Positions 1 to 38,383 of a stretch of 38,383 nt of DNA are shown here, one piece after another. The stretch comes from Alistipes sp. (GTDB lineage Bacteria; Bacteroidota; Bacteroidia; Bacteroidales; Rikenellaceae), in the NCBI GenBank assembly GCA_017481925.1, contig JAFUOK010000007.1, positions 1 through 38,383 of the forward strand. The letters run 5' to 3'. The translations under genes and the position numbers were made by a program. The notes under the pieces were generated by a model. The model ran no database searches. It was not told where the DNA came from and saw nothing but the letters and a program-made list of their open reading frames with translations. Position 1 is the first letter of the stretch. Each line of letters starts with the position of its first letter.

Positions 1-408
1 CATCTGCTCCACCGTGAAGTGGTCGGCATCGGTGCGCGAACGGCGCAGGGCGGCAAGGGCTGTGCCGATGCAGTTTATCTCGAAGTTATAGTAACCCTCG
101 CCGGCGGGATTTTCGACAAAGAACTCCACACAACTATCCTCCCACACGGGGCCGTTCTCGTCGAGCGTCACGGCACGCAGGTGCTCCTCCTCAACCTCAA
201 ACAGCAGAGCCAGCGCATCGTCCGAGTGGGCTATGCGCACGCTCACGCGCGGGGCGTAGGGATAGTCACTCCAATTGATGCACTCGACGGAGTGAGGCTC
301 CAGACGGTCACGCATAACAAGACGTATCTCGTTATCGCGCAGGGTCTCGATGTTGCGGATAAAGGGGGCTTCGATGTGGCGGGGCTTGCCGCAGGTGGTT
401 TCGGTCAT
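1..408 (-). CDS. Carbohydrate-binding family 9-like protein, N-terminal part (runs off the window)
   Basis: The frame is open from an ATG at 406-408 to the window edge, giving the first 136 residues; the C-terminus lies outside. The product starts MTETTCGKPRHIEAPF and contains the stretches YAPRVSVRIAHSDDALALLFEVEE and SCVEFFVENPAGEGYYNFEIN read in pieces here. This pattern of an 'observable strand' followed by CVEFF...YYNFEIN is what I associate with the CBM9-like/DOMON-like beta-sandwich proteins of Bacteroidetes, which bind sugars or accompany glycan enzymes. No signal peptide is visible, so this copy may be cytoplasmic. A good promoter lies just upstream (439-470). The family call rests on recall of motif style, not a search. 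Confidence 0.7.
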   Translation of the reverse strand, partial: MTETTCGKPRHIEAPFIRNIETLRDNEIRLVMRDRLEPHSVECINWSDYPYAPRVSVRIAHSDDALALLFEVEEEHLRAVTLDENGPVWEDSCVEFFVENPAGEGYYNFEINCIGTALAALRRSRTDADHFTVEQM

Positions 409-438
409 AACTTCGGATGCAAAAAGTCGTTTAACTCT

Positions 439-470
439 CAAATTTACAATTTTCCTGCGAGAAAGACAAA
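439..470 (-). promoter_or_regulatory. Bacteroidetes-type promoter for the CBM9-like gene
   Basis: On the minus strand a TTTG (467-470) and a TAAATTTG (439-446) are separated by exactly 20 nt, matching the -33 TTTG / -7 TAnnTTTG pattern of the Bacteroidetes housekeeping sigma factor. Transcription would start near 432, about 24 nt before the ATG. Confidence 0.7.
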
Positions 471-495
471 TTTTTTTGCGCCACAAAAGAAAAAA

Positions 496-521
496 GGTGC
501 TTGACCCAAAAGTCAAGCACC
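496..521 (-). terminator. Rho-independent terminator after the PAP2 gene
   Basis: GGTGCTTGAC (496-505) pairs perfectly with GTCAAGCACC (512-521) around a 6-nt loop. Read on the minus strand it is followed by TTTTTTCTTTT. It sits 18 nt beyond the PAP2 stop codon. Confidence 0.85.
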
Positions 522-539
522 CTTTATAGAACCTACCCC

Positions 540-1127
540 CTACACTTTGGATATCCATCTACGGACTCCCCAGCGATACAGCAGCAACGCCACCGCACCC
601 GACACAAGGCCCGTCACCACGCCCAGTGCAATATCCATGGGGAAGTGATAGCCAAGATATATACGCGAGTAGCAGACAAGCACCACAACGACCGTCATCA
701 GGCAGGTGAACCCGCGGCGGGCAATCGCGGGTATGGCAATCACGGCCAGAGCCGTCATCGTGGCGGCGTGACCCGATACGGTGCCATACTGACCTCCCTT
801 ACGCAGCACGTTGCTCACCAGACCCTCCAGTTCGGGGGTGTACATAGGTCGCAGGCGCGCGGGAAACTCCGCCCACAGGTTTTTCAGCAGTCCCGTATGC
901 TTGAAGATGCCCGAGATCATATCGCTCAATCCCACAGCCGCAGCCGCAGCCACCACAACGAGCACCACGCCACGCCAGCCATACCCCCTCCACACCATAT
1001 ATAGAATAAGGATGTAGAGCCACGACCACACGGCAGGGGTCGAGATGGCGAGCATCGTAGAGTCCAATGCCGCAGGGCCGTCGAAGTTAAGCCACAGGAA
1101 GAGCGGATGATCGAAAGTGTAGGTCAT
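540..1127 (-). CDS. PAP2-family membrane phosphatase
   Basis: A 195-residue, strongly hydrophobic protein with about five membrane segments. The PAP2 signature is visible: an ARLRPMY stretch near residue 90 (motif 1, degenerate, without the usual lysine spacing), VSGHAATM near 118 (motif 2 with the catalytic His) and SRIYLGYHFPMD near 155 (motif 3, SR-x5-H-x3-D). Such enzymes dephosphorylate lipid pyrophosphates or phosphatidyl phosphates at the membrane; candidates are undecaprenyl pyrophosphate recycling or lipid A dephosphorylation, which the sequence cannot separate. It starts 6 nt after the stop of the DUF1080 lipoprotein gene, so the two are probably co-transcribed, and it ends in a clear terminator. 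Confidence 0.9.
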   Translation of the reverse strand: MTYTFDHPLFLWLNFDGPAALDSTMLAISTPAVWSWLYILILYMVWRGYGWRGVVLVVVAAAAAVGLSDMISGIFKHTGLLKNLWAEFPARLRPMYTPELEGLVSNVLRKGGQYGTVSGHAATMTALAVIAIPAIARRGFTCLMTVVVVLVCYSRIYLGYHFPMDIALGVVTGLVSGAVALLLYRWGVRRWISKV

Positions 1128-1133
1128 CGTCTG

Positions 1134-2549
1134 TTATTTTACACGCTTACCCGAAGCATCGAAGTGGTTGTAGATTACGGGCTCGCGGTCACGGCGAACA
1201 CTCATCGTGGGGAACCACATATCCTCAACCGTGAGGCCACACTTCTCAACTGCCTCCAGGCTATACTCCAGACGACCGAAGTTGGCATCGACGTTGTTCG
1301 TACCGAAGGTGAACTTAATGCCGCGCTCCTTGGCCTTGCGAATGATATCGAGGCTGGGAATCTTATAGCGTGCGCTGATCTCGAGTGCGATGTTATACTT
1401 CTGCAGTACATCCAGCACGCGATCTACACGCTCATCGGTCCAGTACTTGTCGTAGTCGGCATTCATATCGTCGGGGATATAGGTAGCGTTGGCGAAGATG
1501 TCGGCAGGCTCGTTGGTGAGAATCTTCACGGTCTGATCGACAATCTGCTCCATATACTGATCCATCGTCACGCCATCGCGGATAACCTCCTCGGCACGGT
1601 AGATGCGGGCATTACGCTTCTGGTGGTCGATGATGGTCATAGCGTCGGTGAAGAGGTAGTCGAAGATTCCCAAAGCCTCCTGCGAGAAGGTCTGAGTCCA
1701 CTTGCGGCCCTCGCCCTGAACACCAAACAGGAAGGGGTGATTCTTCACCTCCTCGTAGTATGCGCGCACCTCGGCGTCGTCAGCCAGCATACGGCCTACA
1801 CCGCCCTCGCCAGCGTTGGGTGCAACGCCGTAGTTGATACCGTAGTTCATCGACATGGCGTGAGCCATCTCCTTCGTCAGGCCACCCTTGAGGTGTACGT
1901 GGTAGTCGATAACGGGGAAGTCGCGCTGCTGGAAGCGGATGACGTGGTCGGTCTGCTCGTCAACGGCGGGCATAACAAGGTCTGACTCGTTGCGTGCATC
2001 AGCGGGCAATGCCTCAACGGCCAACGAGCGGAGGCGAACGTCGCCCTTAACGCCCTTAACAACTACCTTACCCTTGCCGATAAGTTTGGTGGCGTGAGCC
2101 TCTGTGCGGTAAGGCTTCTCAGGCTCGGTGTAGCATACTACATCCACGCCATTGACCTTCACCGCCACGTTCTTGCCACGCACGGCAAGCTCAAAGTCGA
2201 ACCACTCGCCATCTGCGGCAAGCGAACGGTAGAGGTTACGCACGCTGCGCAGACTACCCGTCTTGATTGAGCCGTCCTGTGCACCGTTGCGGATCGTGAT
2301 CTCGTAGCCCGACTCGCCATCGGAGTGGAACAAGATGGCAGCCTCGCCATTCTCGGCGGTCATTGCCTGACCCTTCAACACAAAATTCTCATAATCGGCA
2401 CCCGTAGCAAGGCTCACGCCCTCCTGCAAAGAGAGCTCCTCGCCTGACGAGATGTAAGAGTCCAACTTACCACCACAAGCGGTAAGGGTCGCAATTGCCG
2501 CCACTGCTACGAGGCGTACAACGCTTGAAAAAATCATTTTCCCCTTCAT
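1134..2549 (-). CDS. Lipoprotein with DUF1080-like domain and PHP/amidohydrolase-like domain
   Basis: A 471-residue protein with a lipoprotein signal (lipobox LTAC, Cys25), so it is exported and lipid-anchored. Residues roughly 30-180 resemble the DUF1080 (3-keto-disaccharide hydrolase / LamG-like) sandwich, with SGYEITIRNG and GEWFDFELAVRGKNVAVKVNG. The rest starts with FPVIDYHVHLKGG, where the HVH pair is a typical metal-binding motif of PHP or amidohydrolase barrels. It continues with IPSLDIIRKAKERG and FTFGTNN, as in PHP-type phosphoesterases. Substrate unknown; sugar or sugar-phosphate chemistry is a guess. It is downstream of a CaCA antiporter gene (29 nt gap) and upstream of the PAP2 gene. 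Confidence 0.75.
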   Translation of the reverse strand: MKGKMIFSSVVRLVAVAAIATLTACGGKLDSYISSGEELSLQEGVSLATGADYENFVLKGQAMTAENGEAAILFHSDGESGYEITIRNGAQDGSIKTGSLRSVRNLYRSLAADGEWFDFELAVRGKNVAVKVNGVDVVCYTEPEKPYRTEAHATKLIGKGKVVVKGVKGDVRLRSLAVEALPADARNESDLVMPAVDEQTDHVIRFQQRDFPVIDYHVHLKGGLTKEMAHAMSMNYGINYGVAPNAGEGGVGRMLADDAEVRAYYEEVKNHPFLFGVQGEGRKWTQTFSQEALGIFDYLFTDAMTIIDHQKRNARIYRAEEVIRDGVTMDQYMEQIVDQTVKILTNEPADIFANATYIPDDMNADYDKYWTDERVDRVLDVLQKYNIALEISARYKIPSLDIIRKAKERGIKFTFGTNNVDANFGRLEYSLEAVEKCGLTVEDMWFPTMSVRRDREPVIYNHFDASGKRVK

Positions 2550-2578
2550 AGTATTTAAATTTTAGGTTTTCTTCCTCA

Positions 2579-3529
2579 CTACTTCATCAGCAACACCACA
2601 TAACCCACATAGATGGCCAAATATAACGCACCCTCAACGCGAGTGATACGACGCTGACCGATAGCCAATGCCGAGATGAGCAGCAACACGGCCGAGCCCA
2701 GCACCATCCATATATCGAGCGGCGAGATGTCGCCCAGCGTAAGTGGTTTGATAAGGCCACTCGCACCCAGAATCAACAGGATATTGGCCACATTAGAGCC
2801 GATAACATTACCCAGTGCCAAAGACAACTTACCGTTGGCGATAGCCGAGAGACTCGACGCCAACTCGGGGAGTGATGTTCCTGCGGCAACGATAGTAATG
2901 GCGATAACGGCCTCGCTTACGCCCCACGCACGAGCAATGGCGGTAGCCGACTCGAGACAGGTATTACCACCATAGATAAGTCCTGCCAAGCCTACAATGA
3001 TGTAGATGATAACACGTCCCCAGCCCATCGAAGTCTGCGAGCTCTGACCATCGTCAGTGCCTGCATCCAGGTCGGGAGCATCCTTCTTTGCCGAGCGGAT
3101 AGAGTACCAGATAACGGCCACATACAGAGCCAGCATAATGGCACCCTGCCAACGGCTGATACCCTGACCTACATATAGAGCAAAGAGCACCAACAGCATC
3201 GAAGCGCCGATGCAGATGGGTATATCGCGGCGGATATTCTCCTTCGTAAAGACCATCGGGCGCACCAGAGCGCAGATACCCAGGATGATGAGTGTGTTGA
3301 ATAGGTTCGAACCCGTAACATTGCCTATTGCCATGTCGGTGCTACCCTTCAGGGCTGACATAGCACTGACGGTAAGTTCGGGCATAGAGGTGCCGACGGC
3401 CATAACCGTCAGACCTACAATAAATTCGGGTACGCGAAAACGGGCTGCCATACCCACACAGCCTTTGGTCAAAAGTTCGGCTCCAACGGTGAGAACCACC
3501 AAGCCGAGTATTAGAAATAAATAATCCAT
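2579..3529 (-). CDS. Calcium/sodium antiporter (CaCA family, YrbG-like)
   Basis: A 316-residue inner-membrane protein of about ten transmembrane segments arranged as two homologous halves. The two alpha-repeats are visible as GTSMPELTVS near residue 47 and GTSLPELASS near residue 218, each followed by a conserved GNVxGSN (GNVTGSN and GNVIGSN). These are the ion-binding motifs of the K+-independent Na+/Ca2+ exchanger family. It probably expels Ca2+ in exchange for Na+ or H+. Length is normal for the family. It is 14 nt downstream of the HAD phosphatase gene. Confidence 0.93.
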   Translation of the reverse strand: MDYLFLILGLVVLTVGAELLTKGCVGMAARFRVPEFIVGLTVMAVGTSMPELTVSAMSALKGSTDMAIGNVTGSNLFNTLIILGICALVRPMVFTKENIRRDIPICIGASMLLVLFALYVGQGISRWQGAIMLALYVAVIWYSIRSAKKDAPDLDAGTDDGQSSQTSMGWGRVIIYIIVGLAGLIYGGNTCLESATAIARAWGVSEAVIAITIVAAGTSLPELASSLSAIANGKLSLALGNVIGSNVANILLILGASGLIKPLTLGDISPLDIWMVLGSAVLLLISALAIGQRRITRVEGALYLAIYVGYVVLLMK

Positions 3530-3543
3530 TGTCTTAATAAAAG

Positions 3544-4404
3544 TTACCTTCTGCTTCGTGCGAGCAACTCGCCCAGCACTGCAATGTTCTCTGCGATAAG
3601 GTCGGGCTGGCGCGGCGCCTCGTCGGCCACCTCCAGCGTAGTCTCTCCCGAGAGTACCAGCACACCCATAGCTCCTGCATTGAAGGCCATCTCGATGTCG
3701 GTATAGATGCGGTCACCCACCATAGCCACCTCGTCGGCACGCACGCCATAGCGCGACTGCACACCCGTGAGCATATTGGGGTCAGGCTTACCCAGCACGA
3801 TGTCGGGCTTACGGCCCGTAGCGTGCTCGATGCACTTGCAGATCGAGCCGCAATCGACCAGCACGGTAGGCTGATCCGTAGGGCACACACGGTCGGGGTT
3901 GGTGGCAACGTAAGGCAGACCCTGCTGCACCCAATAGGCAGCACGGCACAGGCGGTCGTACTCGAGCGTCTTGTCGAAGGCCACAACAACAACATCGGGA
4001 CGATCGTCAGCCGAGTTAGCCGTAGCAGAAAATCCTGCGCGCTCGAACTCCGCAGTCATCGAGGGTGTGCCGAGGATATACAATCGGCGTGCCTCGGGAT
4101 AGTGAGTGCGGATGTAATCGATGGTGGCAAGGGCGGTGGTGTACATCTCCTCCTCGGTGGCCTCGATGCCCATACCTGCGAGTTTTTTCAGGTAGTCGGC
4201 AATGGAGGTCGAGGGATTATTCGTCAGAAACGAATATGTAATACCCATCTCCCGCAGACGTGCCAGAAACGGAGGCGTAAAGTCGAAGAGCGACTGACCC
4301 ATGTAGATCGTGCCATCCATATCCAGAGCAACATGTCGAATATGCGACAGGCGCTCCAAGAGAGCCTCATCGTCATATATCGAACGGAATTTGTTAAACA
4401 TCAT
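3544..4404 (-). CDS. HAD-IIA family sugar phosphatase (NagD-like)
   Basis: A 286-residue cytoplasmic protein with all HAD motifs: ALDMDGTIYMG (nucleophile Asp28, acid/base Asp30), FLTNNPS (motif II), GKPDPNM (motif III Lys) and MVGDRIYTDIEMAFNAG (motif IV). The large C2-type cap between motifs II and III places it with NagD and 4-nitrophenylphosphatase-like enzymes, which dephosphorylate sugar phosphates or nucleotides. Exact substrate not inferable. Two Met codons begin the frame (4404 and 4401); either could be used. Confidence 0.9.
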   Translation of the reverse strand: MMFNKFRSIYDDEALLERLSHIRHVALDMDGTIYMGQSLFDFTPPFLARLREMGITYSFLTNNPSTSIADYLKKLAGMGIEATEEEMYTTALATIDYIRTHYPEARRLYILGTPSMTAEFERAGFSATANSADDRPDVVVVAFDKTLEYDRLCRAAYWVQQGLPYVATNPDRVCPTDQPTVLVDCGSICKCIEHATGRKPDIVLGKPDPNMLTGVQSRYGVRADEVAMVGDRIYTDIEMAFNAGAMGVLVLSGETTLEVADEAPRQPDLIAENIAVLGELLARSRR

Positions 4405-4501
4405 TTTTCGGTATATAAATTTGGTTTTTTATTCTCCTTTGCTACCCTCGCATTGCAATCTTGCCGAGGGCGGTTTCTTGCGAGGATTTTTCCCACCGAG
4501 G

Positions 4502-5086
4502 CTACTCCTTCATAGCCTCCTCACGGCGAATCTCGCGCAACTCACGTGCCGGCACGCCACCCACAATCATATTGGCTGGCACATCCCTATTGACCACCGC
4601 ACCGGCGGCAATGATGGCATTCTCGCCAATGGTCACACCCGGCAGAATCATCGCACCTGCACCGATCCATACGTTACGACCGATGTGTATGGGTGCCGTG
4701 ACAAGTGTATGACGCAAAGCAGGATCCTCGGGGTGTCCCTCGGTGAGAATTTTTACATCGGGGGCGATAAATACGTCATCCTCGATGGTGATTCCACCTT
4801 GGTCGAGGAACGTACAGCCAAAATTAATAAATACCCCCTTGCCGACCTTGGTCAATTTGCCAAAGGCGGTGTAGAAGGGCGGGAACATACGCACCTCCAC
4901 CCTCTCCTGTCCCCAGATCTCGGAGAGCAGGGCGCAAATCTTGTCGGGCGTATGATAACTGCCATTGAGTTCGGCCACCAGCGAGCGTGTATGCTCAAAC
5001 TCCTGCCACAGCGCGGGATAATCGGGGTCGTCGTGCTGAAAACGCTCACCACGACGCATACGCTCTACAACCTTACTGATTTTCAT
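4502..5086 (-). CDS. Sugar O-acetyltransferase (LacA/Maa/NodL-like hexapeptide transferase)
   Basis: A 194-residue cytoplasmic enzyme predicted to move acetyl from acetyl-CoA to a sugar hydroxyl. The C-terminal half is a left-handed beta-helix of hexapeptide repeats ([54 protein letters not shown] read in parts), with the catalytic His in LTEGHPED. The start at 5084-5086 ([10 protein letters not shown]) is chosen because GAGGAGG lies 6 nt upstream, an unusually good ribosome binding site for this genome; a longer in-frame extension to 5146 lacks support. It overlaps the end of the SPOR-like gene by 14 nt, so the two are probably translationally coupled. Confidence 0.9.
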
Positions 5087-5549
5087 TCTGCTCCTCCTCT
5101 TCGCCGATGATAAAATCCGTGATGTCCATCTCGCGGTTCTGCGCAATAGCCTTGGGGAAGACCGAACGGAAGCGCATCATCTCAATAATTGCCTCCTCCT
5201 TGGTGAGGTACTCGCCTGCGGCAACGTAGAACGAGGGGCTCTCGTAGTACATCTGCACCTCAATATCGGGAAAATGCTCCTCGAACTTCTCCTTCGCCTC
5301 AACGGCATTTTCGCGTGCTCGTGACGAGTTATCCGAGAGGATAAGAATCGTGTAACCATTAACCTTGGTGCGGCGCGCACGGCTCTCCACCTGACGCACC
5401 GACTCCGACACGTCGCTCTGCTCAACGACAGCGACCTTATTATTACCCACCGAGAGGCGGCTCTTCATAGCCGAGATGCTCTGCGCCGAGACCTCACCAC
5501 ACAGCGTGGCAAACAACGCCACAACAAATATTTTTATTAATTTGGTCAT
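5073..5549 (-). CDS. Secreted SPOR-like domain protein
   Basis: A 158-residue protein with a signal peptide (cut expected after CGEVSAQ). The mature part has [35 protein letters not shown] followed by [17 protein letters not shown] when read in pieces. This resembles the compact ferredoxin-like fold of SPOR domains, which bind denuded peptidoglycan glycans. The tail is very acidic ([11 protein letters not shown]). Periplasmic or outer-membrane facing; likely a cell-wall-associated accessory. It is transcribed just before the acetyltransferase and overlaps it. Confidence 0.65.
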
Positions 5550-5579
5550 ATTGCTAAAGTATGCTTTTCTATTTCCTTT

Positions 5580-6068
5580 CTATTCTATCAAACTCCACAG
5601 GGCATCCAGCTGCTCGGCCGAGAGCACCTCTGCAATAGGCTTCTGCTCCTGCTCGAGCTTCACGTAGCTCATCCGCGTTCGTAGCGCCACCTGCCAATCC
5701 ACCGCAATCTGCTCCGCACGATGCTGCTGCAACGCCTCACGGAAAGCCATCGTCTGCGAGGTGCGTTGCACGGCAAGATGCAGCGGTACATCAATCTCGC
5801 TCCTCTGTCGGGCGGGCACAACGACCTTATCCTGCAACGTGAGCATAGCCACACGGCGATCAGCATAACTCACCCTCACGCGACCCGATAGTAGAGCCAC
5901 TCGTGCCGAGGGGTTATCGACCGCCACGCGCAACACTACGTGTGAGGGCCAGCCATCCTCCACGCCTTTGCTCTCGACAACCTCGATGCTCTCGATTGCA
6001 GGCGGCAACGGCCTTGCACACCCCATCGTGAGTACACCGAGAAGCAGTATGAGCCACCTGCTTCTCAT
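5580..6068 (-). CDS. LEA type 2-like lipoprotein
   Basis: A 162-residue protein starting MRSRWLILLLGVLTMGC, a short signal with a relaxed lipobox (Cys17). The mature part reads as a WHy/LEA14 beta-sandwich: VVLRVAVDNPSARVALLSG, RVSYADRRVAMLTLQDKVVVP and RQRSEIDVPLHL, with the N-P pair typical of that fold. Function unknown; in Bacteroidetes these are common small lipoproteins. The start at 6066-6068 is preferred because the signal peptide begins there and the previous gene's stop is at 6071; the frame is open further upstream but only inside menG. Confidence 0.6.
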   Translation of the reverse strand: MRSRWLILLLGVLTMGCARPLPPAIESIEVVESKGVEDGWPSHVVLRVAVDNPSARVALLSGRVRVSYADRRVAMLTLQDKVVVPARQRSEIDVPLHLAVQRTSQTMAFREALQQHRAEQIAVDWQVALRTRMSYVKLEQEQKPIAEVLSAEQLDALWSLIE

Positions 6069-6070
6069 CG

Positions 6071-6793
6071 CTACTCGGGCTTTTGGCCGATATAAATCTG
6101 CGCTATGCCCAGGCTCAGGCTCTTGCGATGACAATCCTTAAAGCCTGCCTGACGCATAATATCAAGGAAGAGCTCGGGATCGGGGAACTCCTCGATAGAG
6201 TCGGGCAGATAGTTATACGCCTTCCTGTCCTTCGACACCAGACCGCCCACGGGCTTCATCACGTGGTTCGAATAAAGACGATACAGACGTCTTACAAGGA
6301 AGTTACGCGGCGTTGAAAACTCCAGAATGACGATGTGTCCGCCAGCGCGCAGCGAGCGCGAAATCTCACGCAGCGAGGTGTCTATATCGCCGAAGTTACG
6401 CACGCCAAAGGCCACAGTAACAACATCCACTACGCCATCGCCCACATCCAGCGACTCGGCCTCACCCTGATAGAGTGCTATATGGTCGTCCAGACCCTGA
6501 CGGCGCACCTTCTCGGCCGCCACGGCGAGCATATTTTCCGACAGATCCACGCCCATAATATGAGCCTTGGGGATTCGCTTGGCCATCTTGATCGCCAGAT
6601 CGCCCGTGCCTGTTGCCAGGTCGAGGATACGTTGCGGCTTCATGCGGCGCACAAGGCGTACCACGCGACGACGCCACAGTTTATCGATCGAGAGAGAAAA
6701 GATATGGTTCAGACGATCGTATGTAGGTGCGATGTTGTTGAACATCTCGCGCACCTCCTCTTTTTTGGTTTTTTGAGAGTTATATGGTTTCAT
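6071..6793 (-). CDS. ubiE: Demethylmenaquinone methyltransferase (MenG/UbiE)
   Basis: A 240-residue SAM-dependent methyltransferase that carries out the last step of menaquinone synthesis, C-methylation of demethylmenaquinone. Clear UbiE signatures are EVREMFNNIAPTYDRLNH at the N-terminus, ILDLATGTGDLAIKMAKR (SAM loop), GVDLSENML, VTVAFGVRNF and the C-terminal SLSLGIAQIYIGQKP. Full length and intact. A menaquinone-only organism is expected, so menG is the better functional name. The same window encodes MqnA (35667-36437), consistent with the quinone ring being made by the futalosine route. It sits between a permease gene (3 nt) and the LEA-like lipoprotein gene (2 nt), an apparent operon. Confidence 0.95.
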   Translation of the reverse strand: MKPYNSQKTKKEEVREMFNNIAPTYDRLNHIFSLSIDKLWRRRVVRLVRRMKPQRILDLATGTGDLAIKMAKRIPKAHIMGVDLSENMLAVAAEKVRRQGLDDHIALYQGEAESLDVGDGVVDVVTVAFGVRNFGDIDTSLREISRSLRAGGHIVILEFSTPRNFLVRRLYRLYSNHVMKPVGGLVSKDRKAYNYLPDSIEEFPDPELFLDIMRQAGFKDCHRKSLSLGIAQIYIGQKPE

Positions 6794-6796
6794 AAT

Positions 6797-8047
6797 CTAC
6801 AATTTATATCGCAGCGTGACCTCGGGTCGTATGCGAGCCACCACCATCGACGGCAGCAACATAACCGCCACGGCCACCACCAGCGCCAGCACATTCAGGC
6901 CGAGCCACCACCAGCCCACATCCACGGGCAACACCGAGAGCATATAGCCCACGGGGTCGAGCTCTACGACCTGCCACCTCCACTGCACAAATATCAGCAC
7001 ACCTGCCACCACGTTGCCCCACACCGCTCCGCGCACAAAGATCAGTGCGGCACGGTAAAGGAATATGCGGCGTATGGCTGCCGTGCGCATACCCTGCGCC
7101 TTGAGCGCTCCGATCATACCGATGCGGTCGAAGACCATAATCAGCATAGCGGCCGCCATATTGAACAGCAGCACCACCATCATAATGATGATGACGGCAC
7201 GTGCTATGACCGTATGTGCCTGCATCCAGTCAAAGACCACGGGGTGACGCTGTGCCAGCGGAGCCGCCACAGTCGAGATAAAACCCTCGTTGCCCTGCGC
7301 CTCCAGAAATATCTCCTCATCGAGCAGTGCGGCCACCTTGTCGGCATCCTCCATACGAACAATACCCACATCGTAACCCGAGACATTATCCCCCGCAATG
7401 TTTGCCACACGGCGCACATCACGTTCATCGGCAAGAGCCACCACACGATCCAGTTCCTCGAAGCCCGTATGATAGAGTCCCACCACCTTGAAGGCATCAC
7501 GGCGGGGTCGCTCGTCGCCCTCGACAAAGAGCATCTCCACACGGTCGCCCACCTCAACATCGAGCAGCGAGGCCGTCGTGCGTGAGAGCGCTATCTGCTT
7601 GGTGCGTTGCTCGGAGGCCACATCGGGCAACGAGCCTTCGATGAGTCGGCTCTGCCACCACGCGGTGTTATACTCCTTGCCTATGCCCTTAATCTGCAGG
7701 CCCAGCACATTGTCGCCACTCTTGGCCATACCCTCCGCCGTAAGATAGGGAGCTACCCACTCCACACCCTCGGTCGAAGAGATGCGTCCGAGCAACTCCT
7801 CGCTCAGCGGCAGGGGCTTCTCCACGGCAGAGAGCGACGACACATCGATCACCCTACAGTCGGAGCCGAAGCCACGCAGGTCGGCATATATCTGCTCGCG
7901 AAAGCCATAGACCACCGAGAGCGTGAGTACCATTGCCGCCACGCCGAGAGCTACGGTAACGGTAGCGATGCGCGACATAACCGAGGTTCGTGACTCGCTG
8001 TCACTCGATGCCGTACGACGGGCTATGAGATACTCGATACTCTGCAT
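6797..8047 (-). CDS. ABC transporter permease of LolC/LolE (FtsX) type
   Basis: A 416-residue protein: one N-terminal membrane helix (IATVTVALGVAAMVLTLSVVYG), a large periplasmic MacB-PCD-like domain (about 60-270), then three C-terminal helices with the FtsX core (VIIIMMVVLLFNMAAAMLIMV, GMIGALKAQGM as the coupling helix motif, and LNVLALVVAVAVMLLPSMVVARIRP read in parts). It most likely extracts lipoproteins from the inner membrane with a LolD-type ATPase, which is not in this window. The start at 8045-8047 (MQSIEYLIARR) fits family N-termini; a GTG at 8077 would add ten residues and is less likely. Confidence 0.88.
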   Translation of the reverse strand: MQSIEYLIARRTASSDSESRTSVMSRIATVTVALGVAAMVLTLSVVYGFREQIYADLRGFGSDCRVIDVSSLSAVEKPLPLSEELLGRISSTEGVEWVAPYLTAEGMAKSGDNVLGLQIKGIGKEYNTAWWQSRLIEGSLPDVASEQRTKQIALSRTTASLLDVEVGDRVEMLFVEGDERPRRDAFKVVGLYHTGFEELDRVVALADERDVRRVANIAGDNVSGYDVGIVRMEDADKVAALLDEEIFLEAQGNEGFISTVAAPLAQRHPVVFDWMQAHTVIARAVIIIMMVVLLFNMAAAMLIMVFDRIGMIGALKAQGMRTAAIRRIFLYRAALIFVRGAVWGNVVAGVLIFVQWRWQVVELDPVGYMLSVLPVDVGWWWLGLNVLALVVAVAVMLLPSMVVARIRPEVTLRYKL

Positions 8048-8126
8048 TGGCTGCTTGGCGCAGGCATTCCTGCCCACGATACTTATTTATAATAAAAAAT
8101 CTGTACAAAGTTATGCAAAAATTTCT

Positions 8127-8134
8127 TACTTTTG
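8127..8134 (+). promoter_or_regulatory. Candidate -7 promoter element
   Basis: TACTTTTG fits the TAnnTTTG -7 element. No clear -33 TTG lies 19-20 nt upstream, so this is a weak call. It would give a leader of about 110 nt for the metallopeptidase operon, including the palindrome at 8188-8209. Confidence 0.4.
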
Positions 8135-8187
8135 CATCATTATTGGGCAGTGCGGTGCCTTTTCTGGCCTTTTATTTGGTCGAGCAT

Positions 8188-8209
8188 ACGTTTTACGGCC
8201 GTAAAACGT
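8188..8209. repeat. 22-bp perfect palindrome in the metallopeptidase leader
   Basis: ACGTTTTACGG followed by its exact reverse complement, centred on GGCC with no spacer, then TTATTTTTG. As DNA it could be a dimeric regulator site; as RNA it is a hairpin followed by a U-rich stretch. It lies 41 nt before the ATG at 8251, downstream of the candidate -7 box. Confidence 0.75.
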
Positions 8210-8250
8210 TATTTTTGAGGCATCGAAAGTTAAACTTAAAACGAAAAAAA

Positions 8251-9009
8251 ATGTTGGATTTATTGCAAGCAGTACAGGATTACTACTCTTATTCATACGC
8301 TGACCCCTCGATGGGATTTTCGTCGGGAGGCTCAATCATACTGATGGGTATCATCGGTGTTATCGGTTACATCGTGCAGGCACGTCTGCAGTCCGTGTTC
8401 GCCAAATACTCGCAGGTGCCCTTCCCCAACGGAATGACGGGTGCCGAAGTCGCCGAGAAGATGCTTCGCGAGAATAACGTGCACAACGTGAAAGTCACGC
8501 ACGTGCGCGGACAGCTCACCGACCACTTCAACCCCTCGACGATGACCGTAAACCTGAGCGACAGCGTATATGCCTCACGTTCGATAGCTGCCGCAGCGGT
8601 AGCCTGCCACGAGTGTGGTCACGCCATACAACACGCACGCGGATATGCTCCGCTGGTGATGCGCTCGGCGCTGGTGCCCATCGTGAACTTCTCGTCAAAG
8701 ATCGCTACGTGGGTAATCATCGCAGGTATTGCTATGATGGCCGCAGGCAGTGGCACGACGGTGTGCTGGATAGGTATCTGCCTGATTGCTATGTCGGCTC
8801 TCTTCTCTATCGTGACGCTGCCCGTGGAGTACAACGCCTCGGCACGTGCGCTGGAGTGGTTGGAGTCGAGCCGACTGTTGCAGGGTCAGCAGTTGGGCTA
8901 CGCCCGCGAGTCGCTGCGCTGGGCAGCACGAACATATCTTGTTGCGGCACTGAGCGCCATCGCAACGGTGCTTTACTACGTCTCGCTCATATCGCGCAGA
9001 AATGACTAA
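8251..9009 (+). CDS. Membrane zinc metallopeptidase (YugP family)
   Basis: A 252-residue membrane protein: an N-terminal helix (GSIILMGIIGVIGYIVQARL), the catalytic zinc motif AVACHECGHAIQHA (HExxH-like, HECGH), two central helices and one C-terminal helix. This is the putative neutral zinc metallopeptidase type 2 family (B. subtilis YugP), membrane-anchored peptidases of unknown substrate. Start chosen at the ATG after an A-rich stretch, matching the usual YugP N-terminus; an upstream open frame is non-coding leader. It overlaps the next gene by 8 nt, so the two are coupled. Confidence 0.92.
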   Translation: MLDLLQAVQDYYSYSYADPSMGFSSGGSIILMGIIGVIGYIVQARLQSVFAKYSQVPFPNGMTGAEVAEKMLRENNVHNVKVTHVRGQLTDHFNPSTMTVNLSDSVYASRSIAAAAVACHECGHAIQHARGYAPLVMRSALVPIVNFSSKIATWVIIAGIAMMAAGSGTTVCWIGICLIAMSALFSIVTLPVEYNASARALEWLESSRLLQGQQLGYARESLRWAARTYLVAALSAIATVLYYVSLISRRND

Positions 9010-10648
9010 CCCCCAGGAAGATTTCACCTCGCGCGGCTGGCTTGTTGCCGTCGCTACGCTGGCAGTGCTTATCGTCGTAAGTTTCATTCCTCCCATCAGC
9101 GTGGGTGGGGTGTCGTTGCGCCGTGCAAGCATCATCTCCGACCTTATCACCATAGAGAACAACACCCCCTCGGACGAGGTGCTGGCAGAGGCGGCGCCCG
9201 AGATCGATGTGGAGGAGTTTGAGGTCGATCTGGAGCAGGTGGCACAGACCGTAGCACGCACCACGGCAACGGCTTCACCCACGGGCGAGGCTACGTCGGC
9301 ATCGTGGGAGGGTATCTTCGACGAGCAGCCCACGGGAGGCGAGATCGAGCAGAGTACACCCCTGCCCCTGGAGGCGATTCTCACGGCCGACTACTCGGAC
9401 ATCCTGCCCGAGGATGGGCTCATCACCAGCGTGGAGGAGTTCCGTGGTGACGACTTCGACACTCCGCTCAACCGCTTCTACGAAAAACTGCTGGCAGGAC
9501 AGGAACCTGTGCGAGTGGCATTTATGGGCGACTCGTTTGTCGAGGGCGACATCCTGACGGCCGATCTGCGTGAGCTTCTGCAGGATACATTTATGGGCGG
9601 AGGTGTAGGCTTTGTACCCTTCGCATCGCCCTTCACGGGCTTCCGTCAGACCATCAAGACCACCTCGAAGGGGTGGACCCCCTACAACATAATGCAGCGC
9701 AAGTCGGTGCCCGAGCCATACGTTGGTGACTTCTTCGTATCGGGATGGGTGGCACGCCCTGCGGCGGGCGCATCGACACGCTGGGAGATGTCGTCAAAGC
9801 GCCGTCACCTGGAGGAGTGCTCACGTGCACGACTGTTATTCATCTGCCGTGAAGCGGCACGCATAGCCGTTACGTTGAACGATGGCGAGGAGCGCATCTT
9901 CGAATTCGAGGCTGACGACGTAGTGCGCCAGATTGTTGTGGAGGAGGAGCGCATCTCCTCGCTCGAGATGAAGATCCTCAGTGGCGAGGCGGGCTTCACG
10001 GGCATTGGTGCCGACTTCGACTCGAAGGAGGGCGTGGCCGTGGATAACTTCTCGATACGCAGCAACAACGGCCAGGCTATGTTCTGGTCGTCGGCAGCGG
10101 TGAATGCACAGATACATACGATGCGAGCATACGACCTGGTGATTCTGCAATATGGATTGAACATCATGCAGGCCGATAGGCACAACTACTCGCTCTACGG
10201 CGAGCAGGTCGAGAAGATGATCCGCTATGCGGAGAGTTGCTTCCCCGGGGCGGCAATCCTCGTAATGGGCGTGAGCGACCGCTCACAGCGCGGCGAGCAG
10301 GGCATAGTGCCTATGTCGTCGGCCATGGATCTGACGGCCTCACAGCGCGAGGCGGCCGAGAAGTGTGGCGCATCGTTCTGGAACACCTACGAGGCTATGC
10401 AGCGTATGGGTGGTATGACCCGTTTTGTGGAGAATGGCTGGGCCGGCAAGGACTACACACACATTAACTATGCCGGTGGCCGTGAGATTGCACGCCAGCT
10501 CTACTACGGACTCCTGCAGGGAGCGCAGAGCCGCAGCCGCACGCTGCGTCAGCGTATGGAGGATGCACAGCCCGTACTGCCCGAGCGCACGCTCGAGATC
10601 GAGGTGCCCGAACTCAATATTGACACCCTGATTACCATAGAACGATAG
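9002..10648 (+). CDS. Membrane-anchored SGNH/GDSL hydrolase-like protein
   Basis: A 548-residue protein with one N-terminal anchor helix (LVAVATLAVLIVVSFIPP), an acidic low-complexity linker (about 50-140), then an SGNH domain. Block I is VAFMGDSFVEGD with Ser178; the distal DxxH is Asp484/His487 (KDYTHINYAGG). A central insert with RWEMSSKRRH and an RIFEFEADDVV region may be a carbohydrate-binding module. The next gene is an MBOAT acyltransferase. This is the classical pairing (AlgI with AlgJ/AlgX, PatA with PatB) in which the MBOAT exports acyl groups and the SGNH protein transfers them to a polymer outside the membrane. Transferase rather than esterase activity is inferred from this context. 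Confidence 0.85.
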   Translation: MTNPQEDFTSRGWLVAVATLAVLIVVSFIPPISVGGVSLRRASIISDLITIENNTPSDEVLAEAAPEIDVEEFEVDLEQVAQTVARTTATASPTGEATSASWEGIFDEQPTGGEIEQSTPLPLEAILTADYSDILPEDGLITSVEEFRGDDFDTPLNRFYEKLLAGQEPVRVAFMGDSFVEGDILTADLRELLQDTFMGGGVGFVPFASPFTGFRQTIKTTSKGWTPYNIMQRKSVPEPYVGDFFVSGWVARPAAGASTRWEMSSKRRHLEECSRARLLFICREAARIAVTLNDGEERIFEFEADDVVRQIVVEEERISSLEMKILSGEAGFTGIGADFDSKEGVAVDNFSIRSNNGQAMFWSSAAVNAQIHTMRAYDLVILQYGLNIMQADRHNYSLYGEQVEKMIRYAESCFPGAAILVMGVSDRSQRGEQGIVPMSSAMDLTASQREAAEKCGASFWNTYEAMQRMGGMTRFVENGWAGKDYTHINYAGGREIARQLYYGLLQGAQSRSRTLRQRMEDAQPVLPERTLEIEVPELNIDTLITIER

Positions 10649-10650
10649 AG

Positions 10651-12156
10651 ATGCAACTGCCCATAGAAATAGAAGAACTCCTCGGCCGAGCGTGCGACCT
10701 TTTGGTGTACGACAGCTCGGCACCGCTCATATTCAACAGCGGTCTGTTTCTGTTTCTGTTTGTGGGCTTTATGACGCTCTATCTTCTGCTGCGTCGCACC
10801 ACAACGCTACGCATACTCTACGTCATTGCCTTCTCGCTCTACTTTTATTATAAGTCGAGCGGAATGTACTTCCTGCTGCTGTTGTTTGCCTCGGTGAGCG
10901 ATTACTGGATAGGCTTCGCCATAGCCGCCTCGAAGGATCAGGTGGCACGCAAGCAGCTGGTGGCGCTCTCGGCGTTGATAAACCTCGGTATGCTGGCATA
11001 CTTCAAGTACACCAACTTCCTGATCGAGATAGCTAACGGCCTGGTCGGAGCAGGATTCCTCGACTTCCAGAATATCTTCCTGCCCGTGGGTATATCTTTC
11101 TTCGTATTCCAGTCGATGAGCTACACCATCGACATCTATCGTGGACACATCAAGCCCCTCACCCGCTGGATCGACTACCTATTCTACCTCTCGTTCTTCC
11201 CGCAACTCGTCGCAGGTCCCATCGTGCGAGCCAAGGATTTTATTCCGCAGATACGTCGCCCGCTCGTGGTCACACGCGAGATGTTTGGCCGAGGCATAGC
11301 CTTCATTATCATCGGTCTTATCAAGAAGGCAATCATCTCGGACTACATATCGCTCAACTTCGTCGATCGAGTATTCGACGAGCCGGCACTCTACTCCGGC
11401 TTCGAGTGTCTGATGGGTATCTACGGCTACGCCCTGCAGATCTACTGCGACTTCTCGGGCTACTCGGATATGGCCATAGGTATTGCCCTGCTGCTCGGCT
11501 TCCGCTTCCCCAAAAACTTCGACGCCCCCTACAAGTCGGCCACCATCACCGAGTTCTGGCGCCGCTGGCACATATCGCTATCGTCGTGGCTGCGCGACTA
11601 CCTCTACATCTCGCTCGGCGGTAACCGTCGTGGCACCTTACGCACATACCTCAACCTTATAATCACTATGGTTCTGGGTGGCTTGTGGCACGGCGCAGCG
11701 GTGCGTTTTGTGCTGTGGGGTGCGTTGCACGGCGTGGCGCTGGCGCTACACAAGATGTGGCTCTCGATAGTGCCCTGGGCAAAGATGAAGGGCGAGGATA
11801 TGAACCCGTTGTCGAGGGTGCTGGGTATAATCCTTACATTCCACATCGTCTGCCTGGGCTGGCTGCTCTTCCGCGCCGAGGATATGCAGACCGTATATTT
11901 GATGCTCTACCAGATCGTCCACTCGTTCAACACGGCCATAATTCCGCAGGTGATCTTCGGCTACAAGGAGGTGATGGCTCTGATCGTGCTGGGTTACCTG
12001 ATGCACTTTATGCCCGCGGCCATCGACAGCGACCTGCAACGCAAGGTGGGTGAGACATCGTTCTGGTGGCAGGTGGCGATGCTCGTGGCGGTGGCGTGGT
12101 GTGTGATGCAGATCAAATCGAGCGAAATTCAGCCCTTTATTTACTTCCAATTCTAA
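10651..12156 (+). CDS. MBOAT family O-acyltransferase (AlgI-like)
   Basis: A 501-residue polytopic membrane protein. The MBOAT core is plain: FWRRWHISLSSWLRDYLYISLGGNR read in parts near 305-325, and the invariant histidine in LGGLWHGAAV (His347). DIYRGHIKPLTRWIDYLFYLSFFPQLVAGPI, also read in parts, is typical of the AlgI/DltB branch. It probably carries acetyl groups across the inner membrane for O-acetylation of an exopolysaccharide or wall polymer. It begins 2 nt after the SGNH gene stop. No polymer synthase is nearby, so the acceptor is unknown. Confidence 0.95.
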   Translation: MQLPIEIEELLGRACDLLVYDSSAPLIFNSGLFLFLFVGFMTLYLLLRRTTTLRILYVIAFSLYFYYKSSGMYFLLLLFASVSDYWIGFAIAASKDQVARKQLVALSALINLGMLAYFKYTNFLIEIANGLVGAGFLDFQNIFLPVGISFFVFQSMSYTIDIYRGHIKPLTRWIDYLFYLSFFPQLVAGPIVRAKDFIPQIRRPLVVTREMFGRGIAFIIIGLIKKAIISDYISLNFVDRVFDEPALYSGFECLMGIYGYALQIYCDFSGYSDMAIGIALLLGFRFPKNFDAPYKSATITEFWRRWHISLSSWLRDYLYISLGGNRRGTLRTYLNLIITMVLGGLWHGAAVRFVLWGALHGVALALHKMWLSIVPWAKMKGEDMNPLSRVLGIILTFHIVCLGWLLFRAEDMQTVYLMLYQIVHSFNTAIIPQVIFGYKEVMALIVLGYLMHFMPAAIDSDLQRKVGETSFWWQVAMLVAVAWCVMQIKSSEIQPFIYFQF

Positions 12157-12170
12157 GTGTGGCGCAAGAA

Positions 12171-12201
12171 TTGCACTCTTCGTCGGACGGTGCAAACGAA
12201 G
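12171..12201 (+). other. Two mutually exclusive 6-bp helices after the MBOAT gene
   Basis: In order: TTGCAC (12171-12176), CTTCGT (12178-12183), GTGCAA (12190-12195), ACGAAG (12196-12201). The first pairs perfectly with the third and the second with the fourth, so only one hairpin can form at a time, or a strained pseudoknot. No U-run follows, so it is not an ordinary terminator. Confidence 0.5.
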
Positions 12202-12283
12202 TGACGGAGGTGTAAAAATGGTACAATTTTTGATACCTTACGGCCAAAAACCATGTGAAGAATAGCAAAAAACAGATGAAATA

Positions 12284-12314
12284 TTTGGGAGTTCAGAAAA
12301 AAATACATATCTTG
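12284..12314 (+). promoter_or_regulatory. Promoter for the ECF sigma factor gene
   Basis: TTTG (12284-12287), a 20-nt spacer, then TATCTTG (12308-12314), one base off TAnnTTTG. Start of transcription near 12321 gives a leader of about 80 nt ending in GGAG, 6 nt before the ATG. The rest of 12202-12283 shows no gene. Confidence 0.5.
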
Positions 12315-12403
12315 CACTCACAAAAATAAATCATTAACTCTTAAAACACGTTTGCCTATAGAAGAAATTTCTACTCTTTGAACACATTTAAAAAAAGGAG
12401 AGT

Positions 12404-12988
12404 ATGAACACACAGTTGTTAAGCGATCAAGTATTGCTTAATCGCTATCTTTCAGGCGATCGTAGTGCCATATCACAACTCATCGACAGACACTCGGCGC
12501 GAGTGCGTGACTACATTCGTATGATGGTCAAGGATCGCGACGTGGCTGACGATATCCTCCAGGAGACATTGATCAAAGTAGTCCGCGTCATCGACGAAGG
12601 ACGCTATGCCGATACGGGTAAGTTTCTGTCGTGGGTGTTGCGTATAGCCCACAACCAGGTGATCGACTACTTCCGCTCGCAGAAGAGCGCACGCACGGTG
12701 AGCGAGGCCGAGGCCGGCTACGATATGCTGGGCACGCTGCGCTTTGCCGAGCGCACGGTCGAGGATCGTATCGTGGCAGAGCAGATCGAAGCCGACGTGC
12801 GTCGATTGATCGACCTGCTGCCCGAGGAGCAGAGGGAGGTGGTGGTGATGCGCTACTACGCAGGTATGAGCTTTCAGGAGATTGCCGACCAGACCGAGGT
12901 GAGCATCAACACGGCGCTGGGACGTATGCGCTATGCGCTGATCAACCTGCGCAAGATGATCAAGGAGAACAACGTCATCCTGAACTAA
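12404..12988 (+). CDS. ECF-type RNA polymerase sigma factor
   Basis: A 194-residue sigma-70-family factor with only regions 2 and 4. Region 2 includes DRDVADDILQETLIKVVR and FLSWVLRIAHNQVIDYFRSQKS read in parts; region 4 includes LLPEEQREVVVMRYYAGMSFQEIADQTEVSINTALGRMRYAL, also read in parts, with the HTH in FQEIADQTEVSINTALG. It binds core RNA polymerase and redirects it to a specific set of promoters. GGAG lies 6 nt before the start. No anti-sigma gene of the FecR or zinc-binding type follows; the next frame is a 48-residue acidic protein. Confidence 0.95.
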   Translation: MNTQLLSDQVLLNRYLSGDRSAISQLIDRHSARVRDYIRMMVKDRDVADDILQETLIKVVRVIDEGRYADTGKFLSWVLRIAHNQVIDYFRSQKSARTVSEAEAGYDMLGTLRFAERTVEDRIVAEQIEADVRRLIDLLPEEQREVVVMRYYAGMSFQEIADQTEVSINTALGRMRYALINLRKMIKENNVILN

Positions 12989-13091
12989 AAGCGAAAAAAA
13001 GCGGATTAAAACGAAAAAAAGGTCGAAAAAGAGTAATCGCGGCACAATAAACCGACAACGCACCACGTTATTGGGATAAACAGAGGTGCCT

Positions 13092-13238
13092 ATGGAAGAT
13101 TTCGACGACAAAATTCAAACCGAGATAATCGCAGAGGAGGATAGGCTCTTTATGAGCCAGGTGATTCGCGAAGAGGCCGAACTATTCTATATGGATTGCT
13201 ACCTGCGCGAACTATTCAGCCAGAAGATTATCGACTAA
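13092..13238 (+). CDS. Small acidic protein downstream of the ECF sigma gene
   Basis: A 48-residue frame beginning MEDFDDKIQTEIIAEED and ending LFSQKIID, rich in Glu and Asp and predicted helical. It lies 103 nt after the sigma gene and just before a good terminator, so it appears to be the last gene of that transcript. I do not recognise it. Its position and charge would fit a small sigma-binding regulator, but that is only a guess. Ordinary codon use and a clean end at the terminator support it being real. Confidence 0.6.
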   Translation: MEDFDDKIQTEIIAEEDRLFMSQVIREEAELFYMDCYLRELFSQKIID

Positions 13239-13245
13239 AAGAGTG

Positions 13246-13285
13246 AGAGGTTGCCGAGCCCAAAGCCAGCAACCTCTATTTTTTT
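13246..13285 (+). terminator. Terminator of the sigma factor transcript
   Basis: AGAGGTTGC (13246-13254) pairs with GCAACCTCT (13269-13277) over a 14-nt loop, followed by ATTTTTTT. Confidence 0.88.
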
Positions 13286-13389
13286 GCACTTATTAATATA
13301 ACCGCGCGCCGTCGCCCGAAAAAAGAGTCGCAAAAATGCGATTATTTGAAAAATTAATCTTTTTCGTGCGGTATTCGCAATAAAATTAC

Positions 13390-13397
13390 TAACTTTG
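13390..13397 (+). promoter_or_regulatory. -7 element of the tRNA-Leu promoter
   Basis: TAACTTTG matches TAnnTTTG and lies 33 nt before the mature tRNA start. A -33 TTG is not obvious at the expected distance. Confidence 0.5.
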
Positions 13398-13430
13398 CCA
13401 AGCGTTTCGCTTCTATGGCGACACACCGAT

Positions 13431-13512
13431 GCGGATATGGTGTAATTGGTAGCCACGTCAGACTTAGGATCTGATGCCGAGAGGCGTGGGGGTTCGAGTC
13501 CCTTTATCCGCA
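13431..13512 (+). tRNA. tRNA-Leu (anticodon UAG)
   Basis: An 82-nt class II tRNA. Acceptor GCGGATA pairs with TATCCGC (13505-13511), discriminator A at 13512. The anticodon stem TCAGA/TCTGA encloses CTTAGGA, giving anticodon UAG (reads CUN Leu). The variable arm TGCCGAGAGGCG is long, as expected for Leu, and the T arm contains GGTTCGAGTCC. CCA is not encoded. The 3' end is the integration site of the adjoining element: the last nine bases (13504-13512) are also the final codons and stop of the recombinase on the other strand. Confidence 0.97.
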
Positions 13513-15006
13513 CACTGATTTTTTTGAGGAGGAATTTTCGGATTCCTCCTTATTTTTATCTTCGGAATTCTCTGATATTGTGCGAATTACCGAGAGTGCC
13601 TGATTCTCACCTATGGTTCGATAATTTTCTTTTTCTTTATCCCAAAAAATTCCACTTGGAAAGAGTAAATTTTGGATTTTTTGACACAATTCCAGCTCCG
13701 AATTACTCCACAAACTACCTAATTTACAGCAGGTTGATACCACCTCATCCGCCGTTGCAGTAAGGTTCGATAAATTTTGTTTGACCTTTGCCATTTCTAT
13801 CTCATTTTTTGCGAGTTTTTCTTGTATAACCTCCACAGTGGTTGTGTAAACATCTTCGTCAATATCGCCCATACCGAAATTCACCTTACACTTTTTGAGC
13901 TTCTTCTCCAATTCGCTTTTCTGCTTTTTTAACACAGATAACGCCTCCGACTGCTCCTTGTCGTTGGCATATATAATCTTCTCTACCACCTCTCGGAACA
14001 TCTCCATCAGTATAGTTGGCATATTATAGGTATCTAACAACTCCTCATAGAGTTTATGCACCTTCTTTGCCGATACATTATTCTTACAACCGACCTTGTT
14101 GCACTTATAGTAGTCGATATTTTTCTTCTTGACCGTGTACGCAGTCAAAGGCAAACCGTCTTCGGCACAACGGATATGTCGTTTCAGGGGAAAGCGAGGC
14201 GTTTCCGCTTTAACCTTGTAAACGCCCGTCCTTCCGCTTAATATCTCTTGTACTTGTAGGAACTCCACCCACGAGATGATTGCGGGGTGCTTGCCATCGA
14301 CAATCTCCCCACTCGTGAGTTTGCTCTGAATTTTACCCGCATAGAACGGGTTGGTCAGTATCTTATGCAACTTCTGCTTGCTGACATCCAGACCCATTGC
14401 CGACAATCTATCCATAATACGGAAGTTATCGACTCCCTGCAACTTCCACTTGAACGCCTTGCGGATAAGTTTTCCCGTTTCGTTGATGGTGTACTCCGCT
14501 CGGATACTCTTACCCTCCTTATTATAACCCAACGGTCGCTTGCCACACCAAACGCCCGACTCCATACAATGCTTGCGACCCGACACAAACTTATTGGTAC
14601 GATTGGTGTTGTCCCACTGCGCCATCGACAACTTAAACTGCATCATCATAACGCCTTCGGGGGTTAAGGTGCTAATGTTCGTTGCCGCCTCCACAACTGT
14701 GATGCCGTGCGCCATAAGGTCGTTGATGATGTTGATTGCCTGACCCGCATTTCGACTGAAACGGTCTGCTTGATTTACGATGAGATACTTTACGGTCTTA
14801 TCCTTCTTGATTGCCGAAATCATCTCCTTGATGAGCTTGCCTGGGGTCTTTGCGCTCTCGTGCTTACCTCCGAAATACCCCTTGATGGTATATCCATTAT
14901 CTTTTGCGAACTTCTCGCAACGGCACTTTTGGTCTTCAAGACTGCCGCCATTCTCCTCCTGGTGCTTGGTACTTACACGAGTCCAAATAAAACAATTGTT
15001 TTTCAT
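13504..15006 (-). CDS. Large serine recombinase (site-specific integrase)
   Basis: A 500-residue integrase. The N-terminal resolvase domain starts CFIWTRVSTKHQE with the nucleophile Ser12 and has the active-site arginine in NQADRFSRNAGQA. The Recombinase domain covers about 165-270 (GKRPLGYNKEGKS, ILTNPFYAGKIQS). A zinc ribbon follows (RCAEDGLPL... YYKCNKVGCKNN) and then a coiled coil (KEQSEALSVLKKQKSELEKKL). It would join attP to the chromosomal site by a two-base staggered cut. The last codons (V-C-G-stop) read into the tRNA-Leu 3' end, so its C-terminus is defined by the integration junction. It is preceded by a 43-residue gene 12 nt away. Confidence 0.95.
   Translation of the reverse strand: MKNNCFIWTRVSTKHQEENGGSLEDQKCRCEKFAKDNGYTIKGYFGGKHESAKTPGKLIKEMISAIKKDKTVKYLIVNQADRFSRNAGQAINIINDLMAHGITVVEAATNISTLTPEGVMMMQFKLSMAQWDNTNRTNKFVSGRKHCMESGVWCGKRPLGYNKEGKSIRAEYTINETGKLIRKAFKWKLQGVDNFRIMDRLSAMGLDVSKQKLHKILTNPFYAGKIQSKLTSGEIVDGKHPAIISWVEFLQVQEILSGRTGVYKVKAETPRFPLKRHIRCAEDGLPLTAYTVKKKNIDYYKCNKVGCKNNVSAKKVHKLYEELLDTYNMPTILMEMFREVVEKIIYANDKEQSEALSVLKKQKSELEKKLKKCKVNFGMGDIDEDVYTTTVEVIQEKLAKNEIEMAKVKQNLSNLTATADEVVSTCCKLGSLWSNSELELCQKIQNLLFPSGIFWDKEKENYRTIGENQALSVIRTISENSEDKNKEESENSSSKKSVCG
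13527..13557 (+). terminator. Terminator for tRNA-Leu inside the recombinase coding sequence
   Basis: AGGAGGAAT (13527-13535) and ATTCCTCCT (13542-13550) form a perfect 9-bp stem with a 6-nt loop, followed by TATTTTTATC. It begins 15 nt after the tRNA and lies antisense within the Ser/Glu-rich C-terminal codons of the recombinase. Confidence 0.7.
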
Positions 15007-15018
15007 TTTTATAATCGT

Positions 15019-15150
15019 TTATATATTATCACCAAGGTATTCAATACCGATTAAAGCTAACGCTTCAAAATAGTCTAATAAAATTATTCCATCGTCATTA
15101 CTAATATTTAATTCTTTGAAATAGTTTTCAAAGTCCTGAATATTTATCAT
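15019..15150 (-). CDS. 43-residue protein upstream of the recombinase
   Basis: A short frame starting MINIQDFENYFKELN and ending GIEYLGDNI, with helical acidic character. It stops 12 nt before the recombinase ATG on the same strand, so both are likely translated from one message. Not recognised. A gene just before an integrase could encode a recombination directionality factor or a regulator, but no helix-turn-helix is visible. Confidence 0.5.
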   Translation of the reverse strand: MINIQDFENYFKELNISNDDGIILLDYFEALALIGIEYLGDNI

Positions 15151-15172
15151 CTACTTATGATATTTCAGTCCC

Positions 15173-15262
15173 TCATTGAGGGTTATACTGTTCTTCGCCT
15201 CCCTCTACGGTTAATTGAGCGGGACTTCTGTTCGGCAAGGTACACAGCAACCTTTTGCACAT
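15173..15262 (-). CDS. Possible 29-residue leader peptide
   Basis: A frame starting MCKRLLCTLPNRSP and ending GGEEQYNPQ in the long leader of the recombinase transcript, 22 nt before the 43-residue gene. It is more GC-rich than its surroundings. No ribosome binding site. It could be a leader peptide or chance. Confidence 0.25.
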   Translation of the reverse strand: MCKRLLCTLPNRSPAQLTVEGGEEQYNPQ

Positions 15263-15419
15263 ATGCGGGTGTCTATCTATCTTTTTTGTCTATATATTAT
15301 ATAATATATGTTAAATTTTTTGATGTTTCCATAAAAATTAACGCTTAATATTAATTAATATTTAGTGCAGCAATAGCGTTTGTAATACTTTAATCCTCTG
15401 TAGTTTATCGAGGTTTGTG

Positions 15420-15451
15420 CAAATATACTACGCCAGTGAATACAAACCAAA
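15420..15451 (-). promoter_or_regulatory. Promoter for the recombinase transcript
   Basis: On the minus strand TTTG (15448-15451), 20-nt spacer, TATATTTG (15420-15427): an exact consensus match. Transcription would start near 15413, leaving a leader of about 260 nt before the 43-residue gene. That leader includes a CCCTCA/TGAGGG hairpin at 15170-15182. Confidence 0.65.
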
Positions 15452-15850
15452 TTTTATTAAGATAAATTTGGATTTTTTATTCAGCAATTGAACTTATTTT
15501 TATATAATATTTAGCAAAAATACGAAGTGGTTGAAATACAATGCTTTAACAATTTGTGGCAAATTTTGATTGTATTGAGGTTTTTGTGTTTATTTTGCAC
15601 GAAATATCACAAAAGGTGTATTCAGACTTCGGGTGTATTCAAAAAATATCGGTAGTCATAGGTTTGACTGCCGATTTTTGTATTGTTTTTTATCAAAGAT
15701 TAATTTGCGCTGGTGGTGCGAATCGAGTCATTGAATTAAAAATCACTATCTTTGTAAAAATAACAGCTCACTGAGAATGCTTCTTTGCGAAATTCTTTCT
15801 AACTTTGTGGTGTTACCAAATAGGTAGCGGACATATTAGGAAGCGTTTAG
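15452..15850. other. AT-rich intergenic stretch without a supported gene
   Basis: No convincing frame. Two -7-like boxes face right, TATCTTTG (15747-15754) and TAACTTTG (15800-15807), neither with a well-spaced -33 element; either could drive the rightward cassette starting at 16104. Confidence 0.5.
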
Positions 15851-15852
15851 CT

Positions 15853-16068
15853 TTATTCCATAATGGTGAACTTCGACAACTCACAAGCGTATTGGAATAT
15901 AGAGGAGCGCTCTCCCTTTGGTGCGTTATATGTATCAATCATATAATCCCAGAGGTGTGAGTTGTTTTTTCTTATCCATACGCAAGGCAGTCGAAGGCCT
16001 ACCATTAGGATAAGAACTATGAGACTCACGCCTTTCTTTTTATGCCTTATCAATCCAATTATAATCAC
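15853..16068 (-). CDS. Doubtful small membrane protein
   Basis: A 71-residue frame with one hydrophobic stretch (GVSLIVLILMVGLRLPCVW) followed by a soluble part (LWDYMIDTYNAPKGERSS). It reads like protein and is less AT-rich than the flanks. However, it coincides with the foldback structure at 15951-16035, has no ribosome binding site or promoter, and opposes the cassette. It may be a real gene, a remnant, or a by-product of the structured DNA. Confidence 0.3.
   Translation of the reverse strand: MIIIGLIRHKKKGVSLIVLILMVGLRLPCVWIRKNNSHLWDYMIDTYNAPKGERSSIFQYACELSKFTIME
15951..16035. repeat. 85-nt foldback with evenly spaced stems
   Basis: Three nested stems: outer 15951-15962 with 16024-16035 (12 bp, including G-T pairs), middle CTTATCC (15971-15977) with GGATAAG (16008-16014), inner AGGC (15985-15988) with GCCT (15997-16000). 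Internal loops are nearly symmetric (8 x 9 and 7 x 7) and the terminal loop is 8 nt. On an element encoding a rolling-circle-type initiator, a single-strand origin is one reading; recombinase or RNA roles are others. Confidence 0.55.
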
Positions 16069-16103
16069 TCCGTAGAGTCGTAGGGGTAAAATAATTTGTA
16101 ATT

Positions 16104-16379
16104 ATGGAAAAAGTAAGAGAAGCTATGGTAAATTGGTTGAAGCAAGAGTCGTTTACACTTCACCCATACGATGATGAAGCATTTTACAAGTTTGTATGCA
16201 CCTCAATTGAAAGAGAGAAAAAAATGGAGTTTGATGATTACAATGAGGTGATAGATATATATGTAAATGCAACAGACAGAATCGATGAATCAAAGAAGGT
16301 AGAGTGGAAAGAGAAGTTCGATTATCACCGTTATGAAGATTTAATCAGTTTTGGTATTTACATTAATAAAAGTAAATAA
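16104..16379 (+). CDS. Small acidic protein, first gene of the SPFH cassette
   Basis: A 91-residue cytoplasmic protein (MEKVREAMVNWLKQESF start) with many Glu, Asp and Lys and several Tyr and Trp; likely mostly helical. I recognise no family. It starts the rightward cassette, with only 8 nt to the zinc-ribbon gene, and shares its low GC content. The intact frame and tight spacing argue that it is a genuine part of the unit. Confidence 0.7.
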   Translation: MEKVREAMVNWLKQESFTLHPYDDEAFYKFVCTSIEREKKMEFDDYNEVIDIYVNATDRIDESKKVEWKEKFDYHRYEDLISFGIYINKSK

Positions 16380-16387
16380 TCTGCCTT

Positions 16388-17161
16388 ATGTCAGACAGTA
16401 AGATTATATGCCCAAGTTGTGGAGCGGAGAATAAATATGGTGGTAAATGCGAGTTTTGTGGTGCGACTTTAGATAGCGGAGATTCTACATCTGTTTATAA
16501 CTCGCTATTAGGGGATGCTCAGGATAGTGAGGATATATTATTTCGCACTACGGTAGATAGGTATGAGAATACTACAATCATAGAATTTATTGAAAGACCT
16601 GGGAAGGTAGTTGAATATTATAGAGATGATGGTAATGACAGATATCAATACTCATCTACGACTTATGGGGATGATGCAAATGGGAAAGATAGGATGCTCT
16701 TTTTTGCAGATTTTTATAGTGAACAGGTCGCTAATGGCATACATAAGTTGTTTGTAAAGCGTACGGTCGAAGCAATTATGGTTGATGATGTTGTTTATAA
16801 ATTAGATAATAATACGATAAATTGTGATGTATTAAAAGCATTATGCGAGGGTCAATCTATATCTTTTAAAGGATATGAAGAGTCATTAGATACTGATATT
16901 ATTCGCAAGAGTGCCCGAATCTTCTATAATCGTGTTATAGATAGTTATTTATATAATGAGGAGGTACAAGAAGAAATTAAATTTAGGAAAGAAATTGAGG
17001 AGTACAACAAGGAGGTAAAAATAACTCTTAAGGCAGAATATGAGGCAAAAATAAATGAAGAAGTAAAACAGCTTGAAAAGGAAGAAAAATATAATGATAT
17101 AGTGATTATAATACTTTCTATCATATTTGTTATAATTGCTTTTATATTATGTGTAATATAG
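16388..17161 (+). CDS. Zinc-ribbon protein with C-terminal membrane anchor
   Basis: A 257-residue protein. An N-terminal zinc ribbon CPSCGAENKYGGKCEFCG has ligands Cys8, Cys11, Cys21 and Cys24. The middle (about 45-200) is an unrecognised domain beginning LFRTTVDRYENTTIIEF. Residues 190-235 form a charged coiled coil (EEVQEEIKFRKEIEEY), and the last 21 residues are a single membrane helix, so the ribbon faces the cytoplasm. Zinc-ribbon partners commonly sit next to YdjI-type SPFH proteins in bacteria. It is 23 nt before the SPFH gene, so joint function at the membrane is likely. AT-rich codon use, unlike the chromosome. Confidence 0.75.
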   Translation: MSDSKIICPSCGAENKYGGKCEFCGATLDSGDSTSVYNSLLGDAQDSEDILFRTTVDRYENTTIIEFIERPGKVVEYYRDDGNDRYQYSSTTYGDDANGKDRMLFFADFYSEQVANGIHKLFVKRTVEAIMVDDVVYKLDNNTINCDVLKALCEGQSISFKGYEESLDTDIIRKSARIFYNRVIDSYLYNEEVQEEIKFRKEIEEYNKEVKITLKAEYEAKINEEVKQLEKEEKYNDIVIIILSIIFVIIAFILCVI

Positions 17162-17184
17162 ATTTTTAACTTATTCATTAGTTT

Positions 17185-18282
17185 ATGCAATTAGCAGAAG
17201 TAATAAAATGGGAGAGTTCGCCAACGGAACTTGTGCATAAGTTTCGTTCAGATGGTGTACGGTTGGGTTCACAACTTATTGTCTATCCCAGTCAGACTGC
17301 CTTTTTTGTCAAGGGTGGTACGATATGTGATGAGTTTCTGAGCGGCACTTATACCATCAAGAGCGACAATATTCCACTTGTTGGAAAGTTTTTGGATATT
17401 CCTTTTGGCGGTGAGACTCCATTTAAGGCAGAGGTATGGTTTGTCAATCAGGTTGAGTTGCTTGATTGCAAGTGGGGAACAAGTTCGCCATTGCAGATTG
17501 ATGACCCTACATATGGCGTGATTGTGCCGATACGCGCTTACGGGCAGTATGGTTTTAAGATTTCACAACCACGATTGTTTCTTGAGCGATTAGTGGGTAA
17601 TATGTCATCATTTGCTACAGCAATGGTTACTGACTATTTCCGAAGCGTGATAATCACCAAACTGACCTCCATCATATACGACAAACTCCGAGACAGCAAT
17701 ATCTCTGTGCTTAACATCAACGCCAAAGTTGAGGAGTTGTCGGAGTATGCCAAAGAGCGTATTAAGGGTGATTTTGAGGCGTACGGTATTGAGATTTCGC
17801 AGTTCAACATTGCCTCCATATCGGTCAAGGAGGACGATGCGAGTTTCAAACGCTTGAAGGAGGCGAAAGATGCGGCAGCAAAGATGAAGATTATCAGTCG
17901 TGAGGATTATAAGTTGATGCGCTCGTTTGATGTACTCGAAAATGCTGCTCAAAATACAGGCGGCACTATGAGTGCGGCAATGGGATTAGGTGCAGGTGTC
18001 GGTATGGGTAGCATTATGGGTCAGATGACCGCCAATGTGATGACAACAGATGACACTGGGGAGATACCACCTATACCGAGAGTCGATTATTATATTGCCA
18101 TAGGTGGCAATAGACAAGGTCCGTTATCGCTCGCAGAGATAGAGCAGAAGTTTAGCAATGGCGAGGTTAATGAGAATACTTTAGCGTGGAAAAAGGGTCT
18201 GAAACAATGGGTAAAGATGGCAGAGATGGAAGATTTCAAGCAGATGTTTGAGGAGTGCCCGCCGCCGTTGCCCGTAGAATAG
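17185..18282 (+). CDS. SPFH-domain (YdjI/virion core-like) protein with GYF_2 domain
   Basis: A 365-residue soluble protein. Residues about 10-245 match the bacterial SPFH/Band 7 subgroup often labelled 'virion core protein' (YdjI): QLIVYPSQTAFFVKGG, SGTYTIKSDNIPLVGKF, YGVIVPIRAYGQYGFKIS, and the helical EAYGIEISQFNIASISV. A glycine-rich linker follows (AAMGLGAGVGMGSIMGQM). Residues 302-357 are a GYF_2 domain (YYIAIGGNRQGPLSLAEIEQKF, ending near WKKGLKQWVKM; read in parts), and the tail is PPPLPVE. SPFH proteins assemble on membranes; B. subtilis YdjI works with a PspA-type protein in envelope stress. It is more GC-rich than its upstream neighbour, which may mean a separate origin. Confidence 0.85.
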   Translation: MQLAEVIKWESSPTELVHKFRSDGVRLGSQLIVYPSQTAFFVKGGTICDEFLSGTYTIKSDNIPLVGKFLDIPFGGETPFKAEVWFVNQVELLDCKWGTSSPLQIDDPTYGVIVPIRAYGQYGFKISQPRLFLERLVGNMSSFATAMVTDYFRSVIITKLTSIIYDKLRDSNISVLNINAKVEELSEYAKERIKGDFEAYGIEISQFNIASISVKEDDASFKRLKEAKDAAAKMKIISREDYKLMRSFDVLENAAQNTGGTMSAAMGLGAGVGMGSIMGQMTANVMTTDDTGEIPPIPRVDYYIAIGGNRQGPLSLAEIEQKFSNGEVNENTLAWKKGLKQWVKMAEMEDFKQMFEECPPPLPVE

Positions 18283-18291
18283 TTGTTGTGT

Positions 18292-18633
18292 ATGAAAAGG
18301 ATAGTGATTATTTCGGGTGCGTTGCTCTTCTGTGCGAACCTGATGCTTTGGGCGGTAATGTCCTCTATGGGTCTTAATTTGATAGCGAGCAGTGTAGTTA
18401 TATTGTTTACCACGCTGATATTGCTGTTGGTCAATATCGTCAAACTTAAAGATGCGTTTCGATTCTCGTTGAATGCCCTGTTTGCATTTGGTGGATTTGT
18501 TGAGTACCTGCTATCAGCATTTGCACCGCCTCAGATTGAAGATAATTGGTCCATAATGGTTGTTGTAGGGTTGATATTATTGGAGGTGATTACATTCGTT
18601 GTAGTGCATACGGTCTCCTCCAAGATTAAATAG
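18292..18633 (+). CDS. Small four-helix membrane protein
   Basis: A 113-residue protein with four predicted membrane helices (IVIISGALLFCANLMLWAV; LIASSVVILFTTLILLLVNIV; FSLNALFAFGGFVEYLLSAF; WSIMVVVGLILLEVITFVVV; each read separately). No family recognised. It is the last gene of the SPFH cassette, 9 nt after the SPFH stop and 4 nt before the terminator. A membrane partner for the SPFH protein is the natural inference. Start chosen at the ATG at 18292 rather than the TTG nine bases earlier. Confidence 0.75.
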   Translation: MKRIVIISGALLFCANLMLWAVMSSMGLNLIASSVVILFTTLILLLVNIVKLKDAFRFSLNALFAFGGFVEYLLSAFAPPQIEDNWSIMVVVGLILLEVITFVVVHTVSSKIK

Positions 18634-18637
18634 ATTT

Positions 18638-18664
18638 AAGGTCGGTTAAATGCCGACCTTTTTT
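18638..18664 (+). terminator. Terminator of the SPFH cassette
   Basis: AAGGTCGG (18638-18645) and CCGACCTT (18653-18660) form a perfect 8-bp stem followed by TTTT. It closes the four-gene unit. Confidence 0.88.
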
Positions 18665-18670
18665 GTGTCA

Positions 18671-18892
18671 TTACGCTTTTGGTGCAGTCAGCAAAATACC
18701 TTTGCGGATAGTGCAATACTTATTGCGATATGGTTTGTCGGGGGCAATACCGAAGTTGGCAAGACTCTTATATGTAATGCCTATTTGCTCCTTGCCGAAG
18801 TGGTCGCACAATGCTTTAACGCTACCAAAATAGTGATGTTCTGCACCGATTTCAAGGTGAATTACGGTGCGTTCTTGTTTGTCTGATGTCAT
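18671..18892 (-). CDS. Conserved small mobile-element protein
   Basis: A 73-residue protein (MTSDKQERTVIHLEIGAEHHYFGSVKAL read in parts) with EQIGITYKSLANFGI and a basic end CTIRKGILLTAPK. I recall small proteins with the same HHYFGS ... IG..Y..L ... CTIRKG layout from Bacteroides phages and plasmids, where function is unknown. The middle looks like a short DNA-binding helix pair. A consensus promoter lies immediately upstream, arranged back to back with that of the 19022 gene. Confidence 0.7.
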   Translation of the reverse strand: MTSDKQERTVIHLEIGAEHHYFGSVKALCDHFGKEQIGITYKSLANFGIAPDKPYRNKYCTIRKGILLTAPKA

Positions 18893-18911
18893 AGTCGTAT
18901 CAATTTTATGT

Positions 18912-18942
18912 CAAAAGTAAGAAAATATGGAAAATAATCAAA
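18912..18942 (-). promoter_or_regulatory. Promoter for the 18671-18892 gene
   Basis: On the minus strand TTTG (18939-18942), 19-nt spacer, TACTTTTG (18912-18919). Transcription should start near 18905, only about 13 nt before the start codon. Confidence 0.7.
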
Positions 18943-18968
18943 ATAATCCACAAAATTATTGTTGAAAA

Positions 18969-19000
18969 TTTGGATATATTAAATATATTCCATATCTTTG
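18969..19000 (+). promoter_or_regulatory. Promoter for the 19022-20202 operon
   Basis: TTTG (18969-18972), 20-nt spacer, TATCTTTG (18993-19000): an exact match to the Bacteroidetes consensus, with a predicted start near 19007 and a leader of about 15 nt. Confidence 0.75.
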
Positions 19001-19021
19001 TAATAACAAAACAAGATAACA

Positions 19022-19216
19022 ATGAAAGCACAAGTAGGACAATACAAGTTTGGTCGCCACAGAAACCATTGGGGAATATGGCAGTACGATTGGGTGAGTG
19101 AGACAGGAACATCAGCGACTTTCATTAAAGATGTGTTTACCTACGAGGAGGCAGTGCGTGAGGTTTACCGCCTGAACGGTTGGGGCGAACCAAAGTATAT
19201 TAAAAGAGTGTATTAG
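19022..19216 (+). CDS. Small aromatic-rich protein
   Basis: A 64-residue protein, MKAQVGQYKFGRHRNHWGIW at the start and WGEPKYIKRVY at the end, with six Trp and Tyr residues in the first half. No family recognised with confidence; proteins of this look occur in Bacteroidetes mobile elements. It is first in a three-gene operon with the SH3-like and resolvase genes, directly behind a strong promoter. Confidence 0.65.
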   Translation: MKAQVGQYKFGRHRNHWGIWQYDWVSETGTSATFIKDVFTYEEAVREVYRLNGWGEPKYIKRVY

Positions 19217-19237
19217 ACAACAAATTTTCTTACAGAT

Positions 19238-19567
19238 ATGACAACGATTGTAGCAATAACAAACAGAGATGTGTACCGAGCAGCGGTTATCTCGCAGAGA
19301 GTAGAGAACGATTTTGTAACGGGTTTGCAGGTAGCAAAATTGAACGAGTTAAAGAACCGTATGCGCCGAGAGGTGGTAAAGTTTGCCTACCTGAAGAAGA
19401 ACGGTGAGGTACGCATTGCCTACGGCACTTTGATGCCTCAACTGATGGTGGATAAGGTTTTGGGGACAGGACTTTGTGGCGATGCTCGCAAGGTCTGCAC
19501 CTATTTCGATGTTGAGCGTGGTGAGTTTCGATGCTTCCAGATGCAAGCGTTAATTAATATTTTCTAA
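19238..19567 (+). CDS. SH3 beta-barrel fold protein (DUF2693-like)
   Basis: A 109-residue protein. The region VVKFAYLKKNGEVRIAYGTL followed by CTYFDVERGEFRCFQM resembles the DUF2693 / SH3 beta-barrel proteins carried by many Bacteroidetes phages and conjugative elements, where a short central strand series 'F.Y.KKdG..R.A.GTl' and a final 'YfD...g.fR.f' recur. Role unknown; these accompany DNA-processing genes. It is 21 nt after the previous gene and 2 nt before the resolvase. Confidence 0.7.
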   Translation: MTTIVAITNRDVYRAAVISQRVENDFVTGLQVAKLNELKNRMRREVVKFAYLKKNGEVRIAYGTLMPQLMVDKVLGTGLCGDARKVCTYFDVERGEFRCFQMQALINIF

Positions 19568-19569
19568 CT

Positions 19570-20202
19570 ATGGCAACAGCGGTAATATATGCTCGTGTGA
19601 GCAGTGAGGGCGATAGACAATCAACCTCTCGTCAGGTTGCTGACCTGACCGAGTATGCCGAGCGTAGCGGATTAGAGGTTGTCGAGGTATATGAGGAGCA
19701 TATCAGCGGCGCAAAACGCAACGAGGAGCGTGCGGTACTGACCGAGTGCATAAATTATGCGGTCAGTAACAAAGTGGATGCGGTGCTTTTCTCGGAGCTT
19801 TCAAGATGTGGTCGTGCAGTGTGGGAGGTGTTGGACACTATCCGTACATTGAAGGACAATGGCATCAACGCCCATTTCCAAAAGGAGGGTTTGTCGCTAT
19901 TTTCGGCGGACGGCAAGGAGAACCCATATTTAGCGGTGATGGTATCGGTACTTGGGGTCTGTTCTCACATCGAGCTTGAGAATATCACCTACCGCCTCAA
20001 CAGTGGCAGGGTAAGGTACATCGCCACTGGCGGCAAACTAGGTCGTAAGGTCGGGTCGGTCAAGTCGAAGGAGAAAAAGGCCGATGAGTATGCAAAGGTC
20101 ATTCGCTCATTGAAGGCTGGTAAGAGTGTTAGAGATACCGCTAAAATTTGCGAAGTCTCGGTATCAACCGTTCAACGAGTAAAGAAGGAATTTTATTTGT
20201 AA
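19570..20202 (+). CDS. Resolvase/invertase-type serine recombinase
   Basis: A 210-residue small serine recombinase. The catalytic domain has AVIYARVSSEGDRQSTSRQ (nucleophile in the first Ser of VSS), FSELSRCGRAVWEVLDTI (active-site arginines) and HIELENITYRLNSGR at the dimer helix. The C-terminus carries a helix-turn-helix (GKSVRDTAKICEVSVSTVQRVKKEF read in parts). It probably resolves dimers or inverts a segment of the element; no invertible repeats bracketing a promoter were found by eye. It lies 2 nt after the SH3-like gene. Confidence 0.92.
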   Translation: MATAVIYARVSSEGDRQSTSRQVADLTEYAERSGLEVVEVYEEHISGAKRNEERAVLTECINYAVSNKVDAVLFSELSRCGRAVWEVLDTIRTLKDNGINAHFQKEGLSLFSADGKENPYLAVMVSVLGVCSHIELENITYRLNSGRVRYIATGGKLGRKVGSVKSKEKKADEYAKVIRSLKAGKSVRDTAKICEVSVSTVQRVKKEFYL

Positions 20203-20249
20203 AATATCCAGAAAATCATTGTTGTAAAAATTACTATTAGATTTTGATT

Positions 20250-20285
20250 AAAATCCCTCTCATACATCTCTACAAGGGGGATTTT
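20250..20285. terminator. Long-loop inverted repeat after the resolvase gene
   Basis: AAAATCCC (20250-20257) and GGGATTTT (20278-20285) with a 20-nt loop, between convergent genes. A second stem, TGGGAGGGT (20293-20301) with ACCCTCCCA (20325-20333), overlaps the last codons of the rep-like gene. Either may end transcription; neither has a strong U-run. Confidence 0.45.
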
Positions 20286-20318
20286 AACTCTTTGGGAGGG
20301 TGCTGGCAGGGGTAGTTG

Positions 20319-21236
20319 TTATCTAACCCTCCCAGAGCGTAAAAATATATCTTCCCACTCGATTTTCTTCTTTCTCTTACGAAAGCGCAACACCCGTTCA
20401 AGGGCAGCAATATATATAGTATCAAGTATATCCTGATTAAAGATAATATCTAACTCGTAGGGGATTTTCGTTAAGTTACATATACATTTAATAGGTTCGT
20501 TGTGCAATCTAACCTCCCATCTATGAAGAGTCTTTGGGTTGCCGTAAAAATCGAGAATGAAATCTTTGTGTATCTTACCCGCACAGCAATTATTGGTTGT
20601 GATAGGCAAACAACAATTATTATCATATCCTGATTTTATCTCCTCATATTTATTGTACCCTGCAATGGTTATGCCCTGATTTTTATTCTTTTCCGCCTTG
20701 CGTTGCTTTATGGTTATACCTTTGCGACCATCACGCTCAAGCGACATTCCGCAAGTGCGATATATGTTATTGATAACCTCTTTCCTGTCTTTTATCTCTT
20801 TCCCATTGAATATGGTTTGTACACTAGCATTTCGCATCAAAGAACGCACTATTTGTGTAATATCAAAGGTGAAATCACGAGCTAAATCAATATCCGTAAA
20901 GTTGTTGAATGATAAATCGAATAGCGTAGCAAGCGATAAGGTATCAAGAAGCATTTGTCGATTATAAAGAATGTGGTTTTCCATTCTTATCCAAACATAC
21001 GGGGCGAACTTTTCGCTACTGTAATTATCAAAATAGAAACGAGCAATCTTCCGTCCCTCATTCAGAACATTAAACTGTTGGGCAAAAATTTTCCCTTTGG
21101 TACGATGGAATATAAACTTCCCATACTCTCTTACGGATTCAATACTGCGAAGGTCTTCGAGCAATGCACCCTCTGCTACATAGCAAAGGGTTAGTGCATC
21201 AATGACGGTTGTTCCTAATCTGTTACATTTGCTCAT
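20319..21236 (-). CDS. Replication initiator-like protein (Rep_trans-like)
   Basis: A 305-residue protein. DIDLARDF at residues 115-122, a central AGYNKYEEIKSG and a later TLHRWEVRLHN fit the order of conserved blocks in the Rep_trans group of rolling-circle initiators and phage replication factors ('RiDlA.D', 'Y.K..E', 'R.E...'). It would nick an origin and start replication. The C-terminus is basic (FRKRKKKIEWEDIF). The family call is by motif order only, so it could be a divergent Rep or a relaxase-like protein. It overlaps the upstream NUMOD3-like gene by 14 nt, and the hairpin-rich DNA beyond that gene is the likely origin. Confidence 0.6.
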   Translation of the reverse strand: MSKCNRLGTTVIDALTLCYVAEGALLEDLRSIESVREYGKFIFHRTKGKIFAQQFNVLNEGRKIARFYFDNYSSEKFAPYVWIRMENHILYNRQMLLDTLSLATLFDLSFNNFTDIDLARDFTFDITQIVRSLMRNASVQTIFNGKEIKDRKEVINNIYRTCGMSLERDGRKGITIKQRKAEKNKNQGITIAGYNKYEEIKSGYDNNCCLPITTNNCCAGKIHKDFILDFYGNPKTLHRWEVRLHNEPIKCICNLTKIPYELDIIFNQDILDTIYIAALERVLRFRKRKKKIEWEDIFLRSGRVR

Positions 21237-21417
21237 TAGAGTTTAAGGGTTCAACATCTTTATTTTTTGAGGGAACACCCTTCCAATAAGTCTTCAGTGC
21301 TTTTGATATATTTTCTGAGTGGGTCGGTGTTTTGGAGCGACCTCGCAATGATTGACTTATTTTTGCTTTTGTAGAGTCTGACAGTTCTCTGAATTGTCGT
21401 TTGTGTGTATTATTCAT
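21223..21417 (-). CDS. NUMOD3-like small DNA-binding protein
   Basis: A 64-residue protein starting MNNTHKRQFRELSDSTKAK. Two repeats, LSDSTKAKISQSLRGR and PTHSENISKALKTYWKG, match the NUMOD3 pattern 'seetr.kIs.slkG' that contacts DNA in homing endonucleases; no nuclease domain is attached. It overlaps the rep-like gene start and is probably translated with it. Possibly an origin-binding helper. Start chosen at 21415-21417 because the repeats and basic N-terminus begin there; the upstream open frame is AT-rich leader. Confidence 0.6.
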   Translation of the reverse strand: MNNTHKRQFRELSDSTKAKISQSLRGRSKTPTHSENISKALKTYWKGVPSKNKDVEPLNSNEQM

Positions 21418-21984
21418 TATATAATAGTTTAATAACTTTATTAAGTCTCTATAATAAATATAGGGTAAGTATGAAAAAAATATCAAGTATGGTAAGTTTA
21501 TATGAACTTTTTTGGTGAAAAATTTTTAATACACGCCCTACGGTCTGCTGCATACCATACCTATCATTTTAAGACTCCCTGAGAGCAAGGTTACAGCAAT
21601 ATAACCGACCATCCACAGGGAGGTTGCCAAGAACATATAATCCCAAAACAAGACTTAAACCTTTTCTACGATGTGGAGTATGCTTCAAATATGTTTTTTA
21701 TAAGGATAGACCAAAGCGTGAATCATCATTATTACACTTGGAGTATATAAGATTCTTTGTTTTTCAGCATATTTATACTAAATTTGTATAAGTATTATAA
21801 CCCGTGCCGACACCATCGGCGCTGTTGGGGATATCCCCTCATATAATAACATAGGTATAACACGAAGTCAAGATTTTTCGATGAGAAATTTTGCCTTTTC
21901 AGGATAGGCGACCTTTAACCACTCGATAAACTCGACTATTTTCAAATAGTCATCGATAAAAGTTCGATAGTCTGGCAGGGTGTG
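21418..21984. other. Hairpin-rich non-coding DNA, candidate origin region of the element
   Basis: No frame of substance in 567 nt. Visible structures: CTCCCTG (21575-21581) with CAGGGAG (21616-21622), enclosing GGTTA (21589-21593) with TAACC (21602-21606); GCCGA/TCGGC around 21806-21820; the 12-bp palindrome GGGGATATCCCC (21827-21838); and GACTATTT/AAATAGTC (21934-21951) with a 2-nt loop, flanked on both sides by CGATAAA. A double-strand origin or a transfer origin for the neighbouring Rep-like protein would look like this. Confidence 0.5.
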
Positions 21985-21992
21985 GCACTTCA

Positions 21993-22020
21993 CAAGCGAC
22001 CTATTCGGGTCGCTTGTTTC
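21993..22020 (+). terminator. Terminator at the right end of the element
   Basis: CAAGCGACC (21993-22001) and GGTCGCTTG (22008-22016) form a perfect 9-bp stem with a TATTCG loop, then TTTCGTTTG. No gene on the plus strand precedes it directly, which fits a displaced native terminator of the tRNA-Leu gene. Confidence 0.7.
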
Positions 22021-22122
22021 GTTTGATAAAGGCACTCGTTCAGCGTGGGGCGCCGTTCGAGAGTATAAGAGATTGTAAAGTAACTTTTATAAGGAATCTA
22101 TGATTGGTAACTAAAAAAATGT

Positions 22123-22130
22123 TACCTTTG
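22123..22130 (+). promoter_or_regulatory. -7 element for the FAD oxidoreductase gene
   Basis: TACCTTTG matches TAnnTTTG, 29 nt before the ATG at 22160. A TTG at 22104-22106 is spaced 16 nt away, shorter than usual. Confidence 0.55.
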
Positions 22131-22159
22131 TAATAGTAGTCACGTTTAATCATATCGCC

Positions 22160-23722
22160 ATGCCAAAGAGCATCACATTACAGCTGCCGCCGCGACTTGC
22201 GGCCGATGCCGAATTCTACACCTCGATGGCTGCCCGTCAGGCAGGCATACGCCGCGAGGATGTGGCTCTGGTGCGTGTCATAAAGCGATCTATCGACGCA
22301 CGTCGCTCGCCCGTAAAGGTAAACCTCACACTCGAAATATTCGTCGATCAGGAGCCGCAGCCTGCTCCCCTACACTTCGACTACCCCGATGTGAGCAACT
22401 CCACCGAGGTCGTTGTCGTGGGATCGGGTCCTGCAGGATTATTTGCCTCGTTGCGTCTGATTGAGTTAGGCCTAAAACCTATCCTTCTGGAGCGAGGCAA
22501 GGAGGTGCTGCCGCGCAAGCGTGACATTGCGCTCATTAACCGCAACCTCGAGATTGATCCCGACTCGAACTACGCCTTCGGCGCTGGTGGTGCGGGCACG
22601 TTCTCCGACGGTAAGTTATTCACACGCAGCAAGAAACGTGGCGACTACAACAAGGCTCTGCAGACGCTTGTCTTCCACGGTGCTACGCCCGAGATACTCT
22701 ACGAGGCACACCCCCACATCGGCACCGACCGTCTGCCGCGCATCATCAGCAACATCTGTAACACCATCACAAAGTCGGGCGGTGAGATACACTTCTCGTC
22801 GAAGGTTACGGGCTTCGAGCTGGACCACACACGTGGCCGCATAAAGGGAGTATGGGTGGGTGACAACCTCATCGAGGGTGCCGCCGTGGTGTTGGCTACG
22901 GGCCACTCGGCAAAGGATATTTACACTACGCTCCACCGCGACGGCGTACGCCTCGAGGCGAAGGGCTTTGCGATGGGTGTGCGCATCGAACATCCGCAAC
23001 GATTGATCGACTCAATACAATACCACTCGCCCGAACGTGACGAGTATCTGCCTGCGGCATCATACTCGCTCGTGAATCAGATCGAGGGGCGAGGTGTATA
23101 TTCATTCTGTATGTGTCCGGGCGGATTTATCGTGCCGGCAATGACCGACGCCGCGCAGTCGGTGGTGAATGGCATGTCACCCAGCGGTCGTAACTCGCAG
23201 TGGGCAAACTCGGGTCTTGTGACCGAGGTGCGCCCCGAGGATTACGCTTTTCTTATGGAGAAGCACGGCGCATTGGCGGGTCTGGTCTTCCAGCAGCAGT
23301 TGGAGGAGGCGGCACGACTCAATGGAGGCGAAAGGCAGGTAGCCCCCGCACAGCGAGTGTCGGACTTCGTGGCAGGGCGCGCCTCAACATCGCTGCCCCG
23401 CACATCATACATCCCCGGTCTGAAGTCGTCGCGTCTGGATCAGTGGATGCCTGAGTTTATGTCATCGGCACTGCGCAAGGGCATAGCCTCGTTCGACAAG
23501 AAGATGCGAGGATACGTGACGCCCAACGCCATTGTCGTGGGTGTGGAGTCGCGCACATCTACCCCCGTGCGCATCCCGCGCGACGGCGAGACGCTCATGC
23601 ACCCCGAGTTCAAAGGTCTCTTCCCCGCAGGTGAGGGAGCAGGCTATGCGGGCGGCATCGTCTCGGCAGCCCTCGACGGCGAGCGTGTAGCCGAGGCGGT
23701 GAGAAGTTATATTAAGGGGTAA
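22160..23722 (+). CDS. FAD-dependent dehydrogenase (COG2509-like)
   Basis: A 520-residue cytoplasmic flavoprotein. After an N-terminal domain of about 85 residues typical of this group (LQLPPRLAADAEFY), the dinucleotide-binding fold appears as VVVVGSGPAGLFASLRLIELG with LLERGKEV at the end of the second strand. Then come the group signature FGAGGAGTFSDGKLFTRSKKRG (read in parts), VLATGHSAKDIY, and the C-terminal FAD site LFPAGEGAGYAGGIVSAALDG. Members are widespread in Bacteroidetes and Firmicutes with no established substrate. A stand-alone gene, complete and of normal length. Confidence 0.92.
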   Translation: MPKSITLQLPPRLAADAEFYTSMAARQAGIRREDVALVRVIKRSIDARRSPVKVNLTLEIFVDQEPQPAPLHFDYPDVSNSTEVVVVGSGPAGLFASLRLIELGLKPILLERGKEVLPRKRDIALINRNLEIDPDSNYAFGAGGAGTFSDGKLFTRSKKRGDYNKALQTLVFHGATPEILYEAHPHIGTDRLPRIISNICNTITKSGGEIHFSSKVTGFELDHTRGRIKGVWVGDNLIEGAAVVLATGHSAKDIYTTLHRDGVRLEAKGFAMGVRIEHPQRLIDSIQYHSPERDEYLPAASYSLVNQIEGRGVYSFCMCPGGFIVPAMTDAAQSVVNGMSPSGRNSQWANSGLVTEVRPEDYAFLMEKHGALAGLVFQQQLEEAARLNGGERQVAPAQRVSDFVAGRASTSLPRTSYIPGLKSSRLDQWMPEFMSSALRKGIASFDKKMRGYVTPNAIVVGVESRTSTPVRIPRDGETLMHPEFKGLFPAGEGAGYAGGIVSAALDGERVAEAVRSYIKG

Positions 23723-23966
23723 AATCGATTTACATACTACGTTTATAAATTCTGTCCATTTAACCTCGGCAGAGAATCATTGTGTGGTTGCTAATCCCGA
23801 AAAATAGGCTTCAAACAGAGATGTAGCACATATCGGAGCCTATATTACGCAAGCAACAAGAGAGGAATTTGGGGTGAAAAATTGGCCTTTTGGGACCTGA
23901 ATGGAGGTGAAATGTTAAGCAAATGTTAAAATTTATTAATAAATTACAAAATTTTTTGAAAAACTC

Positions 23967-23997
23967 TTGCACGGTATCTTTTTTCGCCTTATCTTTG
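23967..23997 (+). promoter_or_regulatory. Promoter of the structured small RNA
   Basis: TTG (23967-23969), 20-nt spacer, TATCTTTG (23990-23997). Predicted start is near 24004. The stretch 23723-23966 upstream shows no gene, being AT-rich with short frames only. Confidence 0.75.
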
Positions 23998-24003
23998 CAC
24001 ACG

Positions 24004-24160
24004 AAGTTTTAAGGTTCATTTAGGTTAGTAGTTTTAGGTTGGTAGAGGCGATCGGCAGGTTGTAATCCAATGAGAGGCGTTTCTGTAGCGCGCGGATTAC
24101 TAAGACGAAGGACGGTGCTCGTCCGGAGTCGAATACCTCCCGTAACCCTCATTTTTTTTT
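24004..24160 (+). ncRNA. Structured small RNA, candidate Bacteroidales-1 / 6S-like
   Basis: A transcript of about 155 nt is bounded by a near-consensus promoter and a run of nine T (24152-24160). Helices visible by eye: closing pairs GGTT...AACC and GAGG...CCTC between the two ends, a perfect 7-bp GTAATCC (near 24064) with GGATTAC (near 24093), and GGACG/CGTCC with a 5-nt loop near 24110. No open frame. The size, promoter-defined 5' end and Bacteroidales host fit the described Bacteroidales-1 motif, and a rod-like fold would fit 6S RNA, but I cannot confirm the name without a covariance search. It is not SRP RNA, tmRNA or RNase P RNA, whose core sequences are absent. Confidence 0.6.
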
Positions 24161-24196
24161 GCACATTCATTCCCAGAGGGGATCTTATATATCGCT

Positions 24197-24222
24197 CCTG
24201 CCCGTGAGGTAGGATTTTTTTT
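24197..24222 (+). terminator. Second terminator after the small RNA
   Basis: CCTGCC (24197-24202) with GGTAGG (24208-24213), one G-U pair, followed by ATTTTTTTTT. It could define a longer form of the RNA of about 215 nt. Confidence 0.75.
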
Positions 24223-24240
24223 TGCCCATAAGTGAAGAAA

Positions 24241-24273
24241 AAAGGCTGTTCAACGAGGTGTTGAACAGCCTTT
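24241..24273 (-). terminator. Terminator of the queD-polA operon
   Basis: A perfect 14-bp stem, AAAGGCTGTTCAAC (24241-24254) with GTTGAACAGCCTTT (24260-24273), loop GAGGT. On the minus strand it is followed by TTTTTTCTTC; it lies 3 nt after the polA stop and can work in both directions. Confidence 0.9.
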
Positions 24274-24276
24274 ATT

Positions 24277-27141
24277 TTAATGTGCCTCCAGCCAATTCTC
24301 GCCCGTACCCGTATCGGAAATAAGTGGCACTCGCAGTGCGGCTACGCCCTCCATCGACTCCTTGACGATGCGGATGACCTGCTCGCTCTCGCTACGCAAC
24401 ATATCGACAATAACCTCATCGTGCACCTGCAGGATCATCTGCGAGCGGATGCCCTCCAGGCGGAAGCGGCGGCGAATCTCAATCATCGCAAGTTTCATAA
24501 TGTCGGCGGCACTGCCCTGAATGGGGGCGTTGATGGCGTTGCGCTCGGCCACGCCTCGTGCCACGGCATTGCGGGAGTCTATGTCGCGCAGCGTGCGACG
24601 ACGACCAAAGGCGGTCTCCACATATCCCTTCTCGCGGGCGTTGGCCACGGCCTGCTCCATATAGGTCTTGACCTGCGGATAGGTTGCGAAGTAACCCTCG
24701 ATAATCTCCTTGGCCTCCGTGCGTGGGATGTCCAATCGCTGGGCAAGGCCGAATGCCGAGATACCATATATAATACCGAAGTTGGCCGTCTTGGCCTTGC
24801 GGCGCTCGTCGGACGAAACCTCGTCGATGCTCTTGTGGAAGAGCTTGGCGGCCGTTGCCGAGTGAATATCCTCACCCTGGCGGAAGGCCTCGATAAGCGA
24901 GGGATCGGCACTCAGGTGCGCCATAAGTCGTAGCTCCACCTGACTGTAATCGGCCGCAAGCAGGATATGCTCCTCGTCCGAGGGGACAAAGGCTCGGCGT
25001 ATGCGACGTCCCATATCGTCTCGCACGGGGATATTTTGCAGATTGGGGTTGGTCGATGAGAGGCGACCGGTAGCCGTCACGGCCTGATTGAACGAGGTGT
25101 GGATGCGCCCCGTCACGGGATTGACCAGCAGCGGCAGAGCCTCGACGTAGGTCGAGATAAGTTTCTTCACGCCACGGTATTGCAGTATCAGATCGACTAT
25201 GCGGTGCTTGCCCGCAAAGCCCTGCAGGTACTCCTCGTCGGTGGAGAACTGACGCGTGCGGGTCATCTTGGGTTTGTCCGTGATGCGCATCTTGGCAAAG
25301 AGAACCTCGCCCAGCTGACGTGCCGAGTTGATGTTGAGCATCGGCTCGTCGGCAATCTCACGTATCTCACGCTCAAGCGCCTGCGAGAGCTGATTCAGCT
25401 CCACGGCATAGTCGGCAAGTTGTTGAGTATCAATCTTCACACCCGCCAGCTCCATATCGGCCAGCACGTCGATCATCGGCTCCTCGACCTTGAGATAAAG
25501 CTCCTCCAATCGCTGCTCGCAGAGCATAGGCCACAGCACCTGCTTGAGCTGCATAGTGATGTCGGCATCCTCGGCGGCATACTCCTTGACGAGCGGTATG
25601 GCCACCTGATCCATCGTAAGGGTGCGGGAGCCCTTGCCTATAAGGTTTTCGATAGGTATTGGCGAGTAGCTGAGATAACGCTCGGCCAAAAAGTTCATAT
25701 TGTGACGCGACTCCGAGTCGAGCAGATAGTGCACGATCATGGTGTCAATCTTGCGGCCACGCACCTCAATGCCCAGACGCGAGAGCACCATCAGGTCGAA
25801 TTTTATGTTCTGTGCAACCTTCGTAATGCGCTCATCCTCAAACAGTGGTCGCACGGTCTCGGCGAAGGCAGGGGTGTTCTCCACGGTAAAGGATACATAC
25901 CACGCCTCGTGCGCCCGTGTGGCGAACGACATACCCACGATGCGGTCGCGGAAGTGGTCGAAGCCCGTGGTCTCGGTGTCGAAGCAGAACTCCTCCTCGC
26001 GGCTTAACTGCTCGACCAGCGTCTGCAACTGCGGCAGCGTCTCCACCAGATGATAGGTGTGGGGCGTAGTATCTATTGTAGCAAAAACATCACTCGCGGG
26101 CTCCTCCACCGTAGGCTCTACAACGGGTGTAGCGGCGGGCGCAGGCTCGGCAAGGGCAGCGAACAAATCACCCTGACCTGCCAATGCCTCACGTTTCTTG
26201 GCGGCCGAGCGTGCCTGTGCTATCTCGGCGAGTTGTCGCTGGGGGTCCTGACGCGGAACATTCAGATCCTCGGCAGGGGCCATATTCTGCACATCACGCA
26301 GGAACGAAGTGAAATCCAACTCGGCATACAGTGCTCGCAGAGCGTCAATATTGGGAGGGCAGATCTCAAGATCCTGAGGCGAAAACTCCACGGGCACATC
26401 GGTGCAGATGGTTGCCAGACGCTTCGAGAGCAGCAGACGGTCGCCCCACGCGGCAATCTTCTCGCCCTGCTTACCCTTGATGCTCTGCACGTTGGCAAGG
26501 ATCGTCTCGCAATCGCCCCACTCGCCAACCAACTTGCAGGCACCCTTCTCGCCAATGCCCGGCACACCGGGGATATTATCCGACGCATCGCCCCAGATAG
26601 CCAAAATATCTCGCACCAATACGGGGTCTGTGATGCCATACTTGGCACATATATCCTCCTCGCGCACGATCTCTATGCCGTCGCCCTTCTGCTTGTAGAG
26701 GTGGCGATGAGGGCCTACCAGCTGACCGTAATCCTTGTCGGGCGTGACCATATATACATCATACCCCTCGGCCGAGGCTTTATGTGCCAGCGTACCGATA
26801 ACATCGTCAGCCTCATAACCCTCAATTTCATACACGGGGATACGCATAGCCTCCAGCAGACGACGCAGGTAGGGTACCGAGGTGATAATATCCTCGGGCG
26901 TGGCGGGGCGGTTGGCCTTATATTCGGGGTAGAGGTCACGACGGAAGCATCCCCCCTTGGGGTCGAGTGCTACACCCAGCAGGTCGGGCTTTTCGCGCTT
27001 CTGTATGTCGCGCAGAAACTTCGTGAAGCCAAACAGAATGGAGGTGTTCATGCCGTTGCGGTTACGCATCGGACGACCGAAGAAGGCGTAGTAATATTTG
27101 AATACGAGCGCGTAGGCGTCGATAAGGAATAAACGTTTCAT
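24277..27141 (-). CDS. polA: DNA polymerase I
   Basis: A 954-residue polymerase with all three activities apparently intact. The N-terminal 5'-3' exonuclease covers about 1-290 (KRLFLIDAYALVFKYYYA, YEADDVIGTLAHKA, WGDASDNIPGVPGIGEKGA). The 3'-5' exonuclease has EFCFDTETTGF near residue 388, retaining the Asp and Glu metal ligands. The polymerase domain has LLAADYSQVELRLMAHLS, KTANFGIIYGISAFGLAQRL and MILQVHDEVIVD. It fills gaps in replication and repair. It is 6 nt downstream of queD and ends at a strong terminator. An Ala/Pro/Glu-rich linker (about 320-350) joins the first two domains. Confidence 0.98.
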   Translation of the reverse strand: MKRLFLIDAYALVFKYYYAFFGRPMRNRNGMNTSILFGFTKFLRDIQKREKPDLLGVALDPKGGCFRRDLYPEYKANRPATPEDIITSVPYLRRLLEAMRIPVYEIEGYEADDVIGTLAHKASAEGYDVYMVTPDKDYGQLVGPHRHLYKQKGDGIEIVREEDICAKYGITDPVLVRDILAIWGDASDNIPGVPGIGEKGACKLVGEWGDCETILANVQSIKGKQGEKIAAWGDRLLLSKRLATICTDVPVEFSPQDLEICPPNIDALRALYAELDFTSFLRDVQNMAPAEDLNVPRQDPQRQLAEIAQARSAAKKREALAGQGDLFAALAEPAPAATPVVEPTVEEPASDVFATIDTTPHTYHLVETLPQLQTLVEQLSREEEFCFDTETTGFDHFRDRIVGMSFATRAHEAWYVSFTVENTPAFAETVRPLFEDERITKVAQNIKFDLMVLSRLGIEVRGRKIDTMIVHYLLDSESRHNMNFLAERYLSYSPIPIENLIGKGSRTLTMDQVAIPLVKEYAAEDADITMQLKQVLWPMLCEQRLEELYLKVEEPMIDVLADMELAGVKIDTQQLADYAVELNQLSQALEREIREIADEPMLNINSARQLGEVLFAKMRITDKPKMTRTRQFSTDEEYLQGFAGKHRIVDLILQYRGVKKLISTYVEALPLLVNPVTGRIHTSFNQAVTATGRLSSTNPNLQNIPVRDDMGRRIRRAFVPSDEEHILLAADYSQVELRLMAHLSADPSLIEAFRQGEDIHSATAAKLFHKSIDEVSSDERRKAKTANFGIIYGISAFGLAQRLDIPRTEAKEIIEGYFATYPQVKTYMEQAVANAREKGYVETAFGRRRTLRDIDSRNAVARGVAERNAINAPIQGSAADIMKLAMIEIRRRFRLEGIRSQMILQVHDEVIVDMLRSESEQVIRIVKESMEGVAALRVPLISDTGTGENWLEAH

Positions 27142-27147
27142 AGGAAT

Positions 27148-27600
27148 TTACAAATTATCCGCGGCATACCACTCGGCATACGACGAGGCCGTTTCGTGCA
27201 GGCGCAGTGAGTAGAGTTCCACCTCGTCGGGCAGCGTCTCGAGCAGTCGCTCGGCAAAGTCCGAGAGCATATTTTCGCACGTGGGCTGGTAATCGACCAT
27301 CACGATGTTGGAATAGATGCCATCCAGCATCTCGCGCAGGTGGTGTCCCTGCTCGGTGCGGCGCACCACGAAGGCGTGGTCAAACTGCGAGATTATCTGC
27401 TCGTTCACTATACGTTTCAGCAAGCCGAAGTCCATCACCATACCCTGCTTGGGGTCACACTCATCTGTCGAGGGCTCGCCCTTGATGGTGACGAACAGTC
27501 GGTACGAGTGACCGTGAATCTCACGACAAGCGCCATCGTAGCCCTCAAGCGAGTGGGCCGCCTCGAACGAAAACTCCTTGGTAAGTCGAATTGTTGCCAT
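27148..27600 (-). CDS. queD: 6-carboxytetrahydropterin synthase (QueD/PTPS family)
   Basis: A 150-residue enzyme of the T-fold superfamily that converts 7,8-dihydroneopterin triphosphate to 6-carboxytetrahydropterin in queuosine precursor (preQ0) synthesis. Zinc ligands are visible in EFSFEAAHSL and REIHGHSYRL, preceded by the catalytic Cys in DGACREIHGH. LDHAF-like QFDHAF and the C-terminal LHETASSYAEW supply the remaining active-site residues. Its substrate is made by GTP cyclohydrolase I, which the same window encodes (folE, 30752-31357). It is the first gene of an operon with polA and has its own consensus promoter. Confidence 0.94.
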   Translation of the reverse strand: MATIRLTKEFSFEAAHSLEGYDGACREIHGHSYRLFVTIKGEPSTDECDPKQGMVMDFGLLKRIVNEQIISQFDHAFVVRRTEQGHHLREMLDGIYSNIVMVDYQPTCENMLSDFAERLLETLPDEVELYSLRLHETASSYAEWYAADNL

Positions 27601-27620
27601 AGTTGTGCTGTTGATTTAGA

Positions 27621-27652
27621 CAAAAATACGTTTTTTCTCCCGTATGTGCAAA
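27621..27652 (-). promoter_or_regulatory. Promoter of queD-polA
   Basis: On the minus strand TTTG (27649-27652), 20-nt spacer, TATTTTTG (27621-27628). The -33 box lies within the T-run of the adjoining terminator, so the two signals are packed together. Confidence 0.75.
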
Positions 27653-27657
27653 AAAAA

Positions 27658-27687
27658 GGGTTCCCCAACTTTTTTGTTGAGCAACCC
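27658..27687 (-). terminator. Terminator of the kbl-lrp transcript
   Basis: GGGTT (27658-27662) with AACCC (27683-27687), and inside it CAAC (27666-27669) with GTTG (27676-27679). On the minus strand TTTTTTTT follows. It lies beyond repeat copy 1. Confidence 0.8.
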
Positions 27688-27698
27688 CTATTATGCCA

Positions 27699-27888
27699 GA
27701 ACGTGTATAACAAGAGGGATTTCAAGGCTTGCGAAGCCCGAAAAAGCGGAGTTTACAGAGGCGTAAATGAGCATTTTAAGGGCGAGCGTAACGTTGCGTT
27801 TAAGCGAGGGCAGAGGGTGCTTGCACACTTTGCCGAGCGAAGCAACGAAAAGGAACTTAACGCAGAAATCACCTTGTTAGACGCGTTC
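27699..27888 (-). repeat. Stem-loop repeat, copy 1 (after lrp)
   Basis: A 190-bp member of the three-copy family. Ends GAACGTGTATAACAAG (27699-27714) and CTTGTTAGACGCGTTC (27873-27888) are complementary at 14 of 16 positions. A central hairpin TTTAC/GTAAA lies at 27752-27767. It is longer than the other copies because of about 65 extra bases near 27795-27860 built from related GCGAGCG/AACG words. It begins 24 nt after the lrp stop, oriented as the others are to their upstream gene. Confidence 0.85.
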
Positions 27889-27912
27889 AAAATATTTTTG
27901 ATTTTCGCTACT

Positions 27913-28386
27913 TTAATCGCCCAAGCAATCTACATAAATCTCACGCTGGAACGACTCGTTGAGCGACATATAGGTCTGCGTGCTCGACACACCCTGCACG
28001 TGCAGAATCTTGTCGAAGATAGTACGCATCAGGTGCTCGTTGTCGATGCAGTAGAGCTTGACCATCAGGTTGTAAGAACCTGTGATGTAGTGGCACTCGA
28101 CGATCTCGGGGATCTTCTTCAGCAGCTCGACAGTGTCCTGCTGACGAGTGATATCGCTCACGCGAATCGAAATAAATGCACACACATCAAAGCCCAATGA
28201 TTTGGGTGCCACCACAAGGCGGCTGCCCTGAATCACGCCCATATCCTCCAACTTCTTGATGCGCTGGTGGATGGCAGCACCCGAAATGCCGCACTCGCGA
28301 GCAATCTCCAAGAATGGCGTACGGGCGTTCTTGATCAGAAAACGGAGGATTTTTTTATCCGTTGCATCCAATGTTGTCTTTGCCAT
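27913..28386 (-). CDS. Lrp/AsnC family transcriptional regulator
   Basis: A 157-residue regulator with an N-terminal helix-turn-helix (LDATDKKILRFLIKNARTPFLEIARECGISGAAIHQRIKKLE read in parts) and a C-terminal RAM/AsnC ligand-binding domain (VCAFISIRVSD, IVECHYITGSYNLMVKLYC). Proteins of this family form octamers and sense amino acids. It follows kbl by 17 nt on the same strand, so it probably controls amino-acid metabolism genes such as kbl itself. Confidence 0.95.
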   Translation of the reverse strand: MAKTTLDATDKKILRFLIKNARTPFLEIARECGISGAAIHQRIKKLEDMGVIQGSRLVVAPKSLGFDVCAFISIRVSDITRQQDTVELLKKIPEIVECHYITGSYNLMVKLYCIDNEHLMRTIFDKILHVQGVSSTQTYMSLNESFQREIYVDCLGD

Positions 28387-28403
28387 AGTCCTTTCTCTCT
28401 TTA

Positions 28404-29591
28404 TTATTTCAATACTCCCAACTCCTTGCCAATCTTCACGAAGGCCTCAACACAGCGGTCGAGCTGCTCGGTTGTGTGACCTGCCGACACCTGCACGCGG
28501 ATACGAGCCTGGCCCTTCGGCACTACGGGGTAGTAGAAGCCCGTAACGAATACGCCCTCCTCCTGCAACTTGGCGGCGAAGTCCTGCGAAAGCTTTGCGT
28601 CGTACAGCATCACGGCGCAGATAGCCGACTGCGTAGGCTTGATGTCGAAGCCTGCAGCGATCATCTTGGTGCGGAAGTGCTCCACATTTGCAGCCAGACG
28701 GTCGTGCAGCTCGTCGCTCTCGGCCAACATCTTGAACATCTCGATACCTGCACCTACTACTGCGGGGGGCAGCGAGTTAGAGAACAGATAGGGACGTGAG
28801 CGCTGACGCAACATATCGATAATCTCCTTGCGACCCGTAGTAAAGCCGCCCACAGCACCACCAAAGGCCTTGCCCAGCGTACCGGTGAGGATATCTACCT
28901 CTCCGCGCAGGTTGTAAAGCTCGGTGATACCGCGACCGGTCTTGCCCAGCACACCTGCCGAGTGGCACTCATCGACCATAACCAGGGCGTCGTACTTCTC
29001 AGCCAGGGCGCAGATCTCATCCAGCGGTGCGGCGTTGCCATCCATAGAGAAGACACCGTCGGTAACGATGATACGGAAACGCTGTGCCTGCGCACGCTTC
29101 AGGCAATCCTCCAGCTCGGCCATATCGGCGTTGGCATAGCGGTAACGCACAGCCTTGCAAAGGCGCACACCGTCGATGATTGAGGCGTGGTTCAGGGCGT
29201 CAGAGATGATGGCATCCTGCTCTGTAAGGAGGGGTTCGAATACACCACCATTAGCATCGAAGCAGGCAGCGTAGAGGATGGTATCCTCGGTGCCGAAGTA
29301 GTCGGCGATAGCCTTCTCCAACTCCTTGTGCATATCCTGGCAACCGCAGATAAAACGTACTGACGACATACCGAAGCCACGCTCGTCCATAGCCTTCTTG
29401 GCCGCCTCGATAAGGCGCGCATTGTCCGAGAGGCCGAGGTAGTTGTTGGCGCAGAAGTTCAATACCTTCTTGCCTGCCACGTCGATCTCGGCACGCTGGG
29501 GTGACTCGATTATTCGTTCGGTCTTATAAAGACCAGCCGCCTTGATGTCGGCCAACTCCTTCTGGAGATGTTCTTTAATTTTTCCGTACAT
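28404..29591 (-). CDS. kbl: Glycine C-acetyltransferase (2-amino-3-ketobutyrate CoA ligase)
   Basis: A 395-residue PLP enzyme, close to the usual 398. It cleaves 2-amino-3-oxobutyrate with CoA to glycine and acetyl-CoA in threonine breakdown. Signatures are LNFCANNYLGLSDN, SVRFICGCQDMHKELE, VDECHSAGVLGKTGRGI and the PLP-lysine loop DILTGTLGKAFGGAVGGF. The serine palmitoyltransferase/KBL family is alpha-oxoamine synthase; the FICG and GTLGKAFGG motifs favour Kbl over the other members. No threonine dehydrogenase gene is in the window. Operon with the Lrp regulator downstream. Confidence 0.93.
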   Translation of the reverse strand: MYGKIKEHLQKELADIKAAGLYKTERIIESPQRAEIDVAGKKVLNFCANNYLGLSDNARLIEAAKKAMDERGFGMSSVRFICGCQDMHKELEKAIADYFGTEDTILYAACFDANGGVFEPLLTEQDAIISDALNHASIIDGVRLCKAVRYRYANADMAELEDCLKRAQAQRFRIIVTDGVFSMDGNAAPLDEICALAEKYDALVMVDECHSAGVLGKTGRGITELYNLRGEVDILTGTLGKAFGGAVGGFTTGRKEIIDMLRQRSRPYLFSNSLPPAVVGAGIEMFKMLAESDELHDRLAANVEHFRTKMIAAGFDIKPTQSAICAVMLYDAKLSQDFAAKLQEEGVFVTGFYYPVVPKGQARIRVQVSAGHTTEQLDRCVEAFVKIGKELGVLK

Positions 29592-29620
29592 AGTTTTCTA
29601 TTTTTTTGTGTTTATGTTTT

Positions 29621-30517
29621 TCAATATTTTCCCAACCTTTCGGCTATTCCGTCCTTGTAGGCACGCCACAGACGAGCCACATCGCTCCACGTCCAACCCT
29701 TCGAGAAGGGTGCCGACACAGCTGCCGTGAGAATATATCCCGCCACACCAATAAATCCGCGCACATAGCGCACGCCCCACGTGCGACCGTAGTGGTGGTT
29801 GAGGTAGGCGGAGTTGCGGACATGGTAGAATCGCTTCCACTTCTTTTTCTGCTGTCGCTCGGCCCACGTGTCGTTGCTAAAGAACAGCTGCTTATCCATC
29901 TGCGCTACAGGAACGTAGAGTATCTTCCACCCTGCCAGCACCGTGCGCAGACAGTAGTCCGTGTCGTCGCAGAAGATAAAGAGCTCCTTGTTGGGCAGGC
30001 CAATCTGCTCGACCACCGCACGACGAATGAATGGGCCCTCGAAGGCCGTGCCGGCGATCTGGATGGTGTCATCGACCTGCATCTTGCGCAGCTTGCCCTC
30101 GTACATCGACGAGAAGGGATTTGTAAGGTTGTAACGCTGAAAATCGTTGGTGTAGATCTTCCCGTCGAGGAATCGACGCGGCGCCAGCATGCCCACCTGC
30201 TCATCCGCAGCCTCCCGAAGCAGAGCCTCCAAGCAGCCCTCGCGTGGGAATACATCGTCGTCCATGCACCATATCCAGTCGGCGCCCATCTTCATGGCGG
30301 CATCGATGCCGGTATAGAAGCCTCCCGAGCCTCCCACATTATCCTGGTGGATAACCTTGAGGTCGGTCTGCTCATCGAGCCACTCGTGCGTGCCGTCGGT
30401 CGAGCCGTTATTAACCACCAGGATGGTGGTCAGCGGACCCTGCTTGCGAAGGCACGAGATGTTCTTCTGGAGCAACTCTCGGCGGTTGAATGTGACGACT
30501 ACTGCTGTGATGTTCAT
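29621..30517 (-). CDS. Family 2 glycosyltransferase (rhamnosyl/galactofuranosyl-type)
   Basis: A 298-residue cytoplasmic GT-A enzyme: ITAVVVTFNRRELLQKNI at the start, VVNNGSTDGT for nucleotide binding, GSGGFYTGIDAAMKMGADWIWCMDDDVFP (read in parts) with the metal-binding DDD motif, and a C-terminal RRxxW-like region. The long-spaced DDD with a following FPREGCLEALL resembles GlfT2 and RfbF-type transferases, which add galactofuranose or rhamnose to surface glycans. Start set at 30515-30517 since the fold begins there; an upstream open frame to 30571 would cover the promoter. Confidence 0.88.
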   Translation of the reverse strand: MNITAVVVTFNRRELLQKNISCLRKQGPLTTILVVNNGSTDGTHEWLDEQTDLKVIHQDNVGGSGGFYTGIDAAMKMGADWIWCMDDDVFPREGCLEALLREAADEQVGMLAPRRFLDGKIYTNDFQRYNLTNPFSSMYEGKLRKMQVDDTIQIAGTAFEGPFIRRAVVEQIGLPNKELFIFCDDTDYCLRTVLAGWKILYVPVAQMDKQLFFSNDTWAERQQKKKWKRFYHVRNSAYLNHHYGRTWGVRYVRGFIGVAGYILTAAVSAPFSKGWTWSDVARLWRAYKDGIAERLGKY

Positions 30518-30540
30518 AACGTGGCACTTACAATTTTCAA

Positions 30541-30571
30541 CAAAATTACAAAACATTATCAACACAAACAA
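30541..30571 (-). promoter_or_regulatory. Promoter of the glycosyltransferase gene
   Basis: On the minus strand TTG (30569-30571), 20-nt spacer, TAATTTTG (30541-30548). It lies in the divergent region between this gene and folE. Confidence 0.6.
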
Positions 30572-30712
30572 CAGTTTTTACTACTTTTTTCGGGTTTTGA
30601 TTACGATTTGTAACACTCTTTGACCCGAAGAGAGAAAAAAGCAAACTACACCGAGGTTTTATTTGTTAATCAACTCTGCGCACCATATTACTTCACATTT
30701 CGGCGCCGGAGG

Positions 30713-30743
30713 TTGGAAAATAGCCAAACAATGATTAACTTTG
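30713..30743 (+). promoter_or_regulatory. Promoter of folE, directly abutting the start codon
   Basis: TTG (30713-30715), 20-nt spacer, TAACTTTG (30736-30743). The expected transcription start is about 30749-30751, which is at or just before the ATG at 30752. Confidence 0.7.
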
Positions 30744-30751
30744 CCTCGTAT

Positions 30752-31357
30752 ATGGAACAGAACTACATTCGCGAAGAGCGTTACGACGCCGACCGCATAG
30801 AAAAACTTGCATACCACTACCGTGAAATTCTCGCCCTGCTGGGTGAGGACCCCGAGCGTGAGGGACTCATCAAGACGCCCGAGCGCGTGGCGAAGGCTAT
30901 GTCATTCGTGACGAAGGGCTATACGCAGGATCCTATCGAGATCATCAACTCGGCAATCTTTACCGAAGAGTATCAGCAGATGGTACTGGTGAAGGATATC
31001 GAACTCTTTTCGATGTGCGAGCACCACATGATGCCCTTCGTGGGCAAGGCGCACGTGGCGTACATCCCCAACGGCAAGATCACGGGTCTCTCAAAAATCG
31101 CCCGCGTAGTGGAGTGCTTTGCCCGCCGCTTGCAGGTGCAGGAGCGCCTGACGGTGCAGATTCGTGACTGCATACAGCAGGCTCTGAACCCCATAGGCGT
31201 GGCCGTGGTTATCGAGGCGAGCCACATGTGCATGCAGATGCGTGGCGTGGAGAAGTTGGGCTCGGCAACCACCACATCAGCCTTTACGGGCGTCTTCCTC
31301 AAGGATACTCGCACGCGCGAAGAATTTTTGACACTAATCAGCAACAAATACCGATAG
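30752..31357 (+). CDS. folE: GTP cyclohydrolase I
   Basis: A 201-residue enzyme that converts GTP to 7,8-dihydroneopterin triphosphate, the first step of folate synthesis and also of the QueD pathway. Zinc and active-site residues are visible in [20 protein letters not shown] (Cys, His), [21 protein letters not shown] read in parts, and [10 protein letters not shown] (second Cys). The C-terminus [10 protein letters not shown] is typical. Start at 30752 ([10 protein letters not shown]) is preferred over the ATG at 30731 because the latter falls inside the -33/-7 promoter pair; this makes the message nearly leaderless. The next gene begins on the very next base after the stop. Confidence 0.94.
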
Positions 31358-32209
31358 ATGTTACGTCGCACATTACATATCATCACCTGCTGCCTGATGC
31401 TCTGCACGGTGGCCTGCTCCCCTGGGCGCACGTCCGGGGGCGAGAGCACATTGAGGGTTATATCGTACAACGTACGTTACACGGGTGAGCGCGAGACCGA
31501 TGGCGAGAACCATTGGGACTGGCGTCGTGCCGCTTCGATCAACATGGTGCGCGAGGAGCGCCCTGCGGTGATGGGCGTGCAGGAGGCTTTGGCAGCGCAG
31601 TTACAGTTTCTGGATGAAAATCTGCCCGAGTATGGCTACGTTGGCGTAGGCCGTGACGATGGCAAGAGCGCTGGCGAGCATATGGCTATCTTCTATCTCA
31701 AAGATGCCGTTGAGCTGGAGAATTGGGGAACATTTTGGCTCTCGCAGACACCCGACGAGGTGACTATGGGCTGGGATGCGGTCTGCTACCGCACCTGCAC
31801 GTGGGCACTGATGCACGACAAGGCTACGGGCAAGCAGTTTGCGATGCTGAACACCCACCTCGACCATCGTGGTGAGGAGGCAAGAGAGCAGAGCATAGTT
31901 CTTATAGTGAATAAAATCAAGGAGTTGGTGCCCGAAGGTGTACCCATCCTGCTGACGGGCGACTTTAACTCTACGACCGACAGCGAGATATATGCTCCCT
32001 TGAAGGCCGTAGCCGATGATGCCCGCGAGGTGGCCACCGAGAGCGACCGCCGAGGCACGTTCAACGGCTGGGGCAAGGCATCGAGCGTTATAGACCACAT
32101 CTTTGTGCGCGGCGTGGAGGTGGATCGCTTCAAGGTGCTGTGCGACAAGAACTATGGTGCGCCATACATCTCGGATCACTACCCCGTGGTGGCCGATGTT
32201 AGATTCTAA
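31358..32209 (+). CDS. Endonuclease/exonuclease/phosphatase lipoprotein, first paralogue
   Basis: A 283-residue lipoprotein (lipobox TVAC, Cys20) with an EEP-fold catalytic domain: VISYNVRYTGERETDGENHW (first strand), VMGVQEAL (metal Glu), GEHMAIFYLKD, LNTHLDHRG (catalytic His), LLTGDFNSTTDSE and ISDHYPVVADV (Asp-His pair). All key residues are present. Exported EEP proteins act as nucleases or phosphodiesterases/phosphatases; here the substrate is unknown. Its ATG follows the folE stop with no gap and it is paired with a second, very similar gene 25 nt later. Confidence 0.9.
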   Translation: MLRRTLHIITCCLMLCTVACSPGRTSGGESTLRVISYNVRYTGERETDGENHWDWRRAASINMVREERPAVMGVQEALAAQLQFLDENLPEYGYVGVGRDDGKSAGEHMAIFYLKDAVELENWGTFWLSQTPDEVTMGWDAVCYRTCTWALMHDKATGKQFAMLNTHLDHRGEEAREQSIVLIVNKIKELVPEGVPILLTGDFNSTTDSEIYAPLKAVADDAREVATESDRRGTFNGWGKASSVIDHIFVRGVEVDRFKVLCDKNYGAPYISDHYPVVADVRF

Positions 32210-32234
32210 TATCAATAACTTAAACCAAATAAAA

Positions 32235-33080
32235 ATGAAAAAGATTCTGTTATTTGCCCTGACGGCAGTGGTAGCACTCAGTGTTACCTCATGTGCCGAG
32301 AAGAAGAACGACATCAAGGTCATCTCGTACAACGTACGTGTAAACAACGAGGGTGACGGCGAGAACAAGTGGGACCTGCGCAAGCACGCCTCAATCGCTA
32401 TGATCCGCGACGAGAAGCCCACAATCTTTGGTCTGCAGGAGGCTAAGCCCGAGCAGATGCAGTACCTGGTGGAGAACCTGCCCGAGTATGGCTACATCGG
32501 CGTAGGCCGCGAGGATGGTGTATCATCGGGTGAGCACATGACTATCTTCTACCTGAAGGATCAGGTGGAGTTGCTCGACGGTGGCACCTTCTGGCTCTCG
32601 GAGACCCCCGAGGAGCCCTCGATGGGTTGGGATGCTGCGTGCAAGCGCTCTTGCACCTGGACCAAGCTGCGTATGAAGGATACGGGCAAGGAGTTCGCAT
32701 ATATCAACACCCACCTCGACCACGTAGGCAAGGTGGCACAGCGTGAGGGTCTGGCTCTGATCGTTGAGCGCTTCGCCGAGATCGTGCCCGTAGGTATGCC
32801 CGCATTCCTGACGGCCGACTTCAACGCCCTGACCACGGATCCTATCTTCGAGCCCCTGAAGGCTGCTATGCTGGATGCTCGTGAGGTGGCCCCCGAGACC
32901 GACCGCCGTGCTACATTCAACGCTTGGCAGGCAGGTGGCGAGGATAACCAGAACCGCGTTATCGACCACATCTTCTTCCGTGGTGCCGAGGCTCACACGT
33001 TCAAGGTGTTGCGCGACAAGGATTATGGTGCTCCCTTTATTTCGGATCACTATCCCGTAGTTATGACCGCAACCTTCTAA
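32235..33080 (+). CDS. Endonuclease/exonuclease/phosphatase lipoprotein, second paralogue
   Basis: A 281-residue lipoprotein (MKKILLFALTAVVALSVTSC, Cys20). Aligned by eye, it shares most blocks with the first copy: VISYNVRVNNEGDGENKWDL, IFGLQEAK, GYIGVGREDG, NTHLDHVGKVA, FLTADFNALTTDP, RVIDHIFFRGAE and ISDHYPVVMTATF. This indicates a tandem duplication. All catalytic residues are retained, so both copies should be active, perhaps with different substrate specificity. Start at 32235 because the signal peptide begins there after an A-rich leader. Repeat copy 2 starts at its last base. Confidence 0.92.
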   Translation: MKKILLFALTAVVALSVTSCAEKKNDIKVISYNVRVNNEGDGENKWDLRKHASIAMIRDEKPTIFGLQEAKPEQMQYLVENLPEYGYIGVGREDGVSSGEHMTIFYLKDQVELLDGGTFWLSETPEEPSMGWDAACKRSCTWTKLRMKDTGKEFAYINTHLDHVGKVAQREGLALIVERFAEIVPVGMPAFLTADFNALTTDPIFEPLKAAMLDAREVAPETDRRATFNAWQAGGEDNQNRVIDHIFFRGAEAHTFKVLRDKDYGAPFISDHYPVVMTATF

Positions 33081-33200
33081 ATATTGCCTAACAAGTCTCT
33101 TTTGGCGTCTGGCTTGCCCTCGAAATCCTCATTTACGAAGAGTAAACTGCGGTTTCTCGGTCTGCGACCAGCCTCAAAATAGTTCTTGTTATACAATATT
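33080..33200 (+). repeat. Stem-loop repeat, copy 2 (after the second EEP gene)
   Basis: 121 bp. Ends AATATTGCCTAACAAG (33080-33095) and CTTGTTATACAATATT (33185-33200) pair at 14 of 16 positions. The central hairpin is TTTAC (33132-33136) with GTAAA (33142-33146). In the middle it shares the words GCTTGCCCTCGAAATCCTCA and CTGCGGTTTCTCGG with copy 3. Confidence 0.88.
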
Positions 33201-33211
33201 TACTTAATCAT

Positions 33212-33252
33212 GTGTAGGCTACTAACTTTTCAGTTGGTAGCCTATACTTTTG
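33212..33252 (+). terminator. Terminator of the folE-EEP operon
   Basis: A 15-bp stem, GTGTAGGCTACTAAC (33212-33226) with GTTGGTAGCCTATAC (33233-33247), two G-U pairs, loop TTTTCA, followed by TTTTG. Confidence 0.88.
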
Positions 33253-33263
33253 CTATATTTTTG
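33234..33263 (+). promoter_or_regulatory. Promoter of mrp, embedded in the terminator
   Basis: TTG (33234-33236), 19-nt spacer, TATTTTTG (33256-33263); a second -7-like box TATCTTTG is at 33265-33272. The -33 element lies inside the 3' arm of the preceding terminator stem. Confidence 0.5.
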
Positions 33264-33295
33264 CTATCTTTGCTTATCAAAAAACTACAAACATT

Positions 33296-34339
33296 ATGGA
33301 ACAACAAATACGAAAACTCCTCTCGGCGATCGTACACCCCGAGACGCAGCAGGATATTGTTGCAAGTGGCGTGGTGGAGCAGCTCTCGGCCCGCGAGGAT
33401 AAGATAACGGTCGTGTTGTGCTTCCCCAAGGCTCGCGACCCCTTTGCCGTGCGTATCCGCAACCTTGTGGAGAAGACCTTGCAGGATGCCTATCCCGCCG
33501 CCGCAGGCAATATCACCGTAGTAATCAAGGAGGGCACACCCCGCCCGCCACAGCCCAAGCGCGAGAGCACCACGGTCAAGGTGGGCAAGATCATCGCCAT
33601 AGCCTCGGGTAAGGGTGGCGTGGGCAAATCAACCGTAACGGCCAACCTCGCACTCACGCTGCGCAATATGGGTTACCGCGTGGGCGTGCTGGATGCCGAT
33701 ATTTACGGCCCCTCGCAGCATAAGATGTTCGGACGGGAGGATTACCTGCCCGAAGCCGTGCAGGAGGATGGCAACGACTACATCGTGCCGGCCCAGAGCA
33801 TGGATATCGAGCTGATGTCAATCGGTTTCTTCATCAACCCCAACGATGCGCTGATGTGGCGCGGAGCGATGGCGACGAACGCCCTGAAGCAGTTGTTGCA
33901 CCAGACGATGTGGGGCGGCCTGGATTTTCTCCTCATAGACATGCCCCCGGGAACAGGCGATATACATCTGACGATGATCTCGGAGATCAAGATGGACGGA
34001 GCGGTGATTGTATCTACACCCCAGCAGGTGGCCGTTGCCGACGTTGTGCGTGGCGTGGAGATGTTCCGCCACGAGCAGGTGGCAGTGCCCGTACTGGGTG
34101 TTGTGGAGAATATGGCGTGGTTCACGCCCAAGGAGTTGCCCGACAACAAGTATTACATCTTCGGTCAGGGTGGCGCCAAGCGCTATGCCGAGGAGGCGGG
34201 CGTGCCTTTCCTCGGAGAGATACCTCTCATTCAGACCATTATGGAGGGTGGCGAGTGCGGAACACCTACCGTGGAGACCGATGCCGACGTGGAGCGCTAC
34301 TACCGTGCCGTGGCAGAGAAGATGATCCAACAGTTGTAG
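33296..34339 (+). CDS. Mrp/NBP35 family P-loop ATPase (iron-sulfur carrier type, no CXXC)
   Basis: A 347-residue cytoplasmic protein: an N-terminal MIP18/DUF59-like part (1-90, [18 protein letters not shown]), a linker, then the deviant Walker [51 protein letters not shown] and [15 protein letters not shown]. It belongs to ApbC/Mrp proteins that carry or insert [4Fe-4S] clusters. The usual CXXC that holds the cluster, expected just after GVVENM, is replaced by [17 protein letters not shown]; no CXXC occurs elsewhere in the protein. I believe this variant is common in Bacteroidetes, so a changed mode of cluster binding or another role is possible. Confidence 0.93.
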
Positions 34340-34378
34340 GTCGCTGCAGAAGATAGATGAGATAAGTGAAATATGTGA

Positions 34379-34443
34379 TATAGGTGTAATAGGTGTTATA
34401 ATCTGTTGCACCTATTTTCTTTATTACACCTATAACACCTATA
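34379..34443. repeat. Inverted array of AGGTGT words after mrp
   Basis: TATAGGTGTAATAGGTGT (starting 34379) faces ACACCTATAACACCTATA (ending 34443), with a further GCACCTATT between. The two arms pair over about 20 positions with two mismatches. It may end mrp transcription. Confidence 0.6.
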
Positions 34444-34457
34444 TACTATTATAGATC

Positions 34458-34582
34458 AAGAAGTTGTATAACAAGTGGGATTTTAAGGCCTGCGAAGTCC
34501 GAGAAACCGCAGCATACTATGGCGTATGTGAGGATTTCGAGGACAAGCATAACGCAAAAATCACCTTGTTATACAACTTCTT
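34458..34582 (-). repeat. Stem-loop repeat, copy 3 (after corA)
   Basis: 125 bp with perfect 18-bp inverted ends: AAGAAGTTGTATAACAAG (34458-34475) and CTTGTTATACAACTTCTT (34565-34582). The central hairpin is CATAC (34513-34517) with GTATG (34524-34528), where copies 1 and 2 have TTTAC with GTAAA. Between them lie GTCC/GGAC and GAAA/TTTC pairs. It starts 1 nt after the corA stop. Confidence 0.9.
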
Positions 34583-34583
34583 T

Positions 34584-35567
34584 TTATAACCACTTCTTAT
34601 AGCGGAAAAACCAAATCGTCAGTCCCGACGCCATAACCATCAACCCTATGGCGAAGATATAACCCAACGGCAGGGTGATATCACCGATCTGCCACACCCA
34701 ATCCAGCTCGGGCATAAAGTGGAAGTTCATACCGTAGATACTCGCGATAAGCGTCGCGGGCATGAAGATTACGGCAGCCACCGAGAAGATCTTCACGATC
34801 TCGTTCTGCTCGATGTTGATCAGACCCAGAGCCGAATCCTGAATATAATCCAGACGCTGCGAACTGAAGTCGGCGTGGTTGATAAGCGAATTGACGTCCT
34901 TGATCATCAACTGCAGACGCGGATAGATATCGTTCGGGAAGCGCTCACTACGCAGGATGTTGGATAGGATACGCTGGCGATCGACGAAGTTCTCGCGAAG
35001 GACCATCGTGCTCTCCTGCAAGGCGTTGATACGGTGGATAACCTCCTTGTCGATGGTATCCTCGGTGTTGATATCCTTGCTCAACTTGGCAACCTGTTTG
35101 GCCACCAACTCCACAAGGTCGGCATCGAAGTCGATGCGTACCTCCAGCAGCGAGATGAAGATATGGTAGCCCGTAGAGTAACTGCGGTAGTTCATCTGCA
35201 GGCGTTTCTCGGTCTCGCGGAAGGTTCGTGACTCGGCCGTACGTTGCGACACGAGCACACCCTCGTTAGAGATGATGAACGACACGGGCTCCACGTCGAA
35301 CGTGCCGTCGGGCTTGGGAATGAAGAAGTTGGTGTTGGAGATAATCGAATTCTCGTTCTCCGAGTACTTTGATGTTGACTCGATCTCCTCTACCTGCTGA
35401 CGTGTCTGGAGGCTCTCCTCCATAAAGTTCTCTACGGCCTTCTGCTCCTTGATCGAGGGTGAGAGCAGGTCTAACCACAAAATATCATCGTAGCCCAGAT
35501 TGTCCAGCAATTCGGGCTCGGCGTTGCGTATAATCTTGTTGTATTGCTTGAGGTAAATAGTAAGCAT
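34584..35567 (-). CDS. corA: Magnesium/cobalt transporter CorA
   Basis: A 327-residue inner-membrane channel. The large N-terminal cytoplasmic domain (about 1-265) includes DILWLDLLSPSIKEQ and the long helix region DSALGLINIEQNEIVKIFS. Two C-terminal helices follow; the first ends in the ion-selective motif YGMNFHFMP and the second is LPLGYIFAIGLMVMASGLTIWFF read in parts, with a basic tail YKKWL that faces the cytoplasm. It forms a pentameric Mg2+ channel. Start at the ATG at 35565-35567; a TTG three codons earlier is less likely. Confidence 0.95.
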   Translation of the reverse strand: MLTIYLKQYNKIIRNAEPELLDNLGYDDILWLDLLSPSIKEQKAVENFMEESLQTRQQVEEIESTSKYSENENSIISNTNFFIPKPDGTFDVEPVSFIISNEGVLVSQRTAESRTFRETEKRLQMNYRSYSTGYHIFISLLEVRIDFDADLVELVAKQVAKLSKDINTEDTIDKEVIHRINALQESTMVLRENFVDRQRILSNILRSERFPNDIYPRLQLMIKDVNSLINHADFSSQRLDYIQDSALGLINIEQNEIVKIFSVAAVIFMPATLIASIYGMNFHFMPELDWVWQIGDITLPLGYIFAIGLMVMASGLTIWFFRYKKWL

Positions 35568-35576
35568 TATCTGCAA

Positions 35577-35666
35577 ATTTTACGGGTTGAACTCATGGTT
35601 TTTAGTCATGTGCGGTGAGCAACACACCGCCAGAGTCCCGTCCCACTCGTGGGGCGGCTATCCTCT
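35577..35666 (-). other. GC-rich hairpins between mqnA and corA
   Basis: Two compact stems: GCGGTG/CACCGC (35612-35617, 35625-35630) and CCGTCCCAC with GTGGGGCGG (35638-35646, 35649-35657, including a T-G pair). No U-run follows on the minus strand, so these are not standard terminators. They form the leader of corA and may be regulatory. Confidence 0.4.
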
Positions 35667-36437
35667 TCAGCCCGGGTTGGATCGAGGCTCAACCTTGAGA
35701 CCTGCGTTCCAAAACTTTTGCAGTGCCGAGTGCTTCTCGGCGTTAAACACGAAGTCGATATTTTGAGTCAAATACTCGTAAGCGTTGTAATGTTTCTGGT
35801 CAAAGCCGTTCTCTACGATAGCCTCCCACACGGACTCCACACCGAACGTTAGGGCACGTTGCAGGGCGTCGATATGCTCGTAGGATGTACCCTTGCGAGC
35901 CACCCACACGGCAAAGGCGAAGGGCATGCCCGTAGCCTTGTTCCACTCCTCCGAGAGGTCGTATGCGTAATTGAATAGACCCTCGTGGTCGAAGACCTTA
36001 TCGCCAATGAGGAGGAAGGCATCCTCGCGCTGGGCGTAGGCCACCTGCGAATAGTCCTTGAGGTCGTACCACTCGGGCTGAATGTGCCAGAGATTGGCGG
36101 CCAGATAACCGCACAGCTGCACCGATGTACGTGAGTGGGCATCGAGGAAGACGCGACGCACATCCGTAATGGGCACATTCGAGAAGAGCACAACGGTGCG
36201 CACCTTGCCCGAGGAGCCTATGCAGTAGTCGGTGATAATGTTTGTAGAGGTGAGTGTCGGAACCATTGCCGAGGGCATCAGAGCGATGTCGGCACGACCA
36301 GCGATATAGTTTTCGTAGCACCCTGCGGGGGGAGCCAACAGAAGGTCGGCACGAAGGTTACCCTCGTGCTGGATACCATAGATGAATGGTATCGTATTGA
36401 GATACGACACAGCCGCTATGCGTGCACCCGAAGCCAT
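35667..36437 (-). CDS. mqnA: Chorismate dehydratase MqnA-like (menaquinone, futalosine route)
   Basis: A 256-residue periplasmic-binding-fold protein. The family hallmark RIAAVSYLNTIPFIYG is at the N-terminus, followed by APPAGCYENYIAGRADIALMPSAMVPTL read in parts and DYCIGSSGKVRTVVLFSNVPI. MqnA removes water from chorismate to give 3-enolpyruvylbenzoate, the first step of futalosine-dependent menaquinone synthesis; MqnD shares the fold but lacks the N-terminal SYLNT motif. Start at 36435-36437 (or the ATG just before it). A consensus promoter precedes it. Confidence 0.88.
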   Translation of the reverse strand: MASGARIAAVSYLNTIPFIYGIQHEGNLRADLLLAPPAGCYENYIAGRADIALMPSAMVPTLTSTNIITDYCIGSSGKVRTVVLFSNVPITDVRRVFLDAHSRTSVQLCGYLAANLWHIQPEWYDLKDYSQVAYAQREDAFLLIGDKVFDHEGLFNYAYDLSEEWNKATGMPFAFAVWVARKGTSYEHIDALQRALTFGVESVWEAIVENGFDQKHYNAYEYLTQNIDFVFNAEKHSALQKFWNAGLKVEPRSNPG

Positions 36438-36505
36438 CATCCATAAAGTTATCCAAATTAGTTCAACATTTGGCCGCACTTGCAACGTGACGGCACTTTG
36501 ACGTG

Positions 36506-36536
36506 CAAATATAACAAATTATGTACAAAATGACAA
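36506..36536 (-). promoter_or_regulatory. Promoter of mqnA
   Basis: On the minus strand TTG (36534-36536), 20-nt spacer, TATATTTG (36506-36513). The start of transcription is expected near 36499. Confidence 0.7.
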
Positions 36537-36629
36537 CTTTTTTTGAGCAATATCCCCGAAATCGGATGCACGAGGAGGATACTTTACTTTTTTTTAGTAA
36601 CTTGCACCATCCAAAAAACCGAAAATAGT

Positions 36630-38120
36630 ATGAAGAAATTTTATTTGATTTTCCTCGCTGCGGCAGCCCTTGCAATGGCGGCGTGCTCGTCGGAGCAGAA
36701 GCCTACGACCGCATCAGAGCCTCTGACCGACTACTCTACAGTAGCCCCCACGCCGGCACCTATGCAGAACGGGGAGTACATCTGCCAGCGCCCCGCCGAG
36801 GGAGAGCGATTGTTCACCTCCAAGGCTGTGGAGGCCGAGATTGAGCGCGTTACAGCACTGCTGAAGAACAAGCGTCTGGCGTGGATGTTCTCCAACTGCT
36901 TCCCCAATACGCTGGACACCACGGTTCACTACCGCGAGCAGAATGGCAAGCACGACACATTTGTATATACGGGCGATATTCACGCTATGTGGCTGCGCGA
37001 TTCGGGCGCACAGGTGTGGCCCTACGTTCAGTATGCCAACGACGATGAGGCCCTGAAGGCGATGCTGGCGGGCGTTATCAACCGTCAGTTTCTTTCGATC
37101 AACATCGACCCCTATGCCAACGCCTTCAACGACGGCGCGACGGGCACGGGTTGGATGAGCGATAAGACCGATATGAAGCCTGAGTTGCACGAGCGCAAGT
37201 ATGAGATTGACTCGTTGTGCTATCCCATTCGTCTGGCCTATTACTATTGGCTGGTTACGGGCGATACATCCATCTTCGACGATAGCTGGTTAGCCGCCGT
37301 GCAGAATGTACTGAAAACATTTAAGGTGCAGCAGCGTAAAGATGGCAATGGGCCTTACACCTTCCTGCGCGTTACCGACCGTCAGTTCGACACCCTCTCA
37401 AATGATGGCTTGGGTGCGCCGGTGAACCCCGTGGGATTGATCGTATCGTCGTTCCGCCCCTCGGACGACGCAACGGTGTTGCAGTTCCTCATTCCCTCAA
37501 ACTTCTTTGCGGTATCGGTGCTGAACAAGGCCGCCGAGATCCTTACAAAGGTCAATAAGAACGATGCTCTGGCTGCAGAGTGCAAGGCTTTGGCCGAGGA
37601 GGTTGCTGAGGCACTGGATAAGTATGCAACGTATGACCACCCCGAATTTGGAAAAATCTACGCCTTTGAGGTGGATGGCTTTGGCAACCAGCTGTTTATG
37701 GATGATGCCAACGTGCCGAGCCTGCTGGCTATGGACTACCTCAACCCTGAGGTTATCGATGCCGATATATACGCCAATACACGCCGTTTTGTGTGGAGCG
37801 AGAGCAACCCCTACTTCTTCCGAGGCAAGGCGGGCGAGGGTATCGGCGGACCGCACATCGGTTACGATATGGCGTGGCCTATGAGCGTGATGATGAAGGC
37901 CTTCACATCGGACGACGATGCCGAGATCAAGTGGTGCATCGAGATGTTGATGCGCACCGACGCCGGCACGGGATTTATGCACGAGTCGTTCAACGTGGAT
38001 GATCCTACTAACTTTACCCGCAAGTGGTTCGCATGGCAGAATACACTCTTCGGTGAGTTGATCGTAAAGATCATTGCCGACGGCCGTCTGGAGTTGCTGA
38101 ACTCAATTACAATCGAGTAA
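36630..38120 (+). CDS. Glycoside hydrolase family 125 lipoprotein (exo-alpha-1,6-mannosidase type)
   Basis: A 496-residue lipoprotein (MKKFYLIFLAAAALAMAAC, Cys19). GH125 hallmarks are WMFSNCFPNTLDTTV, TGDIHAMWLRDSGAQVWPY near residue 115, IDPYANAFNDGATGTGWMSD read in parts, DRQFDTLSNDGLG and the C-terminal GTGFMHESFNVDDPTNFTRKWFAW read in parts, which carries the glutamate expected to act as base. These (alpha/alpha)6-barrel enzymes remove terminal alpha-1,6-mannose, for instance from host N-glycans. Start chosen at the signal peptide; a longer open frame upstream has no signal. A terminator follows. Confidence 0.93.
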   Translation: MKKFYLIFLAAAALAMAACSSEQKPTTASEPLTDYSTVAPTPAPMQNGEYICQRPAEGERLFTSKAVEAEIERVTALLKNKRLAWMFSNCFPNTLDTTVHYREQNGKHDTFVYTGDIHAMWLRDSGAQVWPYVQYANDDEALKAMLAGVINRQFLSINIDPYANAFNDGATGTGWMSDKTDMKPELHERKYEIDSLCYPIRLAYYYWLVTGDTSIFDDSWLAAVQNVLKTFKVQQRKDGNGPYTFLRVTDRQFDTLSNDGLGAPVNPVGLIVSSFRPSDDATVLQFLIPSNFFAVSVLNKAAEILTKVNKNDALAAECKALAEEVAEALDKYATYDHPEFGKIYAFEVDGFGNQLFMDDANVPSLLAMDYLNPEVIDADIYANTRRFVWSESNPYFFRGKAGEGIGGPHIGYDMAWPMSVMMKAFTSDDDAEIKWCIEMLMRTDAGTGFMHESFNVDDPTNFTRKWFAWQNTLFGELIVKIIADGRLELLNSITIE

Positions 38121-38141
38121 TATCGCAAAAACCTACTATGG

Positions 38142-38177
38142 CGAGGCTTCCCACGGCGGGGAGTCTCGTTTTTTTCT
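38142..38177 (+). terminator. Terminator of the GH125 gene
   Basis: CGAGGCTTCCC (38142-38152) with GGGGAGTCTCG (38158-38168), including G-U pairs, followed by TTTTTTTTCTT. Confidence 0.85.
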
Positions 38178-38383
38178 TATATTTGATGAAGTTTGATGTA
38201 GAATTTGTGAATATCAAACCTTTATGAAGAACTCACGTGAGAATTGGCAATGGATAAGAAAAAATACGATTGTCTGGCTGAGCCATATTCATCACGCTTT
38301 TCAAATAACTCTTTTTGTATCTGAGTACAAAAGTACAAATTATTTTTCAATCCAAAGTATCTATAGGCAGGAATATTACTATC
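38178..38383. other. AT-rich end of the window without a supported gene
   Basis: Only short frames of about 20 codons on either strand. A minus-strand TACTTTTG (about 38326-38333) might be a -7 box, but no gene follows it. Confidence 0.5.

Follow-up and report, generated by a model that had tools for sequence, protein, structure and literature searches.

ERIC repeats (also IRU or RU-1) are described as ending in TA, with inverted repeats of 7 bp, and as occurring in Enterobacteriaceae and Vibrionaceae, and ERIC copies at the 3' end of Yersinia genes act on mRNA via RNase E, according to excerpts of the two sources (PMC2229807, PMC10969869). Correia/NEMIS, RUP and YPAL are grouped with ERIC, again in an excerpt, as small palindromic non-autonomous repeats (PMC2229807). 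The QMITE2 element of Coxiella burnetii, as its excerpted description has it, is 150-190 bp long, lies mainly in 3' untranslated and intergenic regions, overlaps five named gene ends by 1-10 bp, shows direct repeats of 7-11 nt that are unique to each copy, and contains a GTAG REP (PMC5896051).

The element studied here resembles Correia/NEMIS, RUP and YPAL, as far as these excerpts go, by architecture alone, and QMITE2, judged by its partial description, by a similar 3'-end placement but without such duplication. With ERIC it has more in common: both are imperfect palindromes with one long stem-loop (ERIC ~127 bp; our family model 125 positions and a single stem), both show by eye a central TCA-stem-loop-stem-CTCC and a CTGCGTT-CGCT stretch, and two of the three distinct ERIC loci that we inspected (ybhI and narK) likewise lie in sense orientation directly past a stop codon. 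It differs from ERIC in its copy-specific ends, which are without a general TA, in its occurrence in Bacteroidales and in the low scores that ERICs obtain. Judged by sequence likeness, the copies look like distant relatives of the E. coli ERIC repeats, and we lean towards viewing the element as a non-autonomous palindromic mobile element of the ERIC type, ~125 bp long and anchored at stop codons in the form seen in this genus. A search of the open-access literature, with most subscription papers outside its scope, found no report, for Alistipes or Bacteroidales, of a palindrome anchored at stop codons.

Copies in the window and across the genus

The window (the whole stretch of DNA analysed, 38,383 nucleotides of an Alistipes sp. 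genome) holds three copies (Table 1), located as in an earlier note on this DNA or close to it, copy 2 being mended. That note had placed all copies 0-24 nt past a stop codon, which is accurate for copy 1 (starting 24 nt beyond the lrp stop codon, 27913-27915) and copy 3, but not for copy 2, where the arm includes the stop codon. The outer arms are GAACG/CGTTC in copy 1, TAAATATTG/CAATATTTA in copy 2 and AAGAAGTTG/CAACTTCTT in copy 3, mutually paired in each case, and the inner hairpin reads TTTAC/GTAAA in copies 1 and 2 and CATAC/GTATG in copy 3, a switch that had been described correctly. Fold z scores against dinucleotide shuffles, computed for copies 2 and 3 only as single-stranded DNA of the sense strand, were -4.2 and -7.2, respectively. 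Against Rfam the three copies gave no match at E up to 1; two chance-level matches (mir-3479 and sot0042) lie outside the copies. The insert of copy 1 is similar to a place in the same genome (C49:8478; 94% identity over 66 nt in a left-flank comparison), and an insert variant was also seen, judged by eye, in another genome (G154, locus L450). Downstream of copy 3 no terminator was found in the next 95 nt, even with a lenient scan; the imperfect hairpin between mrp and copy 3 is a possible, weak candidate for a shared terminator.

Table 1. Positions of the palindromic element and of neighbouring features in the window
Feature	Position	Strand	Remark
Copy 1	27699-27888	-	downstream of putative lrp; long variant with internal insert
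Copy 2	33078-33202	+	paired outer arm opens with the TAA stop codon, 33078-33080
Copy 3	34458-34582	-	1 nt past putative corA stop codon (34584-34586)
lrp-type regulator gene (putative; name from the earlier note)	27913-28386	-	copy 1 on its 3' side; from the ORF list
69-nt insert inside copy 1	27794-27862	-	flanked by TAACG direct repeats, 27789-27793 and 27858-27862
Terminator-like hairpin, own unit 3' of copy 1	27650-27689	-	stem of 14 and T run
Terminator-like hairpin, own unit 3' of copy 2	33212-33251	+	stem of 13 and T run
Imperfect hairpin between mrp and copy 3	34378-34444		24-nt arms, 92% complementary

The family occupies 63 distinct places in the 1.9 Mb draft genome (the search returned 64 rows, one of which is the opposite strand of copy 3). 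An upstream gene on the same strand was found at 56 of them, so the constant orientation claimed from three copies extends genome-wide and the random orientation that would have spoken against a selected fold did not appear. The 3'-UTR position proved even tighter than claimed: with genes called by a simple longest-ORF scheme, in 45 of the 63 copies the first base is at most 5 nt from the stop codon of the same-strand gene upstream (6.2 expected; reached in 0 of 20000 simulations). ERIC-type repeats are intergenic and transcribed, and the placement after a same-strand stop codon may correspond to this. Two other genomes gave 14 of 20 (G015) and 12 of 20 (G021) sampled copies within this distance, in a sample of 41 matches at 40 loci that was taken from the best-scoring ones and comprises 20 of the 47 copies of G015, 20 of the 62 of G021 and one of G005. 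Such anchoring at stop codons in sense orientation is not expected of a pure DNA element and fits a role in RNA; it raises the sharp question of whether the element is aimed there or just survives there. A separate terminator-like hairpin follows 38 of the 63 copies in a strict scan, compared with 13 reversed, 6 far-downstream, 13 upstream and 2 to 8 shuffled controls (of 63 each), and is missing after the other 25; since a lenient scan was positive in 21 to 30 of the 63 controls, the strict version alone was used.

Within the same-genus sample, 17 of 24 genomes have matches (0 to 84 per genome), and 48 of 80 core-sharing records among the matches listed are titled Alistipes sp. or Rikenellaceae. 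The site of copy 1 and a second one (C72:24057) have element-free orthologous sites in G010, a further site (C) is element-free in 9 of 9 relatives read, and site B, a single gene's stop codon, carries different variants in three species (G000, G154 and G098). Two occupied sites (C10 and C54:19009) are shared with G010, the latter also with G016, so some copies were inherited.

Paired arms and the nature of the mismatches

Covariation at several levels, which the earlier note had read from three copies, was recovered on a larger scale. Changes on both sides occur in 32 of 36 pairs; cells with both sides changed number 393, those with one side changed only 17. Paired cells make up 93.3%, against 72.9% after shuffling and 33-49% when the arms are slid. 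One of the alignments (A2) covers 28 of 30 loci, with L017 and L028 left out as insert variants or partial matches. The outer arms differ between copies and still pair, as had been stated: at 60 of the 63 places (a partial match and two insert variants were dropped), the outer nine bases pair at 7.0 of 9 positions with their own partner, a value that 0 of 2000 permutations reached, and at 4.6 of 9 with swapped partners, so a loss of pairing, which would have counted against a selected fold, was not found. Among these 60 copies the left outer 9-mer occurs in 50 distinct versions, whereas further in, the stem (TAACAAG) is largely common to the copies. The stem has a sharp edge at model position 2/3 and an AT-rich base, its outer arms being A-rich on the 5' side and T-rich on the 3' side, and it retains lasting unpaired or mismatched places, namely C opposite T at model positions 11-115 and, in the loop, TCA opposite CTCC/CTGC.

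The kind of mismatch may tell a DNA palindrome from an RNA fold. Restricting the count to pairs with no less than 75% Watson-Crick cells discards 5, 4, 7 and 9 of the 39 pairs in the four alignments and also one column pair with T·G in the majority of rows; among the pairs kept, G·U amounts to ~1% and is rarer than A·C in all four (21:36, 10:19, 33:61 and 33:47). By comparison, stems of 21 tRNAs gave 324 Watson-Crick pairs, 21 G·U, 4 A·C and 8 others, counted at fixed positions because ARAGORN brackets standard pairs only, which would be unfair for A·C. The T·G column pair is found in 56 of 57 rows in alignment A4 (57 matches, 54 loci) and in 36/41, 72/88 and 62/81 rows in the others. With all pairs kept, the ratios of G·U to A·C become 88:71 (A4), 46:51 (A6), 129:117 (A3) and 128:114 (A5), and with only the T·G column pair omitted they are 32:71, 10:51, 57:117 and 66:114, respectively; fitting to the structure of the models biases A3 to A6 towards pairing, and in A3, whose members were retrieved through a core pattern, the retrieval itself dictates the inner pairs. 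Should the T·G column be genuine G·U pairing, three of the four alignments would have more G·U than A·C, so RNA may play a part. The arms nevertheless look more like those of a DNA palindrome than of an RNA fold. The earlier view that paired change marks a selected RNA fold finds partial support: the covariation and the T·G column speak for it, the shortage of G·U relative to A·C in the well-kept pairs against it. Counting G·U against A·C is a cheap test to apply to any 'covarying' repeat, and lists of candidate structured RNAs that rest on covariation alone may include DNA palindromes.

Relatives in other phyla and possible kinship with ERIC

All 17 distant genomes searched match at high copy number (8 to at least 150 each, E up to 1), although, as these genomes had been chosen by core matches, matching itself was expected. 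The relatives in other phyla have the same core, different ends and no general anchoring at stop codons, and their placement follows neither gene strand: 77 of the 81 matches were used, of which 32 are sense, 40 antisense and 5 open. Symmetric TA at the stem ends together with long shared ends was seen in 13 of 16 copies from Rickettsia and 2 of 2 from Nitrosomonadales, in a count that covered 16 of the 17 copies from Rickettsia, 2 of the 17 from Nitrosomonadales and 3 of the 4 gamma copies, but not the last group of six. The earlier verdict that these are not ordinary transposon ends holds only in part, since some of the same-core relatives are TA-flanked inverted-repeat elements.

In searches of 56 kb, E. 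coli ERICs ranked 1-3, on the same strand, with models R2 (22.4, 20.6 and 18.2 bits) and R3 (20.8, 18.4 and 17.1 bits), the next match reaching 14.2 and 14.9, respectively, though any palindrome might attract matches; with model R1 they were the four best in 12 kb. If this kinship is true, ERIC would be one branch of a far wider family, traceable in Rickettsia, Nitrosomonadales, Pseudomonas and several Bacteroidota, which would give new handles on the mobilising enzyme.

Proposed spread of the element and rival explanations

Under the reading of a non-autonomous ERIC-type element, the copies would spread as DNA via an enzyme supplied in trans, and the palindrome would be kept because the DNA hairpin acts or is copied, the arms remaining exact complements while their sequence changes. 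The short stretch that separates a stop codon from its terminator might favour insertion or retention. The mRNA would thereby gain a long hairpin beginning at the stop codon, part of which a ribosome ending translation there would need to unwind, and, by analogy with ERIC in Yersinia, the lifetime of the upstream mRNA would probably change. A rival account, that of the earlier note, is set at the level of RNA: a sense transcript hairpin at the stop codon would protect, process or destabilise the message, and selection on RNA would keep the pairs. Orientation (56/63 sense to the upstream gene), distance (45/63 within 5 nt of the stop), a place between the stop and, in 38/63, a terminator-like hairpin, covariation in 32/36 pairs, the nearly fixed T·G column pair of A4 and the action of 3'-end ERICs on Yersinia mRNA via RNase E, as given in excerpts (PMC10969869, PMC2229807), are all consistent with it. 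We hold this explanation to be unlikely, if worth keeping in view, because G·U is ~1% in the well-kept pairs and below A·C in four of four alignments, unlike tRNA stems (21 G·U, 4 A·C), and because same-core relatives in other phyla ignore gene strand. Replication template switching within the hairpin, which copies one arm onto the other, would need no selection on DNA or RNA and would account for the scarce G·U, without excess over A·C in well-kept pairs, and for 393 both-side against 17 one-side cells; the lasting mismatches noted above (C/T at 11-115, TCA versus CTCC/CTGC in the loop) should, however, be erased by such copying, and this homogenisation appears doubtful. The transcript might also simply end at the element. 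A-rich 5' and T-rich 3' outer arms, the 3'-UTR position and the 25 copies without a strict hairpin after them would suit an intrinsic terminator, but a separate hairpin after 38/63 copies (2 to 13 in controls) and the AT-rich stem base make it very improbable that the element is one; the role in transcription end proposed in the earlier note is likewise unlikely.

An ordinary MITE, i.e., a shortened insertion sequence that has constant terminal inverted repeats, duplicates its target site and is moved by a resident transposase, is suggested by the TA and long shared ends of the relatives in Rickettsia (13/16) and Nitrosomonadales (2/2). For the copies in this genome it seems rather improbable. 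Terminal inverted repeats common to the copies are absent, the arms pairing within a copy and differing between copies (50 distinct left 9-mers in 60); symmetric TA, the mark of ERIC-type termini, was found at the stem ends of only 14 of 59 own copies (one of the 60 gave no stem); and direct repeats of at least 5 nt flank 10 of 60 copies against 7.5 with swapped flanks, none above control, so target-site duplication, named earlier as a finding that would speak against a selected fold, did not emerge. None of the three enzyme families searched fits. The scarcity of TA, the lack of target-site duplication and the failure to find a mobiliser among these families weigh against an ERIC-type mobile element as well. 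The Y1 (TnpA-REP) transposase, PF01797, was found in 0 of 25 genomes by a search that was positive in 5 of 14 control genomes, which sets the element apart from REP/REPIN sequences with a RAYT, and DDE_3 (PF13358) was above cut-off in 0 of 25 genomes (drafts, incomplete). Reverse transcriptase (PF00078, RVT_1) occurs in 9 of 25, among the copy-rich ones only in G014 and G015, and was not found in G000, G001, G005 and G021, which hold most copies (drafts, 80 to 96% complete). A subfamily whose right-flank likeness ends about where the terminator stem does had suggested that transcript 3' ends were retro-copied, an idea given up for want of RVT_1 in these four. Integron recombination sites of the attC type have an R'' box of consensus RYYYAAC, and an AAC/GTT triplet is conserved in the R'' and R' boxes. 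The palindrome past a stop codon, its fixed orientation and a 5' box GYCTAAC recall such a site, yet the triplet is poorly conserved (just 35 of 60 copies have C at model position 15), T stands in place of the required purine of the 3' box in 51 of 60 (position 115), and the copies are dispersed without cassette arrays, so that an attC-like site is scarcely credible.

A broader view, which we regard as speculative and improbable, is a superfamily of bacterial palindromic mobile elements with one conserved apical core and exchangeable ends, placed by some enzyme in sense exactly at stop codons in this genus, with outer arms made anew at each site, one arm being an exact inverted copy of the local sequence. 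Arms rewritten at each site would explain copy-specific, nearly Watson-Crick-only arms without selection on RNA, and the empty sites neither prove nor exclude target-templated arms. Because neighbouring terminators contain GYCTAACAAG, the outer arms had also been considered as host terminator stems split by insertion; the persistence of terminator-like hairpins downstream led us to abandon this idea.

Family size and placement at gene ends

The element is probably a stop-codon-anchored variant of ERIC-type (enterobacterial repetitive intergenic consensus) palindromic elements. The three stem-loop copies from which the earlier note started are real, and lie at the claimed positions or near them (see table). 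Their contig comes from a draft assembly of 1.90 Mb in 78 contigs (84% complete), in which a search with a covariance model built from 28 element copies found 63 distinct places carrying the element. At E up to 0.01, 17 of 24 sampled genomes of the same genus had 2 to 84 matches each and the remaining seven had none, and outside the genus 1 to 5 were found in 7 of 16 genomes from the order. Among the matches listed for the repeat core, 48 of 80 records were titled Alistipes sp. or Rikenellaceae.

Element copies and neighbouring features in the window
Feature	Position	Strand	Remarks
Copy 1	27699-27888	-	after lrp
Insert in copy 1	27794-27862		69 nt, bounded by TAACG direct repeats
Two adjacent endonuclease/exonuclease/phosphatase-like (EEP) genes	31358-33080		54.8% protein identity; look like a tandem duplication
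Copy 2	33078-33202	+	after the second EEP gene
Chance-level Rfam match to a microRNA family	34361-34434		on an imperfect hairpin lying between copy 3 and mrp
Copy 3	34458-34582	-	after corA

The constant orientation and the position beside a stop codon, noted for three copies, extend to the whole draft genome. With genes around the copies called by a simple longest-ORF scheme, the upstream gene was on the same strand in 56 of 63 places, and 45 of the 63 copies started no more than 5 nt from its stop codon. Uniform placement in the same gaps would give 6.2, and none of 20,000 simulations reached the observed count. The commonest offset put the stop codon on model positions 1 to 3 (14 of 63 copies), and the final base of the codon is then the first or second to be paired. 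Where the gap was convergent, the copy lay closer to the stop of the sense gene in 28 of 31 cases. Twenty copies were sampled in each of two relatives: 14 were sense in genome G015, all of them within 5 nt of the stop, and in genome G021 18 were sense and 12 within 5 nt.

A strict terminator-like hairpin was found within 95 nt downstream of 38 of the 63 copies (controls: 13 reversed, 6 further downstream, 13 upstream, 2 to 8 shuffled); the element thus often sits between stop codon and terminator. Because this separate hairpin so often follows, the element itself is probably not the terminator, which speaks against the role in transcription end that had been proposed. At the corA site of genome G001 (locus L244), a terminator-like hairpin is followed by a copy in opposite orientation.

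Paired change in the arms

In alignment A4 (57 matches from 54 loci), a 36-pair structure was paired in 93.3% of cells, compared with 72.9% after shuffling and 33-49% after sliding. The claim of covarying arms is borne out by change on both sides in 32 of the 36 pairs (393 cells with both-side change versus 17 with one-side change), and by the outermost nine bases, of which 7.0 paired with their own partner as against 4.6 with swapped partners (60 of 63 places). The paired region starts sharply at model positions 2 to 3, where the Watson-Crick fraction is 0.68 and 0.90, compared with 0.15 to 0.30 outside.

The paired change had been taken as the mark of a selected fold. RNA helices tolerate G·U, but A·C far less so. 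In pairs at least 75% Watson-Crick, G·U made up 0.7 to 1.5% of standard pairs across four alignments of element copies, and A·C was commoner in all four (G·U:A·C 21:36 in A4, 10:19 in A6, 33:61 in A3, 33:47 in A5); in tRNAs of these loci, stem pairs taken at fixed positions came to 21 G·U versus 4 A·C, with G·U at 6.1%. The one exception is a column pair that is T·G in 56/57 rows of A4, 36/41 of A6, 72/88 of A3 and 62/81 of A5, and never or rarely Watson-Crick. With all structure pairs kept, the ratios become 88:71, 46:51, 129:117 and 128:114 (same order), and with only this column pair omitted 32:71, 10:51, 57:117 and 66:114. We read it as a conserved mismatch within an internal loop, although a genuine G·U pair may be present instead. 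Taken together, the pairs seem to change as in a strand-symmetric palindrome, a pattern that would result from a DNA hairpin, from a DNA-binding palindrome or from arm-to-arm copying, and it is mainly for this reason that we do not accept the RNA-fold reading as it stands.

Probable kinship with ERIC and turnover of sites

Escherichia coli ERIC copies were retrieved by a typed 44-base core; two of three distinct loci start just past a stop codon in sense orientation (ybhI, narK), and the third is antisense, between pgk and fbaA. Model R1, run on 12 kb, ranked four ERIC stretches on top (17.0, 17.0, 14.7 and 11.3 bits), and on 56 kb without filters the three ERICs took ranks 1 to 3 with both R2 (22.4, 20.6 and 18.2 bits; next 14.2) and R3 (20.8, 18.4 and 17.1 bits; next 14.9). 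These scores are low, so kinship with ERIC is probable rather than proven. ERIC at gene 3' ends in Yersinia is described as acting on mRNA via RNase E (PMC2229807, PMC10969869), with orientation being crucial (PMC2229807). A precedent for the gene-end position is QMITE2 of Coxiella, which is described as residing mostly in intergenic stretches and 3' untranslated regions and as overlapping five gene ends by 1-10 bp (PMC5896051). The Alistipes element may affect the upstream mRNA, and its copies would have spread at the DNA level through an enzyme.

Element sites turn over. In genome G010, whose flanking genes are about 90% identical, copy 1 and the C72:24057 copy are missing and the place of copy 2 is taken by other sequence; the copies on contig C10 and at C54:19009 are retained, the latter also in G016. 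The stop codon of one gene (site B) is occupied by differing variants in G000, G154 and G098 and bears no copy in six other relatives read there; site C is without a copy in all nine relatives read. Target-site duplication, named beforehand as an argument against a selected fold, was looked for, and flanking direct repeats did not rise above control. A symmetric TA was present at 14 of 59 copies of the draft. In one subfamily, the copies stay alike beyond the right arm, up to roughly where the terminator stem ends, and show no likeness leftward; the terminator can thus be part of what is copied. Among 25 genomes, neither a Y1 transposase nor DDE_3 over cut-off was found; RVT_1 was present in nine, G000, G001, G005 and G021 not being among them. 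The insert variant of copy 1 is found again at C49:8478 and, as judged by eye, in G154 (locus L450), and seems to be spreading as a longer form of the element.

Relatives in other phyla

Matches listed for a degenerate core pattern include many Bacteroidota as well as Rickettsia, Nitrosomonadales, Pseudomonas insulae and other proteobacterial records. A second model found copies in all 17 source genomes searched, which had been chosen by core-pattern matches (8 to at least 150 each, E up to 1); at E up to 0.01 there were 112 in the Rickettsia genome and 28 in Pseudomonas. The distant elements show no general link to genes: for 77 copies, summed over groups, the upstream ORF was on the same strand in 32, on the opposite strand in 40 and absent in 5, with 18 copies in sense orientation no more than 30 nt from a stop. 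Many Nitrosomonadales copies sit at contig ends and lack their downstream context; in the draft G043 of this group (L377-L393), a near-identical copy lies within 15 bases of the end of 16 of 17 fetched stretches, so assemblies break at the repeat. At the stem ends, symmetric TA was seen in Rickettsia (13/16), Nitrosomonadales (2/2), another gamma genome (1/3), Pseudomonas (2/15) and Cytophagaceae/Lentimicrobiaceae/Prevotellaceae (1/18); the core is therefore shared and the ends differ, TA ends being general in only some relatives.
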